From the NCBI RefSeq assembly GCF_013170705.1, contig NZ_CP033334.1, positions 3,387,501 to 3,451,500 of the forward strand: a stretch of 64,000 nucleotides of DNA, given 5' to 3'. This document shows positions 1 through 64,000 of the stretch, one piece after another. The notes beneath the pieces were generated by a model, which saw only the letters and a list, made by a program, of their open reading frames with translations, was not told the origin of the DNA and ran no database searches. Origin of the DNA: Mesorhizobium loti. GTDB lineage: Bacteria > Pseudomonadota > Alphaproteobacteria > Rhizobiales > Rhizobiaceae. A program made the position numbers and the translations under genes. Positions within the stretch are counted from its first letter, which is position 1; each line of letters starts with the position of its first letter.

Positions 1-1261
1 CGCCCGCCATCGCGGGTGTCTCGACCTGGTGATAGCCGTCGAACCAGCGCAGCGGCGAGTTGGCGATGTCGACGGCGAGGACGCCGGGCTGGTTGGGGCC
101 AAGTTCGTTGCCGGCCTCGTCCAGCACCACCATGCGGTAGCCCGGCATGGCGAAGCCGGACGATCCCGCGCGAACCCTATGCGCAAGCCCGTGGTGGTTG
201 TTGACCATCATGCCGTTCTCGGTCTGGCCGTAATGGTCGTGGATGGGGGCGGCGAGATGGGTGTCGAACCAGCGGATCACTTCCGGATTGAGCGGCTCGC
301 CGGCGCTGCTCACGACACGCAGGCGGCCCTTGACGCCAGCGGCGGCCTCGGGGCCTTCGGCCAGCAGCAGGCGGAAGGCGGTGGGCGAGCCGGCAAGGCT
401 GGTCACACCGAGCCGCTCGATGATTTCGTAGGTACTCCCAGCCGTGAAGGCGCCCTCGTTGAAGGTGGTGGCGATGCCGAGCAGCAGCGGGCCTGTGATG
501 GCGTAATAGAGGCCGTAGGCCCAGCCCGGATCGGCGATGTTCCAGAAGACGTCGTCGGGGCGCAGCCCGATCGCGTCGCGCATATAGGCGCCGAAGGCGA
601 GCAGGGCGCTGAGCGGCACCGGCACCCCCTTGGGCAGGCCCGTCGTGCCTGATGTCGACATCATCATGAACAGGTCTTCGCCCTTGCGCATGACGGGTTC
701 GCAATCGGGGGAGGCGGCGGCAAGCGCGGCGCGGAAATCGATGTCGCCTTGGGGCAAGGCATCATTGGGGCCAAGAATGGTGGCGATCGGCGGGCTGTCC
801 TCGATCTCGTCGAGCTTGCCGCGATTGGCCGGGTTGGTCACCACCAGCCTGGCGCCGCTGTAGCCCAGGCGATGCTCGATCGCCTTCGGCCCGAAAGCGG
901 TGAACAGCGGCTGGTAGACGGCGCCGATGCGCCAGGTGCCGAGGATGAGCGCCACCAGTTCGGGAATGCGCGGCAGCATGCCGGCCACGACATCGCCGGG
1001 GCCGACGCCCAGCCCCTTGAGCATATTGGCGACACGGCCCGACATATCGGCGAGGTCATCGAAGCTGAACAGCCGGAGTTCGCCACCGGCGGAGATCGCG
1101 CGCAGCGCCAGCCGGTCCTGCCCGGTATGGCGGCCGCAGCATTCGACATAGGCATTGATGCCGGTCGCCGGGTCGCCGTCGAGCCTGGCGATCTCATCCT
1201 CGATGCGAAAGCGCGAAACGGCATCCTCATAGCGCGGCAAGCCGGCTCGTATGCTGGTCAT
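1..1261 (-). CDS. AMP-binding acyl-CoA synthetase (3' end cut by window edge)
   Basis: ANL-superfamily acid-CoA ligase, expected to adenylate a carboxylic acid and transfer it to CoA. About 420 N-terminal residues are visible; the roughly 120-residue mobile C-terminal domain lies beyond the window. The P-loop motif STSGTTGLPKGVP and the later YGQTENGM (A5-like) motif are clear. The ATG at 1261 is preceded by GGGAGGA five bases upstream, which fixes the start. It is the last gene on the left and reads away from the LysR gene at 1441-2334, with about 180 bp between them. The substrate cannot be told from the sequence; acetyl/propionyl or medium-chain acids are the usual choices for this length class. 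Confidence 0.9.
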   Translation of the reverse strand, partial: MTSIRAGLPRYEDAVSRFRIEDEIARLDGDPATGINAYVECCGRHTGQDRLALRAISAGGELRLFSFDDLADMSGRVANMLKGLGVGPGDVVAGMLPRIPELVALILGTWRIGAVYQPLFTAFGPKAIEHRLGYSGARLVVTNPANRGKLDEIEDSPPIATILGPNDALPQGDIDFRAALAAASPDCEPVMRKGEDLFMMMSTSGTTGLPKGVPVPLSALLAFGAYMRDAIGLRPDDVFWNIADPGWAYGLYYAITGPLLLGIATTFNEGAFTAGSTYEIIERLGVTSLAGSPTAFRLLLAEGPEAAAGVKGRLRVVSSAGEPLNPEVIRWFDTHLAAPIHDHYGQTENGMMVNNHHGLAHRVRAGSSGFAMPGYRMVVLDEAGNELGPNQPGVLAVDIANSPLRWFDGYHQVETPAMAG

Positions 1262-1440
1262 GTCGGTCCTCCCTGGCGGCGCTCCATCTCCCCATGGCGC
1301 GCTGTCGCGGCAACAATGGCATCAGATGGCGCCGATGGGCAACGACGGAAGCCTATCTCTTTGTTTTGATGCGATCCCCAAGGGAAAACGCCAGGCGTTT
1401 TTCCCGGGAAAATCACCACACACTTTTCCTGGCATTGCTC

Positions 1441-2334
1441 CTACAAGTTCGCCTCGGCGAAGATGCGGGCCGCCCAGTCGAGGAAGACGCGCAGGCGCGG
1501 CGAGAGCTGCCGGTTTTGCGGGTAGAGCGCCGAGAGCGGCGTCGGCGATGGCGGGTAGTCGGCCAGCACCTCGATGAGCGTGCCGTCGGCAAGCTCCTTC
1601 TCGAAGCGATAGCGCGGCGCCTGGATGAGGCCGAGGCCAAGCCGCGCCAGGTCGGCGGCGGTGTCGGAATTGTTGGCGGCGACGCGGCCCGGCAATCGAA
1701 CCTCGCGCGTCTTGCCGCCGACGGTGAACTCGAAGGGCAGCACCTCGCCGGTGCGCGACGAAACGAAGCCCACCGCCTGGTGGCCGTCGAGCGCATCGGG
1801 GGAAGCGGGTGTGCCGTGGCGTTCGAGATAGGCGGGACTGGCGCAGGTGATCTCGCGGATCATCCCCAGCCGGCGCATGATCATGCCGCTGTCGGGCGGC
1901 TCGCCGACGCGGATGACGCAGTCGACGCCCTCGCGCACGAGATCGACCAGCCGGTCGCTCTGGCCGATCTGCAGGTCGATCCTGGCATAGCGGGCCAAAA
2001 ACTCCGGCAGGCGCGGCAACAGGAAGGTGCGGGTGAGCAGCGTACTGGCGTCGATGCGCAGCAGGCCGAAGGGCTCGGCGTTGCGGAAGGCGGCCTCGGC
2101 ATCCTCGATCTCGGCCAGGATGGAGAGGCAACGTTGATAGTAGGCCTCGCCATCCTGCGTGGCGTTCACCTGGCGTGTCGTGCGCTCCAGCAGCCGCGCG
2201 CCGAGATGTTCCTCGAGCCGCCGGATCGCTTCCGTCGCGGTCGAGCGCGGCAGGCCGAGATCGGCGGCGGCGGCGGTGAAGCTGCGCCGCTCCAGAACGC
2301 GGACGAAGAGCCGCATCGTGTCCAGACGATCCAT
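1441..2334 (-). CDS. LysR-family transcriptional regulator
   Basis: A 297-residue LysR-type regulator. The N-terminal winged helix-turn-helix covers about residues 1-60, with the typical RSFTAAAADLGLPRSTATEAI helix pair followed by LEEHLGARLLERTTR. The rest is the two-lobed periplasmic-binding-like effector domain. It belongs to the CrgA/DmlR-like branch by its MDRLDTMRLFVRVLE start. It is transcribed divergently from the dehydrogenase at 2438, with 103 bp between starts, so it probably controls that gene and itself. The inducer is unknown. Confidence 0.93.
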   Translation of the reverse strand: MDRLDTMRLFVRVLERRSFTAAAADLGLPRSTATEAIRRLEEHLGARLLERTTRQVNATQDGEAYYQRCLSILAEIEDAEAAFRNAEPFGLLRIDASTLLTRTFLLPRLPEFLARYARIDLQIGQSDRLVDLVREGVDCVIRVGEPPDSGMIMRRLGMIREITCASPAYLERHGTPASPDALDGHQAVGFVSSRTGEVLPFEFTVGGKTREVRLPGRVAANNSDTAADLARLGLGLIQAPRYRFEKELADGTLIEVLADYPPSPTPLSALYPQNRQLSPRLRVFLDWAARIFAEANL

Positions 2335-2378
2335 GGGCTTTGTTCGCAGTTTCCGAATAGTGATGTCAAGAGGCGGCT

Positions 2379-2390
2379 GATTATCCGGAA
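2379..2390 (+). promoter_or_regulatory. Possible LysR operator half-site GATTATCCGGAA
   Basis: The 12-mer GATTATCCGGAA lies between a LysR gene and the divergent dehydrogenase it probably controls. A copy with one mismatch (GATTATCCAGAA) lies at 54949-54960 in the other such intergenic region of the same LysR branch. An upstream TTCCG at 2351-2355 mirrors its CGGAA end. Binding is inferred only from position and recurrence. Confidence 0.3.
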
Positions 2391-2437
2391 GCTGGCTTGG
2401 CCTATATCCGTGTCACCAGCAATACGGAGAGACTTCC

Positions 2438-3175
2438 ATGACAAATCCAACCAGAACCGCGATCGTGACCGGCGCTTCCAAGGGCATCGGTGCGGCGATC
2501 GCGCGGCGGCTCGCCCGCGACGGCGTCGCCGTCGTCGTCAACTATGCACGGGGCCGCGCCGAGGCCGAAGCGCTTGTCGGCGCGATCGACGCCGATGGCG
2601 GCAAGGCGATCGCCGTGCAGGCCGACATCGCCGACCCGATCGGCATCGCAACACTTTTCGACGCCGGCGAGAAGGCCTTCGGCGGCGTCGACATCCTAGT
2701 CAACAATGCCGGCATCATGAGACTGTCGCCGATCGCGGCGACCGATGATGCGTCGTTCGACACGCAGGTCGCGATCAATCTCGGCGGCGTGTTCCGTGGC
2801 ATGCGCGAAGGCGCGAAGCGGCTTCGCGACGGCGGCCGCATCGTCAATTTCTCCAGCAGCGTCGTTGGCCTCTACCAGCAGGGCTATGGCGTCTACGCCG
2901 CCACCAAGGCGGCCGTCGAAGCGATGACGCATATCCTCGCCAAGGAGCTTGGCGCGCGCCGCGTCACCGTCAACGCCGTGGCGCCCGGACCGGTCGAGAC
3001 CGCGCTGTTCACGGATGGCAAGAGCGCGGCGCAGATCGAGGCCATTGGCAAGATGATCCCGCTCGGCCGGCTCGGCCAGCCCGACGACATTGCCGGCGTG
3101 GTCTCGTTCCTCGCCGGGCCGGATAGCGGCTGGGTCAACGGACAAATCATCCGCGCCAATGGCGGCGTGATCTGA
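2438..3175 (+). CDS. SDR family oxidoreductase (classical)
   Basis: Classical short-chain dehydrogenase/reductase of 245 residues, the usual length. It has the Rossmann glycine motif TGASKGIG near the N-terminus, NNAG in beta-4, and the catalytic Ser (VNFSSSVVG) and YxxxK pair in YGVYAATKAAVE. The C-terminus GWVNGQIIRANGGVI is typical of 3-oxoacyl-ACP-reductase/glucose-dehydrogenase-like members. It is expected to be an NAD(P)-dependent alcohol/ketone oxidoreductase in the cytoplasm. It leads a plus-strand operon with a second SDR seven bases downstream and a tautomerase, and is divergent from the LysR gene at 2334. The substrate is unknown. Confidence 0.93.
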   Translation: MTNPTRTAIVTGASKGIGAAIARRLARDGVAVVVNYARGRAEAEALVGAIDADGGKAIAVQADIADPIGIATLFDAGEKAFGGVDILVNNAGIMRLSPIAATDDASFDTQVAINLGGVFRGMREGAKRLRDGGRIVNFSSSVVGLYQQGYGVYAATKAAVEAMTHILAKELGARRVTVNAVAPGPVETALFTDGKSAAQIEAIGKMIPLGRLGQPDDIAGVVSFLAGPDSGWVNGQIIRANGGVI

Positions 3176-3182
3176 GGAGGCC

Positions 3183-4076
3183 ATGATGCAAAAGACAATC
3201 CTGATCACCGGCGCCTCCAGCGGCTTCGGCGCGATGACCGCGCGGGCGCTCGCAAAGGCCGGCCACACTGTCTATGCCTCGATGCGCGACCCCTCGGCGC
3301 GTGGCGCCGCGGTAGCCGAGATGGAAAACTTCGCTCGTGACGCGGGCGTGGCGCTGAAGACCGTCGCGCTCGACGTCACCTCGGATGCCTCGGCGCAAGC
3401 GGCGATCCGGCATATACTGGGCGAGGCCGGCCAACTTGACGTGCTGATCCACAATGCCGGGCATATGGGGTTCGGGCCGGCCGAGGCGTTCTCGCCTGAA
3501 CAGCTGGCTCAGCTCTATGACGTCAATGTCGTCGGCACGCAGCGCGTCAACCGTGCGACCCTGCCGCATATGCGCTCTCTCGGCCGGGGCCAAATGATCT
3601 GGGTCGGCTCGAGCAGCACGCGCGGCGGCACGCCGCCGTTCCTGGCGCCTTACTTCGCCGCCAAGGCCGGCATGGACGCGCTGGCGCAGAGCTATGCGCT
3701 GGAACTCGCCCGCTTCGGCATCGAAACGACGATCGTGGTGCCGGGCGCCTTCACCAAGGGCACGGAGCATTTTCATCACGCGGCGGCACCCGCCGACACC
3801 GAGCGCGCCGACGCTTACTGGGCCGGTCCCTATGCCGATGTCGACCAGAAGGTGCTGACGGGGCTGGCGTCCCTGGAGCCGGTGGATGCCGACCCGGCCG
3901 AGATCGCCCGGGCAATCGTCGACCTCGTGGCGATGCCGCACGGCAGCCGCCCGTTTCGCGTGCATATCGACCCTTCCGATGATGGCGCCGCCATCGTCAA
4001 CGGCGTTGCCGACCGCGTGCGCGCGCAACTCATGGAACGGATCGGCCTTGCCGACCTGCTCCATCCCAAAGCCTGA
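3183..4076 (+). CDS. SDR family oxidoreductase (second in operon)
   Basis: A 297-residue short-chain dehydrogenase with TGASSGFG for the cofactor, HNAGHMG in place of NNAG, the catalytic serines in WVGSSSTRGG and a YxxxK pair in APYFAAKAGMD. It is longer at the C-terminus than the preceding SDR, as in the retinol-dehydrogenase-like 'extended tail' members. A GAGGAGG Shine-Dalgarno overlaps the stop region of the upstream gene, and an alternative ATG lies one codon downstream. It probably acts with its neighbours on a carbonyl compound; the substrate is unknown. Confidence 0.9.
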   Translation: MMQKTILITGASSGFGAMTARALAKAGHTVYASMRDPSARGAAVAEMENFARDAGVALKTVALDVTSDASAQAAIRHILGEAGQLDVLIHNAGHMGFGPAEAFSPEQLAQLYDVNVVGTQRVNRATLPHMRSLGRGQMIWVGSSSTRGGTPPFLAPYFAAKAGMDALAQSYALELARFGIETTIVVPGAFTKGTEHFHHAAAPADTERADAYWAGPYADVDQKVLTGLASLEPVDADPAEIARAIVDLVAMPHGSRPFRVHIDPSDDGAAIVNGVADRVRAQLMERIGLADLLHPKA

Positions 4077-4106
4077 AATCCAACCTCGAGAAGCAAGGAA
4101 ACGATC

Positions 4107-4319
4107 ATGCCATTCGCCAACATCAAGGTACCGCAGGCCGCACTCTCCAGGGCGCAGAAGGAAGACCTCATCCACCGAACCACGGCCATGTTCGTCGACT
4201 TTTTCGGCGAAGTCGCCAGACCCACCACGATGGTGCTGGTGGAAGAGGTTGCCGACGGCGGCTATGGCCGGGCCGACGAAGTGTTCGTCGTGCCCGACGC
4301 CTATCGCGCCAAGGAGTAG
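4107..4319 (+). CDS. 4-oxalocrotonate tautomerase family protein
   Basis: A 70-residue tautomerase-superfamily protein. After Met removal the N-terminal residue is Pro (MPFANIKVP), the catalytic base of the family. Length and the beta-alpha-beta pattern fit the 4-OT subunit, which works as an oligomer. Family members isomerise enols, dehalogenate or hydrate unsaturated acids. It is third in the operon, 30 bp after the second SDR and preceded by AAGGAAACG, so its substrate is likely a metabolite of the two dehydrogenases. Confidence 0.85.
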   Translation: MPFANIKVPQAALSRAQKEDLIHRTTAMFVDFFGEVARPTTMVLVEEVADGGYGRADEVFVVPDAYRAKE

Positions 4320-4791
4320 GCGGGAGCGCCATTGCCGCATGCGCCAGTCGTCATATGACGACTGGTCGCCGCGGACGCCAGCGTCCACTCTGTCCGCGGG
4401 GCCTGCATGTCGGTTCCCTGAAAACCGATGCCCTCTTTGGGGCGGCATGCACCAGGCGGGGGCCAGGTGGACAGCCCCGAGCTGTCCACCTGTCTCGCTT
4501 GCTCTTTGCGGCGACGCGCCAACCCCACTGCTTCGCAGCGACCCTCCCCACAAGGGGAAGGGTGAGGAGGCGCCCTGCCGGCCTCCAAGATAGCGCTCTT
4601 CCGGAAATGCGGAAAAGCTGAGCTCCATACCTCCCCTTGTGGGGAGGTATGGCCGAGGGTCCGGGTTGGGGTCAGCGCGGCGCCGCAAGCCTTGCTTGCA
4701 CGCCCGGCCGAAGAGGCGATTGTCGCAACGGCCGAGAGCTTGTCGCGGCTGGGGTTGGTGGGGTCGAGAGCGGCATAGGCACAAGCCTTCC
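4320..4791. repeat. 472-bp intergenic region rich in palindromes
   Basis: No gene is seen between two convergent transcription units. It contains a perfect 22-bp palindrome at 4344-4365 (arm CCAGTCGTCAT), a 10-bp stem with 7-base loop at 4465-4491 (AGGTGGACAG), a near-perfect stem at 4541-4563 (ACCCTCCCC, one bulge) and a 12-bp stem with TTGT loop at 4625-4652 (CCATACCTCCCC). The last two resemble the hairpin at 30928-30950, so this is a repeated intergenic mosaic element. The palindrome 25 bp after the tautomerase stop may help end transcription, but there is no T-run. Confidence 0.7.
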
Positions 4792-5703
4792 TCAGCCGCC
4801 CTTGGGCATCCCAACCCAGTCAGCCGCCACCTCGGCAAACAGCCAATCGCGGAATGCCCTGACCTTTTTCTGCCGCAGCGCGCCGTCGGGATAGACGAGG
4901 TAGTAGCTGGCCGCCGATTTCAGCGCGAGGCCGAAGGGTCGCACCAGCCGCCCTGACGCGAGGTCGGCCGAGACCAGCGCGCTGCGGCCGAGCAGCACGC
5001 CTTCGCCATGCACGGCGGCCTCGACGGCGAAGGTGGCGGAATCGAAGCGCACACCGCGTTTGGGGTCGATGCCCTCGACGCCGGCCTGTTGCAGCCATGT
5101 CGCCCAGTCGATGCGAAAGGCGTCATGGATCAGCTTGTGATGCCGGAGATCTCCGGGCTGGCGCAGCGGATGTTCGCCTTGCAGAAGTTCCGGGCTGCAG
5201 ACGGGGAAGACTTCTTCGTCGGCGAGAAATTCCGCCGTCACGCCGGTATAGCCGCCCTTGCCATAGCGGATGGCGATGTCGATGCCGTCGCTGACGAAAT
5301 CGGCCAGCACGCCCGAGGTCGCCAGCCGCACGTCGATCTCGGCATTGGCGCGATGGAAGCGGTGCAGCCTCGGCACCAGCCAGCGGCCGGCAAAGCCATC
5401 CGATGTGCTGACGCTCAGGATGCGCGTCGAGCGGTCGGGCGTGGCGGCGATGGTGGCGGCGGCGATCTGGTCGAGCGCCTTGCCGACTTCCAAGGCGTAG
5501 GCAGCACCCACGGCGGTCAGGCGCACCGATCGCGTCCCCCGGTCGAAAAGCTGGATGCCCAGCCTATCCTCGATGTTGCGGATGGCACGGCTGATTGCGC
5601 CATGGGTGAGGTTGAGTTCCTCCGCCGCCCTGGAGAAACTCAAATGCCGCGCGGCCGCGTCGAAGGCGGGCAGAGCGGTCAGGGGTGGCAGTCGACGCGG
5701 CAT
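4792..5703 (-). CDS. LysR-family regulator (GcvA-like)
   Basis: A 303-residue LysR regulator. The MPRRLPPLTALPAFDAAARH start and LSFSRAAEELNLTHGAISRA helix-turn-helix are typical of the GcvA branch, which usually controls amino-acid or small-molecule genes. I start it at the ATG at 5703; an in-frame ATG 29 codons upstream would run through the operator-like palindrome at 5714-5730. It is divergent from the DUF1127-NmrA pair (5919-7009), the likely target. Confidence 0.9.
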   Translation of the reverse strand: MPRRLPPLTALPAFDAAARHLSFSRAAEELNLTHGAISRAIRNIEDRLGIQLFDRGTRSVRLTAVGAAYALEVGKALDQIAAATIAATPDRSTRILSVSTSDGFAGRWLVPRLHRFHRANAEIDVRLATSGVLADFVSDGIDIAIRYGKGGYTGVTAEFLADEEVFPVCSPELLQGEHPLRQPGDLRHHKLIHDAFRIDWATWLQQAGVEGIDPKRGVRFDSATFAVEAAVHGEGVLLGRSALVSADLASGRLVRPFGLALKSAASYYLVYPDGALRQKKVRAFRDWLFAEVAADWVGMPKGG

Positions 5704-5713
5704 GATCTCAACC

Positions 5714-5730
5714 TGTGAGCATTGCTCACA
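5714..5730. promoter_or_regulatory. Perfect LysR-type operator palindrome
   Basis: TGTGAGCATTGCTCACA is a perfect inverted repeat (8-bp arms, one-base centre) 11 bp upstream of the LysR start at 5703. Its core TGAGCATTGCTCA fits the LysR T-N11-A rule. A site this close to the start suggests autorepression by the adjacent regulator. Confidence 0.6.
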
Positions 5731-5846
5731 AATCCTGCACAAAGAGTCGTTTGTCGTCCAGCCTGAAAATAGCGGATATTCAGCGTGCACCGCGCATCCA
5801 TATCGGACTTTTCCGGTTCATCGATGCGCTGAAGACCAGACATTGA

Positions 5847-5869
5847 TGTGAGCGATCATCATGCTCGCC
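5847..5869. promoter_or_regulatory. Second, imperfect site for the same LysR
   Basis: TGTGAGC at 5847-5853 repeats the arm of the palindrome at 5714-5730 and is followed by GCTC at 5863-5866, giving a GAGC-n9-GCTC inverted repeat. It lies about 50 bp upstream of the DUF1127 start. This is consistent with one regulator bound at both ends of the divergent region. Confidence 0.35.
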
Positions 5870-5918
5870 CGTTGGGCGGCACGGCACGCTTGCGTCTAGC
5901 GAACACAGGAGACGAAAA

Positions 5919-6116
5919 ATGAGTCCGACCCTTGGATATATCGGCGCCGCGATGAGCGGCCTCGCCATGCGAAGCACGGCAGCGTTCGAGCGCCGGCGCA
6001 CGCTGCGCCGGCTTTCCCGACTTTCCGACCGCCGCTTGCGGGACATCGGCTTCGAGCGCGACTGGGACGGCTCTGTCCTTGGTAATGGAATTCCGGGCAA
6101 TGGGAGGGGGATATGA
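5919..6116 (+). CDS. DUF1127 small protein
   Basis: A 65-residue protein whose C-terminal half has the DUF1127 signature (RLSRLSDRRLRDIGFERDW), an Arg-rich amphipathic segment. Short DUF1127 proteins in agrobacteria and rhizobia have been tied to phosphate/carbon homeostasis and RNA turnover, but the role here is unknown. AGGAGACG lies seven bases before the ATG. Its stop overlaps the start of the NmrA-like gene (ATGA), so the two are translationally coupled. Confidence 0.88.
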   Translation: MSPTLGYIGAAMSGLAMRSTAAFERRRTLRRLSRLSDRRLRDIGFERDWDGSVLGNGIPGNGRGI

Positions 6117-7009
6117 CCAGCACCCTGATCATCGGCGCGACGGGACTTCTCGGCAGCGAGATGGCGAAGGCCAGCGCGCGCAATGGCGACAGCCTGCATG
6201 TCCTGGTCCGGGCAGCCACTTCAGCCAACGAAGCGCGGATGCGCCCGCTCAAGGAATTGGGCGCCACGGTGCATGTCGGCGATCTCGACGACTATGACAG
6301 CCTCGTGCGCGCCGTCGGCAAGGCGGATCGCGTCATCAGCTCGGTGCATGTCGGTTCGGCCAGCGAGATGACGCTGGTGCGCGCCGTGAAAGATGTCGGC
6401 GTCTCCCGTTTCGTGCCATCCGCCGGCTTCGGCCTCGACTTTGCCGCCGCCGCACCCGGCACGATCGCACCGCTTGACATCAAGAGGGCCGTGTTCGACG
6501 CGGTCAGGGAGGCCGACCTGCCCTATACGGTGATCTACACCAACGGTTTCTTCTCGACCTGGGTGGCGACGCTGGGCGACCTGACGCGCTTCGGATCGAC
6601 ACCGCTGCCGCCGGACGAGGTGACGCTCTATGGCGACGGCCATGTGCCGGCGACCTTCGTCAGCGAGAAGGATATCGCCGCCGTCACCATGCGCGCGCTG
6701 GAGGATCCCAATGCTGTCCGCCGCGAAATCCGCATCGCGCGGAACAGGATCACGCAGGGCGCGATGATTGACCTGTGGCGCCGGGTGAGCGGCCGCGCGC
6801 CGCGCATCGTGAACATGGGCGCTGACGAACTGGAGGCGATGATCGCGGTGGCGCCAGGGCTTGGATTGCTGCGGGCGTTCTGGATCCGCGGCGAGACCGC
6901 GCTTGAGACGGGCACTCCGGAGGCGGGGGCGCTTTATCCGGAACTGAGGTTCGAGACGATTGAGAGTGCTTTTGTGGGGATGGCTGGCAGGGGTGGGGGC
7001 GCTGGGTGA
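6113..7009 (+). CDS. NmrA/atypical SDR family NAD(P)-binding protein
   Basis: A 298-residue atypical short-chain dehydrogenase. The N-terminal IIGATGLLGSEM is the GxxGxxG dinucleotide motif of the NmrA/isoflavone-reductase branch. There is no YxxxK catalytic pair in the usual place, and the central FVPSAGFGLD and C-terminal substrate lobe are of NmrA type. Members act as NADPH-dependent reductases or redox-sensing regulators. It overlaps the DUF1127 gene by four bases and probably answers to the divergent LysR. Confidence 0.85.
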   Translation: MTSTLIIGATGLLGSEMAKASARNGDSLHVLVRAATSANEARMRPLKELGATVHVGDLDDYDSLVRAVGKADRVISSVHVGSASEMTLVRAVKDVGVSRFVPSAGFGLDFAAAAPGTIAPLDIKRAVFDAVREADLPYTVIYTNGFFSTWVATLGDLTRFGSTPLPPDEVTLYGDGHVPATFVSEKDIAAVTMRALEDPNAVRREIRIARNRITQGAMIDLWRRVSGRAPRIVNMGADELEAMIAVAPGLGLLRAFWIRGETALETGTPEAGALYPELRFETIESAFVGMAGRGGGAG

Positions 7010-7124
7010 GCCGGCTGCGCGGCAAGGGTCGGCGGATCTCGGTGCATGACAATGGATGCTGCCACGGTGGTTGACCGCGCGGGCCATCCGGCCGATAGGT
7101 CCGCGCGAAAAGCCGAGACCTGCA

Positions 7125-8225
7125 ATGACTGACCTGAAAGAAGCAACCCGCGCCCCCGACGCCGCCTGGCAGGACGATGTCCGCCAGGGCGTGCGCCATG
7201 TTCGCGATCTCGACCGCCTGCCGCTGTCGCCCGCCGAGCGTCAAGCCGCGCAGGAGGCCGCCAGCCGGCACAAGGTGCGTGCGCCGAAAGCCTATCTCGA
7301 CCTGATCGACTGGAACGACCCGGCCGACCCGATCCGCGCGCAGGTCATCCCGTCGCCCGGCGAACTGGTGGAAACGGAGGGCGAGCTTGGCGATCCGATC
7401 GCCGACCATGATTTCAGCCCGGTGCCCAGGCTGACGCATCGCCATGCCGACCGGGTGCTGTTGTTCCCAACCTATCAGTGCGCGGTCTATTGCCGCTTCT
7501 GCTTCCGCAAGGAATCGCTGACCTCGATCGGCCGCGGCTACACGCGCGAGGCGCTGGAGCCGGCGCTGGCCTATATCGCCGAGCATCCCGAAATCCGCGA
7601 GGTGATCCTGACCGGCGGCGATCCGCTGTCGCTGCCGGACAAGGCGATGGCCGAAATCTTCGCGCGCATCGAGGCCATTCCGCATGTTCGGCTCTTGCGC
7701 ATCCACACACGCGTGCCGGTGGTGCTGCCGACACGCGTCACATCAGGCCTGGTCGAAGCGCTGCAGGGCCGGCTGATGGTCACCGTCGTCACCCATTTCA
7801 ACCATGCCCGCGAGATAACCGACGCCGCCGAGGCGGCCTGCCGGACGATGCGGCAAGCCGGCTTCGTGCTGCTCAACCAAAGTGTTCTGCTGAAAGGCGT
7901 CAACGATAGCGTCGAGGTGCTGGAAGAGCTCTGCCGTGAACTGATGTATCGGCTCGGGGTAAAACCCTATTACCTGCACCATGGCGATCTCGCGCGCGGC
8001 ATGGCCCACCGCCGCACCACGATCGCCGAGGGCCAGGCGCTGGTGGAAGCGCTGAGGGCGCGGCTGTCGGGTATCTGCAATCCCGTCTACGTGCTCGACC
8101 TGCCGGAAGGCGGCGGCAAGGTGCCGCTCGGGCCGTGCTCCATCGAGGCGCGGGACGGGGAGAGCTGGCGGATACGCGGGCTGGATGGGCAGGTGAGGGA
8201 TTATCGCGAGATTCTGGCCGAATAG
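7125..8225 (+). CDS. kamA: KamA-like lysine 2,3-aminomutase (radical SAM, PLP)
   Basis: A 366-residue radical-SAM protein of the lysine 2,3-aminomutase family, which converts L-lysine to beta-lysine. The cluster cysteines are C119, C123 and C126 (CAVYCRFC). The PLP lysine is expected at K332 in LPEGGGKVP. D288 (HHGDLA) and D325 (VLDLPEGGGK) match the two aspartates that hold the lysine side chain in clostridial KamA. The GGGK motif and second aspartate argue against a plain EpmB (elongation-factor P modification) enzyme, which as I recall lacks them, and no efp or epmA is adjacent. I start at the ATG at 7125. It ends 8 bp from the convergent PPTase gene. Confidence 0.88.
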   Translation: MTDLKEATRAPDAAWQDDVRQGVRHVRDLDRLPLSPAERQAAQEAASRHKVRAPKAYLDLIDWNDPADPIRAQVIPSPGELVETEGELGDPIADHDFSPVPRLTHRHADRVLLFPTYQCAVYCRFCFRKESLTSIGRGYTREALEPALAYIAEHPEIREVILTGGDPLSLPDKAMAEIFARIEAIPHVRLLRIHTRVPVVLPTRVTSGLVEALQGRLMVTVVTHFNHAREITDAAEAACRTMRQAGFVLLNQSVLLKGVNDSVEVLEELCRELMYRLGVKPYYLHHGDLARGMAHRRTTIAEGQALVEALRARLSGICNPVYVLDLPEGGGKVPLGPCSIEARDGESWRIRGLDGQVRDYREILAE

Positions 8226-8233
8226 ACGATGCG

Positions 8234-8893
8234 TTATTCCCCGATAAACGCCAGTACGACCACGCGCGGGGCGATGCAGTAGACGAGGTTGGCGCTGCGG
8301 CCGGTCGTTGTCGTCGCGCGGCCTGTGTTCAGGTCCACGGTGATATCCTCGTAGCCCAGCACCTGGTGGTCCAGCGGATAGACGGCCTTGTAGACCGCTT
8401 CCTTGGCGGCAAAGAGGATGCGGCCGGCAAGATGCTGGTCGGCTGTATCCATCCGGTCCGCGCCGGTTGCAACGAGCGCGAAAACGTCATCGGGCAAGGG
8501 CAGCGCGGGCTCGACGTCGATACCGAGCGAGCTCATATCGGCAATGCGCGCGACCGCCGCCACGGCCATGTCGTCGTCATGAGCGAGCGAACCAATTGTC
8601 CCGTGGGGCCAGACCGGAGCACCTGACGGCGCGCGCGGGATGGCGATGTTCTTGATGCCGATGTCGGCCAGCAGGCGGTGCGCGATCCAGCGGGCCGCAC
8701 CGCTGGCTCGTCGCATGGCCGGCTGGCGGGCGGGGATGGAACGCGCCTCCTCGGGCAAAAGATGGGTCTCGTCGCCTTCGCGTATGAGCCGGCATCCGGT
8801 GCGGACCCCATGCGGGGCGATGGCGGCCAGTGCCTGCGCCAGGGAGCTTTCCTCGGGCAAATCCGGAGGCGAAGGATTCGCGGCGGGCCTCAT
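8234..8893 (-). CDS. 4'-phosphopantetheinyl transferase (EntD/Sfp type)
   Basis: A 219-residue transferase that moves phosphopantetheine from CoA to a carrier-protein serine. It has the EntD-type motifs GSLAHDDD, GIDVEP (Mg2+-binding Asp and Glu) and FAAKEAVYKA (catalytic Glu/Lys). It is the last gene of the minus-strand operon NRPS-GNAT-PPTase and overlaps the GNAT stop by four bases (ATGA). The linkage says its main client is the carrier domain of the NRPS at 9398-13525 (Ser605). Confidence 0.92.
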   Translation of the reverse strand: MRPAANPSPPDLPEESSLAQALAAIAPHGVRTGCRLIREGDETHLLPEEARSIPARQPAMRRASGAARWIAHRLLADIGIKNIAIPRAPSGAPVWPHGTIGSLAHDDDMAVAAVARIADMSSLGIDVEPALPLPDDVFALVATGADRMDTADQHLAGRILFAAKEAVYKAVYPLDHQVLGYEDITVDLNTGRATTTTGRSANLVYCIAPRVVVLAFIGE

Positions 8894-9372
8894 TGATCGC
8901 CCATCGATGCCGGCAGGGCGAGGTCGGCGATCATTTCGCCATCCTCGTCGAGCCCTTCTTCGACGAAACCGGCGGCACGGTAGAGCTGGCGTGCCGCTTC
9001 ATTCTCCGGCTCGTAGCAGATGGAGACGTGCCTGATGTGACCGAGCCCGCCGATTTCGCGCAGCACCTCGCGCAGCGCGGCCTTGCCGTAGCCCTTGCCC
9101 TGGCTGGCGCGGTCGATCATGAACCGATAGATGCGCGCCTCGTCGTCATCGCTTGGCGCCTCGTACATCAGGAACCCGACAACACGATCCCCGGCCATGA
9201 TCGCGCGCGGCCGCGCGTCATGATCGGATCTGGCTTCGCGCAGCGAGGCCGCGTTGCCCGCGACGAAATCCATCTGGTCGGGGGCCAGCCGCAGTGCTGC
9301 CACCAGGGCGCGATTGGCCGGGGTAAGCGGCGCGATCCGGATGTCGGGCGTGCTTCCGGATCGCTCTGTCAC
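8890..9372 (-). CDS. GNAT family N-acetyltransferase
   Basis: GNAT-fold acetyltransferase with the acetyl-CoA loop in RASQGKGYGKAALREVL and the terminal-strand motif ENEAARQLYRAAGF. Overall it resembles spermidine/diamine acetyltransferases. The GTG at 9372 has GGAGGT four bases upstream and gives 160 residues. An in-frame ATG at 9423 would give 177 residues, but lacks a Shine-Dalgarno and overlaps the NRPS end by 26 bp. It sits between the NRPS and the PPTase in one operon. A polyamine-like or (beta-)lysine amine is a reasonable guess for its substrate; it is shorter than AblB beta-lysine acetyltransferases. Confidence 0.88.
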   Translation of the reverse strand: MTERSGSTPDIRIAPLTPANRALVAALRLAPDQMDFVAGNAASLREARSDHDARPRAIMAGDRVVGFLMYEAPSDDDEARIYRFMIDRASQGKGYGKAALREVLREIGGLGHIRHVSICYEPENEAARQLYRAAGFVEEGLDEDGEMIADLALPASMGDQ

Positions 9373-9397
9373 GTGACCTCCGATGCTCTCGGGATCG

Positions 9398-12300
9398 TCA
9401 GGATGACGCCGTGGAGCCGTCATCCATGATCGGCTCGACGAAACGATGCAGCTTGGCCGGGTTGCCGCGCCAGATCGAGTTGGGCTCCAGCACTTCGCCT
9501 TTCATCACGAAGGAGTCGGCATCGACCATCGATCCCTTGCCCATGACGACGCCGTAGTGGACAAAGGCGGAGGGTCCGAGCGTGCAACCGTCACCGATGC
9601 GGATGAAGTCCGACTTGAACGCGCCTTCTTCCAGCGAATGGGCCTGGATGACGCAGCCCTCGTTGAGCGTGACGTCATCGCCGATCTCGACCAGCGAACG
9701 CTCGGTCAGGTTGCTGCCGCCGTCATAGACCCGCTTGCCGACCTTGACGCCCAGCATGCGCAGGATCACCGGCCGGAACGGCGTGCCGGCGAACAGGCGC
9801 ACGATCGGTGTATCGGCAAGCTTCCAATGGCGTTCGTGGCGCCAGAAGTCGACATCGTAGATCGTCGTCATCCGCGGCTTCAGCCGGCCAAAGCCAAGGC
9901 TTGCCCGCTCGACAAGAATGTAGAACGGAATGGTGATCGCCGAGGTCAGCATCACGGCGACGAAGAGGGCGACCTCGTTCCATTCGGTGTAGTAGTTCAA
10001 TGCCCGATCCCAGATCGCCAGCGTGGCGAACAGCATGACCCATTGGGCGGCAATGAACAGAAGGATCGTCACCAGGTTGTGGCGGTTCTTGAACGGGATG
10101 CGCTGGCGCCGGTCGGCCTCGTCGACGCCGGCGATGAGTTCCTTGTCGCGGTTCACCATGCGCGGGATCTCAAAGGCGGGCGAACCCAGGAGCCCGACAT
10201 TCTCGCGCACCGGGCCATCGATGGGGATCATCACCTTGGTGCCGAGCAGGACGTTGTCGCCCGTGCGGCCATCCGGCGGATAGTAGATGTTGTTGCCGAG
10301 ATAGTTGCGCTCGCCAATGCGTGTCGGCTCCAGCCGGAACGCCGAGGCGGATTTGTGCACATTGATCATGAACAGCCCGTCGGACACCATGGTCTCGGTG
10401 CCGATCTCGCACAGAAGCGGGTTTTCGTGCTGCTGGTTGGAGCCGAAATTGGAGCCGGTCTGCACCACCTTGTTGAGGTTCCAGCCGATGGCGCTCATAT
10501 AGTGGACGATGGCCGAGCTGTCGCCGAACAGCAGCCCCAGCACACGCGAGTTGCTCGAGAATTCCGAGACGGTCTGCAGCCAGTAGCGGAAGCCATAGAG
10601 CGTATAGGTGCGGCCCGGCTTCAGGATCAGGCTGAAAACGCGCGGCACCACCGTGGCGGCGAGAAAGGCCACGGCGATATAGCCGAACAGCGTGACCGTG
10701 GTGCCGATCGCGACAAGGCCGATCGTCTCCTGATAGTCGTCGCCGACATATTCCCAATAGCTGTGGAACAGGAGCGGCAGCGGGGTGATGACCGCGAACA
10801 GCAGCACCAGCTGGACGGCTTCATAGAGGAAACGCCGGACCTCGTAAGGGTTCGCGTTGCGCACCTTGCAATAGTCCGCCGTGGTCGGCACGGCCGGCGA
10901 TCCGTGCCAGTGCTCGCCGTCGGGAATGCTTTGCCCGCTCTGCAGCGAGGACGAATGGCCGAGCTGGCCACCGTCGCCGATCGAGGTGTCGATGTCGAGC
11001 GTGGAGCCGACGCCGACGAAGGCGTCGCGGCCGATGGTCAGCGGCCCGGTGTGGATATAGCCGGACTGGGCGCGATAGCCGAGGATCATCGATTCCTTGC
11101 GCAGGATGGTGTTGGCGCCGATCGAAATCAGGTCCGTGCAGACCGGCACGGATTTGGATTCGATGACGGCGTTGTGGCCGAGCTTGGTGCCGAGAAGCCG
11201 GAGATAGATGCTGTAGAGCGGGCTGCCGCGGAACAGCACGACGGGCGCAGTGCGGATCAGCGTCTTGACGACCCAGAAGCGATAGTAGCGCAGGCCCCAG
11301 ATGGGAAATGCCTCGGCCTTCCAGCGGCCGACAAGCAGCCATTTCGCGGCAACGGCAAAGCCCGACATGCCGAAGAACACGCCGGCGGAGAGCGCCACGC
11401 ACCTGATGTAAAGCTGCAGCGGCTCGTCGAGCGCGTCATAGACCCAGTCGAGGCCGTGGTCGAGGACCCACAGCGCGACATAGCTGTAGACAAGGTAGAA
11501 CGAAAGCTGGCCCGCTCCGCAGGTCCAGTAGACGAGGTTCGAGGCCCGGCGGGTGAGGACAGGCTCGAAGGTGGCCGTCGTCATCTCCTCCGCCATGGCC
11601 AGGTGCTTGGCCAGGCGCGCAACCGTCGGATAGAGATAGATGTCGCGCATGGACGTCGTCGCCCATTCCTTGCGGGTGCGAACGCGGGCGCAGAAATGAG
11701 CCATCAGCAGCGAGTTCGCGCCGAGATCGTCGAAGAAATTGTCCTCGACCGAGACCGCGTCGAATTTCAACACGGCGGCCAGCGCGTCGGCCAGGAAGCG
11801 CTCGTCGTCATTGCCGGGCGCGACCATCTCGCGGTCGGCGGAAAGCCGGACGCTTGTCGGCTTGGGAAGCTGGCGAAGATCCACCTTGTTGGAGACGGTC
11901 ATCGGGATCGCCGGCAGTTCCTCCAGATAGGAGGGCACCATGTAGTCCGGCAGGCGCCGCTTCATCGTCTGGGCGAGATCGGCGCGCGAGATCGCCGACG
12001 CCCCGGCCTTGGGCGCGTAATAGGCGACGAGCTCGACACGGCCGGGCTCGATCTCCCAGGTGGTGACGGCGGCCTGCGCGATGGCGGGCTGGTCCAGCAG
12101 CACCGCCTCGATCTCGCCGAGCTCGATGCGATAGCCGCGGATCTTCACCTGGGTGTCGATGCGCCCGTTATACTCGATCTCGCCATCGGCGTTGATCCGG
12201 CCAAGGTCGCCCGTGCGGTAGATGCGCTTCGACGGGTTGTTCGGCAGGCCGATGAAGTCGGGGATGAATTTCTGTTCGGTGAGGTCTTGCCTGTTGAGAT

Positions 12301-13525
12301 AGCCGATCGCGAGCCCGATGCCTGCGATGCCGATCTCGCCCAGTTCGCCAGGCTCGGCCAGTTCCGGCAGCGAAGGGTCGAGAATGACGATGGAATAGGT
12401 GGGCAGCGGCGCGCCGATGGTGACGGGCTTGTCCGGCGTCAGCGCGCCCATGGTCGCGGTGACGGTCGCCTCTGTCGGGCCGTAGGTGTTGAGGATCTGC
12501 CGCCCGGGCTTCGACCAGCGCACCACCAGATTGTGCGGGCAGGCCTCGCCGCCGACCAGGAGCGTGCGCAGGCTGGGCACGTCGCTGGCCATGGACGACA
12601 GCAGGGTCGGGCTGCAGGCCATGCAGGTGATGTCGTGATGCCGCAGGAAATCGGCGAGTTCCTCGCCGACGAGCGGCATCTGGCCGGGCGCGGGCACCAC
12701 CGTCGCACCGGCGACGAACGGCACCCAGATCTCCTCGGAGGAAAAGTCGAAGGCGATGGTCATGCCCTGGTAGACGCGGTCGCCCGGCCGGTAGCCATAG
12801 GATGCGGCGGCGACCCGGATGAAGTTGACGAAGCTCTGGTGCCGGACGGCCACGCCCTTCGGCCTGCCTGTCGTGCCCGAGGTGTAGAGGATGTAGCAGA
12901 TGTCTTCGACCGCGACGGAGGCCGGCGCCCTGTGCAGCTTCAGCGGCGCGTCGGACTGTCTGGAGATCTCGGCGGCGGCGCTGTCGATCAGCACGTGGGG
13001 AACCGGCAACTGGTCGGCGCGCGACGCATAGGTGGCGATGGTGACGATCAGGCTGACACTGGCGTCGTCGATGATCAGCGCCATGCGCTCTTGCGGAAAG
13101 GCGGTGGCCAGCGGCACGAAGGCGGCACCCGCCTTCACCACCGCGAGCACCGCGACATAGGTCTCCGCCGACCGGTCGAGGATAAGCCCGATCCGGTCGC
13201 CCGGCCGAACGCCGCGCTTGACGAGCAGGCGGGCGAACTGGTTGGCGCGCTTGTCGAGCTCCTGATACGTCCAGACACGTCCCTCGGAGATCACCGCCGG
13301 CAAGGCTGCGAATGTCTCGGCGAGCTCCTCGAAGACCGCGTCCAGCCGCTCATCGGGCCGGCCTGCCCGGGCGAAGTCCGCGCCGGTCAGAACCTGGCCG
13401 TGCGCGGCCGCGGACCGCTGGGCACTTCTTATGAGCGCATCGAAGCTCGCGACGCCGGCTTCGGGCGCTCCGTCCGGTCTTGCCGTGTCCCTGTCGAGTG
13501 CGGCGATATCGACACCGTGATCCAT
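9398..13525 (-). CDS. Pls/PosA-type non-ribosomal peptide synthetase
   Basis: A 1375-residue membrane NRPS with the layout of epsilon-poly-lysine synthetase (about 1320 residues). Adenylation domain about 60-560: A3 YILYTSGTTGRPKGV 211-225, A4 around D260, A5 NTYGPTEATV 346-355, A7 YRTGDLGR 436-443, A8 454-473, A10 lysine K547. Carrier domain about 575-645 with Ser605 in DLGANSLL. Six membrane segments near 671-692, 703-730, 901-925, 934-960, 1150-1172 and 1184-1206 separate three soluble C-terminal domains that carry hexapeptide-repeat-like (left-handed helix) stretches. There is no condensation or thioesterase domain. In Pls the three soluble domains join monomers by isopeptide bonds. I start at the ATG at 13525; upstream codons have poor coding character. 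The monomer is inferred, not shown; E264 in the pocket region would suit a basic residue. Confidence 0.93.
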   Translation of the reverse strand: MDHGVDIAALDRDTARPDGAPEAGVASFDALIRSAQRSAAAHGQVLTGADFARAGRPDERLDAVFEELAETFAALPAVISEGRVWTYQELDKRANQFARLLVKRGVRPGDRIGLILDRSAETYVAVLAVVKAGAAFVPLATAFPQERMALIIDDASVSLIVTIATYASRADQLPVPHVLIDSAAAEISRQSDAPLKLHRAPASVAVEDICYILYTSGTTGRPKGVAVRHQSFVNFIRVAAASYGYRPGDRVYQGMTIAFDFSSEEIWVPFVAGATVVPAPGQMPLVGEELADFLRHHDITCMACSPTLLSSMASDVPSLRTLLVGGEACPHNLVVRWSKPGRQILNTYGPTEATVTATMGALTPDKPVTIGAPLPTYSIVILDPSLPELAEPGELGEIGIAGIGLAIGYLNRQDLTEQKFIPDFIGLPNNPSKRIYRTGDLGRINADGEIEYNGRIDTQVKIRGYRIELGEIEAVLLDQPAIAQAAVTTWEIEPGRVELVAYYAPKAGASAISRADLAQTMKRRLPDYMVPSYLEELPAIPMTVSNKVDLRQLPKPTSVRLSADREMVAPGNDDERFLADALAAVLKFDAVSVEDNFFDDLGANSLLMAHFCARVRTRKEWATTSMRDIYLYPTVARLAKHLAMAEEMTTATFEPVLTRRASNLVYWTCGAGQLSFYLVYSYVALWVLDHGLDWVYDALDEPLQLYIRCVALSAGVFFGMSGFAVAAKWLLVGRWKAEAFPIWGLRYYRFWVVKTLIRTAPVVLFRGSPLYSIYLRLLGTKLGHNAVIESKSVPVCTDLISIGANTILRKESMILGYRAQSGYIHTGPLTIGRDAFVGVGSTLDIDTSIGDGGQLGHSSSLQSGQSIPDGEHWHGSPAVPTTADYCKVRNANPYEVRRFLYEAVQLVLLFAVITPLPLLFHSYWEYVGDDYQETIGLVAIGTTVTLFGYIAVAFLAATVVPRVFSLILKPGRTYTLYGFRYWLQTVSEFSSNSRVLGLLFGDSSAIVHYMSAIGWNLNKVVQTGSNFGSNQQHENPLLCEIGTETMVSDGLFMINVHKSASAFRLEPTRIGERNYLGNNIYYPPDGRTGDNVLLGTKVMIPIDGPVRENVGLLGSPAFEIPRMVNRDKELIAGVDEADRRQRIPFKNRHNLVTILLFIAAQWVMLFATLAIWDRALNYYTEWNEVALFVAVMLTSAITIPFYILVERASLGFGRLKPRMTTIYDVDFWRHERHWKLADTPIVRLFAGTPFRPVILRMLGVKVGKRVYDGGSNLTERSLVEIGDDVTLNEGCVIQAHSLEEGAFKSDFIRIGDGCTLGPSAFVHYGVVMGKGSMVDADSFVMKGEVLEPNSIWRGNPAKLHRFVEPIMDDGSTASS

Positions 13526-13859
13526 TTCCAAACTCTCTCGTCCTGGCCGCGCATCGCCCGGCTGTTCATACCGCCGTTCGATCCGGCATTTTCGGCTGTG
13601 CCGCCGCTGCGATTTGACCCTTGTTGGTGGCGGACCCGAAGCTTCCGAAAAGGAATCCCGGCAGTCCCCCGCGGGATGGTTATGGCATCCGATCTTTTCG
13701 CCAGTTTTTCCGAAGTGTTGAAACTTGTTTCTGAATTGTGTCTGAGCGAGATATTGCGGGCTGGAGGAGCCGGCCTCGGCTGCCATGCAAGGCCGGTGTT
13801 GTCGCGGCCCGCCATCCATGCCTATGCTGGGTGGTTCGCGGCTTTCAGGATCGTGGCGG
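13526..13859. other. 334-bp divergent intergenic region (NRPS / AraC)
   Basis: No convincing gene lies between the divergent NRPS start (13525) and AraC start (13860). The middle (about 13680-13750) is noticeably AT-richer than its surroundings and probably holds the NRPS promoter. I did not find a clear inverted repeat for the AraC protein. Confidence 0.5.
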
Positions 13860-14927
13860 ATGGCAGCGGGAGGCAACGGTCAGGACGTGGTGCCGGGGAG
13901 GGCTCCCGTGGGACGCGGGGTGCCGCGTTCGGTGCTGGACACGGCGGGCCTGGCGCCCAGGGACGCGGTCGCGCTGTGGCGGGAGAACATGGGTTTCTTC
14001 TATGACGTTCGCCTGCGCAATGGCGGCGACGACCGGTTCCATGTCCATGCCGAAGCGTTTCATTTCGGCGAAATCGCACTCAGTTCGTACCGATGCGTCG
14101 CGCAGACCTTCGACCGTTCGCGCGCCCGCATCGGCCGCGACGGTCTCGACCAGATCACCGTGCAGGTCTGCCTGCGGGGCAGCCACGGCCGGCGCGATGG
14201 CGGGCCGGATGAAAAGGCCTGCCCGGGCGACCTGATCGTCTCCGACCTGGCGCAGGCCCAGTCGACGGGGACATCCGGCATCGACAGCCTCAACCTGACC
14301 ATGCCGCGCCGCCTGCTGGCGCCGCTCCTGAAGGCGCCGGACGAGCACAATCTGCGCGTCATCCCGGGCAATGCCCCTTTGACGGCGCTGTTGCGCGGCC
14401 ATCTCCTCGGCCTCTACGCGGCAGCGCCGGCCATGAGCGGCCAGGACGCCGAGGCGGTGACCAGGCCGACGCTGGATCTTGCCGCGGCGGCCATCAATTC
14501 GGCCGTGGCGGAGGAAAACGCCGCTTCGGTGCAACTGGCGCTGGCCGGCGAAATCCGCCGCCACATCGACAGGCATGTCGGCAGCCGCGACCTCACGGCC
14601 GCGACCATAGCCGCGCTGTTCGGCATTTCGACGCGCAAGCTCTATTACCTGTTCGAGCCGTATGGCGGCCTTTCCCGATACATCCAGGAGGAAAGGCTGC
14701 GCCGCTGCCGCGCCGAGCTCGTCGATCCCGCCCGCCGGCACGAAGCCATCGGCGAGATCGCCGACCGCCACGGCTTCGGCCACCGCAAGAGTTTTGTCCG
14801 TGCCTTCCGGCGTTGCTTCGACATGACGCCACGCGAGATGCGGGCGCTCGCCGCGCAGGGGCGCGGCCTGCCAGCCGGGCATGGCGCGGACCGCACCCTA
14901 TGGCGCTGGATCCGCGACCTCCGCTAG
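13860..14927 (+). CDS. AraC-family transcriptional regulator
   Basis: An AraC regulator of about 355 residues. The N-terminal part resembles the cupin-like ligand-binding domain of AraC_binding_2 proteins (VCLRGSHGRRDGG, CPGDLIVSDLAQ). The C-terminal 100 residues hold two helix-turn-helices, with LTAATIAALFGISTRKLYYL in the first and IGEIADRHGFGHRKSFVRAF in the second. The start is uncertain: ATG 13860 is used, and in-frame ATGs exist at 13785, 13818 and 13824. It is divergent from the NRPS operon, whose regulator it may be. Confidence 0.85.
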   Translation: MAAGGNGQDVVPGRAPVGRGVPRSVLDTAGLAPRDAVALWRENMGFFYDVRLRNGGDDRFHVHAEAFHFGEIALSSYRCVAQTFDRSRARIGRDGLDQITVQVCLRGSHGRRDGGPDEKACPGDLIVSDLAQAQSTGTSGIDSLNLTMPRRLLAPLLKAPDEHNLRVIPGNAPLTALLRGHLLGLYAAAPAMSGQDAEAVTRPTLDLAAAAINSAVAEENAASVQLALAGEIRRHIDRHVGSRDLTAATIAALFGISTRKLYYLFEPYGGLSRYIQEERLRRCRAELVDPARRHEAIGEIADRHGFGHRKSFVRAFRRCFDMTPREMRALAAQGRGLPAGHGADRTLWRWIRDLR

Positions 14928-15081
14928 GAGCCTCGCCGGCCGGCAATCCGATGCCGGTTTTTGCACCCACAGCCACATTCCTTGCGCCTGCCGCCACATT
15001 TGCCCGGCGCGTTCATACAGGCCTTGAATTACCGCCGCCGCCCGCACGAAAACCAACCGGACAAACGGGGGGCGGACGCAG

Positions 15082-16044
15082 GTGGCCAGCCAGGACAATG
15101 TCATCGTCCTGTCCACGGACGAGATCGCGGACCGCGAGCGCGAAGCGGCCGTGCGAGAATTCTACGGCCGCATCTGCATGCGGCTGGACCTTGCTCCGCT
15201 GGATCGCGGCGCGCTGCATCTGAGCGCCTCCACGCTTTTGCTGCCAGGGGTGAGCGTGGCCGAGGGCAAGGTCTCGCCGATGGCCTGGGAACGCACGGCA
15301 GCCTTGCGGCAGGACGCCAATGACGATCTCGTCGTGTCCTGGATCGCGGGTGGCTGGGGCTTCGACACGCCAGGCCAGGGAACCGTGGAGACGCCGGCCG
15401 GCGCACCCTGCATCATGCCGATGGACGGACGCTGGCGCGCCAGGGCGCCGGGCGGGGACTGGACCATCTGCGCCCGCTTCGACAGGTCGACGCTCGAGCC
15501 GCTGGTGCGCCATGTCGGCGATCTCAGGCCCGACGCGATCAACCCCGGCACGCCGGAGGCGCGGCTTCTCCTGGCCTATGTCACGGCGGTGGCGCGCGGC
15601 GGGATGAGCGCCGGGCTTGCGCCGCTGGCCGCCCAGCACATTGCCGATCTGTTCGCCGCGGCGGTCGGAACCAGCCGCGAGGTGGGCGAAGTGATCGCCG
15701 GGCGCGGCGTCCGCGCCGCGCGCATCGAGGCCATCAAGCGCTATATCGAGGAGAATATGCACAAAGCGCGGCTGTCGGCGGAGATGGCGGGAAGGGGCCT
15801 TGGGCTCAGCCCGCGCTACATCAGGCGTCTCTTCGCGGAGGAAGGGCACAGCTTTTCCGACTATGTCATGCAAAGGCGGCTGGAGCGGATCCACCGGCAA
15901 CTCGCCAGCCCGCTTTTCGCCGCAAGGCCGATCGCCGATCTCGCCTTCGAGGCGGGGCTGGTCGAGCCATCGACCTTCTACCGGCAGTTCCGGTCGCGTT
16001 ATCGCATGACGCCTTCCGAGGTGCGCGCCGGCCTGGCGCAGTGA
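15082..16044 (+). CDS. AraC-family transcriptional regulator (second)
   Basis: A 320-residue AraC regulator starting at GTG 15082, behind a GGGGGGCGG run. Residues about 1-200 form the ligand/dimerisation part; the C-terminal 110 residues contain the AraC double helix-turn-helix (LGLSPRYIRRLFAEEG and IADLAFEAGLVEPSTFYRQF). It lies 154 bp after the other AraC gene and reads the same way, but the two differ clearly in sequence. The target is unknown; the downstream secreted Cys protein or the NRPS locus are neighbours. Confidence 0.88.
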   Translation: MASQDNVIVLSTDEIADREREAAVREFYGRICMRLDLAPLDRGALHLSASTLLLPGVSVAEGKVSPMAWERTAALRQDANDDLVVSWIAGGWGFDTPGQGTVETPAGAPCIMPMDGRWRARAPGGDWTICARFDRSTLEPLVRHVGDLRPDAINPGTPEARLLLAYVTAVARGGMSAGLAPLAAQHIADLFAAAVGTSREVGEVIAGRGVRAARIEAIKRYIEENMHKARLSAEMAGRGLGLSPRYIRRLFAEEGHSFSDYVMQRRLERIHRQLASPLFAARPIADLAFEAGLVEPSTFYRQFRSRYRMTPSEVRAGLAQ

Positions 16045-16211
16045 GGCGCCTGTTCCGACAGTGCCATCCACCTGTGCCGTCCCTGCGATACGCCGAGGCT
16101 CCCGCATCCGCATAGTCGCACCGTGGACGCGGTGCCGGAGGCACGCGCGGGAACGGAGGCTGGGCGGCCGGGCCTCCGCGACATCGGGAAAACTGGCCAC
16201 AGGAGGCAACA

Positions 16212-16511
16212 ATGCGTGCGGCGAAAAGGTGGATTCTCGGCATCTCGGTTTTCTGCGCCCTTCTTCCAACCGAGGTCTTCGCGGCCTACAAATGCATGAA
16301 CCCGGCGATCTGCAGGGCTGTCTGCGGCAGCGAGACATGCGGCAAGATCAGCGCGAGCAACCGCGACATGAAGGCGTTGGACCTCGGTGCGTCCGGACAA
16401 CTCGCCGCCTCCAGCGGCGGCGCTTCATCCGGCACCAGTTCCAGGAAGACCTACACCTGCTCCAACGAGGCGATCTGCATCGCGGTCTGCGGCAAGAAGA
16501 CCTGTCCGTAG
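16212..16511 (+). CDS. Small secreted protein with duplicated Cys motif
   Basis: A 99-residue protein with a clear Sec signal peptide (KRWILGISVFCALLPTEVFA, cut after AFA-like VFA) and then two copies of a four-cysteine motif: YKCMNPAICRAVCGSETC near residues 26-43 and YTCSNEAICIAVCGKKTC near 81-98. A Ser/Gly/Ala-rich linker joins them. The mature protein therefore has eight cysteines in two C-x5-C-x3-C-x4-C units, likely disulfide-bonded or metal-binding in the periplasm. AGGAGG lies six bases before the ATG. I do not recognise the family. Confidence 0.8.
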   Translation: MRAAKRWILGISVFCALLPTEVFAAYKCMNPAICRAVCGSETCGKISASNRDMKALDLGASGQLAASSGGASSGTSSRKTYTCSNEAICIAVCGKKTCP

Positions 16512-16743
16512 GCGACGCTGATCTGGCGCATCTTCGAAGGCGTCGGCGCGCTGCGCCGGCGCCTTTGTGCGTCCATGCGATCCACCTGGCGAACAGCGCC
16601 TGGCGTGGCCGCGCCCCCCTGAAATCATCTCCTTCAAAAAAATCTCGCCGTCGCCGGGAATAAAGCACCGCCCCGCCGGGTCTTCACTACAGCGGGGCCA
16701 ATACGGCCCGCGACCCGAAGAAACGAAACAAGGATTTCTGGAA

Positions 16744-16980
16744 ATGACCAAGCTCGCTCTCAGCGTGGCCGCGATGTTGCTTGCCTCGAGTGCCGCCTTT
16801 GCCGGCAGCGACCATTTCGAAGGCGGCAACCAGCCTTCCGTCGACACCGCTGTCACGGCCTCGATCTCCGACACGGCACCCCGGAACGGCGCCGATGCAC
16901 AGCTCAGGACCGAACAGGACCAGACCTCGGTTCAGGACATCGTCGCCCAGCACGATCGCGACAGCCTCTGGGGCCGATAG
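16744..16980 (+). CDS. DUF680 small secreted protein (copy 1)
   Basis: A 78-residue protein with a signal peptide ending SSAAFA and the mature N-terminus GSDHFEGG, the DUF680 signature. The rest is polar and probably unstructured, ending in DSLWGR. I start at ATG 16744 behind AAGGA. A second copy starts 44 bp after its stop, and a third lies at 19964. DUF680 proteins are known mainly from Mesorhizobium and have no assigned function. Confidence 0.85.
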   Translation: MTKLALSVAAMLLASSAAFAGSDHFEGGNQPSVDTAVTASISDTAPRNGADAQLRTEQDQTSVQDIVAQHDRDSLWGR

Positions 16981-17024
16981 GCGCTGGCCTTCAACCCGTG
17001 CCTCAACAAACAGGTATCATCGAC

Positions 17025-17273
17025 ATGAAAAACCTCGCTCTTACCGCCGCGGCCATTCTGGTGGCCACCACCAGCGCCTTTGCCGGCAGCGACCATTTCA
17101 ACGCCGACACGGCAAACCAGCCGCTTGCCGCCGTCGACAGCAACGCCACCGCCTCGATCCCCTACAAGGCGCGCCAGAACAAGGTCGACACCACGGTGAC
17201 GACCGGTCCCAGCCAGGCCGCTTCCCAGACTGATGCGGGCGAATTCGTCGGCCCGCCTGTGCCGGGCAACTGA
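17025..17273 (+). CDS. DUF680 small secreted protein (copy 2)
   Basis: An 82-residue paralogue of the preceding gene: signal peptide MKNLALTAAAILVATTSAFA, then GSDHFNADTANQ and a polar tail ending GPPVPGN. I start at ATG 17025. It has diverged from copy 1 beyond the signature, so the duplication is not recent. The next gene downstream is the exported metallo-hydrolase. Confidence 0.85.
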   Translation: MKNLALTAAAILVATTSAFAGSDHFNADTANQPLAAVDSNATASIPYKARQNKVDTTVTTGPSQAASQTDAGEFVGPPVPGN

Positions 17274-17411
17274 GTTCAGGGGTCGGGCCCCCTCCTCGAG
17301 GTCCCGACCCGGTCCGCACTCAGGACGGAGGGCCATGTGGCGTGGCCCTCCGTCACCCCGGAGTTTCTCGCCTTCCGACTTTGCCGCCACCGCAACCCAC
17401 AGGAGACCACC

Positions 17412-18383
17412 ATGTTCAGCATGACACGCCGCACAGTGCTTCAATCCGCCGCCGCCGCCGCCGCCTTCGGTCTTGCCGGCAAGCTCGAGTTCACGCGTCC
17501 CGCTTTCGCGGAACTGCTGGTCGAGCCGACCATCGGCTTCTACAAATACACGGTCGGCGATATCGAGGTGACCGCCATCTATGACGGCATCTGGAAGAAG
17601 CCGCACGACCCGGCCTTCATCAAGGATGTCTCGGTCGACGAGACCAAGGCGGCGCTTGCCAAGGCGGGGCTGACCACCGACTTCATGCCCATCCCGCTCA
17701 CCGTCGTCGTGCTCAAGATGGGCGGCAAGCTGATCATGATGGATGCCGGCTCGGGCGTCGGCCAGTGGCAGGCCAATGCCACGCATCTGCCGGCCAACAT
17801 GGCCGCCGCCGGCATCGACTACAAGGCGATCGACACCATCATGATCTCGCATTTCCACCCCGACCATGTCTGGGGCCTGATGGAGAAGGGCACCAACACG
17901 CCGGTGTTCCCCAATGCCGAGCTGATCGTCAACGCGACCGAGTACAATTGGTGGACCGATCCGAGCCGGCTGGCCAAGCTGCCCGAGGGCCGCAAGCCGG
18001 CGGGCAAGCGCATCGCCGAAAACTTCCCGAAATGGAAGAACTGGAAGCTGGTCCAGGACGGCGCGGAAGTGGCGCCCGGCATCCAGATCATCGCAGCACC
18101 CGGCCACACGCCGGGACATTCCGTCTACCTCGCCAATTCCGGCAAGGAGCAGCTGATGATCTCGGCCGACACCATGTATGTGCCGGCCCTTCTGGCGCCG
18201 CATCCGGAATGGCAGGGCAGCTACGACCAGGACGGGCCCACCGCCATTACCACGCGCCACAAGATCATCGACCGGGTGATCGCGGACAACATCCGCATTT
18301 CCGGTTCGCACTTCCCGTTCCCCGGCACCGGCGTCTTCGTCAAGGACGGCAGCGCCTACGGCTTCACACCCGTTCAAATTTGA
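17412..18383 (+). CDS. Exported MBL-fold metallo-hydrolase
   Basis: A 323-residue metallo-beta-lactamase-fold hydrolase. The N-terminus MTRRTVLQSAAAAAAFGLAG is a twin-arginine-like export signal followed by an Ala-rich core and AFA. The metal motif HxHxDH appears as SHFHPDHVWG, followed later by GHTPGHS and SGSHFPFPGTG. The fold serves lactonases, glyoxalases, sulfatases and others, so the substrate is open; periplasmic action is expected. AGGAGACC precedes the ATG at 17412. It is followed within 31 bp by a TPR protein and then DoxX, likely one unit. Confidence 0.9.
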   Translation: MFSMTRRTVLQSAAAAAAFGLAGKLEFTRPAFAELLVEPTIGFYKYTVGDIEVTAIYDGIWKKPHDPAFIKDVSVDETKAALAKAGLTTDFMPIPLTVVVLKMGGKLIMMDAGSGVGQWQANATHLPANMAAAGIDYKAIDTIMISHFHPDHVWGLMEKGTNTPVFPNAELIVNATEYNWWTDPSRLAKLPEGRKPAGKRIAENFPKWKNWKLVQDGAEVAPGIQIIAAPGHTPGHSVYLANSGKEQLMISADTMYVPALLAPHPEWQGSYDQDGPTAITTRHKIIDRVIADNIRISGSHFPFPGTGVFVKDGSAYGFTPVQI

Positions 18384-18413
18384 ACGGGCAACCCAAACCA
18401 AGCGAGAAAGACA

Positions 18414-18893
18414 ATGAAACAATCCTATCTGGGCAAGCACGCCCTCTACGGCCTGCTCGGCGCCATTGCCGTGCTGACCGTGGTTCCCGTCGCGACCATC
18501 ATGCCGGCCTATGCGGTCGACGACATCGAGGGCGCCGACGCGCCCGACCTGACCGCCGTCCAGGCCAAGATCGCCGCCAAGGACTACAAGGGCGCGCTGG
18601 CCGATCTGCGCGACCTCGCGCAGGACAACCAGCAGGCCGACGTCTACAATCTGCTCGGCTTCACGCTGCGCAAGACCGGCGACACCGCCACCGCGCTGAC
18701 CTATTACAACAAGGCGCTGGAGCTGAAGCCCGACCACAAGGCCGCCCGCGAATATCTGGGCGAGCTCTATGTCGAGACCGGCGACATGGCCAAGGCCAAG
18801 GAGCAGCTGGCCTCGCTGCAGAAACTCTGCCCCGCCGGCTGCGACGAGCTTTCCGACCTGCAAAAGGCCATCGACACCAAGGTGACGCAGTAA
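18414..18893 (+). CDS. TPR-repeat periplasmic protein
   Basis: A 159-residue protein with an N-terminal membrane/signal segment (about 10-33, ending MPAYA) and at least two tetratricopeptide repeats (ADVYNLLGFTLRKTGDTATA and AREYLGELYVETGDMAKAKE), followed by a Cys pair in KLCPAGCDEL. TPRs normally mediate protein contacts. Its place right after the exported MBL hydrolase suggests a periplasmic partner of that enzyme. A close TPR-MBL association is an inference. Confidence 0.85.
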   Translation: MKQSYLGKHALYGLLGAIAVLTVVPVATIMPAYAVDDIEGADAPDLTAVQAKIAAKDYKGALADLRDLAQDNQQADVYNLLGFTLRKTGDTATALTYYNKALELKPDHKAAREYLGELYVETGDMAKAKEQLASLQKLCPAGCDELSDLQKAIDTKVTQ

Positions 18894-19165
18894 GACCGCG
18901 ACCCATTTCCTTTCCCTCCGCGGGGGCGGGGGAGAGGTGGCCGCGACGCGGCCGGAGTGGGGGACCGGGACTGACCGCTCCAGTCCCCCACCACCAGTTC
19001 GGGCGCTCGTGGCTGGCGCCCCTTGCCGGAGCCGGCGCCTCTCCCTCGAGCCGGCTCCGGCCTTTTCGAAGATCACATCCGGCAGGCGCCGTTTTGGTGC
19101 GTCCTACGCGGGCGGCGCCCACCTGTTACCAAAATTGGCCCGTGCCCAAAAATTGGAGGCTGACC
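18894..19165. repeat. Intergenic region with GC-rich inverted repeats
   Basis: No gene is visible. The stretch 18950-19000 holds a stem of the type GTGGGGGACxGGGACTG paired with CAGTCCCCCACC, and 19035-19065 contains GAGCCGGCTCCGGC-like self-complementary sequence. This looks like another intergenic mosaic repeat rather than an insertion sequence. It separates the TPR and DoxX genes and may weaken read-through. Confidence 0.5.
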
Positions 19166-19687
19166 ATGACACCCAATGACATCGCCGCGAAGCTCACCGG
19201 CCTCGCCACGAAATACCACATCAGGGACGTGACCCTGCTTGCCGGCCGCCTGCTCATGTCCTTCATCTTCCTGCATGAGGGCGTGACGCTGGCCACCCAT
19301 TTCGACGGCGCCGCCAAGGCGATGGCCGCGCAAGGCGTCGGGCTGCCGCTGTTCGTCGCCACCATCGCGCTGCAGCTGGGGGCGGGGCTCTCGGTGGCGA
19401 CAGGCCTGCTGACGCGGTTGGGCGGCATCGGGCTCGGCCTGTTCTGCCTGTCCACGGCCTTGCTGTTCCACGTCAACTTCGCCAACCAGAACGAACTGCT
19501 GCATTTCGAAAAGGACCTGGCCATATCGGGCGGCATGTTCGTGCTGGCCGCCGTCGGCGCCGGCACGCTCTCGCTGGACTGGCTGCTGGCCCGCTATCTG
19601 GAAAAGCGCCGGCGCGACAAGGAAATGGTCAACGCATTGCTGGCCGTGGAGAACCAGTTCTCCCTGGAGGTGCGGTTGCCGGTTTGA
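19166..19687 (+). CDS. DoxX family membrane protein
   Basis: A 173-residue inner-membrane protein with four hydrophobic helices and the DoxX-type start VTLLAGRLLMSFIFLHEGV and central LGAGLSVATGLLTRLGG. DoxX relatives are found in thiosulfate:quinone oxidoreductase and in oxidative-stress membrane complexes, but most are uncharacterised. GGAGG is six bases before the ATG at 19166. It follows the MBL-TPR pair and precedes a third DUF680 gene. A link to a periplasmic redox process is only suggested by context. Confidence 0.88.
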   Translation: MTPNDIAAKLTGLATKYHIRDVTLLAGRLLMSFIFLHEGVTLATHFDGAAKAMAAQGVGLPLFVATIALQLGAGLSVATGLLTRLGGIGLGLFCLSTALLFHVNFANQNELLHFEKDLAISGGMFVLAAVGAGTLSLDWLLARYLEKRRRDKEMVNALLAVENQFSLEVRLPV

Positions 19688-19963
19688 GGCACGCGGGGCC
19701 GCATTCCACGCAAAATTCCACTCCGGCGGCGGGTTTTACCACGCCGCCTACCACGCCCGCACAAACACCAGGCCCTTATTGAAGCGGCCAACAGCGCAAC
19801 AACGAACCGACACGGTCGTGCGCTGACAGCCGGACATCGCAAGGACCCCGTGAGGGTGGCGGTTGGCCGGTTTCGCCTGAAGAGCAGCAAACACGGTCCC
19901 ATGAAACGCGGGCGGGCGGCGCGTCGGGGCCAGATGTCAACTTCAAGAAGATGGAAAACTGAA

Positions 19964-20209
19964 ATGAAGAAGATCGTATTGACCATTGCCTCACTGCTGT
20001 TTGCATCCGGCATGGCCTTTGCCGGCAGCGACCATTTCGGCTCGGACTTCGTCCCCGCCGCCGGCGGCTACCCGGCCACCCATGCGATGATGTCCGGCGC
20101 CAAGGCGGTCGACCCGCGCGTCACCCACAGCATCACCGACAGCGCGGCGTCGGGGCAGCCGCGCCTCGACATGCCGGCCGATTCCGGCCAGGGCATCTGG
20201 GGCCACTGA
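19964..20209 (+). CDS. DUF680 small secreted protein (copy 3)
   Basis: An 81-residue DUF680 paralogue: MKKIVLTIASLLFASGMAFA signal peptide, then GSDHFGSDF and an acidic, glycine-rich tail ending QGIWGH. The last residues resemble the SLWGR end of copy 1, which suggests the C-terminus is also conserved. I start at ATG 19964. The upstream 276 bp (19688-19963) shows no gene. Confidence 0.85.
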   Translation: MKKIVLTIASLLFASGMAFAGSDHFGSDFVPAAGGYPATHAMMSGAKAVDPRVTHSITDSAASGQPRLDMPADSGQGIWGH

Positions 20210-20346
20210 CACCAAGGCCGTCCACGACGGCCGGCATCCAGGCGGCGGGCTTGCCCCGCCGCCTGGATCATTTTTGCGCCCGGCTCCGCCCGGCGCCTCG
20301 CTTCATCCAGCAATTCAACCCTGGCCAGCGATCACGCAAAATTTTT

Positions 20347-20371
20347 GGATCATTCGCGCAGGCGCGGCGTT
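20347..20371 (+). promoter_or_regulatory. Possible EcfG-type stress promoter (one mismatch)
   Basis: GGATC-N16-CGTT, one mismatch from the rhizobial general-stress sigma (EcfG) consensus GGAAC-N16/17-CGTT. Its -10-like element ends 27 bp before the DUF2934 start at 20399. Two closer matches occur in the next 5 kb. Confidence 0.4.
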
Positions 20372-20398
20372 CTTCCCGAACACCAAGGGAGAACGACG

Positions 20399-20722
20399 AT
20401 GACCGACGACCGCAACGACAAGATCCGAGACCGCGCCTACGCCATCTGGCAACGCGAAGGCGGCGCCCATGGCGACCACGAGCGGCACTGGCACCAGGCC
20501 GAAATGGAGATCGACAGGGAATCCGCCCTGCCGCTGACAGCCGACGACGCGCTGCCGCAGACCCGCGAAATCGCCAGCACCGACGTGCTGGAGGTCGAGC
20601 AACTGGCCGTGCGCACTGGCATATCGGGCGACGAGGCGCAGGCCCTGATCGACCGCCTGGGCACCGACCGCGCCGCGATCGAGCAGGCCGCGCGCGGCCT
20701 GAAGGCGAGGCGAAAATCCTGA
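20399..20722 (+). CDS. DUF2934 domain protein
   Basis: A 107-residue soluble protein. Residues about 6-40 match DUF2934 (IRDRAYAIWQREG then HERHWHQAEMEI). Residues about 68-105 (AVRTGISGDEAQALIDRLG) resemble a DUF3606-like helical pair. Both occur in small stress-related proteins of Rhizobiales; function unknown. AAGGGAGAACG precedes the ATG at 20399. A decayed copy of this gene and its downstream neighbour lies at 25474-25676. Confidence 0.85.
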   Translation: MTDDRNDKIRDRAYAIWQREGGAHGDHERHWHQAEMEIDRESALPLTADDALPQTREIASTDVLEVEQLAVRTGISGDEAQALIDRLGTDRAAIEQAARGLKARRKS

Positions 20723-20746
20723 TCGATCCTAACTGGGGAGAGCGAG

Positions 20747-20896
20747 ATGATCCGCAAACTCAAGGACGGAAAATACCGGCTTTATTCCCGCAAGAAGGAC
20801 GAGAAGACCGGGAAACGGCGCAACCTGGGCACGTTCGAGACGCGGGAAGCGGCGGAGAAGCATGAGAAGGAGGTGCAGTATTTTAAGCGGCATTGA
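20747..20896 (+). CDS. Small basic protein (49 aa), conserved hypothetical
   Basis: A 49-residue Lys/Arg-rich protein (MIRKLKDGKYRLYSRKKDE, ending VQYFKRH) starting at ATG 20747 behind GGGGAGAG and 24 bp after the DUF2934 stop. The strong basic character and the KTGKRRNLGTFETREAAEKH stretch look like a small nucleic-acid-binding or ribosome-associated protein. The same C-terminus recurs in the decayed copy at 25591-25676, which supports its being a real gene. Function unknown. Confidence 0.75.
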   Translation: MIRKLKDGKYRLYSRKKDEKTGKRRNLGTFETREAAEKHEKEVQYFKRH

Positions 20897-21037
20897 GGGC
20901 TTGCCTGCGACCGTCGCGATGGTGACGCAGACAACAAGTCTTGCCAGATGACTCTCGTCGCTGCCGTTTGGCCTCGACAGCAAGGAGAATGAACCAGGCG
21001 ATAGCGGACTCGCGAAAGGAAGCTGCGGTCGGCCTGC

Positions 21038-21397
21038 TTATCCGAAGAGCGCGAACCGCAACGAAAGGTCGAGTTTCTCTTTCGAGTAAGGTTTGGCAAT
21101 AATCATCGCTCCCTTGGCGAAGTCTGCCGCACCGTCGCCATATCCAGTGGCGCATACAATCGGGATACCCCGAAGCCGCAAAGCCTCGGCAACGCGCTCG
21201 CTCCGCTCACCTCGTATATTGATGTCCAGGACAGCCGCGTCGATTTCCTGGGTCTCAATGATTGCAATAGCGCCGTCGATGGTGGTCGCAGGACCAATGA
21301 CAGTGGCCCCCAGCTCAATCAGAAAATCCTCGGCCAACATGGCAATCAGGGATTCGTCTTCGACGATGAGCACACGTCGGCCTGACAGTGTTGTCAT
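21038..21397 (-). CDS. Single-domain response regulator receiver
   Basis: A 119-residue stand-alone receiver domain. VEDES carries the acidic pocket, D58 (AVLDINIRG) is the phospho-acceptor and IIAKPYSKEKL holds the conserved Lys. There is no output domain, as in relay or sink receivers of general-stress and chemotaxis circuits. Its ATG at 21397 overlaps the stop of the HWE kinase gene (ATGA), so kinase and receiver are translated together, and the kinase is the probable phospho-donor. Confidence 0.92.
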   Translation of the reverse strand: MTTLSGRRVLIVEDESLIAMLAEDFLIELGATVIGPATTIDGAIAIIETQEIDAAVLDINIRGERSERVAEALRLRGIPIVCATGYGDGAADFAKGAMIIAKPYSKEKLDLSLRFALFG

Positions 21398-23292
21398 TGC
21401 GGCATCCTCCCCTCCATCAGGGGGGCATCTATCCTGCAGACAAGGCCCTGAGGCTGGAAATCCATCGCGACCTCCGCCTCGAGATCTGCGGCCAATCCTC
21501 GCTCGAGGAGGCGAGAGCCAAAGCCTCGCTTGGCCGGAGACGAAACGGCGGGACCTCCGAGTTCGCTCCAGACAAGCTTGAGCCTCGGCTTGGGCTGGTC
21601 GCTGAGAAACCACTCGACCGAAATCTTGCCGGCCTCGTTTGAAAGGGCGCCGTACTTCACGGCGTTTGTCAGCAGCTCATGGAAAGCGAGCGCCAGGGAG
21701 AGAGCCTGGTTAGGCCGCAACAGAATTGCGGGTCCGGTCGTCGAAACCCGGTTGGAGAACGCGCCTCTGATCTGCAGGCTGTCGCGTACAAGCTGGTCCA
21801 AAGACGCATGTTCCCAACTGGTCTGCGTCAGGATGTCGTGCGCAGTCGACAGCGCCATCAGCCGGCCTTCGAACGCGGCATGGGCAACGGTGGCCTGCGT
21901 TCCCTTGAACGTCTGTTGTGCAATCCCCTGGACGACCGCCAGAGTGTTTTTCACCCGATGGTTTAGTTCGGCCATCAGCAGCTCTCTTTGTGCCTCCGAC
22001 CGCCTTCGTTCGCTGATGTCCACCACGGAGGCGAGCGCCATCATTCCTTCCCTCGTCTGAATCGGGCTGAGCCCAATCTCGACCGGCACCTCTTTTCCGT
22101 CCTTGCGCCGCGCATAGAGATCTCTGCCCGCACCCATCGGGCGCGCCTGCGGGGAGCTCCCATACCCCTGGCGAAAAACCGGATGGGAGCCACGAGAGCG
22201 ATCGGGGACCAGCATCTCGATGCCTTGCCCCACCATCTCCTCCCGCCCATAGCCAAACAGGGTTTCGGCATGAAGATTGACGAGAACGATGCGCCCCTCC
22301 TCGTCCGTCATCACCATACCGCTCGGGGCCGCCTCTACGGCCGAGCGAAACCGTTCCTCACTGTGGCGCATCGCCATCTCTGCCTGGTCACGTTCCGTGA
22401 CGTCGACATTTACCCCGATCAGCCCGCGGAATATGCCACTTGCGGAGAAGTGGGGACGGGCGGTCGTGAGCAGAACGCGGTACTCGCCCTTGCAATTTCG
22501 GTAGCGGCCCTGGACCGAGACGGCTGTCTGCGTAGACAAGGCCTGCATCATCCGAGTCCCAATTTCGGCAGCATCATCTGGATGAATGGTCGGGTGCCAA
22601 TTGAACGTCGGGATATCATCGGTCTCGACGCCCCAGAACTCGCGTAGCATCATGTTCAGATTGGTGCATTTGCCCAAAGCGTCGCACGTCCAGATCATCA
22701 CCGGAGCGTGTTCCGACATAAGGCGAAATTGTTGCTCGGATGCTCGCAACTCTTCCTCGGCTAGCTTGCGCGCGTTCTCCGCCCGCGTCCGCTCCAGATA
22801 AAACCCGATCTGTCTGGCAATGGTCGTGGCGAGATCGATTTCATGGACGGCAAACGAATGCCGGCGTTCATAATAGGTCATGAATTTGCCCACCACCTCA
22901 CCTTGAACCGTCAATGGAATGAACGCCAAGCCAACAATGCCTTCGCTGGCAATCATCTCTTTGACGGCGGCTGGTTCATCCGTTTCGGCAATGTGTGAAA
23001 CGAGGATGGCCTCAGGGTTGCATTCGCCGACAACCCAGGGCGAGTGACCTTCCAGAGCTTTTCTGTAACGTTCCGACAGCCCGCGCCAGGCGACAAACCG
23101 CATCACGCCTGCCTCGTCGAAAAGCAGCAGGGACGCGCGTTCACACCCCAATCCGTCGCGAATGGCATCCAGACCAGCTTCAAAAGCTTCGTGACTTGCC
23201 TTTGCCCGGTACAGCCGATCCGTCAGCACGTAAAGCGCACTGAGTTCGTCCAGACGCTCTGCGAGCTTTTCGCCGCCCCCACCTAACTGCAA
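21394..23292 (-). CDS. HWE-family sensor histidine kinase (GAF-PAS-PAS)
   Basis: A 632-residue soluble sensor kinase. A GAF domain (about 15-175) is followed by two PAS domains (about 190-310 and 320-440) and an HWE kinase core: phospho-acceptor His in MAELNHRVKNTLAVVQGI, N-box AFHELLTNAVKYGALS and the W-x-E signature LVWSELGGP. I start at TTG 23292, with GGGAGGG six bases upstream and an EcfG promoter at 23339-23363. An earlier in-frame TTG at 23346 lies inside that promoter. HWE kinases commonly feed the PhyR-EcfG general stress response in Rhizobiales. It has no membrane segment, so the signal is probably internal. Confidence 0.92.
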   Translation of the reverse strand: MQLGGGGEKLAERLDELSALYVLTDRLYRAKASHEAFEAGLDAIRDGLGCERASLLLFDEAGVMRFVAWRGLSERYRKALEGHSPWVVGECNPEAILVSHIAETDEPAAVKEMIASEGIVGLAFIPLTVQGEVVGKFMTYYERRHSFAVHEIDLATTIARQIGFYLERTRAENARKLAEEELRASEQQFRLMSEHAPVMIWTCDALGKCTNLNMMLREFWGVETDDIPTFNWHPTIHPDDAAEIGTRMMQALSTQTAVSVQGRYRNCKGEYRVLLTTARPHFSASGIFRGLIGVNVDVTERDQAEMAMRHSEERFRSAVEAAPSGMVMTDEEGRIVLVNLHAETLFGYGREEMVGQGIEMLVPDRSRGSHPVFRQGYGSSPQARPMGAGRDLYARRKDGKEVPVEIGLSPIQTREGMMALASVVDISERRRSEAQRELLMAELNHRVKNTLAVVQGIAQQTFKGTQATVAHAAFEGRLMALSTAHDILTQTSWEHASLDQLVRDSLQIRGAFSNRVSTTGPAILLRPNQALSLALAFHELLTNAVKYGALSNEAGKISVEWFLSDQPKPRLKLVWSELGGPAVSSPAKRGFGSRLLERGLAADLEAEVAMDFQPQGLVCRIDAPLMEGRMPQ

Positions 23293-23321
23293 CGCCGACC
23301 CTCCCTTAGGCGAATAGTTAT

Positions 23322-23507
23322 TTAGCAACGACGCATGTAACGCCAAGCAGTCGCTTTCGTTCCAATGCCCAGGTTTCGCAGATCATCGTCGGAGAGTTGA
23401 AGTGGGATCGCCAATCGCCTCGACACGGGACCGCCAGGTTCGCCGCACCAAAGCTGGCCTGTATGCAGGTTCAACATTGCGACATGGTCATGTCGAAATG
23501 TTTGCAT
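23322..23507 (-). CDS. Doubtful DUF1127-like small ORF
   Basis: A 61-codon reading frame whose second half (SRRLAIPLQLSDDDLRNLGI) resembles the LSDRxLRDIG part of DUF1127. Against it: no Shine-Dalgarno at the ATG, unremarkable codon use, and a strong promoter for the downstream kinase lies inside it. It may be a real short gene or a remnant. Confidence 0.3.
   Translation of the reverse strand: MQTFRHDHVAMLNLHTGQLWCGEPGGPVSRRLAIPLQLSDDDLRNLGIGTKATAWRYMRRC
23339..23363 (-). promoter_or_regulatory. EcfG-type general stress promoter for the HWE kinase
   Basis: On the minus strand GGAAC-N16-CGTT matches the rhizobial EcfG consensus exactly. The -10-like CGTT ends 47 bp upstream of the TTG start at 23292, which is itself preceded by GGGAGGG. 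This makes the kinase-receiver pair a probable member of the general stress regulon. Confidence 0.7.
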
Positions 23508-23566
23508 TCAAATGAGTTTCACGACGCTAATTCTTGGCCCCTCACTTGCGATCGTGGGAGGAAGTC

Positions 23567-23746
23567 ATGGGATCGCCCGAGCACGCCGTCGAGATCCTCC
23601 GCGACAAGAAGTGGACCGTCCGCGTCACGGCCTACGGCAGCACCTTGACCTTCCCATTCGAGGCCGAAAGCTATGCCCGCTCTTACGCGGATGGGCAGGC
23701 GTTCCGGCTTGGTGTCGAAGTCGCCGAATGCAAGAAGTGCGCCTGA
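23567..23746 (+). CDS. Small hypothetical protein (59 aa)
   Basis: A 59-residue protein beginning MGSPEHAVEILRDKKWTVRV at ATG 23567, with GGGAGGAAG six bases upstream. It is mixed alpha/beta with a C-terminal CKKC pair (AECKKCA). I do not recognise a family. It is the only plus-strand gene among minus-strand stress genes. Confidence 0.7.
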   Translation: MGSPEHAVEILRDKKWTVRVTAYGSTLTFPFEAESYARSYADGQAFRLGVEVAECKKCA

Positions 23747-23759
23747 CGGTGCCCGGCAA

Positions 23760-24425
23760 TCACATGTCGGGCGGATTGCGCGCCTCTTCATTGCGCACGA
23801 AATAGTCGCTTGCCAACGCCAGCACAGCCAGAAAGGCAGCGCCGTATCGCGCGAAGCCAAAGGCCTCGGCCGCTGCAATTTTAGCACCCCGCTTGTGCTC
23901 GCTGACGAATTGCGCCGCCACGTCCCGAACTTCGTCGGCGGCCTTACCGAACAGCGCCTGCTCTTTGGCTGTTGGCCGAAATGCCCGCCCGATGGCATGG
24001 CCTATGAAAAGACCTGCAGCGGAGCCGGCTATCGCCTTTGTCCGATCAATGTTTGAGACCACACTTCGCTGAGCTGCGTGGTAACGGCTTGGTCCAGCAT
24101 CGACATGCCCACCGCTGACGAGTGTTTCAATGTCAGCGCCGGCAACTCCAGCGGGGACATTCCCGCCAGCGCTTCTCCGTCCTGCATCGAAGACAGCAAC
24201 GGCACCCAAGGCCACAGCCGCCGCAGTGCCACCATTCTCCTTTACGGCATCCGTGACGCCACCAAGGACCCCGATCACCTTCTGCTTGGCGTAGTGCGTC
24301 GAGACTTGCACCAGATGGGTGGGTTGCAGCCGGCGGCTCAACTCGCTGACCGGCCCAAAAAGTGCCTGCCGTTCAGCGCGGCTTTGCACCAGTATATCCC
24401 GGATCTCATTGCTGGGTTGAGCCAT
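23760..24425 (-). CDS. DUF3618-like membrane-associated protein
   Basis: A 221-residue protein. The N-terminus (NEIRDILVQSRAERQALFGP, then SRRLQPTHLV) resembles DUF3618, usually next to holin-like envelope proteins. Later come hydrophobic stretches near 130-150 and 190-208 that could be membrane segments. It overlaps the 3' end of the holin-like gene by 20 bp and is third in the operon 25358-23760. The likely role is in an envelope stress complex; no catalytic motif is seen. Confidence 0.75.
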   Translation of the reverse strand: MAQPSNEIRDILVQSRAERQALFGPVSELSRRLQPTHLVQVSTHYAKQKVIGVLGGVTDAVKENGGTAAAVALGAVAVFDAGRRSAGGNVPAGVAGADIETLVSGGHVDAGPSRYHAAQRSVVSNIDRTKAIAGSAAGLFIGHAIGRAFRPTAKEQALFGKAADEVRDVAAQFVSEHKRGAKIAAAEAFGFARYGAAFLAVLALASDYFVRNEEARNPPDM

Positions 24426-24819
24426 AACGTAGTCCCTGCTTCAAAGCTGCGAGGTCTGTCCGCACCTGATTGACGGTCTCGACGGGCGTGATGGTCCATC
24501 CGATCAGAGCGCGCTTAGCCAGATAAAGAGAGAGTACCCCTGCGCCGATCAAAACGGCACCGACGATCAGGCAGGCAAACATCGCGCCGACCCCGAAATG
24601 GATCATCGCAAGGATGAGGAACTGGACCAAGGCGAATGCCGCCAGGACAAAGAACATGGCGGCAGCCACGCCGCATGCGCCCGACGAGACGATAGTCGAG
24701 GTCTTTGCCCGCATTTCCGCTTCGAGCAGACGAAGATCGAGGCGCATCAACGAAGCAAATTGGCTTACAGCTTCGCTGAGCACGCTCCCGAATGGCCGAT
24801 GGTCCGTTCCCTGATCCAT
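24406..24819 (-). CDS. Phage_holin_3_6 (YqjE-like) membrane protein
   Basis: A 137-residue protein with an amphipathic N-terminus (FASLMRLDLRLLEAEMRAKT) and two membrane helices (about 48-73 and 78-102), matching the Phage_holin_3_6/DUF1469 family that includes E. coli YqjE. In chromosomal operons it is an envelope stress protein, not a lysis holin. It lies 14 bp after the preceding gene and overlaps the DUF3618-like gene. There are no phage genes around it. Confidence 0.85.
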   Translation of the reverse strand: MDQGTDHRPFGSVLSEAVSQFASLMRLDLRLLEAEMRAKTSTIVSSGACGVAAAMFFVLAAFALVQFLILAMIHFGVGAMFACLIVGAVLIGAGVLSLYLAKRALIGWTITPVETVNQVRTDLAALKQGLRYGSTQQ

Positions 24820-24833
24820 GCTCTTGATCCTTC

Positions 24834-25358
24834 TCAGGACCGATCGGAGCTTCGCATGATCCGTGTCAGGACGACTCCGGCCATGATGCCGACGCCGAAA
24901 AAGGCTGCCGGCTGGCGCTGCGCGAACTTGGTGACGGAATCGAGCAATTCACCGACGTTGCGGTCCCTGATATCGGTCGAGATCCGCTCGACGCCTTCGG
25001 CAGCATTGCGCACCATGCTTGCGACCTGAGGCGACTGTTTCTCGATGCCGTCAGCCGCGTCCTTCACGGAATGGGCGATATTGGCGATCGCGTCGGCGCC
25101 TGCGGTCTTGTTTGACTCGACGGCGTCCTTGAAGGCGCCGGCGGCATTGGATGCCATGGACCCGGCATAGTCCTTGGCGTCGCTCGAAACCGAAGCCGCG
25201 GCATCTTTCAGATGCCCGGCGGTTTCTGCCGCACTCGTCTTCAACTTGGCGAGCGCCTCCTTGCTGTCGCCGGCGCGCTCAGCGCCCGTGTTGCCCTGCC
25301 AGCCATTCTCGTTGGCGATTCCTGATCCCGAAAGGTTGTCTGTATCTAAGGTGTTCAC
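24834..25358 (-). CDS. YqjD/ElaB-like stress protein with C-terminal membrane anchor
   Basis: A 174-residue protein that starts at GTG 25358 behind AGGAG. The body (about 30-140) is a long Ala/Lys/Asp-rich helix with repeats such as AAETAGHLKDAAASVSSDAK, like LEA-type or DUF883 proteins, and the C-terminus has one membrane helix (AAFFGVGIMAGVVLTRIM). This is the YqjD/ElaB layout, in which a C-terminal anchor ties a soluble helix to the inner membrane. It leads the operon with the holin-like and DUF3618-like genes and has an EcfG promoter at 25389-25413, so it is stress-induced. Confidence 0.8.
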   Translation of the reverse strand: MNTLDTDNLSGSGIANENGWQGNTGAERAGDSKEALAKLKTSAAETAGHLKDAAASVSSDAKDYAGSMASNAAGAFKDAVESNKTAGADAIANIAHSVKDAADGIEKQSPQVASMVRNAAEGVERISTDIRDRNVGELLDSVTKFAQRQPAAFFGVGIMAGVVLTRIMRSSDRS

Positions 25359-25388
25359 GGCGAGTCACTCCTGTGTTGATAGGAGGGG

Positions 25389-25413
25389 AACTTCGCCACG
25401 AACAAGCGGTTCC
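25389..25413 (-). promoter_or_regulatory. EcfG-type general stress promoter for the 24.8-25.4 kb operon
   Basis: On the minus strand GGAAC-N16-AGTT, matching the EcfG consensus GGAAC-N16/17-xGTT. It ends 30 bp upstream of the GTG start at 25358, leaving a leader of about 24 bases with an AGGAG ribosome site. Confidence 0.65.
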
Positions 25414-25473
25414 GGCAGCTAGCAAATATCGCTGAGTTGATCGCCCGCTTTTCGCCTCCGCCTACCGGGCCGT

Positions 25474-25676
25474 GATGGAATCGACAGGGAAGCCGCTTTG
25501 GCGCTTACGGCGGATGATGCGCTGCCGCAACACCCACGAGATCGCCAGCACCGATGTGCTGTAGGTCGAAGCCGTGCGCAGCGGCCTATGGGGCGACGCG
25601 CAACCTCGGCACGTTCGACAACCGCGAGGCGGCGGAGAAGCATGGGCGCGAGGTGCAGTATTTCAAGCGGCATTGA
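25474..25676 (+). pseudogene. Decayed copy of the DUF2934 / 49-aa gene pair
   Basis: Two fused fragments. Positions 25474-25570 match the middle of the DUF2934 gene (about 20508-20606) but have a frameshift after the PQ codons and a TAG in place of the GAG glutamate codon. Positions 25591-25676 match the last 28 codons of the 49-aa gene (20810-20896), ending in the same VQYFKRH. The intervening half of the DUF2934 gene and the start of the small gene are gone. Confidence 0.75.
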
Positions 25677-25701
25677 GCCTCCGCAGCGCCTGATGTGCGG
25701 C

Positions 25702-26199
25702 TCATTCCTTGGCCGGCTCTTCGTAGATGCCGATGATCAGCAGCCAGGCGCCCGAAATGAGGAAGGCGAACAAGACGATGGTTCCAAGGGCCGCGATGTA
25801 AAGGCCGACGCCGCGTCCGAGAACCAGCAGAAACGCGCCGATGACTTCGGCGAGGTAACACACCGTGCCGCCCGCGAGCCGGGGCACGGTGAGCCCGATG
25901 GAACTCATCCCCGACTTGATGGCGACGACATAGCCTCTGACAAAGATGAATGTCGCGACGACCCACAGCAAAAGCCATTCGAGGCCGAGTGCCGGAAGAT
26001 ATTGACCGCCCAGAAGCGCCAGGCTGCAGGCCATGAAAATCGCGCTGAAGCCCGACAGCATGTTGATGGCCCGGTTCTTGTGCGTCGTGTTGCGGACAAT
26101 GCGTTCGGGATTGATCGAGATGGCGACGAAGATCAACCCGGCAAGCCCCGCCGCGCCGCCGCCCACCATGACGAAGAAATTGGTCCATTGATCCAACAT
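25702..26199 (-). CDS. Multi-pass membrane protein, unknown
   Basis: A 165-residue inner-membrane protein with about five hydrophobic helices (near 9-27, 46-66, 73-90, 108-130 and 134-157) and short loops. It has no motif I recognise. The start FFVMVGGGAAGLAGLIFVAI and codon use are those of a normal gene of this genome. It lies just downstream of the decayed DUF2934 copy and just outside the AT-rich OLD region. Confidence 0.75.
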   Translation of the reverse strand: MLDQWTNFFVMVGGGAAGLAGLIFVAISINPERIVRNTTHKNRAINMLSGFSAIFMACSLALLGGQYLPALGLEWLLLWVVATFIFVRGYVVAIKSGMSSIGLTVPRLAGGTVCYLAEVIGAFLLVLGRGVGLYIAALGTIVLFAFLISGAWLLIIGIYEEPAKE

Positions 26200-26415
26200 G
26201 ACTTGCCCCTCATGGGCCGAGCTTCAGCCGGCCCGATGGTAGGCTAGCATAGCTGCGTTCTTGAACTCCACGGGGCGAGACGGCTGATTGGGGAGGACCT
26301 CGTTTGGGCGTCAGGTCCGGGATCTTGCAGCTTGGCGGCGCCCGTCAGCGAGCAATAATCAGGACCTGTGGATCGGGTATCGCCCACTCTGTGGCTGTAA
26401 GAAAAAGCGCGACAA

Positions 26416-28242
26416 TTACGAGGCTATCGTCGCGACCAAGTTCTCGACGTAGTCTCGCAACTGGACAAGGCGATCGGGGTTATGTTCGAGTGTATGTTTC
26501 ATCAGAAAGAGCGTATCATTTTTCTTTGCGAACGGCGCTCGGTGCTCAGAGACGGTTCCGCAGACCCGAGCGATCAGATTCGCGGCATCAACATGCGCAA
26601 GCCATACCTCGTCTTCGATGTTACCTTTCCATTCCGGAATCTTAAATGGAGGCTCTCCTGCAACTTCCGTCAGCTTGGCTTCAAGGATCTCCGGTGTGAC
26701 GGTTTCGGCTGACGAAGGGTCTTTGCTGATGATGAACGCAGCGATTGCCGCCGGGTCCATCAAATAACATTCCAAATGGCGCCTAGGTAGGAAGTGCAAT
26801 AGACCGCCGGAATCTCGCGTCATCTTGGTTTTCTGATTCTCGGTCAGTTTTTCCGTGTCGAAGCTGAAGGCAACCGAAACCACTAATGTTGCTGCCGCCG
26901 TGCTTAGTCGGTGATAGACCTCGTAGACGATGGCAGGATCCCGCTTGTTGCTATTGAAGTCGCCCGTAGCCGCAACAGAAGTGAAGATCGTTCCTCTGGG
27001 CAAATTCCCAACCAACTGTTGATACAAATAGGGGAAGCACAGTTCTTCTGTTGGACCCTCGACCCAGATGACCCGCTCCGCTGCAAATACATCTGCCATA
27101 GAGACGCCTAGGTGCTCGGCCACCTCTCGAAATTTTCCCACATCATCAAGGTCCAATCGCTCGACAGATGAATCGTAGCCTGCTCTCCTAACGAGATGGA
27201 TGGTGCTTGGGTTGCTGAAACCAATCACCTCCGGCGCGTGCGTGGATATAATGTACTGATGCTGGGCGTACCGCGTCTGTAAAATTCGAAGGAGCGCTTT
27301 GACTGCTGCAGGATGCAGAAAGCTATTGATCTCATCAATTATAATAACAGCGCTGTCAATTGTCATAATTGCGACGAGAATTGCAATAACTTGTGAGACA
27401 CCTGTGCCGCTTGAGTTGAGAGGAAAACTTAACTCCACTCTCTCCATTGCTTCAGTTGGCCAGACTCGAACTTCCATATTTCGGTTGTCAGGCCTAGTTC
27501 TGACGCTGAGATTGCCGACGGACTGAAATATCTCTCTGAGGTGATCAACCAGTTGTTTGAAAACGTCCCCTCGTTCGCTGCTGAGGGTGTGGAGAACATT
27601 CGGTAAATTGCTCGCATTAGGATGAAGGCGCGCGGCATATCCTGCCTCTGCTTCTCCGACTGTCATACGTTCTGCCGCAAAGTAGAACATATCCCGCTGC
27701 CAAGCATCGAAGAGAAGGTTGGGCAAAGTGTCATTTGCTGCGGCTGTCGGTGATCTATCAAGTAAAAGTTCGCCATTCTCGGGAGCTGCAGAAATATATG
27801 CTGCCGAATCGCCGGAATTGTGTTCAAAATATCCGTAGGATGGATAATTTCCAAAGAATCTATTCTCGTTTGGATACTTCAATACCTTAATATGTATTTC
27901 TTCATTTCCAAAAATAATACCGAAATCGGGAAATACCTTTCCGTCGTTTAACATTTTAATAGGAAAATATTGGCGATTTCCGGATCGCATGACCCAGTCT
28001 CGAATCTCAGTTCCGATCGCAGCGACGGTAAAATGAACTTCCGGCCTAGGAAGCATAAAGTCTTGCCATTTTTCGGGCGTGCGGTGTCTGTCGTCGGGTA
28101 TATGTAATAATAATGCACGTAAAGTAGCACTCTTACCCGCGTTATTTTGACCTATGATTATATTGAAACCGTTGGAGAAATATATATCGCCAGAATCTCT
28201 AAATGATTGGAAACCATTTATTCTTAGTTTAACAATTTTCAT
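26416..28242 (-). CDS. OLD-family ATP-dependent nuclease (AAA + Toprim)
   Basis: A 608-residue protein with an N-terminal SMC-like ATPase: Walker A GQNNAGKSAT (31-40), ABC signature SSGTGVSQ (277-284), Walker B AVIIIDEINSFLHP with D303/E304, and H335 in STHAPEV. A C-terminal Toprim domain begins VIWVEGPTEE (E395), with a candidate acidic motif FDTE around D462. This is the layout of the OLD nucleases, which act in phage exclusion and, with a UvrD helicase, in Gabija. No helicase or reverse transcriptase is adjacent, so it is a stand-alone OLD. The gene is strikingly AT-rich for this genome, especially 27.7-28.25 kb, with ATA, TTA and AAT codons common, so it was probably acquired by transfer. 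Confidence 0.9.
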   Translation of the reverse strand: MKIVKLRINGFQSFRDSGDIYFSNGFNIIIGQNNAGKSATLRALLLHIPDDRHRTPEKWQDFMLPRPEVHFTVAAIGTEIRDWVMRSGNRQYFPIKMLNDGKVFPDFGIIFGNEEIHIKVLKYPNENRFFGNYPSYGYFEHNSGDSAAYISAAPENGELLLDRSPTAAANDTLPNLLFDAWQRDMFYFAAERMTVGEAEAGYAARLHPNASNLPNVLHTLSSERGDVFKQLVDHLREIFQSVGNLSVRTRPDNRNMEVRVWPTEAMERVELSFPLNSSGTGVSQVIAILVAIMTIDSAVIIIDEINSFLHPAAVKALLRILQTRYAQHQYIISTHAPEVIGFSNPSTIHLVRRAGYDSSVERLDLDDVGKFREVAEHLGVSMADVFAAERVIWVEGPTEELCFPYLYQQLVGNLPRGTIFTSVAATGDFNSNKRDPAIVYEVYHRLSTAAATLVVSVAFSFDTEKLTENQKTKMTRDSGGLLHFLPRRHLECYLMDPAAIAAFIISKDPSSAETVTPEILEAKLTEVAGEPPFKIPEWKGNIEDEVWLAHVDAANLIARVCGTVSEHRAPFAKKNDTLFLMKHTLEHNPDRLVQLRDYVENLVATIAS

Positions 28243-28349
28243 TTTATTCTCACCCGCTAGATTGCGCGGTATATGAGGGCGTTAAGAAAGAAATGTTCTC
28301 ACATAGCGATAAACTGCTTCGGTGCAGTCAACCGTAGAATTGTAGCCGA

Positions 28350-28622
28350 CTATGTCTTCGGCGGCCCGCAGCGCCCCTTGAGGATAGCGATCTCGGCCTC
28401 GTGGTCGCCTCCCGACATCGACGCCACCGGCACGCCAATCAAGAACACCCCCAGCGCACCGCCCGTCGAAGCCTTGTTCTGCTGGTTTGATATGACGGCT
28501 AGGCGCTGTCTGTCGGCCTGTGTGCAAGGTCCGGAATTTGGAATTCCTGCAATCTTCTCTGGCGGTGTGGCGCACCCTGCTAGGCTGGCCAGCACCGATA
28601 GTGTCAGTACAGCACGTCTCAC
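28350..28622 (-). CDS. Small lipoprotein, unknown
   Basis: A 90-residue lipoprotein: an n-region with RR, a hydrophobic core and the lipobox LAGC (LSVLASLAGCATPPEK). The mature part has a hydrophobic Gly-rich segment (GGALGVFLIGVPVASM) and two more cysteines. GTG 28622 has GGGGGA four bases upstream; an in-frame ATG at 28649 is the alternative. It lies between the OLD gene and minC and may belong to the insertion. Confidence 0.7.
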   Translation of the reverse strand: MRRAVLTLSVLASLAGCATPPEKIAGIPNSGPCTQADRQRLAVISNQQNKASTGGALGVFLIGVPVASMSGGDHEAEIAILKGRCGPPKT

Positions 28623-28856
28623 AATTCCCCCACTTTTCAATAAACCCACCCGCCGGCAACATTACGTGGCGCATGACATTGCACAAGTATTGGGGGCAGC
28701 GTCACACACGATTATTTTTGACAAACTGGGACGAGCTTCATCGCTGTCTGGTCTCTATAAATGCAATAGCGTCGGAGGAGGCGGGCAGTCCCGCCCCAAG
28801 GGACTCGGCAGGCCCTGTCAGGAACCTTAATTCCGACACTCCTCTATCCACCCTCG

Positions 28857-28875
28857 TTAACCATTCGTTAACCAT
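28857..28875 (+). promoter_or_regulatory. CtrA box upstream of minC (direct repeat)
   Basis: TTAACCATTCGTTAACCAT contains TTAA-N7-TTAA and two full TTAACCAT half-sites 11 bp apart, the classic binding site of the cell-cycle regulator CtrA. It ends 41 bp before the minC start at 28917. CtrA control of minCD has been described in Sinorhizobium, so this is a well-placed candidate. Confidence 0.75.
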
Positions 28876-28916
28876 TCTCTCGCTAGCGTTTACCTCTCAG
28901 TAAGGATTCGCCAGCC

Positions 28917-29759
28917 GTGACCTTTGCCGCCCCCCTCGAGGCTAAATCCATTCGCTTTCGTGCTCGTTCCTTCGTCGCTTTCACATTGACCCCGGAAGCG
29001 CCCATGGCGGAGTGGCTGCAGGGGCTGGATCACTGGATCGGCAACTCGCCGGGCTATTTTGCCGGGCGGCCGGTGCTGCTGGATCTGAACGTTTTGAAGC
29101 CGCAGCCGAGCGAGATCGCGGCACTTGTGGCGGAGCTTGGTACGCGCGGTATCCGCATCTATGCCATCGAGCTTGAAGGGGCCTCGCTCGGGCCTGACCT
29201 GCCGCCTTTGCTGGTCGGCGCCAAGGAGGCGACGACGGATGGGCTGCTGCCTGGCCGCAAGGGCGCCGACAAAGCGAGGGCGGAGGTTTCCGACAAGGCC
29301 GAGCAGCCTGAAGGCAGCGCCGGCAAGGGCAGGGCGGAGAACGGCAAGGCCGACAGCGGCAGGATTGGCGAGGGCAAGGCTGGCGCAAGCAAGGCGGGCG
29401 AGAGCGAGCCGCAGGTTTCGCATTATGATTCGGGCACGCTGATGATCAAGGCGCCGATCCGGTCCGGCCAGGCGATCATGCATCCGCATGGCGATGTGAT
29501 CGTGCTGGGCTCGGTCGCGTCCGGTTCGGAGATTGTCGCCGCCGGCTCGATCCATGTCTACGGCACGCTGCGCGGGCGCGCTTCGGCGGGCGCGCTGGGC
29601 AACACGAGCGCGCGCATCTTCTGCCGCCGCAACGAGGCCGAGCTTCTGTCCGTCGACGGCTGGTACATCACCGCCGAGGAGATGGAAGGGGTTTCGCGCG
29701 GCAAGCCGGTGCAGGCCTTCCTCGACGGCGACAAGCTGCGCGTCGAGACACTGAGCTGA
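28917..29759 (+). CDS. minC: Septum-site determining protein MinC
   Basis: A 280-residue MinC starting at GTG 28917. The N-terminal FtsZ-inhibiting domain covers about 1-105 and the C-terminal beta-helical domain about 168-280 (MHPHGDVIVLGSVASGSEIV, then GTLRGRASAG). The linker between them (about 111-165) is unusually long and built from Gly/Lys/Ala/Glu short repeats. It opens minCDE: minD starts 77 bp after its stop and minE overlaps minD. It works with MinD at the membrane to block FtsZ rings away from midcell. A CtrA box lies just upstream. Confidence 0.95.
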   Translation: MTFAAPLEAKSIRFRARSFVAFTLTPEAPMAEWLQGLDHWIGNSPGYFAGRPVLLDLNVLKPQPSEIAALVAELGTRGIRIYAIELEGASLGPDLPPLLVGAKEATTDGLLPGRKGADKARAEVSDKAEQPEGSAGKGRAENGKADSGRIGEGKAGASKAGESEPQVSHYDSGTLMIKAPIRSGQAIMHPHGDVIVLGSVASGSEIVAAGSIHVYGTLRGRASAGALGNTSARIFCRRNEAELLSVDGWYITAEEMEGVSRGKPVQAFLDGDKLRVETLS

Positions 29760-29836
29760 CTGGTCCGCAAGGCGGCCGAGATGGCAAGCCGGCGGGCCGA
29801 CGGAAATAACAGAGAAAAACAACGGAGGCATTTTTC

Positions 29837-30652
29837 ATGGGCAAGGTAGTGGTGGTCACTTCGGGCAAGGGGGGCGTCGGCAAGACCACCTCGACGGCGG
29901 CGCTCGGTGCCGCCGTGGCCAAGACCGGCAAGAAGGTGGCGCTCGTCGATTTTGACGTCGGCCTCAGGAATCTCGACCTGATCATGGGCGCCGAACGCCG
30001 CGTGGTGTTCGACCTCGTCAACGTCATCCAGGGCACCGCGAAGCTGTCGCAGGCGCTGATCCGCGACAAGCGGGTCGAGACGCTGTTCCTGCTGCCGGCC
30101 TCGCAGACGCGCGACAAGGACGCGCTGACGGAAGAGGGCGTCGGCGAGGTCATCGACAAGCTGCGCTCGGTGTTCGACTATGTGTTCTGCGACAGCCCGG
30201 CCGGCATCGAGCGCGGCGCGCAGCTCGCCATGCGCTTTGCCGACGAGGCGGTCATCGTCACCAATCCGGAAGTGTCGTCGGTGCGCGATTCCGACCGCAT
30301 CATCGGCCTGCTCGACGCCCGCACCATGCGCGCCGAACAGGGCGAGCAGATCGCCAAGCACGTGCTGGTCACCCGCTACGACGCGGCGCGCGCCGCGCGC
30401 GGCGAAATGCTCAGCATCGACGATGTGCTGGAAATCCTCTCGGTGCCGCTGCTCGGCATCATCCCCGAAAGCCAGGATGTGCTGCGCGCCTCCAACCTCG
30501 GCGCGCCGGTGACGCTGTCGGAGCCGCTCAACACCGCGGCCAAGGCATATCTCGACGCCGCAAGGCGGCTGGAAGGCGAGGACCTGCCGGTCGTCGTTCC
30601 CTTCGAGCGCAAAGGCTTCCTCGACCGGCTGTTGGGAAGGAGGGCGGCATGA
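29837..30652 (+). CDS. minD: Septum-site determining ATPase MinD
   Basis: A 271-residue deviant-Walker ATPase. The A-motif [11 protein letters not shown] begins at residue 10 and [10 protein letters not shown] holds the switch region. The C-terminal amphipathic membrane-targeting helix ([10 protein letters not shown]) is present. It binds the membrane in the ATP form, recruits MinC and is released by MinE. GGAGG lies eight bases before the ATG. Its stop overlaps the minE start by four bases. Confidence 0.97.
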
Positions 30653-30921
30653 ACGTGTTCGACCTTTTCCGTCGGCGCTCCAGCGCGCCGGTGGCGCGCG
30701 AGCGGCTGCAGGTGCTGCTCGCCTATGAGCGCCGCAACCGCAGCCAGCCCGACCTGGTCTCCATCCTGCGCGAGGAGATCATGGCCGTCATCGCCAAGCA
30801 CGTGCAGATCGACCAGGACTACCTGCAGGTCTCGATGGACCGCGGCGAGACCATGTCGACGCTGGAGATCGATATCCAGATCCCCAACAAGAGCGCTGTG
30901 CCGATGGCGATCGCGGGATGA
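30649..30921 (+). CDS. minE: Cell division topological specificity factor MinE
   Basis: A 90-residue MinE of normal length. The N-terminal part ([20 protein letters not shown]) is the MinD-stimulating helix and the C-terminal part ([14 protein letters not shown]) the dimerisation region. It overlaps minD (ATGA), so stoichiometry is set by coupling. It ends seven bases before a double hairpin that probably separates the operon from the convergent kinase gene. Confidence 0.96.
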
Positions 30922-30927
30922 CTTTTC

Positions 30928-30969
30928 ACCCTCCCCCTTGTGGGGAGGGTCGATCCGCAAAGCGGATCG
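30928..30969. repeat. Double hairpin after minE
   Basis: Two adjacent inverted repeats: ACCCTCCCC/GGGGAGGGT (30928-30950, 5-base loop) and CGATCCGC/GCGGATCG (30951-30969, AAA loop). The first matches the hairpins at 4541-4563 and 4625-4652. It sits between the convergent minE and histidine kinase genes and could act as a two-way terminator. Confidence 0.65.
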
Positions 30970-30993
30970 GGGTGGGGGGCCGCGCCGTACCCC

Positions 30994-32235
30994 TCACACA
31001 GCCTTGAACACCACCGTCTGCGCCAGCCCGCCGCCTTCGCGGTTCTCCAGCGTCACCGTCCCGCCATAGCGCTCGATGATCTCCTTGGCGATGGCCAGGC
31101 CCAGCCCGGCGCCCGGAATGAATTGCTGGCGGCCGGGGTCGACCCGGAAGAAGGGCTCGAAGGCCTTGTTGATGAGGTCGGGCGGAATGCCCGGGCCCTT
31201 ATCGGAAATGGTCAGCACGGCACGCCTGTCGGCGAGCGCGAGGCTGATGCCGCAGGCCTTGCCATGGGTGGCGGCGTTGACGATCAGGTTGCGCAGCGCC
31301 CGGCGCAGGCCGAGCGCGCCGGCGCGCACCGAAACCTTGTCGAGGTGGCCGATCGAGACGGCATGGCCGAGCGACACCATCTCGGCTTCGATATCCTCCA
31401 CCATCTTGCGCAGGTCCAACGGCTCGACCGCATCCTGGTTCACCTCCTCGCGCACCAGGCGGATGGCGCTGTCGGCGATGCGGTCGAGCTCGTCGAGGTC
31501 GTGAAGCCATTTGTCGCGGTCCTCGTCGAGGAATTCGGCGCGCAGCCGCATGCGCGTCATCGGCGTGCGCAGATCATGGCCGGCGGCGGCGACCAGGCGC
31601 ATGCGGCTTTCCATGGCGGTCCTGAGCCGCGACGACAGCTGGTTCAGCGCATGCGCGGTCGCCTTGACCTCGGCCGAGCCCACTTCCGGCACCGCGGCCA
31701 GCACACCATCGCTGCCGATCTTGGAGACGGCGGCCTCCAGCATTTCCAGCGGCCGGATCAGCACCGAGGTGAAGTACACCGAGACGGCGGTGGCGCCGGC
31801 CACGATCAGCGAGATCCAGCCGGCCAGAACCAGCCATTCGCGGCCCGGCGGCTTGAGATGCGGCACATCCATGATCGCCCAGCGGCTGTCGGGCAATCGC
31901 ACCGACGCGACCTGGCCGGGTTCCTCTCCTTTTTCGCTGACGATGGCCTGCAGGTCGAGACCGCGGCGTTGCAGGATGTGGTTGAGCATCGCCGTTTCCG
32001 CGCTGGCGACCTTGCCGCCGGCCGGATGGTCCGTGAATTGCACCCGCAGCACGTCCGGTATCGGGCCCGGCAGCAGCCGGACCACCAGTTCCATCTGCTG
32101 GGCGATCCAGGGCACGGTCAGCTCCGGCGGCGGCCCGCCGCCGCGCACGCTGAGGATGGCGGCCGTCGCCAGGCCGACGACGCCGACGATCGAGGCGACC
32201 AGCAAGACAATGAGGCGGCGGCGCAGCGAGTTCAC
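30994..32235 (-). CDS. Sensor histidine kinase (EnvZ-like)
   Basis: A 413-residue membrane kinase. Membrane helices near 9-30 and 135-157 flank a periplasmic sensor of about 105 residues; a HAMP domain follows (LIRPLEMLEAAVSKIG). The phospho-acceptor lies in AAAGHDLRTPMTRMRL, with ATPase boxes LRNLIVNAATHG, ISDKGPGIPP and GAGLGLAIAKE. Its start overlaps the stop of the OmpR-type regulator (four bases), its cognate partner. The divergent Spy/CpxP-like gene at 33185 suggests an envelope-stress signal. Confidence 0.94.
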   Translation of the reverse strand: MNSLRRRLIVLLVASIVGVVGLATAAILSVRGGGPPPELTVPWIAQQMELVVRLLPGPIPDVLRVQFTDHPAGGKVASAETAMLNHILQRRGLDLQAIVSEKGEEPGQVASVRLPDSRWAIMDVPHLKPPGREWLVLAGWISLIVAGATAVSVYFTSVLIRPLEMLEAAVSKIGSDGVLAAVPEVGSAEVKATAHALNQLSSRLRTAMESRMRLVAAAGHDLRTPMTRMRLRAEFLDEDRDKWLHDLDELDRIADSAIRLVREEVNQDAVEPLDLRKMVEDIEAEMVSLGHAVSIGHLDKVSVRAGALGLRRALRNLIVNAATHGKACGISLALADRRAVLTISDKGPGIPPDLINKAFEPFFRVDPGRQQFIPGAGLGLAIAKEIIERYGGTVTLENREGGGLAQTVVFKAV

Positions 32236-32957
32236 GCCGGGACCTCCACCGTCTCGACACGGGCGGTGAGCTGGTAGCCGCCATTGCGCACGGTCTTGAA
32301 CAGCGGCCCGTCGCCGGTGTCGGCGAATTTGCGGCGCAGCCGGCTCATCAGCACGTCGACCGAGCGTTCGAGCGGGTCGCGCTCGCGGCCCTGCGTGAGA
32401 TCAAGCAGCTGGTCGCGCGACAGCAGCCGTCCGGGCCGGTCGAGGAACACCTGCAAAAGGTCGAACTCGGCGCCGGTGAGATCGATGCTCGCGCCTTGCA
32501 TGTCCGTCACCTTGCGGGTGTCGGGCTCCAGCCTGTAGCTGGCGAAGCGGTAGACGCGGGCGCGGGGAGCGGGCGCGTCCTCGGGAACCGCGCGCCGCAG
32601 CACGGCGCGGATGCGGGCGGTGAGCTCGCGCGGGTTGAAGGGCTTGCCGAGATAGTCGTCGGCGCCGAGCTCCAGCCCGATGATGCGGTCGACATCCTCC
32701 TTCAGCGCCGTCAGCAGGATGACCGGGACGTGCGGCTTGCGGTCCCGCAAGCTCCGGCAGACGTCGAGGCCCGACCCGTCCGGCAGCATGACGTCGAGCA
32801 CGACGAGGTCGAACTGGCCGGAGGCCAGCTTCTGCTCGCATTCGCGCCGGTCGGCCGCCACCGAGACGCGAAAGCCCTGGCCGTCGAGGTAGCGGCCGAG
32901 AAGCGTCCTGATCTCGCGGTCGTCGTCCACGACGAGGATATGGGGTTGTGACTGCAT
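32232..32957 (-). CDS. OmpR-family response regulator
   Basis: A 241-residue regulator: receiver domain 1-120 with the DDD acidic cluster at 11-13, D55 as phospho-acceptor (VVLDVMLPDG) and K105-type lysine in LGKPFNPREL; winged-helix DNA-binding domain about 135-235 (RSVDVLMSRLRRKFADTG). It forms an operon with the downstream kinase. It is divergent from the Pro/Gly-rich periplasmic protein at 33185, its probable target. Confidence 0.95.
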   Translation of the reverse strand: MQSQPHILVVDDDREIRTLLGRYLDGQGFRVSVAADRRECEQKLASGQFDLVVLDVMLPDGSGLDVCRSLRDRKPHVPVILLTALKEDVDRIIGLELGADDYLGKPFNPRELTARIRAVLRRAVPEDAPAPRARVYRFASYRLEPDTRKVTDMQGASIDLTGAEFDLLQVFLDRPGRLLSRDQLLDLTQGRERDPLERSVDVLMSRLRRKFADTGDGPLFKTVRNGGYQLTARVETVEVPA

Positions 32958-33184
32958 GAGGCGTGCCCTTGCCCGTGATTGTAGGGGGCTTGAAGCTGAT
33001 TATAGGGAGAGCGCGCGCCGGCGGCATGGAAAATTGCAACGCAATGTTTCTGGCCGGGGTCGGGAAACATTCGGAAACAAATTGCCCCTTTGCGGAAACC
33101 TTCGGCAACATGCCGACGCGAAGCGGACAAACAGGCTTCCTATCCTCATGGCCGTCCGATGCATGAGAGAAAGGAACACCAATC

Positions 33185-33892
33185 ATGCGAAGCAGACTTC
33201 TTGCGCTCGGCCTGTTTTCCGTCGCCGCGATTCATCCCGCGCTGGCGGCGCAGCCCGATGCCGGCCCCGCTCCGGGCGAGCCGCCGCCCGCCATCGCCAT
33301 GCAGGACGGACCGATGCCCGGACCGCAGGGTTTTGGCCCGCATGGCCCGATGCGGCATGGTCCGCCAGGCTGGGGGCCGCCAGGCTGGGGCCCGCAAGGC
33401 GTTGGCCCGGAAGGCTTTGGTCCCCGCCGCATGGGACCGCCGCCGGAATTCATGCTGGCCGCCAGGCTGGCGGCGCTCGAGACGCGCGTCGGCATCCGCA
33501 GCGAGCAGCTCGACGCCTGGCGCGACTACACCAGCGCGCTGCAGGCGGTGCTTTCGCCGCCCCGGCCTGATCGCGGTCCCGGCGGCACTGGCGGTCCCGA
33601 GGCAAAGGGGCCTGATGCGGCTCCGGGCGGCAAGCCCGATGCCTTCGCCTTCCAGGAAAGGCTGGCCGACGACATCACGGCGCGCGCGGCTTCGGCCGCC
33701 AAGCTCAAGGATGCGATCGCCGTGCTGCGCGCCAAGCTTACTCCCGAACAGCTCGAAATCCTCGCTTCGGCGGAACGCCCCCACGGACCACCCCCCGGCC
33801 CCTGGGGCGGCCCGCCGAATGATGCAGCCGCGCCTGGAGGTCCGCCCGACCAGGGCGGGCAGCTTCCGCCACCCCAGCCCGGGAACGGCTGA
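33185..33892 (+). CDS. Spy/CpxP-like periplasmic protein, Pro/Gly-rich
   Basis: A 235-residue exported protein (signal peptide ending HPALAA). After a Pro/Gly/Met-rich stretch (about 25-90) come two helical LTxxQ-type segments: MLAARLAALETRVGIRSEQL and LKDAIAVLRAKLTPEQLEIL. A second Pro/Gly-rich tail ends the protein. LTxxQ helices define the Spy/CpxP chaperone family that tunes CpxA and binds unfolded proteins or metal. The kinase and regulator lie divergently 227 bp away, as in the Cpx layout. AAAGGAAC precedes the ATG. Confidence 0.75.
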   Translation: MRSRLLALGLFSVAAIHPALAAQPDAGPAPGEPPPAIAMQDGPMPGPQGFGPHGPMRHGPPGWGPPGWGPQGVGPEGFGPRRMGPPPEFMLAARLAALETRVGIRSEQLDAWRDYTSALQAVLSPPRPDRGPGGTGGPEAKGPDAAPGGKPDAFAFQERLADDITARAASAAKLKDAIAVLRAKLTPEQLEILASAERPHGPPPGPWGGPPNDAAAPGGPPDQGGQLPPPQPGNG

Positions 33893-34016
33893 TCACTCCA
33901 GCCGGCTGCGCCGGCCGGCCCGGCGCCCAACCCGTTCTCGGGCCGGCCGGTCCCGTGGGATGGCTGACATATCCAGCCATCCCATCCTTCAAATCACACA
34001 CAATGGAAGCTCGGCA
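33893..34016. other. Intergenic stretch after the Spy-like gene
   Basis: It holds GCCGGC-rich inverted sequence at 33905-33955 (GGCTGCGCCGGCCGGCC and a later GGGCCGGCCGGTCCC) and a GGGATGGCTG/CAGCCATCCC stem near 33957-33983, plausible as a terminator for the Spy-like gene. A further gene-poor stretch follows the small ORF (34224-34486), where I see nothing clear. Confidence 0.45.
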
Positions 34017-34223
34017 ATGTGGGAAGCCCTGATGATGCTGCGGCTGATCGCGTCGGTCAGGCCGATCGGCTCGCTCGGCCAGCGCGCCGGCCATGCCGTC
34101 ACGCCAGCGGCGCCGCCGGTCGGCACGCCGCAGGGTGCGATCCGCTTGCATTTTGCCGCCTGGCGCCTGTCGCTGCCGGTTTCGCGGCAGCTCCACGATC
34201 ATCATGACCGCAAGACCGCATAG
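34017..34223 (+). CDS. Possible small basic protein (68 aa)
   Basis: A 68-codon frame from ATG 34017 with GGAAG seven bases upstream and strongly GC-biased third positions, as in real genes here. It encodes a Leu/Arg/His-containing protein (MWEALMMLRLIASVRPIGSL) with no recognised domain. It lies between the Spy-like gene and the RND operon. Confidence 0.4.
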   Translation: MWEALMMLRLIASVRPIGSLGQRAGHAVTPAAPPVGTPQGAIRLHFAAWRLSLPVSRQLHDHHDRKTA

Positions 34224-34486
34224 GATGCAGGCAAGGCTTGGCATGCAACCGCCAATCGGCATAAATGAGCGCGATGGGCATCGCGGCCCGGAACTCTATC
34301 GTCGGGTTCGATCTGGCCGCGGAGAAGGAGCGCGACATGAGCCGCTTCGAGGCACTGCTCGACGCCGCCCTCGCATGGGCGCGGCCCGTTTTCACGATAT
34401 CGATCGCCGTCGAGCGTATTTCATCGATCCTGCCTGGCCTCGCTTCCGGTGCCAGGCCGCCGCAACTCCAGGGAAAGATCCAGGCC

Positions 34487-35761
34487 ATGCCTTTCACGCC
34501 TAGCCAATCCGTCGTGTCGGTCCATCCACGCCGGCTCGCGCCCTGGGCGGCAGCGCTCGCCGCCACGGTTCTTCTGGCGGCCTGTTCGCAGGAACAGAGC
34601 AAGACACCGGCCGGCATGGCCGGTGCAAGCAAGCCGGAAGTCGGCGTCGTCACGCTGCATCCGCAGTCGGTGGCGATAACAGCCGAACTGCCGGGACGCA
34701 CTTCGGCCTCGCTCACCGCCGATGTGCGCCCGCAGGTCAACGGCATCATCCAGGCGCGCCTGTTCAAGGAGGGCAGCGAGGTGGTGGTCGGGCAGCCGCT
34801 CTACCTCATCGATCCGGCGAGCTACCAGGCCGCCTATGACAGCGCGCAGGCGGCCCAGCAGAAAGCCGAGGCGGCGGTGCCGACGGCGCAGGCCAAGTTC
34901 GACCGCTATGCCGGCTTGCTGAAGCAGAACGTTGTTTCCAAACAGGATTATGACGATGCCGCCGCAACGCTGGCCCAGGCCAATGCGGATGTGGCGTCCG
35001 CCAAGGCCAGCGTCGAAACCGCGCGCATCAATCTCGACTACACCAAGATCACCGCGCCGATCGCCGGCCGCATCGACAAGTCGTCGCTGACGCCGGGCGC
35101 CCTGGTCACCGCCAATCAGGACACCTTGCTCACCACCATCCGTTCGCTCGATCCGATCAATGTCGACGTCACGCAGTCGAGCACCAATCTGCTCAACCTG
35201 CGCCAGGCCATCAATGAGGGCCGGCTGAAGTTCAGCGGCCCCAATGTCAGCGTCAAGCTGAAGCTCGAGAACGGAACCATCTACAACCAGACCGGCAAGC
35301 TGGAATTCGCCGGCGCCAATGTCGACCAGACCACCGGCACCTTTGCGCTGCGGGCCGAGTTCCCCAATCCCGACCGCCTGCTTCTGCCGGGCATGTATGT
35401 GCGCGCGCTGGTCGAAGAGGGCGTCGCCCAGAACAGTTTCCTGGTGCCGCAGCGGGGCGTCACCCGCAACACCAAGGGCGAGGCGACCGCCATGGTCATC
35501 AACGCGCAGGGCAAGGTCGAGACGCGTGTGCTCGCCGTGCGCAACAGCGTCGGCAACAACTGGCTGGTGGATTCGGGCGTCGGCGACGGCGACCGTGTCA
35601 TCGTCGAGGGCCTGCAACTGGTGCGGCCCGGCGGCGACGCGACGGGCGTCGAGGTGACGATCGACGAGATGACCGGCGAGGTCAAGGACCGGGCGCAGAC
35701 CTCTTCGGCCGCATCTTCCACGTCCAAGATGGCCGATAGCAGCCAGTCGACCGGGAACTGA
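34487..35761 (+). CDS. RND efflux periplasmic adaptor (AcrA/MexA family)
   Basis: A 424-residue adaptor lipoprotein: [14 protein letters not shown] is a lipobox, followed by the biotinyl-lipoyl halves ([16 protein letters not shown] and [16 protein letters not shown]), an alpha-hairpin (about 115-175) and the beta-barrel/membrane-proximal domains ([15 protein letters not shown]). It bridges the inner-membrane pump (start 35766, five bases after this stop) to the outer-membrane factor. I start at ATG 34487. Confidence 0.95.
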
Positions 35762-35765
35762 GGCG

Positions 35766-38700
35766 ATGTCAGCATTCTTCATCAACCGGCCGATCTTCGC
35801 CTGGGTGATCGCCATCGTGATCATGCTGGGCGGCCTGCTCGCGCTCACCACGCTGCCGATCTCGCAATATCCGCAGATCGCGCCGACCACGGTCAACATC
35901 AGCGCCACCTATCCGGGCGCCGACGCGCAAACGGTCGAGAACTCGGTGACCAAGGTCATCGAGCAAGGCATGACCGGCATCGACAATCTCGACTACATGA
36001 CGGCGACCTCGACCTCGACCGGCCAGGCCACGATCACGCTGACCTTCACCAGCGCGGCCGATCCCGACACCGCCCAGGTGCAGACGCAGAACAAGCTGCA
36101 GCTGGTGCAGTCGCAGCTGCCGCAGGTGGTGCAGAGCAACGGCATCACCGTGTCCAAATCCTCGACCGGCTTCCTGATGGTCATCGGCTTCGTCTCCAGC
36201 GACGGCAAGATGAACTCGACCGATCTTGCCGACTATGTCGACTCGACCATCAACGACACGCTGAAGCGCGTCGAAGGCGTCGGCTCGACGCAGCTGTTCG
36301 GCTCCAGCTATGCCATGCGCATCTGGCTCGATCCCGACAAGCTCGCCAAATATACGCTGATGCCGAGCGACGTGGCTGCGGCGATCCAGGCGCAGAACAC
36401 GCAGGTCTCGGCCGGCCAGCTCGGCGGCATGCCGCAACGCAAGGGCCAGCAGCTCAACGCCACGGTGACGGCCAAGAGCCGGCTGCAGACCGCCGAACAG
36501 TTCCGCAACATCATCCTGAAGAGCCAGACCGACGGTTCGCTGGTTCGCCTCAACGACGTCGCCACGGTGGAGCTCGGCGCCGAGAGCTATACGACGCAAG
36601 CCAGATACAATGGCCAGCCGGCGGCCGGCGTCGCCGTCAACCTCGCAACCGGCGCCAACGCCATCAGCACGGCGGAAGCGGTGCGCGCGACGATCAACCG
36701 GCTGAGCTCGACTTTCCCGCAAGGCGTCGAGGTCGTCTACCCCTACGACACCTCGCCCTTCGTGCGGCTGTCGATCGAGGAGGTGGTCAAGACGCTGGCC
36801 GAGGCGATCGTACTGGTGTTCCTGGTGATGTTCATCTTCCTGCAGAATCTGCGGGCCACCATCATCCCGACCATCGCCGTGCCGGTGGTGCTGCTCGGCA
36901 CGTTCGGCGTGCTGTCGCTGTTCGGCTATTCGGTCAACACGCTGACCATGTTCGCCATGGTGCTGGCCATCGGCCTGCTGGTCGACGACGCCATCGTCGT
37001 GGTCGAGAATGTCGAGCGCGTGATGGCGGAGGAAGATCTGTCGCCGAAAGAGGCGACGCGAAAATCGATGAACGAGATCACCGGCGCGCTGGTCGGCATT
37101 GCCACCGTGCTGTCGGCGGTGTTCGTGCCGATGGCCTTCTTCGGCGGCTCGACCGGCATCATCTACCGGCAGTTCTCGGTCACCATCGTCTCGGCCATGG
37201 TGCTGTCGGTGCTGGTCGCGCTGGTGCTGACGCCGGCGCTCTGCGCCACGATCCTGAAGCGGCCCAAGGACCATGCAACGCAGACCGGCCCGTTCGGCTG
37301 GTTCAACCGTGTCTTCGATCGCGGCACCACAGCCTATCGCGACGGTTCGCATGGAATCATCAACCGGTCCTGGCGCTTTCTCGCCGTGTTCCTTGCCATC
37401 GTCGTCGCCATGGGCTGGATGTTTGCCCGGCTGCCGAGCTCGTTCCTGCCGGAAGAGGACCAGGGCATCCTGATCACCAGCGTGTCGCTGCCGGTCGGAG
37501 CGACGCAGGACCGGACCGAGCGTGTCCTGGCCGAGGTGACCGACCACTATCTCAAGCAGGAAAAGGACGCTGTCCAGGGCGTCTTTACGGCCTCCGGCTT
37601 CGGGTTCGGCGGCGCCGGGCAGAATGTCGGCATCGCTTTCGTGCCAATGAAGGATTTCAGCCTGCGCAAATCGCCGGCCTTGTCGGCGCAAGCGGTTGCC
37701 GGGCGCGCCATGGGCGCCTTCCGAGGGATCAGGGACGCGCAGGTCTTCGCGCTTGCCCCGCCTGCCATCCAGGGCTTCGGCAACACCAACGGCTTCGATT
37801 TCTATTTGCAGGACGTCAACGGCGCCGGCCATGACGCGCTGATCCAGACGCGCAACCAGCTGCTGGGTCTTGCCGCGCAGAGCAAGCTGCTCGCCAACAC
37901 CAGGCCCAACGGCCAGGAGGACCAGCCGCAATTCTCGATCGATATCGACCAGGAGAAGGCCAGCGCGCTCGGCGTCAGCCTTGCCGACATCAACAACACG
38001 CTGTCGAGCGCCTGGGGCAGCGATTACGTCAACGACTTCATCGACCGCGGGCGGGTGAAGCCGGTCTATATGCAGTCGGACGCGAACTTCCGCATGCAGC
38101 CGGAAGACCTGGACAAATGGCAGGTGCGCAATGCCGGCGGCGCCATGGTGCCGTTCTCGGCCTTCGCCTCCAGCCACTGGACGTTCGGTTCGCCGCGGCT
38201 GGAACGCTACAATGGCTCGGCGGCGGTCGAGATCCAGGGCGCGGCGGCGGCCGGCGTGAGCTCCGGTGCGGCGATGGACGAGATCGACCGGCTGGTGGCG
38301 CAACTGCCGCCCGGATATTCCCACGAATGGACCGGTCTGTCGCATCAGGAACGGCTTTCAGGCAACCAGGCGCTGTCGCTCTATGCGATTTCGGCGCTGG
38401 TCGTGTTCCTGTGCCTGGCGGCACTTTATGAGAGCTGGTCGATCCCGTTCGCGGTCATGCTGTCGGTGCCGATCGGCATTTTCGGCGCGCTCGCGGCGGC
38501 AACACTTTTCGGCCAGACCAACGACGTCTATTTCAAGGTCGGCCTGCTGACCACGATCGGCCTGGCCGCCAAGAACGCCATCCTGATCGTCGAGTTCGCC
38601 ATCGAGCGGCAGGCGGCCGGCATGGGGTTGGTCGAGGCGACGCTGGAAGCGGCGCGACAACGATTGCGGCCGATCCTGATGACGTCGCTGGCCTTCATCC

Positions 38701-38933
38701 TCGGCGTCACGCCGCTCGCGATCGCCAGCGGTGCCGGCTCTGGCGCGCAGAACTCGGTCGGCATCGGCGTGATGGGCGGCATGATCGCGGCGACGGTGAT
38801 CGGCGTGTTCCTGGTGCCGCTGCTGTTCGTCACGGTGCGGCGCATCTTCAAGGGCAAGGTGGCCAAACAGGATACCGGCCCGGATCTCGGGCAAGGCACG
38901 GACGAGAAGCCGGCGACGGCCAACCAGCAGTAA
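35766..38933 (+). CDS. RND multidrug efflux permease (AcrB/HAE1 family)
   Basis: A 1055-residue proton-driven efflux pump of standard length with twelve membrane helices and two large periplasmic loops. It starts [20 protein letters not shown], has [16 protein letters not shown] in the porter domain and the proton-relay Asp pair in the fourth helix ([16 protein letters not shown]). The C-terminal half repeats the fold ([14 protein letters not shown]). It is the second gene of a complete adaptor-pump-outer-membrane-factor operon. Substrates are expected to be hydrophobic or amphipathic drugs, or plant compounds. Confidence 0.97.
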
Positions 38934-38943
38934 GGAACTTCCC

Positions 38944-40437
38944 ATGACAGGTTTGGAACGTGGCCCGGTGGCCGCGGGGCGGCTCATTGCGCCCATGATC
39001 ACGGCTGTTTTGCTTGCCGGATGCGTCGTCGGGCCGGATTACCGGACGCCGATCCTGCCGATGCCGGCGAACTGGAGCGGTGAGAAGCCGACGAAATCCG
39101 CCCAGCCGGCGCAGCTGTCGCAATGGTGGCAGCGCTTGCACGATCCGCAGCTCAACACGCTGGTCGCGGAAGCCGTCGCCGGCAACCTCGACGTCGCCAC
39201 CGCCAAGGCCAAGATCCGCGAGGCGCGTGCCAGCTATCGCCAGAGCGCCGGCACGCTGCTGCCGTCCGTGGATGGCTCCGGCTCGGTGACGCGCGACAAG
39301 TCGTCAGAGACCACGGCGGGGACCAATTCGATCTACAGCGAATACCAGGCCGGTTTCGACGCCAGCTGGGAGCTCGACCTGTTCGGCGCCAACCGCAGGG
39401 GCGTCGAGGCCGCGCGCTACGGCGTGGACGCGGCGCAAGAGGAATTGCGCGCGACATTGCTGACGCTGGTCGGCGATGTCGCGTCCTATTACACCCAGGC
39501 GCGCGGCTACCAGGCCCGCATCGCGCTCGCCCGGCGTTCGGCCACCTCGCAGCGGCAGACCGCCGAACTCACCCGCACCATGGCGCTGGCAGGGTCGGCG
39601 ACAGCGGCAGACGTCGCCAAGGCGATGGGGCAGGCGGCGAGCACCGAGGCCGCGGTGCCGACGCTGGAAGCAAGCTATGCCGAGGCGGTGCATCGCCTGT
39701 CGGTGCTCACCGGCCGGCCGCCGGCCGCGCTCAGCGAGCGACTGAAGCGCGGCAAGCCGATCCCGTCGCCGCGCCTGCCGATGCCGACCGGCATTCCCGC
39801 CGACATCCTTTTGTCGCGGCCGGACGTGCGCATGGCCGAGCGGCAATACGCGCAATACACCGCCAAGGTCGGCCAGGCCGAGGCGGCGCGCTACCCTTCG
39901 GTCAGCCTGACGGGGAACATCAGCACGGCGGCCCTCAATCTCGGCGATCTCGGCAAGAATTCGTCGATCGGCTGGTCGTTCGGGCCTTCGCTCAGCGTGC
40001 CGCTGTTCAATGCCGGCCAGCTGCAGGCCGCGGCCGATGTCGCCCGGGCGCAGCGCGACCAGTATTTCATCGCCTATCGCGCCTCGGTGCTGACCGCGCT
40101 CGAGGATGTCGAGAATGCGCTGGTGCTGATGGCGCAGGAGCGCATCCGGATCGGCAAGCTTGCCTCGTCGGCGAAATCCTATGGCGAGGCGGCGAGCCTC
40201 GAAGGCACGCTCTACAAGGCCGGCGAGACCAGCCTGCTCGATGTGCTCGACGCCCAGCGCTCGCTTTACACGGCCGAGGATTCCCTGCTGCAGAGCCGCG
40301 TCCTTCTGGCGACCAACTACATCGCCCTCAACAAGGCGCTCGGCGGCGGCTGGGACGGCGCGGTCGACAGCGCGAAGCCCGAGATCGTCGACGTCAGGAC
40401 CGGGCCAAGACTGGCGTCGACGATGACGGCACCGTGA
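38944..40437 (+). CDS. Outer-membrane efflux factor (NodT family lipoprotein)
   Basis: A 497-residue outer-membrane factor. The lipobox is in AVLLAGCVVGPDY, followed by GPDYRTP and the two OEP repeats, with ARASYRQSAGTLLPSVDGSG and YAQYTAKVGQAEAARYPSVS marking equivalent helices. The NodT family forms the TolC-like trimeric exit duct. It starts ten bases after the pump gene. It could also serve other exporters, since the type I system at 45.4 kb has no outer-membrane gene next to it. Confidence 0.94.
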   Translation: MTGLERGPVAAGRLIAPMITAVLLAGCVVGPDYRTPILPMPANWSGEKPTKSAQPAQLSQWWQRLHDPQLNTLVAEAVAGNLDVATAKAKIREARASYRQSAGTLLPSVDGSGSVTRDKSSETTAGTNSIYSEYQAGFDASWELDLFGANRRGVEAARYGVDAAQEELRATLLTLVGDVASYYTQARGYQARIALARRSATSQRQTAELTRTMALAGSATAADVAKAMGQAASTEAAVPTLEASYAEAVHRLSVLTGRPPAALSERLKRGKPIPSPRLPMPTGIPADILLSRPDVRMAERQYAQYTAKVGQAEAARYPSVSLTGNISTAALNLGDLGKNSSIGWSFGPSLSVPLFNAGQLQAAADVARAQRDQYFIAYRASVLTALEDVENALVLMAQERIRIGKLASSAKSYGEAASLEGTLYKAGETSLLDVLDAQRSLYTAEDSLLQSRVLLATNYIALNKALGGGWDGAVDSAKPEIVDVRTGPRLASTMTAP

Positions 40438-40485
40438 CCAGTTGCGCCTGTCCTGGAGGCGAGGGCGGCCTATACGCTGGCGGCC

Positions 40486-41145
40486 TCATTCGCGCCCGAT
40501 GCCGGCATCCAGTCCGACCTGGCCGGCGGCGAGCTGCACAAGCTGGCCTCGCGAGGCAACTTCCAATTTGCGATATATGTTGTTCATATGGATCTTCAGC
40601 GTGCCTTTCGAGATGCCGATGTCGAGCGCGATCCGCTCGTAAGGCTTGTCCCCGGCAACGAGCCGGGCGATCTCCATCTCCCGCCTGGTCAGGCGTGACG
40701 ACAGGCTCCGCCATCTGATCCGGCGGGACGCCTCGATTTCAAGGGCTTCGCCGACAATTTCGGCAGGCAGCCAGTGGCCGCCGGCGGCGACCTGCCGAAT
40801 GCATCTCAGCAGCGTCCCGATGGCGGACTCCTTCAGCACGATCCCGGCGACGCCGGCCATGACGATGTCGTAGAGCTGGCCTTGTGACGCGCCGGCCGTC
40901 AGCATCACACATCGCGTGCCCGGCGTTTCCTTGCCGAGTTCAACGGCAACGTCGAGTCCGCTGAAGCCCGGCATGTTCAGGTCGATCACGGCGACGTCGG
41001 GCAGGTCTTGCCTGATCCTGGTCAGTGCGCTCCTGCCATCCAGCGCGGATCCGACGACCGTATAGCCGGGGTCTCGGGCAATCAGGTCTTCCAGGCCGTG
41101 CAGGAGCAGCGGATGGTCGTCGACAATGAACACAGAAGTGACCAT
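40486..41145 (-). CDS. NarL/LuxR-family response regulator
   Basis: A 219-residue response regulator: receiver with D9-D10 and phospho-acceptor D55 (AVIDLNMPG), then a LuxR-type helix-turn-helix (LTRREMEIARLVAGDKPYER and ISKGTLKIHMNNIYRKLEVA). No kinase is adjacent. It converges with the RND operon (48 bp between stops), and its 5' side faces the 672-bp upstream region of the type I secretion locus, whose regulation it may influence. Confidence 0.93.
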   Translation of the reverse strand: MVTSVFIVDDHPLLLHGLEDLIARDPGYTVVGSALDGRSALTRIRQDLPDVAVIDLNMPGFSGLDVAVELGKETPGTRCVMLTAGASQGQLYDIVMAGVAGIVLKESAIGTLLRCIRQVAAGGHWLPAEIVGEALEIEASRRIRWRSLSSRLTRREMEIARLVAGDKPYERIALDIGISKGTLKIHMNNIYRKLEVASRGQLVQLAAGQVGLDAGIGRE

Positions 41146-41817
41146 CTTTCAGCCGCGCTCCAACCCGGTCAGGCTCGCACACCCTATGCGATGACCCATC
41201 CCGGCAGCATCGTGTTTTCGGAAAGAATTAGCAATTACTAAATCAATGTCGATACGCTGTCGGCACCAAGGCGCCCGGTGCCGAAATGAAAACAGGTCGG
41301 TTCCGGGGCGCCATTGCCCGTCCGTGACTTGATGAGATCACGGGCCTGACTCCAGCGGCCTCGTCGGCGAGAGTGAAAGCCGACAAATTTTCATACAAAT
41401 CGGCTAATGTTGCAGGTCTTTACTCCAACGTTCGTGGTATTTAACGATATTGAATTTTCGTTCGCGCCTATAACCTCGGTTATATAGACGCATCCATTGC
41501 AACCTGCGCAATATGGTTAGGGGAATATTAAGGCTCTGCCGGTCGACATCGACCGCGTGAGTTTGGGCGTGGGGCGTGGGCGTGGCAGGCGGTTCGAAGG
41601 CACTTGTGTTCCGTCATGTCGCAGAAACAGCTGGCGAAGCGAGTTCAGACTTCGCCGTCGCCTCGGTACTTTTGTCCAAATTCACCCACCTTCTTTTCGC
41701 GAAACGGTCGCTCACCGATACGCCGCGTTCCGCGGGAGCCGGGCGTCCGGAGCTCGCAAACTGGATAGACGGAAGCGGCCTGGCCGCTGACCGGACGACA
41801 ATGTGGAGGAAACGATA
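41146..41817. other. 672-bp intergenic region upstream of the T1SS locus
   Basis: No convincing gene. The part 41380-41560 is AT-rich, with several -10-like elements (TATAAC at 41469-41474, TTATAT at 41480-41485) and a TTGAAT at 41450-41455, but no pair with normal spacing. Two short plus-strand frames between 41557 and 41818 have no ribosome site of their own. A long leader with regulatory sites for the NarL-type gene and the repeat protein is likely. Confidence 0.5.
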
Positions 41818-44800
41818 ATGGCAACAGATCTGGGCTCCGGTGTCCTTCTCGAGGCAACGACCGAGGGGTCGGGAACCGGCAACTACGATTCCTTCCTGCG
41901 GCTGCAGGCGACAGGTATCGAGGAGGGCTTTAACACCGACCAGAACGGCAACGTCCTCGATAACAAGGCGTCCTTCACCCACGACCTGCAATACGGCAAC
42001 ATCCAATCGATCAATGTCGGCGGCGTCGACTATCTCGAGTTCCGGCTCGACCTCAACGAAAGCAACAACGCCGTAAACGCCGACATCACGATGACCGGCC
42101 TGGATATCTACATCTCCAACGCCGGAGCGACCCTCACCGACTACAATGCAGGCTTCGCCGGATTCACCTCCGTCTTCCACCTGAGCGCCGACCAGTTGCT
42201 GATCGATTCCAACCATGGCTCGGGAACGGACGACTACCGTGTGCTCGTCCCGGTCAGCGACTTTACGGCGGCCGGCGTCTCTCCCGGATCCTATGTGACG
42301 CTGTTTTCAAGCTTCTCCGGAGCCAATGGCGGCTTCGAGGAGTGGCGCACCCTTACGACCCCCGGCACCGGCACGGATACGCCTGGAATCGGCATCGACA
42401 AGGTGACGGTCGACGGCGCGGCAACGGGCGATGGCTTGAACGTGCTCGCCGGTGATACGATCAGCTGGCAATATACGGTGAGCAACACCGGCAACGTCGC
42501 ATTGTCGGACGTCACGGTCACCGACAACCAGGGTGTTGTCGTGACGGCGGTTCTCAGTGGCGGCTTCAACGTCGGCGACATCAATCACAACAACCTGCTC
42601 GACACCACCGAGACCTGGAGCTTCACCGGCAGCGGCACGGCCGTCAAAGGCGACTATGCCAATGTCGGCCACGTTTCCGCTTCAGCCGGTGCGGCTACCG
42701 TTACCAGCGACGACGGTTCCAGCTATTTCGGCGCTGATCCCGAGATCGCCATCGACAAGGTGACGGTCGACGGTACGACATCCGGTGATGGCCTGAACAT
42801 CCTGGCCGGCGAGGCGATCTCCTGGAAATACACGGTCACCAATGTGGGCAACGTCGCGCTTTCGGGCGTCAACGTGACCGACAATCAGGGCGTCACCGTC
42901 ACGCCGGATCTCAGCGGCGGCTTTAATGTCGGCGACACCAACCATGACGGCAAGCTCGACCTCACCGAGACCTGGACCTTCACCGGCACCGGCGTTGCCG
43001 AAAAAGGCAACTACAGCAATGTCGGCACGGCCACGGGCTCCTTTACTGACGATGCCAGTCATGTCGCCACACCTAGCGCCACCGACGGCTCCAGCTATTT
43101 CGGCGCTGATCCCGAGATCGCCATCGACAAGGTGACGGTTGACGGTACGACATCGGGCGACGGCCTCAACATCCTGGCCGGCGAGGCGATCTCCTGGAAA
43201 TACACGGTCACCAATGTGGGCAACGTCGCGCTTTCGGGCGTCAACGTGACCGACAACCAGGGCGTCACCGTCACGCCGGATCTCAGCGGCGGCTTTAATG
43301 TCGGCGACACCAACCATGACGGCAAGCTCGACCTCACCGAGACCTGGACCTTCACCGGTACCGGCGTTGCCGAAAAAGGCAACTACAGCAATGTCGGCAC
43401 GGCCACGGGCTCCTTTACTGACGATGCCAGTCATGTCGCCACACCTAGCGCCACCGACGGCTCCAGCTATTTCGGCGCTGATCCCGAGATCGCCATCGAC
43501 AAGGTGACGGTTGACGGTACGACATCGGGCGACGGCCTCAACATCCTGGCCGGCGAGGCGATCTCCTGGAAATACACGGTCACCAATGTGGGCAACGTCG
43601 CGCTTTCGGGCGTCAACGTGACCGACAACCAGGGCGTCACCGTCACGCCGGATCTCAGCGGCGGCTTTAATGTCGGCGACACCAACCATGACGGCAAGCT
43701 CGACCTCACCGAGACCTGGACCTTCACCGGCACCGGCGTTGCCGAAAAAGGCAACTACAGCAATGTCGGCACGGCCACGGGCTCCTTTACTGACGATGCC
43801 AGTCATGTCGCCACACCTAGCGCCACCGACGGCTCCAGCTATTTCGGCGCTGATCCCGAGATCGCCATCGACAAGGTGACGGTCGACGGTACGACATCCG
43901 GTGACGGCCTCAACATCCTGGCCGGCGAGGCGATCTCCTGGAAATACACGGTCACCAATGTGGGCAACGTCGCGCTTTCGGGCGTCAACGTGACCGACAA
44001 TCAAGGCGTCACCGTCACGCCGGATCTCAGCGGCGGCTTTAATGTCGGCGACACCAACCATGACGGCATGCTCGACCTCACCGAGACCTGGACCTTCACC
44101 GGCACCGGCGTTGCCGAAAAAGGCAACTACAGCAATGTCGGCACGGCCACGGGCTCCTTTACTGACGATGCCAGTCATGTCGCCACTCCTAGCGCCACCG
44201 ACGGCTCCAGCTATTTCGGCGCTGATCCGCATATCACGCTGGACAAGAAGACCAACGGCGTCGACCACGGCCTTAACATCTTCCAAGGCCAGGCTGTGAC
44301 CTGGACCTACGATGTCAAGAACGACGGCAACGTCGCGCTCGCCAACGTCGTCGTCAAGGACGACAATGGCACGGTCGGCACTGGTGATGATTTCAATGCC
44401 ACGGCGATAACCAGCGGCGGCTTCAACACCGGCGACATCAACCACAACGGCCTGCTCGACACCAACGAAACCTGGCATTTCAAGGCGACCGGCACAGCGC
44501 AACTCGGCAGCTACGTCAACAATGCAACGGCCACCACCAATGCCTATGTCGACACGGCCGGACATTCGCTGACGCCGCTCGCCACCGACAGCAGCGACTA
44601 TGAGGGCTTCTCGAACAAGGCGCTGACCCAGGGGTTCTGGGGAAGCCATTCCGATGCGTGGGATGGTGTCACCGGTCACGAAAGCAATCCCACCAAGAGC
44701 GCTTTCAACAGTGGCGTCATCTGGGGGCTGGACATCAACCCGCGCCACGACGGCAACCTGCTGCTCGGCGACAGCAATGGCAACGGCGTTGCCGACGCCG

Positions 44801-45339
44801 GCGAACACACCCTGCTGATTTCGAATTCCCTGGCCAAGGCCATAGAATCGAGTTCGACCGGCGGTGACGCGCGCGTCATCATGCTGCAGCAGGTGATCGC
44901 CGCTCAGCTCAACATAGACAACCACGTTGCCCAGCCCAACGACTTGATCACCGAGGCGATGATGTGGCTGAAGGGCGAGGGGGTATGGGCCGGACTCAAC
45001 GTCAATGTCGACGGAGGTGACGGGATTATTGATGGAAACGCCGCTGGCACGGGGTTGGCAGGGTCCGCGCTGAAGACAAGCTCGACGGCCTGGACCAAGT
45101 ATGTCGACGTCACCGATCCGAGCTCCGGCATCACCGACTGGAACGGCGGCAAGGAGGCCGACGGCGAGGGCCTGAAGAACGCGCTGATGTGGTTCAACCA
45201 GGGGCAATTGGTGACATCCGGGGCAGGCGGCCATGTAGCCTGGTTCGATGGGGCCAACATCATCGACGAGCATCCCAACACGCTCGATCAATTCTGGCTC
45301 ACCTTGCACGAAGTGGGGGGCCTCACGGGCATCGCCTGA
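41818..45339 (+). CDS. Giant repeat protein, T1SS substrate (adhesin/matrix type)
   Basis: A 1173-residue protein with no Sec signal, just upstream of an ABC exporter and HlyD adaptor, so a likely type I substrate. Residues about 1-190 form a unique N-terminal part. Six DUF11-like beta-sandwich units follow, of which four (residues 307-802) are nearly identical at 124 residues each. Each unit has an EF-hand-like loop (DTNHDGKLDLTE; variants DINHNNLLDTTE and DINHNGLLDTNE), and one more (DSNGNGVADAGE) lies in the C-terminal 230 residues. There are no classic GGxGxDxxx RTX nonapeptides. The ATG at 41818 has GGAGG eight bases upstream. Probable role: calcium-dependent surface adhesin or matrix protein. 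Confidence 0.9.
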   Translation: MATDLGSGVLLEATTEGSGTGNYDSFLRLQATGIEEGFNTDQNGNVLDNKASFTHDLQYGNIQSINVGGVDYLEFRLDLNESNNAVNADITMTGLDIYISNAGATLTDYNAGFAGFTSVFHLSADQLLIDSNHGSGTDDYRVLVPVSDFTAAGVSPGSYVTLFSSFSGANGGFEEWRTLTTPGTGTDTPGIGIDKVTVDGAATGDGLNVLAGDTISWQYTVSNTGNVALSDVTVTDNQGVVVTAVLSGGFNVGDINHNNLLDTTETWSFTGSGTAVKGDYANVGHVSASAGAATVTSDDGSSYFGADPEIAIDKVTVDGTTSGDGLNILAGEAISWKYTVTNVGNVALSGVNVTDNQGVTVTPDLSGGFNVGDTNHDGKLDLTETWTFTGTGVAEKGNYSNVGTATGSFTDDASHVATPSATDGSSYFGADPEIAIDKVTVDGTTSGDGLNILAGEAISWKYTVTNVGNVALSGVNVTDNQGVTVTPDLSGGFNVGDTNHDGKLDLTETWTFTGTGVAEKGNYSNVGTATGSFTDDASHVATPSATDGSSYFGADPEIAIDKVTVDGTTSGDGLNILAGEAISWKYTVTNVGNVALSGVNVTDNQGVTVTPDLSGGFNVGDTNHDGKLDLTETWTFTGTGVAEKGNYSNVGTATGSFTDDASHVATPSATDGSSYFGADPEIAIDKVTVDGTTSGDGLNILAGEAISWKYTVTNVGNVALSGVNVTDNQGVTVTPDLSGGFNVGDTNHDGMLDLTETWTFTGTGVAEKGNYSNVGTATGSFTDDASHVATPSATDGSSYFGADPHITLDKKTNGVDHGLNIFQGQAVTWTYDVKNDGNVALANVVVKDDNGTVGTGDDFNATAITSGGFNTGDINHNGLLDTNETWHFKATGTAQLGSYVNNATATTNAYVDTAGHSLTPLATDSSDYEGFSNKALTQGFWGSHSDAWDGVTGHESNPTKSAFNSGVIWGLDINPRHDGNLLLGDSNGNGVADAGEHTLLISNSLAKAIESSSTGGDARVIMLQQVIAAQLNIDNHVAQPNDLITEAMMWLKGEGVWAGLNVNVDGGDGIIDGNAAGTGLAGSALKTSSTAWTKYVDVTDPSSGITDWNGGKEADGEGLKNALMWFNQGQLVTSGAGGHVAWFDGANIIDEHPNTLDQFWLTLHEVGGLTGIA
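42736..44223 (+). repeat. Four tandem 372-bp in-frame repeats
   Basis: Units at 42736-43107, 43108-43479, 43480-43851 and 43852-44223, each 124 codons from DPEIAIDKV to SSYFGA. They differ by a few synonymous bases (for example GTCGAC/GTTGAC near each start) and one change, Lys to Met, in the loop of unit 4. Such identity points to recent amplification or gene conversion, and copy number may vary between strains. Confidence 0.95.
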
Positions 45340-45397
45340 GGCCGGCGTCCGGCCTTTCGGCCGGGTGTTTGCCGCAGCTTCGCCCGCGTGAAATGGC

Positions 45398-47437
45398 ATG
45401 GAAAGGGGCTTCACCATCTTCACTTCGGCGCAGGCCAGGATCAGGTCCTTGGGTCTGGTTCTGATCGCCTGCGCCCTTTTTCTTGCCCTCGGCGGCGTGC
45501 TGACAACGTCGGCGGGGATCTGGTTGGTCTGTCTGGCGCTGGCGATATCCGGCGCGCTTGTGCTGTTTCGGAGACGCAATCCCTTTCGCGCCGAAACCGG
45601 TCCGGACGCAGCCCCCGGCGCCGCGGCGACGGCGCGAAGGGCTGCCGGGTCCAGTACCCGGCAGCCCAATATCCTGCAGCAGGGATCGGAACTCTCGGCG
45701 GCAATCAAATCCTGCCGCTCCGCCTTTATCGCCATTGCGCTGTTCAGCGGCGTCCTCAATGTGCTGATGCTGTCCAGTTCGATCTACATGCTCGAGGTCT
45801 ACGATCGCGTGCTGCCGAGCCGCAGCGTGCCGACGCTGATCGGCCTCAGCCTGCTCGTCGCCATCCTCTATGCCGGGCAAGGCGTGCTCGATTTCATCCG
45901 CGGCCGCATCCTGGTGCGCATCGGCGGCGCCCTCGACGAGGCGCTCGGCGCCCGCGTCTATTCCAGTGTCCTCAAGCTGCCGCTCAAGGTCGGGCGCAAT
46001 GGCGACAGCATGCAGCCGGTGCGCGATCTCGACAGCGTGCGGACCTTCCTGTCCGGTTCCGGCCCGACCGCCTTGTTCGACCTGCCGTGGCTGCCGCTCT
46101 ATCTGGTCATCATCTTCATGTTCCACGTGCTTCTCGGCGTGACGGCCCTGATCGGCGCGATCGTGCTGGTGCTGTTGACCGTCTTTGCCGAGCGGCTGAC
46201 GCGCAAGCCGGTCACATCAGGCACCCAGACCGGCATCATCCGCAACGGCCTGACCACGACCGGCAACCGCAACGCCGAAGTCATTGCTGCTCTCGGCATG
46301 GGCGGCAGGATGGCAAAACGATGGGAAGAGGCCAATCGCGACTATCTCGCCGAGCAGCGCAGCGTCAGTGACATTGCCGGCGGCTTTGGCGCCGTGTCCA
46401 AGGTGCTGCGCATGCTCTTGCAATCGGCAATGCTCGGCATCGGTGCCTGGCTGGTGATCGAGCAGCAGGCGACCGCGGGCATCATCATCACCGCCTCGAT
46501 CCTGAGTGGCCGGGCGCTGGCGCCCGTCGATCTGGTCATCGCCAACTGGAAGGGCTTCGTGACCGCGCGGCAGGGTTGGCTGCGGCTGACCAGGATCCTC
46601 GCCGCATTACCGGCCGATGCCGAGCCGATGGCCATGCCGGCGCCGAGCCGCCACGTCTTCATGCAAGGTGTCAGCGTCGTGGCGCCCGGCACGCAGCGTC
46701 TTCTGCTGCAGGATGCCAGCTTTGCGCTGGAAGCAGGACACGCGGTCGGCATCATCGGCCAGAGCGGTTCGGGCAAGTCGACGCTGGTCAGGGCGCTTGT
46801 CGGCGCCTGGCCGTCCGCCGCCGGCAGGGTCAGGCTCGATGGCGCCGACCTCGACCAGTGGTCGCCGGAGGATCGCGGCCAGTTCATCGGCTACCTGCCA
46901 CAGGACGTCGAGCTGTTTGCTGGCTCGATCGCACAGAACATCGCGCGTTTCGAACCCGGCGCCGATCCCGCATTGGTGATTGCCGCCGCCAGGGCAGCCG
47001 GCGCGCATGATCTCATCGTCGGTTTCCGCGACGGCTACGAGACGCAGATCGGCGAACTCGGCGAGGCCGTCTCGGCCGGCCAGCGCCAACGCATCGCGCT
47101 GGCACGCGCTCTCTACCGCGATCCGTTCCTGGTGGTGCTCGACGAACCGAACTCCAACCTCGACGCCGAAGGCGAGCAGGCGCTGTTCCAGGCGATTGTC
47201 TCGGTGCGGCAGCGAGGCGGCATCGTCGTGCTCGTGGCGCATCGGCCTAGCGCGCTCGGCACGGTCGATTTCATCCTCGCCATGAGCCAGGGCCGCGTTC
47301 AGGCGTTTGGGCTCAAGGAAGACGTTCTCAACAAGCTGTTTCCGCGGCCGCAGCCGGCCGCGGCCACCGTGCCGCACCTCAGGCTCGCCACCGAAGGGCC
47401 GGCGACGCCAGGCACGGTGGCGGCGGCGGGCGAGTGA
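45398..47437 (+). CDS. Type I secretion ABC permease/ATPase (PrtD family)
   Basis: A 679-residue exporter. An N-terminal extension of about 100 residues with two extra hydrophobic segments (near 17-35 and 40-57) precedes the usual six-helix domain (IYMLEVYDRVLPSRSVPTLI). The nucleotide-binding domain has Walker A GQSGSGKSTLVRAL, signature VSAGQRQRIALARAL and Walker B FLVVLDEPNSNLD. It powers export of the repeat protein encoded upstream. The following HlyD gene begins 12 bp after its stop. Confidence 0.95.
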   Translation: MERGFTIFTSAQARIRSLGLVLIACALFLALGGVLTTSAGIWLVCLALAISGALVLFRRRNPFRAETGPDAAPGAAATARRAAGSSTRQPNILQQGSELSAAIKSCRSAFIAIALFSGVLNVLMLSSSIYMLEVYDRVLPSRSVPTLIGLSLLVAILYAGQGVLDFIRGRILVRIGGALDEALGARVYSSVLKLPLKVGRNGDSMQPVRDLDSVRTFLSGSGPTALFDLPWLPLYLVIIFMFHVLLGVTALIGAIVLVLLTVFAERLTRKPVTSGTQTGIIRNGLTTTGNRNAEVIAALGMGGRMAKRWEEANRDYLAEQRSVSDIAGGFGAVSKVLRMLLQSAMLGIGAWLVIEQQATAGIIITASILSGRALAPVDLVIANWKGFVTARQGWLRLTRILAALPADAEPMAMPAPSRHVFMQGVSVVAPGTQRLLLQDASFALEAGHAVGIIGQSGSGKSTLVRALVGAWPSAAGRVRLDGADLDQWSPEDRGQFIGYLPQDVELFAGSIAQNIARFEPGADPALVIAAARAAGAHDLIVGFRDGYETQIGELGEAVSAGQRQRIALARALYRDPFLVVLDEPNSNLDAEGEQALFQAIVSVRQRGGIVVLVAHRPSALGTVDFILAMSQGRVQAFGLKEDVLNKLFPRPQPAAATVPHLRLATEGPATPGTVAAAGE

Positions 47438-47448
47438 TTGGGGGAACG

Positions 47449-48744
47449 ATGCAGAGCTCCTCTCACCAATCCATCCGGCATTACTTGCATTTGGGCCTCA
47501 TCGCGGTCGCGCTGCTGGTCGGCGGTGTCGGCGGCTGGGCCTCGCTGACACGGATTTCGGGAGCGGTCATCGCCTCCGGGGTTCTCGTCGTCGATTCCCA
47601 TGTCAAGGACGTGCAGCATTCGACCGGCGGCATCGTCGGCGAGATCGCGGCGCGTGATGGTGACCGCGTCAAGCGCGGCGCTCTGCTCGTGCGCCTCGAC
47701 CCGACCGTGCCGGCGGCCAACCTTGCCGTCGTCACCAAGGCGCTCGACCAGTTGGCGGCACGCGAGGCGCGCCTCGAAGCGGAGCGCCGGGGCGCGGATG
47801 TCATCGCCTTTCCGCAGGACCTTCTCGATCGCCGCGGCGATCCGGCGATCGCCGAGCTCATGGCTGGCGAGCAACAGGTTTTCGAGACGCGACGCGCGGG
47901 GCGTTCCGGCCAGAAGAGCCAGCTGCAGGAGCGCATCCTGCAGCTGCAGAAGGAGATTGGCGGGGACACGGCGCAAGCCGATGCCAAGTCGCAGGAAATC
48001 ACGCTCGTCGAGGAGGAACTGGCCAGCATACGCGCGCTGTGGAAGAAGCGGCTGATCTCGATCGACCGCCTGACCGCCATGGAGCGCGAGTCGGCACGGC
48101 TCGATGGCGAGCGCGGCCAGCTGACGGCGGCCCTGGCGCAGGCCCAGGGCAAGATCGCCGAGATCAATCTGCAGATTCTCCAGATCGACCTCGAGCTCGG
48201 CACCGACGTCAACAAGGATCTGCGCGAGATCGACGGCAAGGTCGGCGAATTGACGGAGCGCAAGATCGCCGCCGAGGACCAGCTCAGGCGCATCGACATC
48301 CGCGCGCCCCAGGATGGCGTCGTGCAGCAGTCCATCGTCCACACCATCGGCGGCGTCATCACCCCTGGCCAGACGATCATGCAGATCGTGCCCGACAGCG
48401 ACAGCTTGACGGTCGAAGCCAAGATCGCGCCGAGCGACATCGATCAGCTCTGGGTTGGCCAGCCGGCGGCGCTGCGCTTTTCAGCCTTCAACCAGCGCAC
48501 CACGCCGCAAATCAACGGCACGGTAGAGCTGACTTCGCCGGACACCACGACCGACCAGCGTACAGGCATCAGCTACTACACCGTTCGCATCGCGACCACG
48601 CATGCGGAGGTGGCGCGCCTCGGCGAGGTCAAGCTGGTTCCCGGCATGCCCGTCGAATCTTTCATCAAGACCGCGGACCGGACCGTGATCTCCTATCTCG
48701 TCAAACCGCTGCAAGATCAGATCAGCCGCGCCTTCAGGGAATGA
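47449..48744 (+). CDS. HlyD-family type I secretion adaptor
   Basis: A 431-residue membrane-fusion protein: one membrane helix near 18-38, lipoyl half-motifs (SGVLVVDSHVKDVQHSTGGI and RIDIRAPQDGVVQQSIVHTI), a long coiled-coil hairpin (about 95-275, rich in Glu/Lys/Gln) and a C-terminal beta domain ending in the membrane-proximal KLVPGMPVESFIKTADRTVI. ATG 47449 has GGGGGA four bases upstream; a GTG at 47434 overlapping the ABC stop is the alternative. The outer-membrane partner is not encoded here. Confidence 0.93.
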   Translation: MQSSSHQSIRHYLHLGLIAVALLVGGVGGWASLTRISGAVIASGVLVVDSHVKDVQHSTGGIVGEIAARDGDRVKRGALLVRLDPTVPAANLAVVTKALDQLAAREARLEAERRGADVIAFPQDLLDRRGDPAIAELMAGEQQVFETRRAGRSGQKSQLQERILQLQKEIGGDTAQADAKSQEITLVEEELASIRALWKKRLISIDRLTAMERESARLDGERGQLTAALAQAQGKIAEINLQILQIDLELGTDVNKDLREIDGKVGELTERKIAAEDQLRRIDIRAPQDGVVQQSIVHTIGGVITPGQTIMQIVPDSDSLTVEAKIAPSDIDQLWVGQPAALRFSAFNQRTTPQINGTVELTSPDTTTDQRTGISYYTVRIATTHAEVARLGEVKLVPGMPVESFIKTADRTVISYLVKPLQDQISRAFRE

Positions 48745-48866
48745 GGGGATTCTGGAGCAGGGCCGGTGCGACCGGACCACGGCTGGCGGGCAGCGCACGG
48801 CGTCGTGAACAAGATGTGTAACGAAAATCAAGGGCCATCCGTCTATGGTGCGACGGAGGCCATGAG

Positions 48867-49553
48867 ATGTCGCGCACTTATGATCTTGCATCCGATGTGA
48901 TCCGGCGTGTCTATGAAAGGCGGATAGAGGCGCCGGCGATCCTCGATACCGCTATCGAATTTCCCAACGCGGCGAAATTCATCGACGCGTGGCGTGAAAT
49001 CCGCGGCGAAGCGATGGGCGTGCATCTGGGCAAGGTGCCGCGTTTTCACGACATCATGCCCGAGCAGGCCGAAATCTCGGCCAATGACGGCCTCGACTGG
49101 CGCATGTTCGTGCTCAAGGCCTATGACATGGCGGTTCCGGAGAACCTTGCGCGGATGCCGGTTCTCAGCCGGTTGCTTGCCGAATGCCCGGAAGTCAAAT
49201 CGGCGGCCATCTCGTTCCTCGCGCCGCGCAAGCACATTCCCAGCCATCGCGGACCCTTTCGCGGCATCATGCGGTTCCACCTCGGCCTGGTCATCCCGCG
49301 ACAGGCCGATGGCCGCCCGGCAACCGTCATGATGATCGACCATCAGGAGAAACGGATCAGCGACGGCGAAGGCATGCTGTGGGACGACACCTATCCGCAC
49401 GAGGTGATGAACAATGCCGATGAAGCCCGCATAGCCCTTCTGCTGGATGTCTGGCGTCCGGGAATGCCCTGGGACATGGAAGTCCTGTCCAGGCTGATCG
49501 TGCGCGGCGTGCAGGCGGGAATGCGGCGCAGGGGCGTGTCGTTCGGCGGCTGA
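48867..49553 (+). CDS. Aspartyl/asparaginyl beta-hydroxylase family protein
   Basis: A 228-residue Fe(II)/2-oxoglutarate oxygenase of the Asp/Asn beta-hydroxylase family. Metal ligands are expected at H127 (IPSHRGPFRG) and H178 (DDTYPHEVMN), with R188 for 2-oxoglutarate. Bacterial members include the lipid A hydroxylase LpxO and the ornithine-lipid hydroxylase OlsC. No membrane helix or signal is seen. It starts 122 bp after the HlyD gene. Modification of the secreted repeat protein's Asp/Asn-rich loops is conceivable, but a lipid substrate is more usual. Confidence 0.88.
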   Translation: MSRTYDLASDVIRRVYERRIEAPAILDTAIEFPNAAKFIDAWREIRGEAMGVHLGKVPRFHDIMPEQAEISANDGLDWRMFVLKAYDMAVPENLARMPVLSRLLAECPEVKSAAISFLAPRKHIPSHRGPFRGIMRFHLGLVIPRQADGRPATVMMIDHQEKRISDGEGMLWDDTYPHEVMNNADEARIALLLDVWRPGMPWDMEVLSRLIVRGVQAGMRRRGVSFGG

Positions 49554-49691
49554 GCCGGCGGCGGGCGACAGCGCCGTGCGACGGCCGTGTCCCATCAAGC
49601 GCCGCGCGCTGTCTCACGACAGGCGCGCCGGTTCGGCCTATCCCGATGCCGCCGGAGGGCTTGTGCCCGGCGGCGCGGAGGATAGTACCAA

Positions 49692-50573
49692 GTGACATCG
49701 ATACCGGTTGCCAGTCGCGAAGCGGCGCCCTTGCCCGTCGCGGCGCTGATGGGCGCGATGGTGTCGATCCAGATCGGCGCCACTTTCGCCAAGACCCTGT
49801 TTCCGGTGATCGGTGCGCAAGGCACGACGACGCTGCGGCTGGTCGTCGGCGCGCTGATGCTGATCGCGGTGCTGCGTCCGTGGCAGATGCGGCCGACGCG
49901 TGCCAACTTGCCCTGGCTCGTTGCCTATGGAGTGACGCTCTGCGCGCTCAACCTCCTGTTTTACGCGGCTCTTGCCAGGATCCCGCTCGGCGTCGCCGTG
50001 GCGCTCGAATTTTCCGGGCCGCTGCTGGTGGCGACACTGACGTCGCGGCGCGCCAGCGACTTTGCCTGGATCGCGCTGGCGGTGGCAGGCATCATCCTTC
50101 TGTCGCCCTTCATCCATTCTCAGCAGCCGCTTGACCCGACCGGGGTTATGCTGGCGCTGGCGGCCGGCGGCTTCTGGGCGCTCTACATCGTGCTCGCCCA
50201 GAAGACGGGCGCCGAGCTTGGCACCCGCACCACCGCCTATGGCATGGCGATCGCCGCCGTGCTGGTGCTGCCCTTCGGTATCGCCGAGGCCGGCACGGGG
50301 CTGCTGGCGCCGTCGATCCTGGTCGGCGCCCTGCTCGTCGGCCTGTTTTCCAGCGCGCTGCCGTTCTTCCTGGAGATGGTGGCGCTGACCCGGATGCCGG
50401 CCCGCATCTACGGCACGCTGACCTGCCTGGAGCCGGGGCTCGGCGCGCTCGCCGGCTTCCTGTTCCTGCATGAAAGCCTGAGCCCGGCGCAACTGGCCGG
50501 TATCGCCGCCGTCATCGCGGCGGCCGCCGGCACGGCGCTGACCTCGAAGCCACCGGTGCCGTCGCCGGAGTAG
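49692..50573 (+). CDS. EamA-family exporter (RhtA-like)
   Basis: A 293-residue drug/metabolite transporter with ten predicted helices in two EamA repeats. RhtA-like motifs are FSGPLLVATL, GGFWALYIVLAQ and TCLEPGLGALAGFL. RhtA exports threonine/homoserine; amino-acid export is likely here. It starts at GTG 49692 with GGAGG about ten bases upstream. No regulator is adjacent. Confidence 0.9.
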   Translation: MTSIPVASREAAPLPVAALMGAMVSIQIGATFAKTLFPVIGAQGTTTLRLVVGALMLIAVLRPWQMRPTRANLPWLVAYGVTLCALNLLFYAALARIPLGVAVALEFSGPLLVATLTSRRASDFAWIALAVAGIILLSPFIHSQQPLDPTGVMLALAAGGFWALYIVLAQKTGAELGTRTTAYGMAIAAVLVLPFGIAEAGTGLLAPSILVGALLVGLFSSALPFFLEMVALTRMPARIYGTLTCLEPGLGALAGFLFLHESLSPAQLAGIAAVIAAAAGTALTSKPPVPSPE

Positions 50574-50825
50574 GGGTACCACAGCGCCGTCCTCGCCGGT
50601 GCCTTCGGTGTCACGGCGGCCAATGCCGCGTTCGCGCCGATCGACTGCGGCTGAATGGTCACACCGATCGGGAAAGCGGCGTGTCGCTTTCCCGGACAAT
50701 TCCGGTGCGACCCAGCCCAAGACGCAGCCGGCGGACAATGCAACACCGGGGGCCTCGACCACACCTGGATCGCCACGGAGTATTTTCGTGGCGAGGACCA
50801 CAACATATGGGGCGGCAGACAAACA

Positions 50826-51530
50826 ATGAAAATCATTCTTCTCGCGACGGCCTTCATTCTGGCGCCTGTCGGCATGGCGTGCGCGGCCGACCTCAATGAG
50901 GTCTCGCCTGTTGCCGGCTACGACTGGTCCGGCCTCTATGCCGGCGTCGACGCGGGCTACGCAGCCGGAAAATCCAATCTGTTCATCGCCGGCGGTGGGT
51001 TCGGCGGCGGATCCGACCTCAACGTGCCGCTTGATCCGGACGGTTTTGTCGGCGGCATCCATATCGGCGCCAACTACCAGATGGCGAACAGCTTCGTGAT
51101 CGGCGCCGAGGCCGACATCGCCTACAGCAATGCCGACGGACTGACACCTGTCGACACCGGCGGCGGTGGCGTCACCACATTGCTCAAGAGCGAACTCAAA
51201 TGGGAGGGATCGGCGCGGCTGCGGGCGGGCTATGCGTTCGACCGGACCTTGCCCTACATCACCGCCGGCGTGGCCGCGGCCAAATATGAAGTGACCGCGA
51301 TCAGCGCCGGCCCCGGCGGCGAAATACCGTTTCACGACGAGAGCCATGTCGGCTGGACCGTTGGCGCCGGCATCGAGCACGCTTTCACCGACAGGTGGAT
51401 CGCGCGGGCCGAATACCGCTACTCCGATTTCGGCAGCCAGGATCTGTCGATAGCGGCCGGCCTGCCCACGGAGACGAAGGTCGACCTGCAGACGCACGAT
51501 GTCCGGGTAGGGCTCAGCTACAAGTTCTGA
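50826..51530 (+). CDS. Outer-membrane beta-barrel protein (Omp25/31-like)
   Basis: A 234-residue barrel. The signal peptide ends ACAADL; the mature start YDWSGLYAGVDAGYAAG is characteristic of the rhizobial/Brucella Omp25/31 family. The C-terminus ends in Phe (VRVGLSYKF), the usual assembly signal. Alternating aromatic and Gly-rich strands predict eight strands. It starts at ATG 50826. The 252 bp upstream (50574-50825) show no gene. A structural or stress-related surface protein is expected. Confidence 0.92.
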   Translation: MKIILLATAFILAPVGMACAADLNEVSPVAGYDWSGLYAGVDAGYAAGKSNLFIAGGGFGGGSDLNVPLDPDGFVGGIHIGANYQMANSFVIGAEADIAYSNADGLTPVDTGGGGVTTLLKSELKWEGSARLRAGYAFDRTLPYITAGVAAAKYEVTAISAGPGGEIPFHDESHVGWTVGAGIEHAFTDRWIARAEYRYSDFGSQDLSIAAGLPTETKVDLQTHDVRVGLSYKF

Positions 51531-51675
51531 TCCCCCAGAGCGAACAATACCCCGCCCCGACCTTTCCGGCGCGGGTCCGCAATCCGTCGTCGCTTCGGCC
51601 TTCGCCGGCCGCCGACTTCGGCTCCTCTTGGACTCGCCAAAATACAACCCATATTGAGTCCATGGAGCTTTGAGC

Positions 51676-53061
51676 GTGACCTTCGCGCGGGTGGCCCTTC
51701 TGGCCGCGGCCTTCGTCGCCGTGGCTGTCTTTTCTCCCTTCTCTTCGGCCGGGAGCGAGAGGGTCGCGCTGAGCGTCGCCATCGACGGCGCCATCGGGCC
51801 GGCAAGCAGCAGGCAGCTCGAGGAAGCGCTCGATGCCGCCGCCAAGCGGGACGCCTCGGTTCTTATCCTTCAGCTCGACACGCCGGGCGGGCTGGTCACC
51901 TCGATGCGCGAGATGATCGCCGATATACTGGCTTCGCCGGTACCCGTCATCGGCTATGTCGCGCCGGCCGGCGGCCATGCGGCTAGCGCCGGCACCTACA
52001 TCCTCTATGCCACCCATGTCGCGGCGATGGCGCCGGGAACCAATCTCGGCGCCGCGACGCCGGTCGAGATCGGCGGGCTGCCGTCGCTTCCTGGCGGCGA
52101 GAAGGACGACCAGAAGGACAAGAGCGACCAGAAGAGCCAGGGCGGACGGCCGGCAGGCGACGCGATGATGGCCAAGGTGACCAATGACGCGGTCGCCCTG
52201 ATCCGGTCGCTTGCCGAATTGCGCGGGCGCAATGGCGACTGGGGCGAGAAGGCGGTGCGCGAGGCGGCGAGCCTGTCGGCCAATGCGGCGCTGCAGGAAC
52301 ATGTCATCGACTTCGTCGCCCGCGACACCACCGAACTGTTGCAACTGGCCGACGGGCGCACTGTCGATGTCGCCGGCAAGAAAGTGGTGCTGGCGACCAA
52401 GGGGCTGCCGGTCGAGACGCTGGAGCCCGGCTGGTTCATCCGGCTGCTCGGCGTCGTCACCGATCCGAACGTCGCCGTCATCCTGATGCTGGTCGGCGTC
52501 TATGGCATCGTCTTCGAGTTCACCAGCCCCGGAGCGGTCGCGCCCGGCGTCATCGGCACGCTTTGCCTCGTGCTCGGCCTCTATGCGCTCGACCTCCTGC
52601 CGATCAACTATACCGGCCTTGCCCTGATGCTGCTCGGCCTCGCCTTCCTCGTCATCGAGGCCTTCAATCCCACCGTCGTGCTTGGGCTCGGCGGCGTGGC
52701 CGCCTTTCTGTTCGGCGCCGCCATGCTGCTGCGGGTAGAGGGCCCGGGCTTTGCCATGTCCTGGGCCGTCATCGGTCCCGCCGCGGCGCTGACGCTCGGG
52801 CTGGCGCTGCTGACCGGCACCTATGTCTGGGCGGCGCGCAAGAACCCGCCGCGCGTCGGCGGCGAAGCCATGCGCGGGCAGCCGGCCGAGATCCTCGACT
52901 GGCAGGGCACGGAGGGCCATGTCCTGGCCCTGGGCGAGCGCTGGCGGGCGAAGGCCGACGAACCGATCGCGGCCGGCGACAGTGTCGAGGTCACCGATAT
53001 CAGCGACCTCGTGCTGACGGTGCGGAAGCGCGACGCGGCAAGGAATGGAGCAACACAATGA
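51676..53061 (+). CDS. NfeD family membrane serine protease
   Basis: A 461-residue NfeD1b-type protein. After a signal anchor comes a ClpP-like protease domain ([13 protein letters not shown]; catalytic Ser about 104 in [10 protein letters not shown]; Lys about 167 in MMAKVTNDA), then four to five membrane helices and a C-terminal OB-fold domain ([23 protein letters not shown]). Such proteins cut C-terminal hydrophobic segments of stomatins. I start at GTG 51676 behind GGAG. Its stop overlaps the slipin start, the classical pairing. Confidence 0.93.
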
Positions 53062-53816
53062 TGATTGGTTATGTCGCCTATCTGTTCGTCGCACTGGTCG
53101 TGATCATGTTCCTGTCCTCGGCCATCCGCATCCTCAGGGAATATCAGCGCGGCGTGGTCTTCACGCTCGGCCGCTTCACCGGGGTCAAGGGCCCCGGCCT
53201 CATCATCCTTGTTCCCTTCGTGCAGCAGATGGTGAAGGTCGACCTGCGGGTGGTGGTGCAGGACGTGCCGCCACAGGACGTGATCTCGCGCGACAATGTC
53301 TCGGTCAAGGTCAACGCGGTGCTCTATTTCCGCATCGTCGACGCCGAGCGGGCGGTGATCCAGGTCGAGGACTACATGGCCGCCACCAACCAGCTGGCGC
53401 AGACCACGCTGCGCTCGGTGCTCGGCAAACATGAGCTGGACGAGATGCTGGCCGAGCGCGACAAGCTCAACAGCGACATCCAGGAGATCCTCGACCAGCG
53501 CACCGACGCGTGGGGCATCAAGGTGTCCAATGTCGAGATCAAGCATGTCGACCTCAACGAGAACATGGTCCGCGCCATCGCCAAGCAGGCCGAAGCCGAG
53601 CGGCTGCGGCGCGCCAAGGTGATCAACGCCGAGGGCGAACAGCAGGCGGCGGCGAAACTGGTCGAGGCGGGCCGCATGCTGGCGGCCGAGCCGCAGGCCA
53701 TGCAGTTGCGCTATTTCGAGGCCCTGCACGACATCGCCGGCGAGCGCTCGTCGACGGTTGTGTTCCCGCTGCCGGTGGATCTGCTCAGCCAGTTCATGAA
53801 GGGGCAGGGGAAGTGA
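53058..53816 (+). CDS. Slipin (stomatin-like SPFH protein)
   Basis: A 252-residue SPFH-domain protein: one N-terminal membrane helix ([16 protein letters not shown]), then [20 protein letters not shown], the band-7 fold, and a C-terminal coiled coil ([20 protein letters not shown]). Slipins form membrane rings or rafts and are substrates or partners of NfeD proteases. It begins inside the NfeD stop (ATGA). Bacterial NfeD-slipin pairs act in membrane quality control. Confidence 0.95.
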
Positions 53817-53830
53817 GGGACGTGCACGTA

Positions 53831-53980
53831 ATCTCCCCCCTCGAGGGGGATGTCGCCGAAGGCGACAGAGGGGGTCGGTGCGTCCTGACGCGACCTCTTA
53901 TCTTCGGCAGGGGAGGCCGGCGCTCCACGCGAGGCGACCCCCTCTGGCCTGCCGGCCATCTCCCCCTCAAGGAGGGAGAT
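53831..53980. repeat. RIME-like element, copy 1
   Basis: A 150-bp element with inverted termini (ATCTCCCCCCTCGAGGGGG at the left; CTCCCCCTCAAGGAGGGAGAT at the right) and inner arms AGAGGGGGTCG/CGACCCCCTCT. It is homologous over its length to the element at 56035-56184. Size and palindromic build fit the Rhizobium-specific intergenic mosaic elements. It sits between convergent genes. Confidence 0.8.
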
Positions 53981-53988
53981 TGGCAGCT

Positions 53989-54927
53989 TCACCGCCGCCA
54001 GGGCGGTTCCGGCGCGAAGCGCTTGCCGATCCAGTCGGCGAAGGCGCGGGTCTTGGCGGCTTGGCCCTTGGCCGAGGGCATGACGACATGGACCGCGCCT
54101 TCGTCGGCCAGCGTCCACTCCTCCAGCACAGGCACCAGCCGTCCGTCGGCAAGTTCGCGGCCGACCAGCCAGTCGGTGCTCATCATCAGGCCGACGCCCT
54201 GCACGGCGGCCTCGACCAGCACCTCGGCATCGTCACTGACCAATGGTCCGGAAACCTCGACGCGCGCGCGCCGGCCCTCGCGGTCGGTCATCTCCCAGGC
54301 CGGAAAGGTCTGGAAGCCACTGAAGCCCAGGCAGGAATGTCCGAGCAGCGCCCGCGGTGTTTCCGGCCGGCCCTTTCGGGCGAGATAGGAGGGGGCCGCG
54401 CAGAGCAGCCGGCGCCGCGTCGCCACCTTGCGCGCCACCAGGCGCGAATCCTCCAGCGCGCCGAGCCGCACGGCGACGTCGAAATTCTCGGCGACCAGAT
54501 CGGCGAAGCGGTTGGAGAATTCGGCCTCGATGCGGACATCGGGAAATTCGGCAAGGAATTGCGGCAGCAGCGGCCCGATCCACATGCGCCCGAACGTGCC
54601 GGGCAGCGCCAGCCTGAGCAGGCCGCGCGGACCGCCGCCGGCATGCGCCGACGCGGCGGCCTCGGCCTCGTCGACGGAAGCGAGGATGGCGCGCACGCGC
54701 ACCAGGAATTCGGCGCCCGCCTCGGTCAGCGAGACGCTGCGCGTCGTGCGGGAGAGCAGCCTTACCCCCAGCCGCTCCTCCAGCGATTGCAGGCGCCGCG
54801 ACAGGATGGTCGCGTCGCGGCCGACACGCGCCGCCGCTTTGGTGAAGGAGCGCGCCTCGGCAATGGCCGCGAAGGCAGCCATTTCGGCAAGGGCCGCCGG
54901 CTCATGGGATTGCTGCATGATTTGCAA
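53989..54927 (-). CDS. LysR-family regulator
   Basis: A 312-residue LysR regulator of the CrgA/DmlR branch: helix-turn-helix in RSFTKAAARVGRDATILSRR, then LEERLGVRLLSRTTRSVSLT, and a long effector domain. ATG 54927 has an alternative ATG three codons in. It is divergent from the quinone-oxidoreductase-like gene at 55017, with 89 bp between them, so it likely regulates it. Its C-terminal end is close to the RIME-like repeat. Confidence 0.93.
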   Translation of the reverse strand: MQIMQQSHEPAALAEMAAFAAIAEARSFTKAAARVGRDATILSRRLQSLEERLGVRLLSRTTRSVSLTEAGAEFLVRVRAILASVDEAEAAASAHAGGGPRGLLRLALPGTFGRMWIGPLLPQFLAEFPDVRIEAEFSNRFADLVAENFDVAVRLGALEDSRLVARKVATRRRLLCAAPSYLARKGRPETPRALLGHSCLGFSGFQTFPAWEMTDREGRRARVEVSGPLVSDDAEVLVEAAVQGVGLMMSTDWLVGRELADGRLVPVLEEWTLADEGAVHVVMPSAKGQAAKTRAFADWIGKRFAPEPPWRR

Positions 54928-54948
54928 TACTCAAATGTAGAAGATCAG

Positions 54949-54960
54949 GATTATCCAGAA
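54949..54960 (+). promoter_or_regulatory. Possible LysR operator half-site GATTATCCAGAA
   Basis: Matches GATTATCCGGAA at 2379-2390 with one mismatch. Both sit in the intergenic space between a LysR gene and a divergent oxidoreductase gene, 48 and 57 bp before the oxidoreductase start. Regulatory meaning is inferred. Confidence 0.3.
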
Positions 54961-55016
54961 ATAACGCAGCAACTAGGTTCACTCAACCCCATCAATCGTC
55001 CCACCGGAGTGAAACC

Positions 55017-56027
55017 ATGAAAGCCATCGAACTCAGCCAACCCAGGCTGGACGCCTTCCGCGCCGCCACCGTTGCAACCCCTGAGCCGCAACGCGGCGAG
55101 GTGCTGATCCGCCAGCGTGCGGCGAGCCTCAACTTCGTCGACGTCGCGGTGGCGAGCGGCAATTATCCCGGACCGGTCTTTCCGCTGATCCCCGTCGCCG
55201 ACGGTGCCGGCGAGATCGTCGCGGTGGGTGAGGGCGTCACGAGATTCAAAACGGGCGATCGCGTCGTCGCCCACGCCAAGCCACGCTGGATCGGCGGCCC
55301 GCCGCGCCCTTACGAGATGACGCAGATGCGCGGCGTCGCGCTGCCGGGGTCGCTGGCCGAATATGTCGCGCTGCCGGCCAATTCGCTCGTGCCGGTCCCG
55401 GCGCATCTTTCCTTCGAGGCGGCGTCGACGCTGCCGATCGCCGGCACCACCGCCTGGAACGCCATCCGCGTGGCCAATGTCGGGCCGGGCTCGGTCGTGG
55501 TGCTGCTTGGCACCGGCGGCGTCTCGATCTTCACCCTGCAGCTGGCGAAAGCCGCCGGTGCCACCGTCATCGTCACCTCGTCGTCGGACGAGAAGCTGGA
55601 GCGGGCTAAGGCACTTGGCGCCGATCATCTCATCAACTACCGAGCGACACCTGATTGGGACGGCAAGGTGCTGGAGCTGACCGACGGCCTCGGCGCCGAC
55701 CTTGTGGTCGAGACCGGCGGCACCGCTACCTTCGCCCGCGCCATCAACGCTACCGCGCCCGGCGGCACGCTGTTCACCATCGGCTTCGTCACCGGCGCCG
55801 AGGCCACGGTCAACCTGCTGCCGATCATCATCAAGGCGCTGAAGGTGATCGGCAACAACACCGGGTCGGTATCGGACCTCCGCGACGCCGCCCGCGCCGT
55901 CGGCGCGGCGGGGATCGAGCCGGTCGTCGACAAGGTGTTTTCACCTGGCGAAGCGGCTGAAGCCTATGCCCACATGGCCGCCGGCGGCCTGCATTTCGGC
56001 AAGCTGGTGTTCGGCCTGGAGTGGTGA
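55017..56027 (+). CDS. Zinc-free quinone oxidoreductase-like MDR protein
   Basis: A 336-residue medium-chain dehydrogenase/reductase. The GroES-like half (about 1-125) contains NFVDVAVASGNYPG but no catalytic-zinc or structural-zinc cysteine pattern. The Rossmann half has GTGGVSIFTLQLAKAAGATV. This is the quinone oxidoreductase (zeta-crystallin) type, NADPH-dependent. GGAG lies seven bases before the ATG. It is divergent from its likely LysR regulator and is followed by a RIME-like element. Confidence 0.9.
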   Translation: MKAIELSQPRLDAFRAATVATPEPQRGEVLIRQRAASLNFVDVAVASGNYPGPVFPLIPVADGAGEIVAVGEGVTRFKTGDRVVAHAKPRWIGGPPRPYEMTQMRGVALPGSLAEYVALPANSLVPVPAHLSFEAASTLPIAGTTAWNAIRVANVGPGSVVVLLGTGGVSIFTLQLAKAAGATVIVTSSSDEKLERAKALGADHLINYRATPDWDGKVLELTDGLGADLVVETGGTATFARAINATAPGGTLFTIGFVTGAEATVNLLPIIIKALKVIGNNTGSVSDLRDAARAVGAAGIEPVVDKVFSPGEAAEAYAHMAAGGLHFGKLVFGLEW

Positions 56028-56034
56028 GGAGCTG

Positions 56035-56184
56035 ATCTCCCCCCTTGAGGGGGAGATGTCGCCGAAGGCGACAGAGGGGGTCGGTTCGACCGGGCGCGAC
56101 CTTCTTTCGACGATCGGAGGTTGGCGCTTCACGCGAGACGACCCCCTCTGGCCTCCCGGCCATCTCCCCCTCGAGGGGGGAGAT
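56035..56184. repeat. RIME-like element, copy 2
   Basis: A 150-bp palindromic element with 24-bp inverted termini (ATCTCCCCCCTTGAGGGGG, one mismatch between ends) and the same inner arms as the copy at 53831-53980. It lies between the convergent quinone oxidoreductase and molybdenum-subunit genes. The two copies are similar in length and order but not identical. Confidence 0.85.
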
Positions 56185-56187
56185 CCC

Positions 56188-58482
56188 TCAGATCAGTTTC
56201 TCCAGCGTGATCGGCAAATCCCGCACCCTCTTTCCCGTCGCATGGAACACCGCGTTGGCGATCGCCGGCGCGACGCCGACGATGGCGAGTTCCCCGACGC
56301 CCTTGCCGCCGAGCACCGAGGAATGCAGGTCGGGGATGCCGACCGAGATCACATCTATGTCAGGGATGTCGGCATTGGTCGGCACCAGATAGTCGGCGAG
56401 GTTGTTGTTGACGATGCGGCCATGGCGGCGGTCGACTATGCCTTCCTCGAGCAGGGCTTGGCCGATGCCCATGATGATGCCGCCCTTCCACTGGCTCTCG
56501 GCGAGCTTCGGGTTGTAGAGCCGGCCGGAATCCAGCGCCGACACCACGCGTGACACACGCACCGTGCCGAAATCCTCATCGACGCGCACCTCGATGAAAT
56601 GCGCGCACCAGGAGTGGCGGGAATAGTCGCCCTCGGTGTGCGGCAGCGCCATGGCGATGGTGGTGTAGTTCTTGTAGCGGTCCTCGGCGGTCGAATTGGC
56701 AGGCATGGTGTCGCCGGTCGCTTCGATGCGGTCGCGCCCGACGCTCTTGAGCAGGTCGGCGATCGAGACATCGGCGCGGTCGCCGCGCGGCGAGCCGATG
56801 CGGCCATTGGCGACCACCAAGGTGTTCGCCTGCAGCGCGTGGAAGGGCGAGCGCGGGTCGCTGATCGCCAAGCCCACCAGCTGGTCGAGCGCCGAGGTTG
56901 CCGCCTTGTGGACGGCACCCGTCATCACGCCGGCAAGGCGCGAGCCGCCGGTGACGCCGGCGCGGGGAAAGCGGGAGTCACCGAGCTTCACCACCACGTC
57001 GTCGGCGCTCACGCCGACCGTTTCGGCGGCGGTCTGCGCCAGGATGGTGTAGGTGCCCTGGCCCATGTCGATCGAGGAGCTTTCGACCTCGACCGAACCG
57101 TCGGCGAGGATGCGCACGACCGCCTCGCCATAGGCGCGCCGCACCGGATAGGTGCCGGCGGCGACGCCCCAGCCGATCAAATGGTTGCCGTCGCGCATCG
57201 AGCGCGGCGCCGGCGTGCGCCTGGCCCAGCCGAAGCGTTCGGCACCCGCTGCGAAAGCCTCGCGCAACTGCCTGGTCGACCAGGCTTTTTTCGCTTCCGG
57301 GTCCTGTTCGGCATAGTTGCGCAGCCGGATCTCCAGCGGGTCGATGCCGACCTCGTAGGAGAGCTCGTCGATGGCGCTTTCAATGCCGAAGGCCGAGGGG
57401 TTTTCGCCAGGCGCGCGCATGGCGCCCGGCACCACGGAATTCACCCGCACGACATTCTGCCTCGAGGAGAAATTCGGCGTCGCGTACATGATCGAGGTGA
57501 CCGATCCCAGCGGCTCGACCCACATGCCGTCGATGGAGGTTTCATTGACGCCGCGATGCACGATCGACTGGATCACGCCGTCATGGTCGGCGCCGATCGT
57601 CACCGTCTGCCGGGTCGCGGCGCGGCCGCCATAGCCGGTAAAAGTCTGCGGCCGCGTCATCACCAGCTTCACCGGCCGGCCCAGCATTCTGGCGGCACTC
57701 GCGGCAATCGCGCCGTGGCTGAGCGCCAGCGCCTTGGAGCCGAAGCCGCCGCCGATATAGGGCGAGACCAGCCGCACATTCTCGAACGGCACTTCGAACC
57801 ATTCGGCATAGGTGCGGGCCATGCCGTCCAGCCACTGGCTGGGCTCCCACACGGTCAGGCGATCGCCTTCCCAGCGCGCGATCAGGCCATGCGGCTCCAT
57901 CGGCGCCTGGTATTCGCGCGGCGTGTTGTAGGCGGCGCAGATCCGCACCGGCGCCGAGGCGAAGGCGGTGGCCGCATCCCCCCATTCCTTGGTCATGGCG
58001 TCGATCGGGATGCCATCGCCGGCCTTGCCGTCGCTGAGGTCGACGATTGAAGGCGTCTCGTCATAGCTGACCTTGACCAGCGCCGCGGCGGCGACCGCCT
58101 GCTCGAAGGTCTCGGCCACGACAGCGGCGACATGCTGGCCTGAAAAGGTGATGTCGCGCGCCAGCGGGCAATAGGGCTTGTCCGGCGGCGGCGTGCCGAA
58201 CCAGTCCGACGCGGTTCTCAGGCTGATGATGGTGTCCGGCGTCAGCACCTTGAGCACGCCCGGTGCTGCCTCCGCCCGCGCGGTGTCGATCGCGCGCACC
58301 TTGCCGGAGGCAATCGTGCTCTCGACCAGCACGGCATGGGCGAGGCCTTCGAGCTGCTGCTCGACGGCGTATTTGGCCGCGCCGGTGATCTTGGCCGGTC
58401 CGTCGACGCGCGACAGCCGGCCGCCGACGGCTTGCGCCAGCGCGCCATCCGAGGCGTCGCCGTGTCTTGCGTGAACAGTCAT
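56188..58482 (-). CDS. Molybdopterin-binding subunit, xanthine-dehydrogenase family (copy A)
   Basis: A 764-residue large subunit of a molybdenum hydroxylase. Motifs: SPYIGGGFGSK near the N-terminal half, PGAMRAPGENPSAFGIESAI, DMGQGTYTILAQ and the catalytic Glu in GGKGVGELAIVG. It uses water to hydroxylate aldehydes or aromatic N-heterocycles. It starts at ATG 58482, overlapping the FAD-subunit stop, and is last in its operon. It is related to the 752-residue protein at 60038-62296 but clearly diverged. Confidence 0.93.
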   Translation of the reverse strand: MTVHARHGDASDGALAQAVGGRLSRVDGPAKITGAAKYAVEQQLEGLAHAVLVESTIASGKVRAIDTARAEAAPGVLKVLTPDTIISLRTASDWFGTPPPDKPYCPLARDITFSGQHVAAVVAETFEQAVAAAALVKVSYDETPSIVDLSDGKAGDGIPIDAMTKEWGDAATAFASAPVRICAAYNTPREYQAPMEPHGLIARWEGDRLTVWEPSQWLDGMARTYAEWFEVPFENVRLVSPYIGGGFGSKALALSHGAIAASAARMLGRPVKLVMTRPQTFTGYGGRAATRQTVTIGADHDGVIQSIVHRGVNETSIDGMWVEPLGSVTSIMYATPNFSSRQNVVRVNSVVPGAMRAPGENPSAFGIESAIDELSYEVGIDPLEIRLRNYAEQDPEAKKAWSTRQLREAFAAGAERFGWARRTPAPRSMRDGNHLIGWGVAAGTYPVRRAYGEAVVRILADGSVEVESSSIDMGQGTYTILAQTAAETVGVSADDVVVKLGDSRFPRAGVTGGSRLAGVMTGAVHKAATSALDQLVGLAISDPRSPFHALQANTLVVANGRIGSPRGDRADVSIADLLKSVGRDRIEATGDTMPANSTAEDRYKNYTTIAMALPHTEGDYSRHSWCAHFIEVRVDEDFGTVRVSRVVSALDSGRLYNPKLAESQWKGGIIMGIGQALLEEGIVDRRHGRIVNNNLADYLVPTNADIPDIDVISVGIPDLHSSVLGGKGVGELAIVGVAPAIANAVFHATGKRVRDLPITLEKLI

Positions 58483-59462
58483 GCCGTCTCTCCCAATTTG
58501 AGGATGGCCCGCGCGACGACGCGCGGCGCGAGCTCGATCTTGTAGTGGTTGGCGCCGTGGTCGACAGCGCCTTCGACGGCAAGCAGGCTGGCCGCGCGGA
58601 CGGCGTCCGGTTCCAGCACCTTGCCTATCAACGCCGCCTCCACGGCCCGCGCCCGCCACGGCTTCGTCGCGACGCCGCCGAGCGCCACGCGCAGGTCGCG
58701 GATGGTGCGCCCATCGGGTTCCAGTTCGAGACCGACTGCGGCACTCGCGGCGGCGAATTCATAGGATTGCCGGTCGCGGATCTTCAAATAGGTCGAGCGG
58801 TGCGCGGCGGCGGATGAGGGGACCTCGATGGCGGTGATCATCTCGCCCGGCTTGATCGCGTGCTCCTTGTCGGGCGTAGTTCCCGGTAGCAGGAAGAAGT
58901 CGTCGACCGGGATGCGGCGCTCGCCGAGATGGACTGTCGCGTCGAAGGCAACCAAAGCGGTGGCGAGGTCGCCGGGATACATGGCGATGCAGGCCTCGCT
59001 GATGCCGAGCACGGCGTGACCACGGGTAACGCCGCCGATCGCCGAACAGCCAGAGCCGGGTTCACGCTTGTTGCAGGCGGAAAAATTCGCGGGATCGCGG
59101 AAATAGGGGCAGCGCGTGCGCTGCATCAGATTGCCGCCGATGGTCGCCATGTTGCGGATCTGCGCCGAGGCCGCCTGCCAGAGCGCTTCGGAGATTGCGG
59201 GGAAGCGGCTCCTGATGTCGGCGTGAACGGCGACATGGCTCATTCGGGCCAGCGCGCCGATGGTGGCGCGGTGTTCGCCCACTTCGATCCGGTCGAGCCC
59301 CTTGAGGTGGGTGATGTCGACCAGCGTGTCGGGCTCGGCGACGCCGCATTTGGCGAGATCGATCAGCGTCGTGCCGCCGGCAAGCAGCATGGCGCCGGGG
59401 AGGGCCGCTGCCTGGCGTGCGGCATCAAGCGAGCCGGCGCGGAAATAGGAAAAATCCCTCAT
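58479..59462 (-). CDS. FAD-binding subunit, PaoB-like with extra Fe-S cluster (copy A)
   Basis: A 327-residue middle subunit: FAD-binding motifs AGGTTLIDL and TIGGNLMQRTRC, then a Cys-containing insert (RCPYFRDP, FSACNKREPGSGCSAIGG, EACIAMYPGD). This four-Cys pattern resembles that holding a 4Fe-4S cluster in E. coli PaoB. The protein passes electrons from the Mo subunit to FAD. It overlaps the Fe-S subunit gene by four bases. Confidence 0.92.
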   Translation of the reverse strand: MRDFSYFRAGSLDAARQAAALPGAMLLAGGTTLIDLAKCGVAEPDTLVDITHLKGLDRIEVGEHRATIGALARMSHVAVHADIRSRFPAISEALWQAASAQIRNMATIGGNLMQRTRCPYFRDPANFSACNKREPGSGCSAIGGVTRGHAVLGISEACIAMYPGDLATALVAFDATVHLGERRIPVDDFFLLPGTTPDKEHAIKPGEMITAIEVPSSAAAHRSTYLKIRDRQSYEFAAASAAVGLELEPDGRTIRDLRVALGGVATKPWRARAVEAALIGKVLEPDAVRAASLLAVEGAVDHGANHYKIELAPRVVARAILKLGETA

Positions 59463-59932
59463 GATGTGACCTCCAGGGCTGCCTGGCGGACAGCGGCGAC
59501 AATGTGCGGATAGGCGCCGCAGCGGCAGAGATTTCCGGCCATGTATTCGCGGATTTCCTCATCCGAGCCGGTATGGCCCTCGCGGATGCAGGCGACCGCC
59601 GACATGATCTGGCCGGGCGTGCAATAGCCGCACTGGAAGGCGTCCTGCTCGAGGAAGGCAGCCTGCACGGGATGCAGTTCGCCCTCCCGTGCAAGCCCCT
59701 CTATGGTGGTGATGGCGCGGCCCTCGGCCTGCGCCGCCAGGGTGAGACAAGCCAGCACGCGCTCGCCGTCGACATGCACCGTGCAGGCGCCACACTGGCC
59801 GTGGTCGCAGCCCTTCTTGGTGCCGGTCAGGCCGAGCCGCTCGCGCAAGGCATCGAGCAGCGTCACGCGGGGTTCGAGTTCCAGGTGATGATGGGTGCCG
59901 TTAATGTCGAGATGCATGGGGATTTTCGTCAT
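59459..59932 (-). CDS. 2Fe-2S subunit of molybdenum hydroxylase (copy A)
   Basis: A 157-residue small subunit with two 2Fe-2S domains: ferredoxin-type cysteines in GCDHGQCGACTVHVDG (about 50-65) and a C-terminal set QCGYCTPGQIMSA and CRCGAYPHIV. No twin-arginine signal, so the enzyme is probably cytoplasmic, unlike E. coli PaoABC. I start at ATG 59932; a second ATG lies five codons in. First gene of operon A. Confidence 0.93.
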   Translation of the reverse strand: MTKIPMHLDINGTHHHLELEPRVTLLDALRERLGLTGTKKGCDHGQCGACTVHVDGERVLACLTLAAQAEGRAITTIEGLAREGELHPVQAAFLEQDAFQCGYCTPGQIMSAVACIREGHTGSDEEIREYMAGNLCRCGAYPHIVAAVRQAALEVTS

Positions 59933-60037
59933 GGGCGTCGGGCTCCAGTTGCTTGACGCTGGTGGAATTATTTCATGTCGGACAGGTGGAGGCCCACCTG
60001 TCCGTCCGGCGCTTTCGCTCCGGGCGTTCGTCATTTC

Positions 60038-62296
60038 TCACCCGAGCAGGTCCTCGATGCGGATCGGAAAGCGGCGAGGCCGCACGCCGGTTGCATGCCA
60101 GACCGCGTTGGCAACCGCGCCGGCCGTGCCGGTGACGCCGATTTCGCCGACGCCCTTGATGCCGAGCGCGTTGACGTAGGGGTCGTCCTCATGGACCAGG
60201 ATCGCCTCGACCGACGGCACGTCGGCATTCACCGGGACATGGTATTCGGCGAGATTGGCGTTCTGGATCCGGCCCGAGCGCCGGTCGGTGCTGGCTTCTT
60301 CATGCAGCGCGAAGGAGACACCCCAGATCATGCCGCCATAATACTGGCTGCGCACCAGCCTGGGGTTGATGACCCGTCCGGCGGCGAAGGCGCCGACCAG
60401 CCTGGTGACGCGGATCTGCCCGAAATCCGGATCGACCTTGACCTCGGCGAACACGGCGCCATGCGCATGCTTGGCATAGGTCTCCTGCGATGCCGGATCC
60501 GGAGCGCCCTTGCCACGGCCTTCGATCTCGGTGAGGCCGGCGCGCGTGAGGATCTCGGCATAGCTTTCGCCGCGGCTTTCATCGTCGCGCCGGTACAGCC
60601 GGCCGCCGCGCGCCACGACGCCCTCATTGCCGGCGCCGAACAATGGCGAGGCCTCGTTGCCGGTGGCGAGATCGGCGAGCCTGGCGATGACGGCGGCGCC
60701 CGCATTGTGGATCGCCATGCCGGCCGTCGCCGTGTGGGCGGAGCCGCCGGCAATGCCCGCATTGGGCAAGTCGGAGCTGCCGGCCCTGAAATCGACCTGG
60801 CCGATGTCGAGCCCGAGCCCGTCGGCGGCGATCTGGGCGAAGGCGGTCCAGGCGCCTTGTCCCATATCCTGCGCGCCGGTCTCCATCAGGCCACTGCCAT
60901 CGGCCCTCAACACCGCACGCGCCTCGGCCTGGAACATCAGGGCGGGGAACGTCGCCGTACCCATGCCCCAGCCGGTGAGGAAACCATCGGCGTCGCGCAT
61001 CTGCCGCGGCCGCGGCGGGCGGCTCGCCCAGCCGAACGTCCCGGCCGCCTGTGCGTAGCATTCGCGCAGGGCCTTGGAGGAGAACGGCTTGCCGGTCATC
61101 GGCTCGACCTCGGCATAGTTCCGCAGCCGGAATTCCAGCGGGTCGATGCCGCAGGCGTGAGCCGCCTCGTCGATGGCGCTCTCCAGCGCGATCGAGCCGG
61201 TGGCTTCGCCTGGCGCCCGCATGAATAGCGGCGTACCGGTGTCGAGCCGGACCGCCTCGTGCGAGGTGGCGATGGCCGGGCTGGCATAGAGTGTGTGCGA
61301 GGCATCCGCCGCCGGTTCGAAGAAGTCGTCGAACGTGCTCGACGCGGTCTTGGCGTGATGGTCGATCGCCGTCAGCCGGCCCTCGCCATCCATGCCCATG
61401 CGCAAGGTCTGGCGCGTCGGAGCACGGTGGCCGACCGGCCCGTACATCTGCTCGCGCCGCAGCACCAGCTTGACCGGACGGCCGACGAGGCGCGCCGCCA
61501 GGATGCCTAGCACCTGCGGCCCCGAAATCATGCCTTTCGAACCGAAGCCGCCGCCGAGGAAGGGGCTGCGTATGTGGATGTCCTGGGGCGCGATGCCGAA
61601 CAGGCCGGCGATGCGGCCCTGCGCCATGGCAAGGCCCTGGCTCGGCGTGTCGATCGACAGCCGGTCGCCATCCCAGGCGGCGACGATCGCGTGCGGCTCC
61701 ATGGCGTTGTGGTACTGGGCCGGCGTCTCGTAGGTGGCCTCGATCCGCGTCCTTGCCGATTTGAGGCCGGCCTCGACATCGCCCTTGTGCTGCACCGCCG
61801 GACCGCCGACGCCGACACCGCGCGGCACGAAGCTTTCGGCACCGTCGAGACCGACGCGCGCCGGCAGTGCTTCATAGCGCGGCGACAGCAGCGCCGCCCC
61901 TTCGGTCGCCGCTTCCAGCGTCTCGGCGATCACCACGGCGATGCTCTGGTTGGGGTAGCGGACCTCTTCGTTCTGCAACAGGTCGAGCCGGAACATGAAG
62001 GGATGGTCCTTGGCATCCGGATCGGCGGCGAGCGCCGGCCGGTTCGTGGGCGTCATCACCTCGACCACACCCTCGTGCGCCTTGGCCGCCTCGATATCCA
62101 GTGAGGCCACGCGGCCGCGCGCGATGCTGGAGACGGCGAGCACGGCGTAGAGCATGCCGGGCGGATGGTTGTCGGCCGCGTAGCGCGCGGCTCCGGTGAC
62201 TTTCAGAAAGCCGTCGCGGCGGGTCAGCGGCTGGCCGATGCTGGAGCCTTGCCGCGCGTGGGCGGGTTGCTGGTTGAGGCTGAGTTCAAGCGTCAT
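60038..62296 (-). CDS. Molybdopterin-binding subunit, xanthine-dehydrogenase family (copy B)
   Basis: A 752-residue large subunit: SPFLGGGFGSKGMISG, FMRAPGEATGSIALESAIDE, DMGQGAWTAFAQ and the catalytic Glu in GIKGVGEIGVTG. The order of motifs equals that of copy A. It overlaps the FAD gene (62286) by 11 bp and ends 106 bp before the Fe-S gene of operon A. The aldehyde or heterocycle it oxidises cannot be read from the sequence. Confidence 0.93.
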   Translation of the reverse strand: MTLELSLNQQPAHARQGSSIGQPLTRRDGFLKVTGAARYAADNHPPGMLYAVLAVSSIARGRVASLDIEAAKAHEGVVEVMTPTNRPALAADPDAKDHPFMFRLDLLQNEEVRYPNQSIAVVIAETLEAATEGAALLSPRYEALPARVGLDGAESFVPRGVGVGGPAVQHKGDVEAGLKSARTRIEATYETPAQYHNAMEPHAIVAAWDGDRLSIDTPSQGLAMAQGRIAGLFGIAPQDIHIRSPFLGGGFGSKGMISGPQVLGILAARLVGRPVKLVLRREQMYGPVGHRAPTRQTLRMGMDGEGRLTAIDHHAKTASSTFDDFFEPAADASHTLYASPAIATSHEAVRLDTGTPLFMRAPGEATGSIALESAIDEAAHACGIDPLEFRLRNYAEVEPMTGKPFSSKALRECYAQAAGTFGWASRPPRPRQMRDADGFLTGWGMGTATFPALMFQAEARAVLRADGSGLMETGAQDMGQGAWTAFAQIAADGLGLDIGQVDFRAGSSDLPNAGIAGGSAHTATAGMAIHNAGAAVIARLADLATGNEASPLFGAGNEGVVARGGRLYRRDDESRGESYAEILTRAGLTEIEGRGKGAPDPASQETYAKHAHGAVFAEVKVDPDFGQIRVTRLVGAFAAGRVINPRLVRSQYYGGMIWGVSFALHEEASTDRRSGRIQNANLAEYHVPVNADVPSVEAILVHEDDPYVNALGIKGVGEIGVTGTAGAVANAVWHATGVRPRRFPIRIEDLLG

Positions 62297-63344
62297 GGCG
62301 CGCTCCGGGAATGGAGGAAAAGGGAGAAGCCGGAAGGGCCGGTATCCGCTCGGGCGTCCCCGCCAGGGCAGACGTCAGCGCCCTGACCACGATGCGGCGG
62401 GCAAGCTCGATCTTGAATGCATTGTCGCCGGAGGGGCTGGCATCGGCCAGGGCCGCGTCCGCCGCGCTGGCGAAGGTCGCCTCGTTGGCATCCGCGCCAA
62501 GCAGCACGGCTTCCGCCGAGCGCGCCCGCCACGGTTTGGCCGCGACGCCGCCCAATGCCAGCCTCGCGGCGCGGATCTTGCCGCTGTCGACGACAAGTGC
62601 CGCGGCGGCGGAGACGACGGCGAAGGCGAAGGAGGTGCGTTCGCGCACTTTCAGGTATCGGGCGTTGGCGGCGAAGGAGGCCGCCTCGGCCGGCAGCCGC
62701 ACCGCCACGATCAGGTCGCCGGGCTCCAGCACATTCTCCCGCTGCGGCGTTTCGCCGGGAAGCCGGTGGAATTCCTCCAGCGTCACATGACGCCGGCCCT
62801 GCTTGCCCTCGATCTCGACCACGGCGTCGAGCGCCACCAGAGGCACGCAGAAGTCCGACGGATGGGTGGCGATGCAGGCATCGCTCCAGCCAAGCACTGC
62901 GTGCAGGCGGTTTTCGCCTCCAATCGCGTCGCAGCCGGTGCCGGGCTCGCGCCTGTTGCAGGCGCTGGCGGTGTCGTAAAAATAGCTGCAGCGCGTGCGC
63001 TGCAGGAGATTGCCGCCGACGGTGGCGGCGTTGCGAAGCTGCGCGGAGGCGCCCGACAGCAGCGCCTCGGCCACCGCCGGATAGGCCTTGGCGAATGCCG
63101 TGTCGTGGGCGAGATCGGCGTTGCGGACCAGCGCGCCGATGCGCAGGCTGCCATCGTCCAGCCGTTCGACGCGGTTGAGTTCCGGCAGCCGCGAGATGTC
63201 GACGACGCGCTCGGGGCTGGTTATGCCGCCCTTCATCAGGTCGAGCAGATTGGTGCCGCCGGCGAGATAGGCTGAACCCGGCCGCGCGGCCGCCGCGATG
63301 GCGTCCGGGATCGTGGCGGGCCTGACGTAATCGAAGTCCCTCAT
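62286..63344 (-). CDS. FAD-binding subunit, PaoB-like with extra Fe-S cluster (copy B)
   Basis: A 352-residue FAD subunit: AGGTNLLDLMKGG, ATVGGNLLQRTRC and the cysteine insert TRCSYFYDTASACNRREPGT, then GCDAIGG and DACIATHPSD. It is about 25 residues longer than copy A at the C-terminus. It overlaps the downstream Mo-subunit gene by 11 bp and the upstream Fe-S gene by four bases. Confidence 0.92.
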   Translation of the reverse strand: MRDFDYVRPATIPDAIAAAARPGSAYLAGGTNLLDLMKGGITSPERVVDISRLPELNRVERLDDGSLRIGALVRNADLAHDTAFAKAYPAVAEALLSGASAQLRNAATVGGNLLQRTRCSYFYDTASACNRREPGTGCDAIGGENRLHAVLGWSDACIATHPSDFCVPLVALDAVVEIEGKQGRRHVTLEEFHRLPGETPQRENVLEPGDLIVAVRLPAEAASFAANARYLKVRERTSFAFAVVSAAAALVVDSGKIRAARLALGGVAAKPWRARSAEAVLLGADANEATFASAADAALADASPSGDNAFKIELARRIVVRALTSALAGTPERIPALPASPFSSIPGARHDA

Positions 63345-63838
63345 GCCGCGGTCCTCCGGTCGGCCTTGGCAAGTTGCTCCTGAGCTTCCAGGACGGCCTC
63401 AACGATGCCGCCATAGGCCGCGCAGCGGCATATGTTGCCGCTCAGCCCCTCGCGGATGCGTTCGGGATCGTCCCCGGCCTGTCCTTCGGCGATCAGGCCG
63501 AGCGTGCTCATGATCTGGCCCGGTGTGCAGAAACCGCACTGGAAGCCGTCATGGGCGATGAAGGCGGCCTGCACCGGATGCAGCTCCTCGCCACGGGCGA
63601 CGCCCTCGATGGTCAAGACATTGGCGCCGTCATGGCTGACCGCCAGCGCCAGGCAGGAGTTGATGCGATTGCCGTCGACCAGCACCGTGCAGGCGCCGCA
63701 CTGGCCGCGGTCGCAGCCCTTCTTGGTGCCGGTGAGGTCAAGCCGCTCGCGGAGGAGGTCGAGCAGGGTTACGCGCGGATCGACTTCCAGTTCGTGTCGG
63801 TGTCCGTTGATGGTAAGCGTGATGGGAAGACTGGTCAT
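63341..63838 (-). CDS. 2Fe-2S subunit of molybdenum hydroxylase (copy B)
   Basis: A 165-residue small subunit starting at ATG 63838: GCDRGQCGACTVLVDG, FQCGFCTPGQIMS and CRCAAYGGIVEAVLE mark the two 2Fe-2S domains. It is close to copy A in length and motif spacing. First gene of operon B. The 162 bp from 63839 to 64000 should hold the promoter; I see no gene there and no confident -35/-10 pair. Confidence 0.93.
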   Translation of the reverse strand: MTSLPITLTINGHRHELEVDPRVTLLDLLRERLDLTGTKKGCDRGQCGACTVLVDGNRINSCLALAVSHDGANVLTIEGVARGEELHPVQAAFIAHDGFQCGFCTPGQIMSTLGLIAEGQAGDDPERIREGLSGNICRCAAYGGIVEAVLEAQEQLAKADRRTAA

Positions 63839-64000
63839 GGGCGTCTGGCTCCAGTTTGCTTGACGCGGATGGGAGGTGAACTGGTGCCTTGCCGGAGAAC
63901 GGCAAGGTAAATTCTTGGTCAGGTGTTGGAGGAAGTGACAGCGGATCTCCGGGGAGACAGGCGGGCAGGGGAGATGTCGGCTTGCAGGTTCGAAAGGCGT

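Follow-up and report, generated by a model that had tools for sequence, protein, structure and literature searches.

The NRPS-GNAT-PPTase operon described here would direct the synthesis of an isopeptide polycation built from a short diamino acid and acetylated on its amines, and the adjacent KamA gene would be a neighbour by position; we hold this combined reading with moderate confidence. The operon lies in a 64-kb stretch of DNA (the window) from a Mesorhizobium loti genome that comprises 6.87 Mb in a single contig, and the relevant features are the following:

7125-8225, + strand: KamA-family radical SAM aminomutase, a convergent neighbour judged not to be part of the cassette
8234-8893, - strand: 4'-phosphopantetheinyl transferase (PPTase), 219 amino acids, open frame
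8890-9423, - strand: GNAT N-acetyltransferase, 177 amino acids, with spermine/spermidine acetyltransferases as the nearest solved structures by sequence
9398-13525, - strand: Pls/PosA-family NRPS-like synthetase, 1375 amino acids, with an inferred start codon in a frame that stays open to 13876
11861-13333, - strand: adenylation (A) domain of the NRPS, residues 65-555 (Pfam; code by alignment with PosA)
11600-11797, - strand: carrier domain of the NRPS, residues 577-642, phosphopantetheine site Ser605
9455-11521, - strand: Pls/PosA C-terminal membrane and tandem acyltransferase-like region of the NRPS, residues 669-1357 (TIGR02353)

All four reading frames are open and free of internal stops. 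The KamA frame ends 8 bp from the end of the PPTase frame on the opposite strand, and the coordinates thus bear out the convergent arrangement that an earlier reading, made from the sequence alone (the sequence-only reading), had described. NRPS and GNAT overlap by 26 bp and GNAT and PPTase by 4 bp; this gene order with its overlaps is as in a translationally coupled operon. The gene and family matches are far above chance, and doubt is limited to the link between KamA and the NRPS. None of the four proteins matched a PADLOC family. Among named relatives, Mesorhizobium strains are closest to the locus, and the C-terminus of the M. erdmanii NRPS is 96% identical.

The NRPS matched the AMP-binding, AMP-binding_C, PP-binding and hexapeptide families in the profile search, and condensation and thioesterase families are absent from its five listed Pfam matches. 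Ser605 of the carrier domain sits within the motif LGANSLL. Residues 669-1357 match TIGR02353 with 935 bits (cut-off 423.1), and the NRPS is the only protein of the genome above this cut-off. An A and a carrier domain without condensation or thioesterase domains, together with a TIGR02353 match above the cut-off, place the protein in the Pls/PosA family. The domain composition agrees with the sequence-only reading, and the TIGR02353 match supports its proposal that a Pls/PosA-type enzyme with its own PPTase in the operon makes a cationic homopolymer. Five peaks are clear in the hydropathy profile and a sixth, around residues 670-688, is weak; the six membrane segments proposed earlier are plausible.

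Aligned with PosA and read at the GrsA code positions, the A domain has the code DFEALGTVTK (D260, F261, E264, A303, L323, G325, T347, V355, T356 and K547). Positions 1 and 3 are occupied by Asp260 and Glu264, as is typical of Pls/PosA enzymes for diamino acids; in PosA, which has the code DMEHNGTVSK, Asp and Glu at these positions were reported to be essential (PMC10522769). Position 2 has been proposed to determine the chain length of the monomer, with Phe in the synthetases for poly-2,3-diaminopropionate (poly-DAP, PDAP) and poly-2,4-diaminobutyrate (poly-DAB, PDAB), Met in PosA and Ala in Pls (PMC10522769). The window enzyme carries Phe261 at this position, as do the poly-DAB/poly-DAP enzymes, and not the Ala of the epsilon-poly-lysine enzymes, and its code also departs from DGESISVVNK, the code of the epsilon-poly-beta-lysine enzyme (PMC10522769). 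Kitasatospora and Rhodococcus opacus members of the family, with the code DAESIGTVVK, are of the Ala type and fit the published scheme. Among the best 80 of 345 confirmed loci from genome_contigs, in which the stretches L306 and L339 contained stops, the code was DFEALGTVTK in 71, DFEAMGTVTK in 8 and DFEALGTITK in 1. Seven of ten positions, Phe at position 2 included, are identical to the code DFECLSAVTK. Two of the three differing positions (G and T) match PosA, and this departure leaves room for a longer or unusual monomer. The favoured substrate is nevertheless a short-chain diamino acid, DAB or DAP, and the code does not choose between the two.

Six relatives carry the code DFECLS[AV]VTK, and in four of them, from three lineages, a diaminobutyrate transaminase gene is located beside the NRPS. 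In Skermanella rosea and S. mucosa (L353, L357), ectB lies upstream of the NRPS; in a Rhizobiaceae genome (L108), the neighbour is an EctB homologue, assigned by homology and 61% identical to that of Skermanella; and in Streptomyces NBC_01527 (L367, DFECLSAVTK), genes for a transaminase (dat) and an aspartate kinase (ask) are found downstream, a context that has been named for poly-DAB loci (PMC8117764). The Paenarthrobacter locus (L352) has no diaminobutyrate transaminase annotated within 9 kb, and the sixth locus (L107) is on a contig of only 5.7 kb. Within the genus, a transaminase above the Dat cut-off is present in 55 of 99 genomes. The genome of the window has no diaminobutyrate transaminase above the cut-off (best Dat match 281 bits versus 401.6), and no EctB-like match was found in the 64-kb window. 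A DAB supply gene, linked or elsewhere in the genome, is supporting context and not part of a strict definition.

Sequence comparison shows NRPS-(GNAT)-PPTase to be conserved as a unit. In the best 80 of 345 loci, a sample that is biased to close relatives and includes loci cut by contig ends, the PPTase was present in 75, the GNAT in 64 (not found in 16) and neither in 3. When the reading frames of 55 of the 80 loci were clustered and those overlapping the cassette were set aside, any other family was detected in 12 loci at most. Plasmid-borne NRPS genes are accompanied by GNAT and PPTase in Aureimonas, by GNAT alone in Phyllobacterium T1293 and by PPTase in Shinella. No published account of a Pls/PosA-GNAT-PPTase cassette was found in the open-licence literature, which is a weak negative result.

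When the GNAT sequence was searched against solved structures, spermine/spermidine acetyltransferases ranked first (E 3.6e-13 with the single sequence, 1.7e-23 with a profile), and the diaminobutyrate acetyltransferase EctA was a weak match (0.0015 and 0.0009, respectively); the mean pLDDT of the predicted structure is 79.6. Because its nearest solved relatives are named as polyamine acetyltransferases, the earlier suggestion that the product is perhaps N-acetylated is reasonable. In a comparison of 15 annotated plasmid Pls/PosA loci that are more distant (L352-L354 and L357-L368), the genes contiguous with the synthetase include one for an acetyltransferase in three, one from Sphingomonas and two from Rhodococcus; among the 12 in which they do not, GNATs occur farther away in L352 (about 8 kb) and L363 (about 3.4 kb). 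The Sphingomonas locus (code DMEHNGTVTK) encodes a PPTase and then a GNAT, for which BLAST detected no similarity to the versions in the window, and the two Rhodococcus acetyltransferases are of the HGSNAT type. As these acetyltransferases are of other types, the data are suggestive of more than one recruitment of an acetyltransferase for this polymer class. As a tentative proposal, the operon could represent a widespread alphaproteobacterial cassette for a partly N-acetylated polycation of short diamino acids, with a dedicated acetyltransferase of the polyamine type to adjust its charge.

From these features, we infer the following pathway. The PPTase would attach phosphopantetheine to Ser605 of the carrier domain, and the A domain would activate a diamino acid with a short chain, L-2,4-diaminobutyrate or L-2,3-diaminopropionate being the likeliest. 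Like its counterparts in Pls and PosA, the membrane and tandem C-terminal region would then join the monomers via their side-chain amines; the resulting short isopeptide polycation would probably be exported. The GNAT may acetylate amines of the product, the chain end or the monomer and thereby reduce charge or self-toxicity.

KamA looks like a bystander of this cassette. In a survey of 151 genomes of the family (KamA counted at E up to 1e-40, EpmA above its cut-off), KamA was found in 39, EpmA in 41 and both in 38; in 32 of these 38 the two genes are at most 1 kb apart on one strand, and this genome and the congener G073 are among the remaining six. The NRPS is present in 12 of the 151 genomes, eight of which have KamA, the same eight EpmA, and four neither. 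KamA is associated with the NRPS here (8/12 versus 31/139; Fisher p 0.002 without correction for kinship), and its tie to EpmA is closer than its tie to the NRPS. In the genus (99 genomes; KamA in 87, EpmA in 93, NRPS in 59), both associations are weak and likewise uncorrected for kinship. KamA and EpmA occur together in 84 of the 87 KamA genomes, with 3 genomes having KamA only, 9 of the 93 EpmA genomes lacking KamA and 3 having neither (p 0.02); the corresponding numbers for KamA and NRPS are 55, 32, 4 and 8 (p 0.06). Of the 59 NRPS genomes, 30 carry KamA within 15 kb of the NRPS, 25 carry it at another place in the genome and 4 lack it; draft contig ends may conceal some neighbours. All 30 close KamAs belong to the 36 genomes with an NRPS match of at least 896 bits, and none of the remaining 23 NRPS genomes has KamA within 15 kb. 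Thus, KamA does not track the NRPS in the genus.

The arrangement of the genes points in the same direction. At three loci (L236, L238, L268), KamA is followed by a homologue of the MBL gene located at 17337-18383 in the window, without the NRPS cassette between them and, in L236, with an AraC gene in between; two of these genomes (G570, G602) have the cassette elsewhere, at L242 and L246. At three further loci (L250, L257, L260), the cassette is near KamA with other DNA in between. The other flanking genes (MBL, SDR, LysR, NmrA) are also kept in many genomes with the cassette beside KamA, and in the best 80 of 345 loci KamA is near the NRPS in 29, exclusively in Mesorhizobium. Because the loci are separable and other flanking genes are kept as well, the adjacency appears to be a matter of position. 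A role of KamA as a pathway enzyme of the cassette was rejected on its separability across the genus, its co-occurrence with EpmA and the shared flanking genes, and the case illustrates that gene adjacency can misdirect the prediction of substrates.

KamA is the sole member of its family found in the genome. It does keep D288, D325 and K332, which by numbering and role correspond to active-site residues of the clostridial aminomutase. The earlier observation on these lysine-type residues stands, but they are no sign of a dedicated beta-lysine role, because they are shared by 38 of the 39 KamAs in the family survey, the majority of which are linked to EpmA; E. coli EpmB has D, E and K at these positions. 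EpmA and EpmB modify Lys34 of EF-P at the PGKG loop. EpmA is present in the genome (383.8 bits), and both of its EF-Ps keep PGKG, so that KamA co-occurs with EpmA and the EF-P lysine as EpmB does. KamA is below the cut-offs for EpmB (TIGR03821; 278.4 versus 369.3) and AblA_like_2 (TIGR03822; 361.8 versus 396.25) and passes the general model TIGR00238 only, whereas a relative linked to EpmA reaches 583 with TIGR03822. Its identity to 32 EpmA-linked KamAs is 43-51%, compared with a median of 70% among those 32. A KamA tree was built from 53 rows selected from the sequences. The rows of the genus group in one clade and 35 others from the order in a second; L091, a row from the family, and four additional paralogues fall outside both. 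The two trees that were calculated are quick ones, in which meeting long branches were flagged. On identity and the separate clade, a simple relocated Rhizobiaceae EpmB was rejected, and the argument for an EF-P role therefore comes from co-occurrence only. KamA, as a neighbour by position, probably serves EF-P together with EpmA. The AblA/AblB pair for the osmolyte N-epsilon-acetyl-beta-lysine was also rejected: KamA scores 313 against an AblA cut-off of 525.4, and AblB is not among the seven families matched by the GNAT.

That KamA supplies beta-lysine, or that lysine itself is used, for a poly-lysine or poly-beta-lysine made by the NRPS is highly improbable in our view. The proximity of KamA in 30 of the 59 NRPS genomes and its lysine-type residues would fit this explanation, as would the separate lineage of the genus KamA beneath the curated cut-offs of specific KamA subfamilies, the lack of a diaminobutyrate transaminase above the cut-off in the genome, and the weak in vitro activation of beta-lysine, along with DAB, by the A domain of the PDAP synthetase (PMC4668381). 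However, position 2 is Phe and not Ala or Gly, the whole code differs from DGESISVVNK (PMC10522769), and KamA is separable from the cassette: it is elsewhere in 25 and absent from 4 of these genomes, occurs without the NRPS in 32 genomes and, in the best 80 of 345 loci, lies near it in Mesorhizobium exclusively, with MBL, SDR, LysR and NmrA retained in many of the same genomes. The lysine or beta-lysine monomer of the sequence-only reading is thus not supported, and the acetyltransferase merits more attention than KamA. The reading as a polycation synthetase stands, with a predicted product.

Ornithine requires no special pathway, and its availability would accord with a genome that has no diaminobutyrate transaminase above the cut-off. 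The code shares D, E, G, T, V and K with that of PosA, but Phe replaces Met218 of PosA at the chain-length position and positions 4, 5 and 9 differ too, and we consider it rather unlikely that the code has simply diverged and that the product is delta-poly-ornithine or is built from some other diamino acid at the cell's disposal. We regard it as improbable that the NRPS makes no free homopolymer and acts in the attachment or transfer of one amino acid, with tailoring by the GNAT and activation by the PPTase. The C-terminal region is judged by family resemblance only, and the literature consulted shows no polymer for a member of the Hyphomicrobiales; against this, the TIGR02353 match is full-length, and the family is named for the polymerising enzymes Pls and PosA (PMC10522769). 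A polycation of DAB or DAP, probably acetylated, continues to be the reading that we prefer.

Homopoly-amino-acids have been described as uncommon natural products of unclear biological significance (PMC9606270). A compact cassette of rhizobia and their relatives with its own activating enzyme and acetyltransferase offers a tractable Gram-negative system for addressing the role of such polymers and the regulation of their charge.

Among known systems, EpmB belongs to the same family as the window KamA; no further copy of KamA was detected in the genome, which also encodes EpmA and two PGKG EF-Ps. Unlike EpmB, the window KamA does not adjoin epmA and scores below the EpmB cut-off. Rhizobial Pls/PosA homologues with the code DLEDIGTV(T/V/I)K have been mentioned (PMC10522769) and share family and rhizobial hosts with the window NRPS, but not its code. 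Two relatives near this type were detected, L109 (DLEDIGSVVK) and L368 (DLEDIGTVVK, with a PPTase adjoining the NRPS), and C-terminal regions of this type are only about 22-25% identical to that of the window. The epsilon-poly-L-lysine synthetase Pls (PDB 7WEW) is of the same family and architecture but has Ala at position 2, and the epsilon-poly-beta-lysine synthetase of Streptoalloteichus hindustanus is of the same family but has the code DGESISVVNK (PMC10522769). PosA, the delta-poly-L-ornithine synthetase of Acinetobacter baumannii (PDB 8G95-8G98), has the A, carrier and Pls/PosA C-terminal architecture in common with the window enzyme, shares the D and E pocket residues and is the best match to the pocket region among solved structures; it is reported as a single-gene operon (PMC10522769), whereas the window NRPS is followed by GNAT and PPTase and differs in its code. 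Phe at position 2 is shared with the actinobacterial gamma-poly-DAB and beta-poly-DAP synthetases (PMC10522769), a comparison by this position and not by full published codes, and seven of ten code positions are shared with the Streptomyces synthetase that is accompanied by dat and ask. In contrast to the actinobacterial poly-DAB and poly-DAP loci, the window has no EctB-like gene and combines its synthetase with a GNAT and a PPTase.

KamA is encoded in 87 of the 99 Mesorhizobium genomes surveyed. In a quick tree of 53 chosen rows, the KamA of this genus (window 7125-8225, forward strand) forms a lineage apart from the 35 other rows of the order, and its scores stay under the cut-offs set for the specific KamA subfamilies. 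Additional KamA paralogues occur in some Mesorhizobium genomes (G550, G612, G613 and G623; loci L171-L174); they share 35-38% identity with the window KamA and score higher than it against the general KamA model TIGR00238.

The genome of the window contains two EF-P genes:

L110:9588-10271, EF-P gene
L052:1495-2061, EF-P gene

Both products keep the lysine of the PGKG loop, and epmA is divergent from one of the two genes.

Proteins annotated as Pls/PosA were also compared in other bacteria:

L363:5722-8457, Streptomyces mirabilis, 911 aa
L366:5380-8484, an Arthrobacter, 1034 aa
L354:8941-14992, synthetase locus, Rhodococcus plasmid
L360:5920-11998, synthetase locus, Rhodococcus plasmid

The aligned A-domain code region is absent from the Streptomyces and Arthrobacter proteins, and thus some Pls/PosA terminal regions may lack a full adenylation domain. 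The Rhodococcus synthetases carry the code DFEYLGTVTK, and both plasmid loci show an overlapping order, in which the synthetase precedes a BPL-N protein and an HGSNAT-type acetyltransferase.
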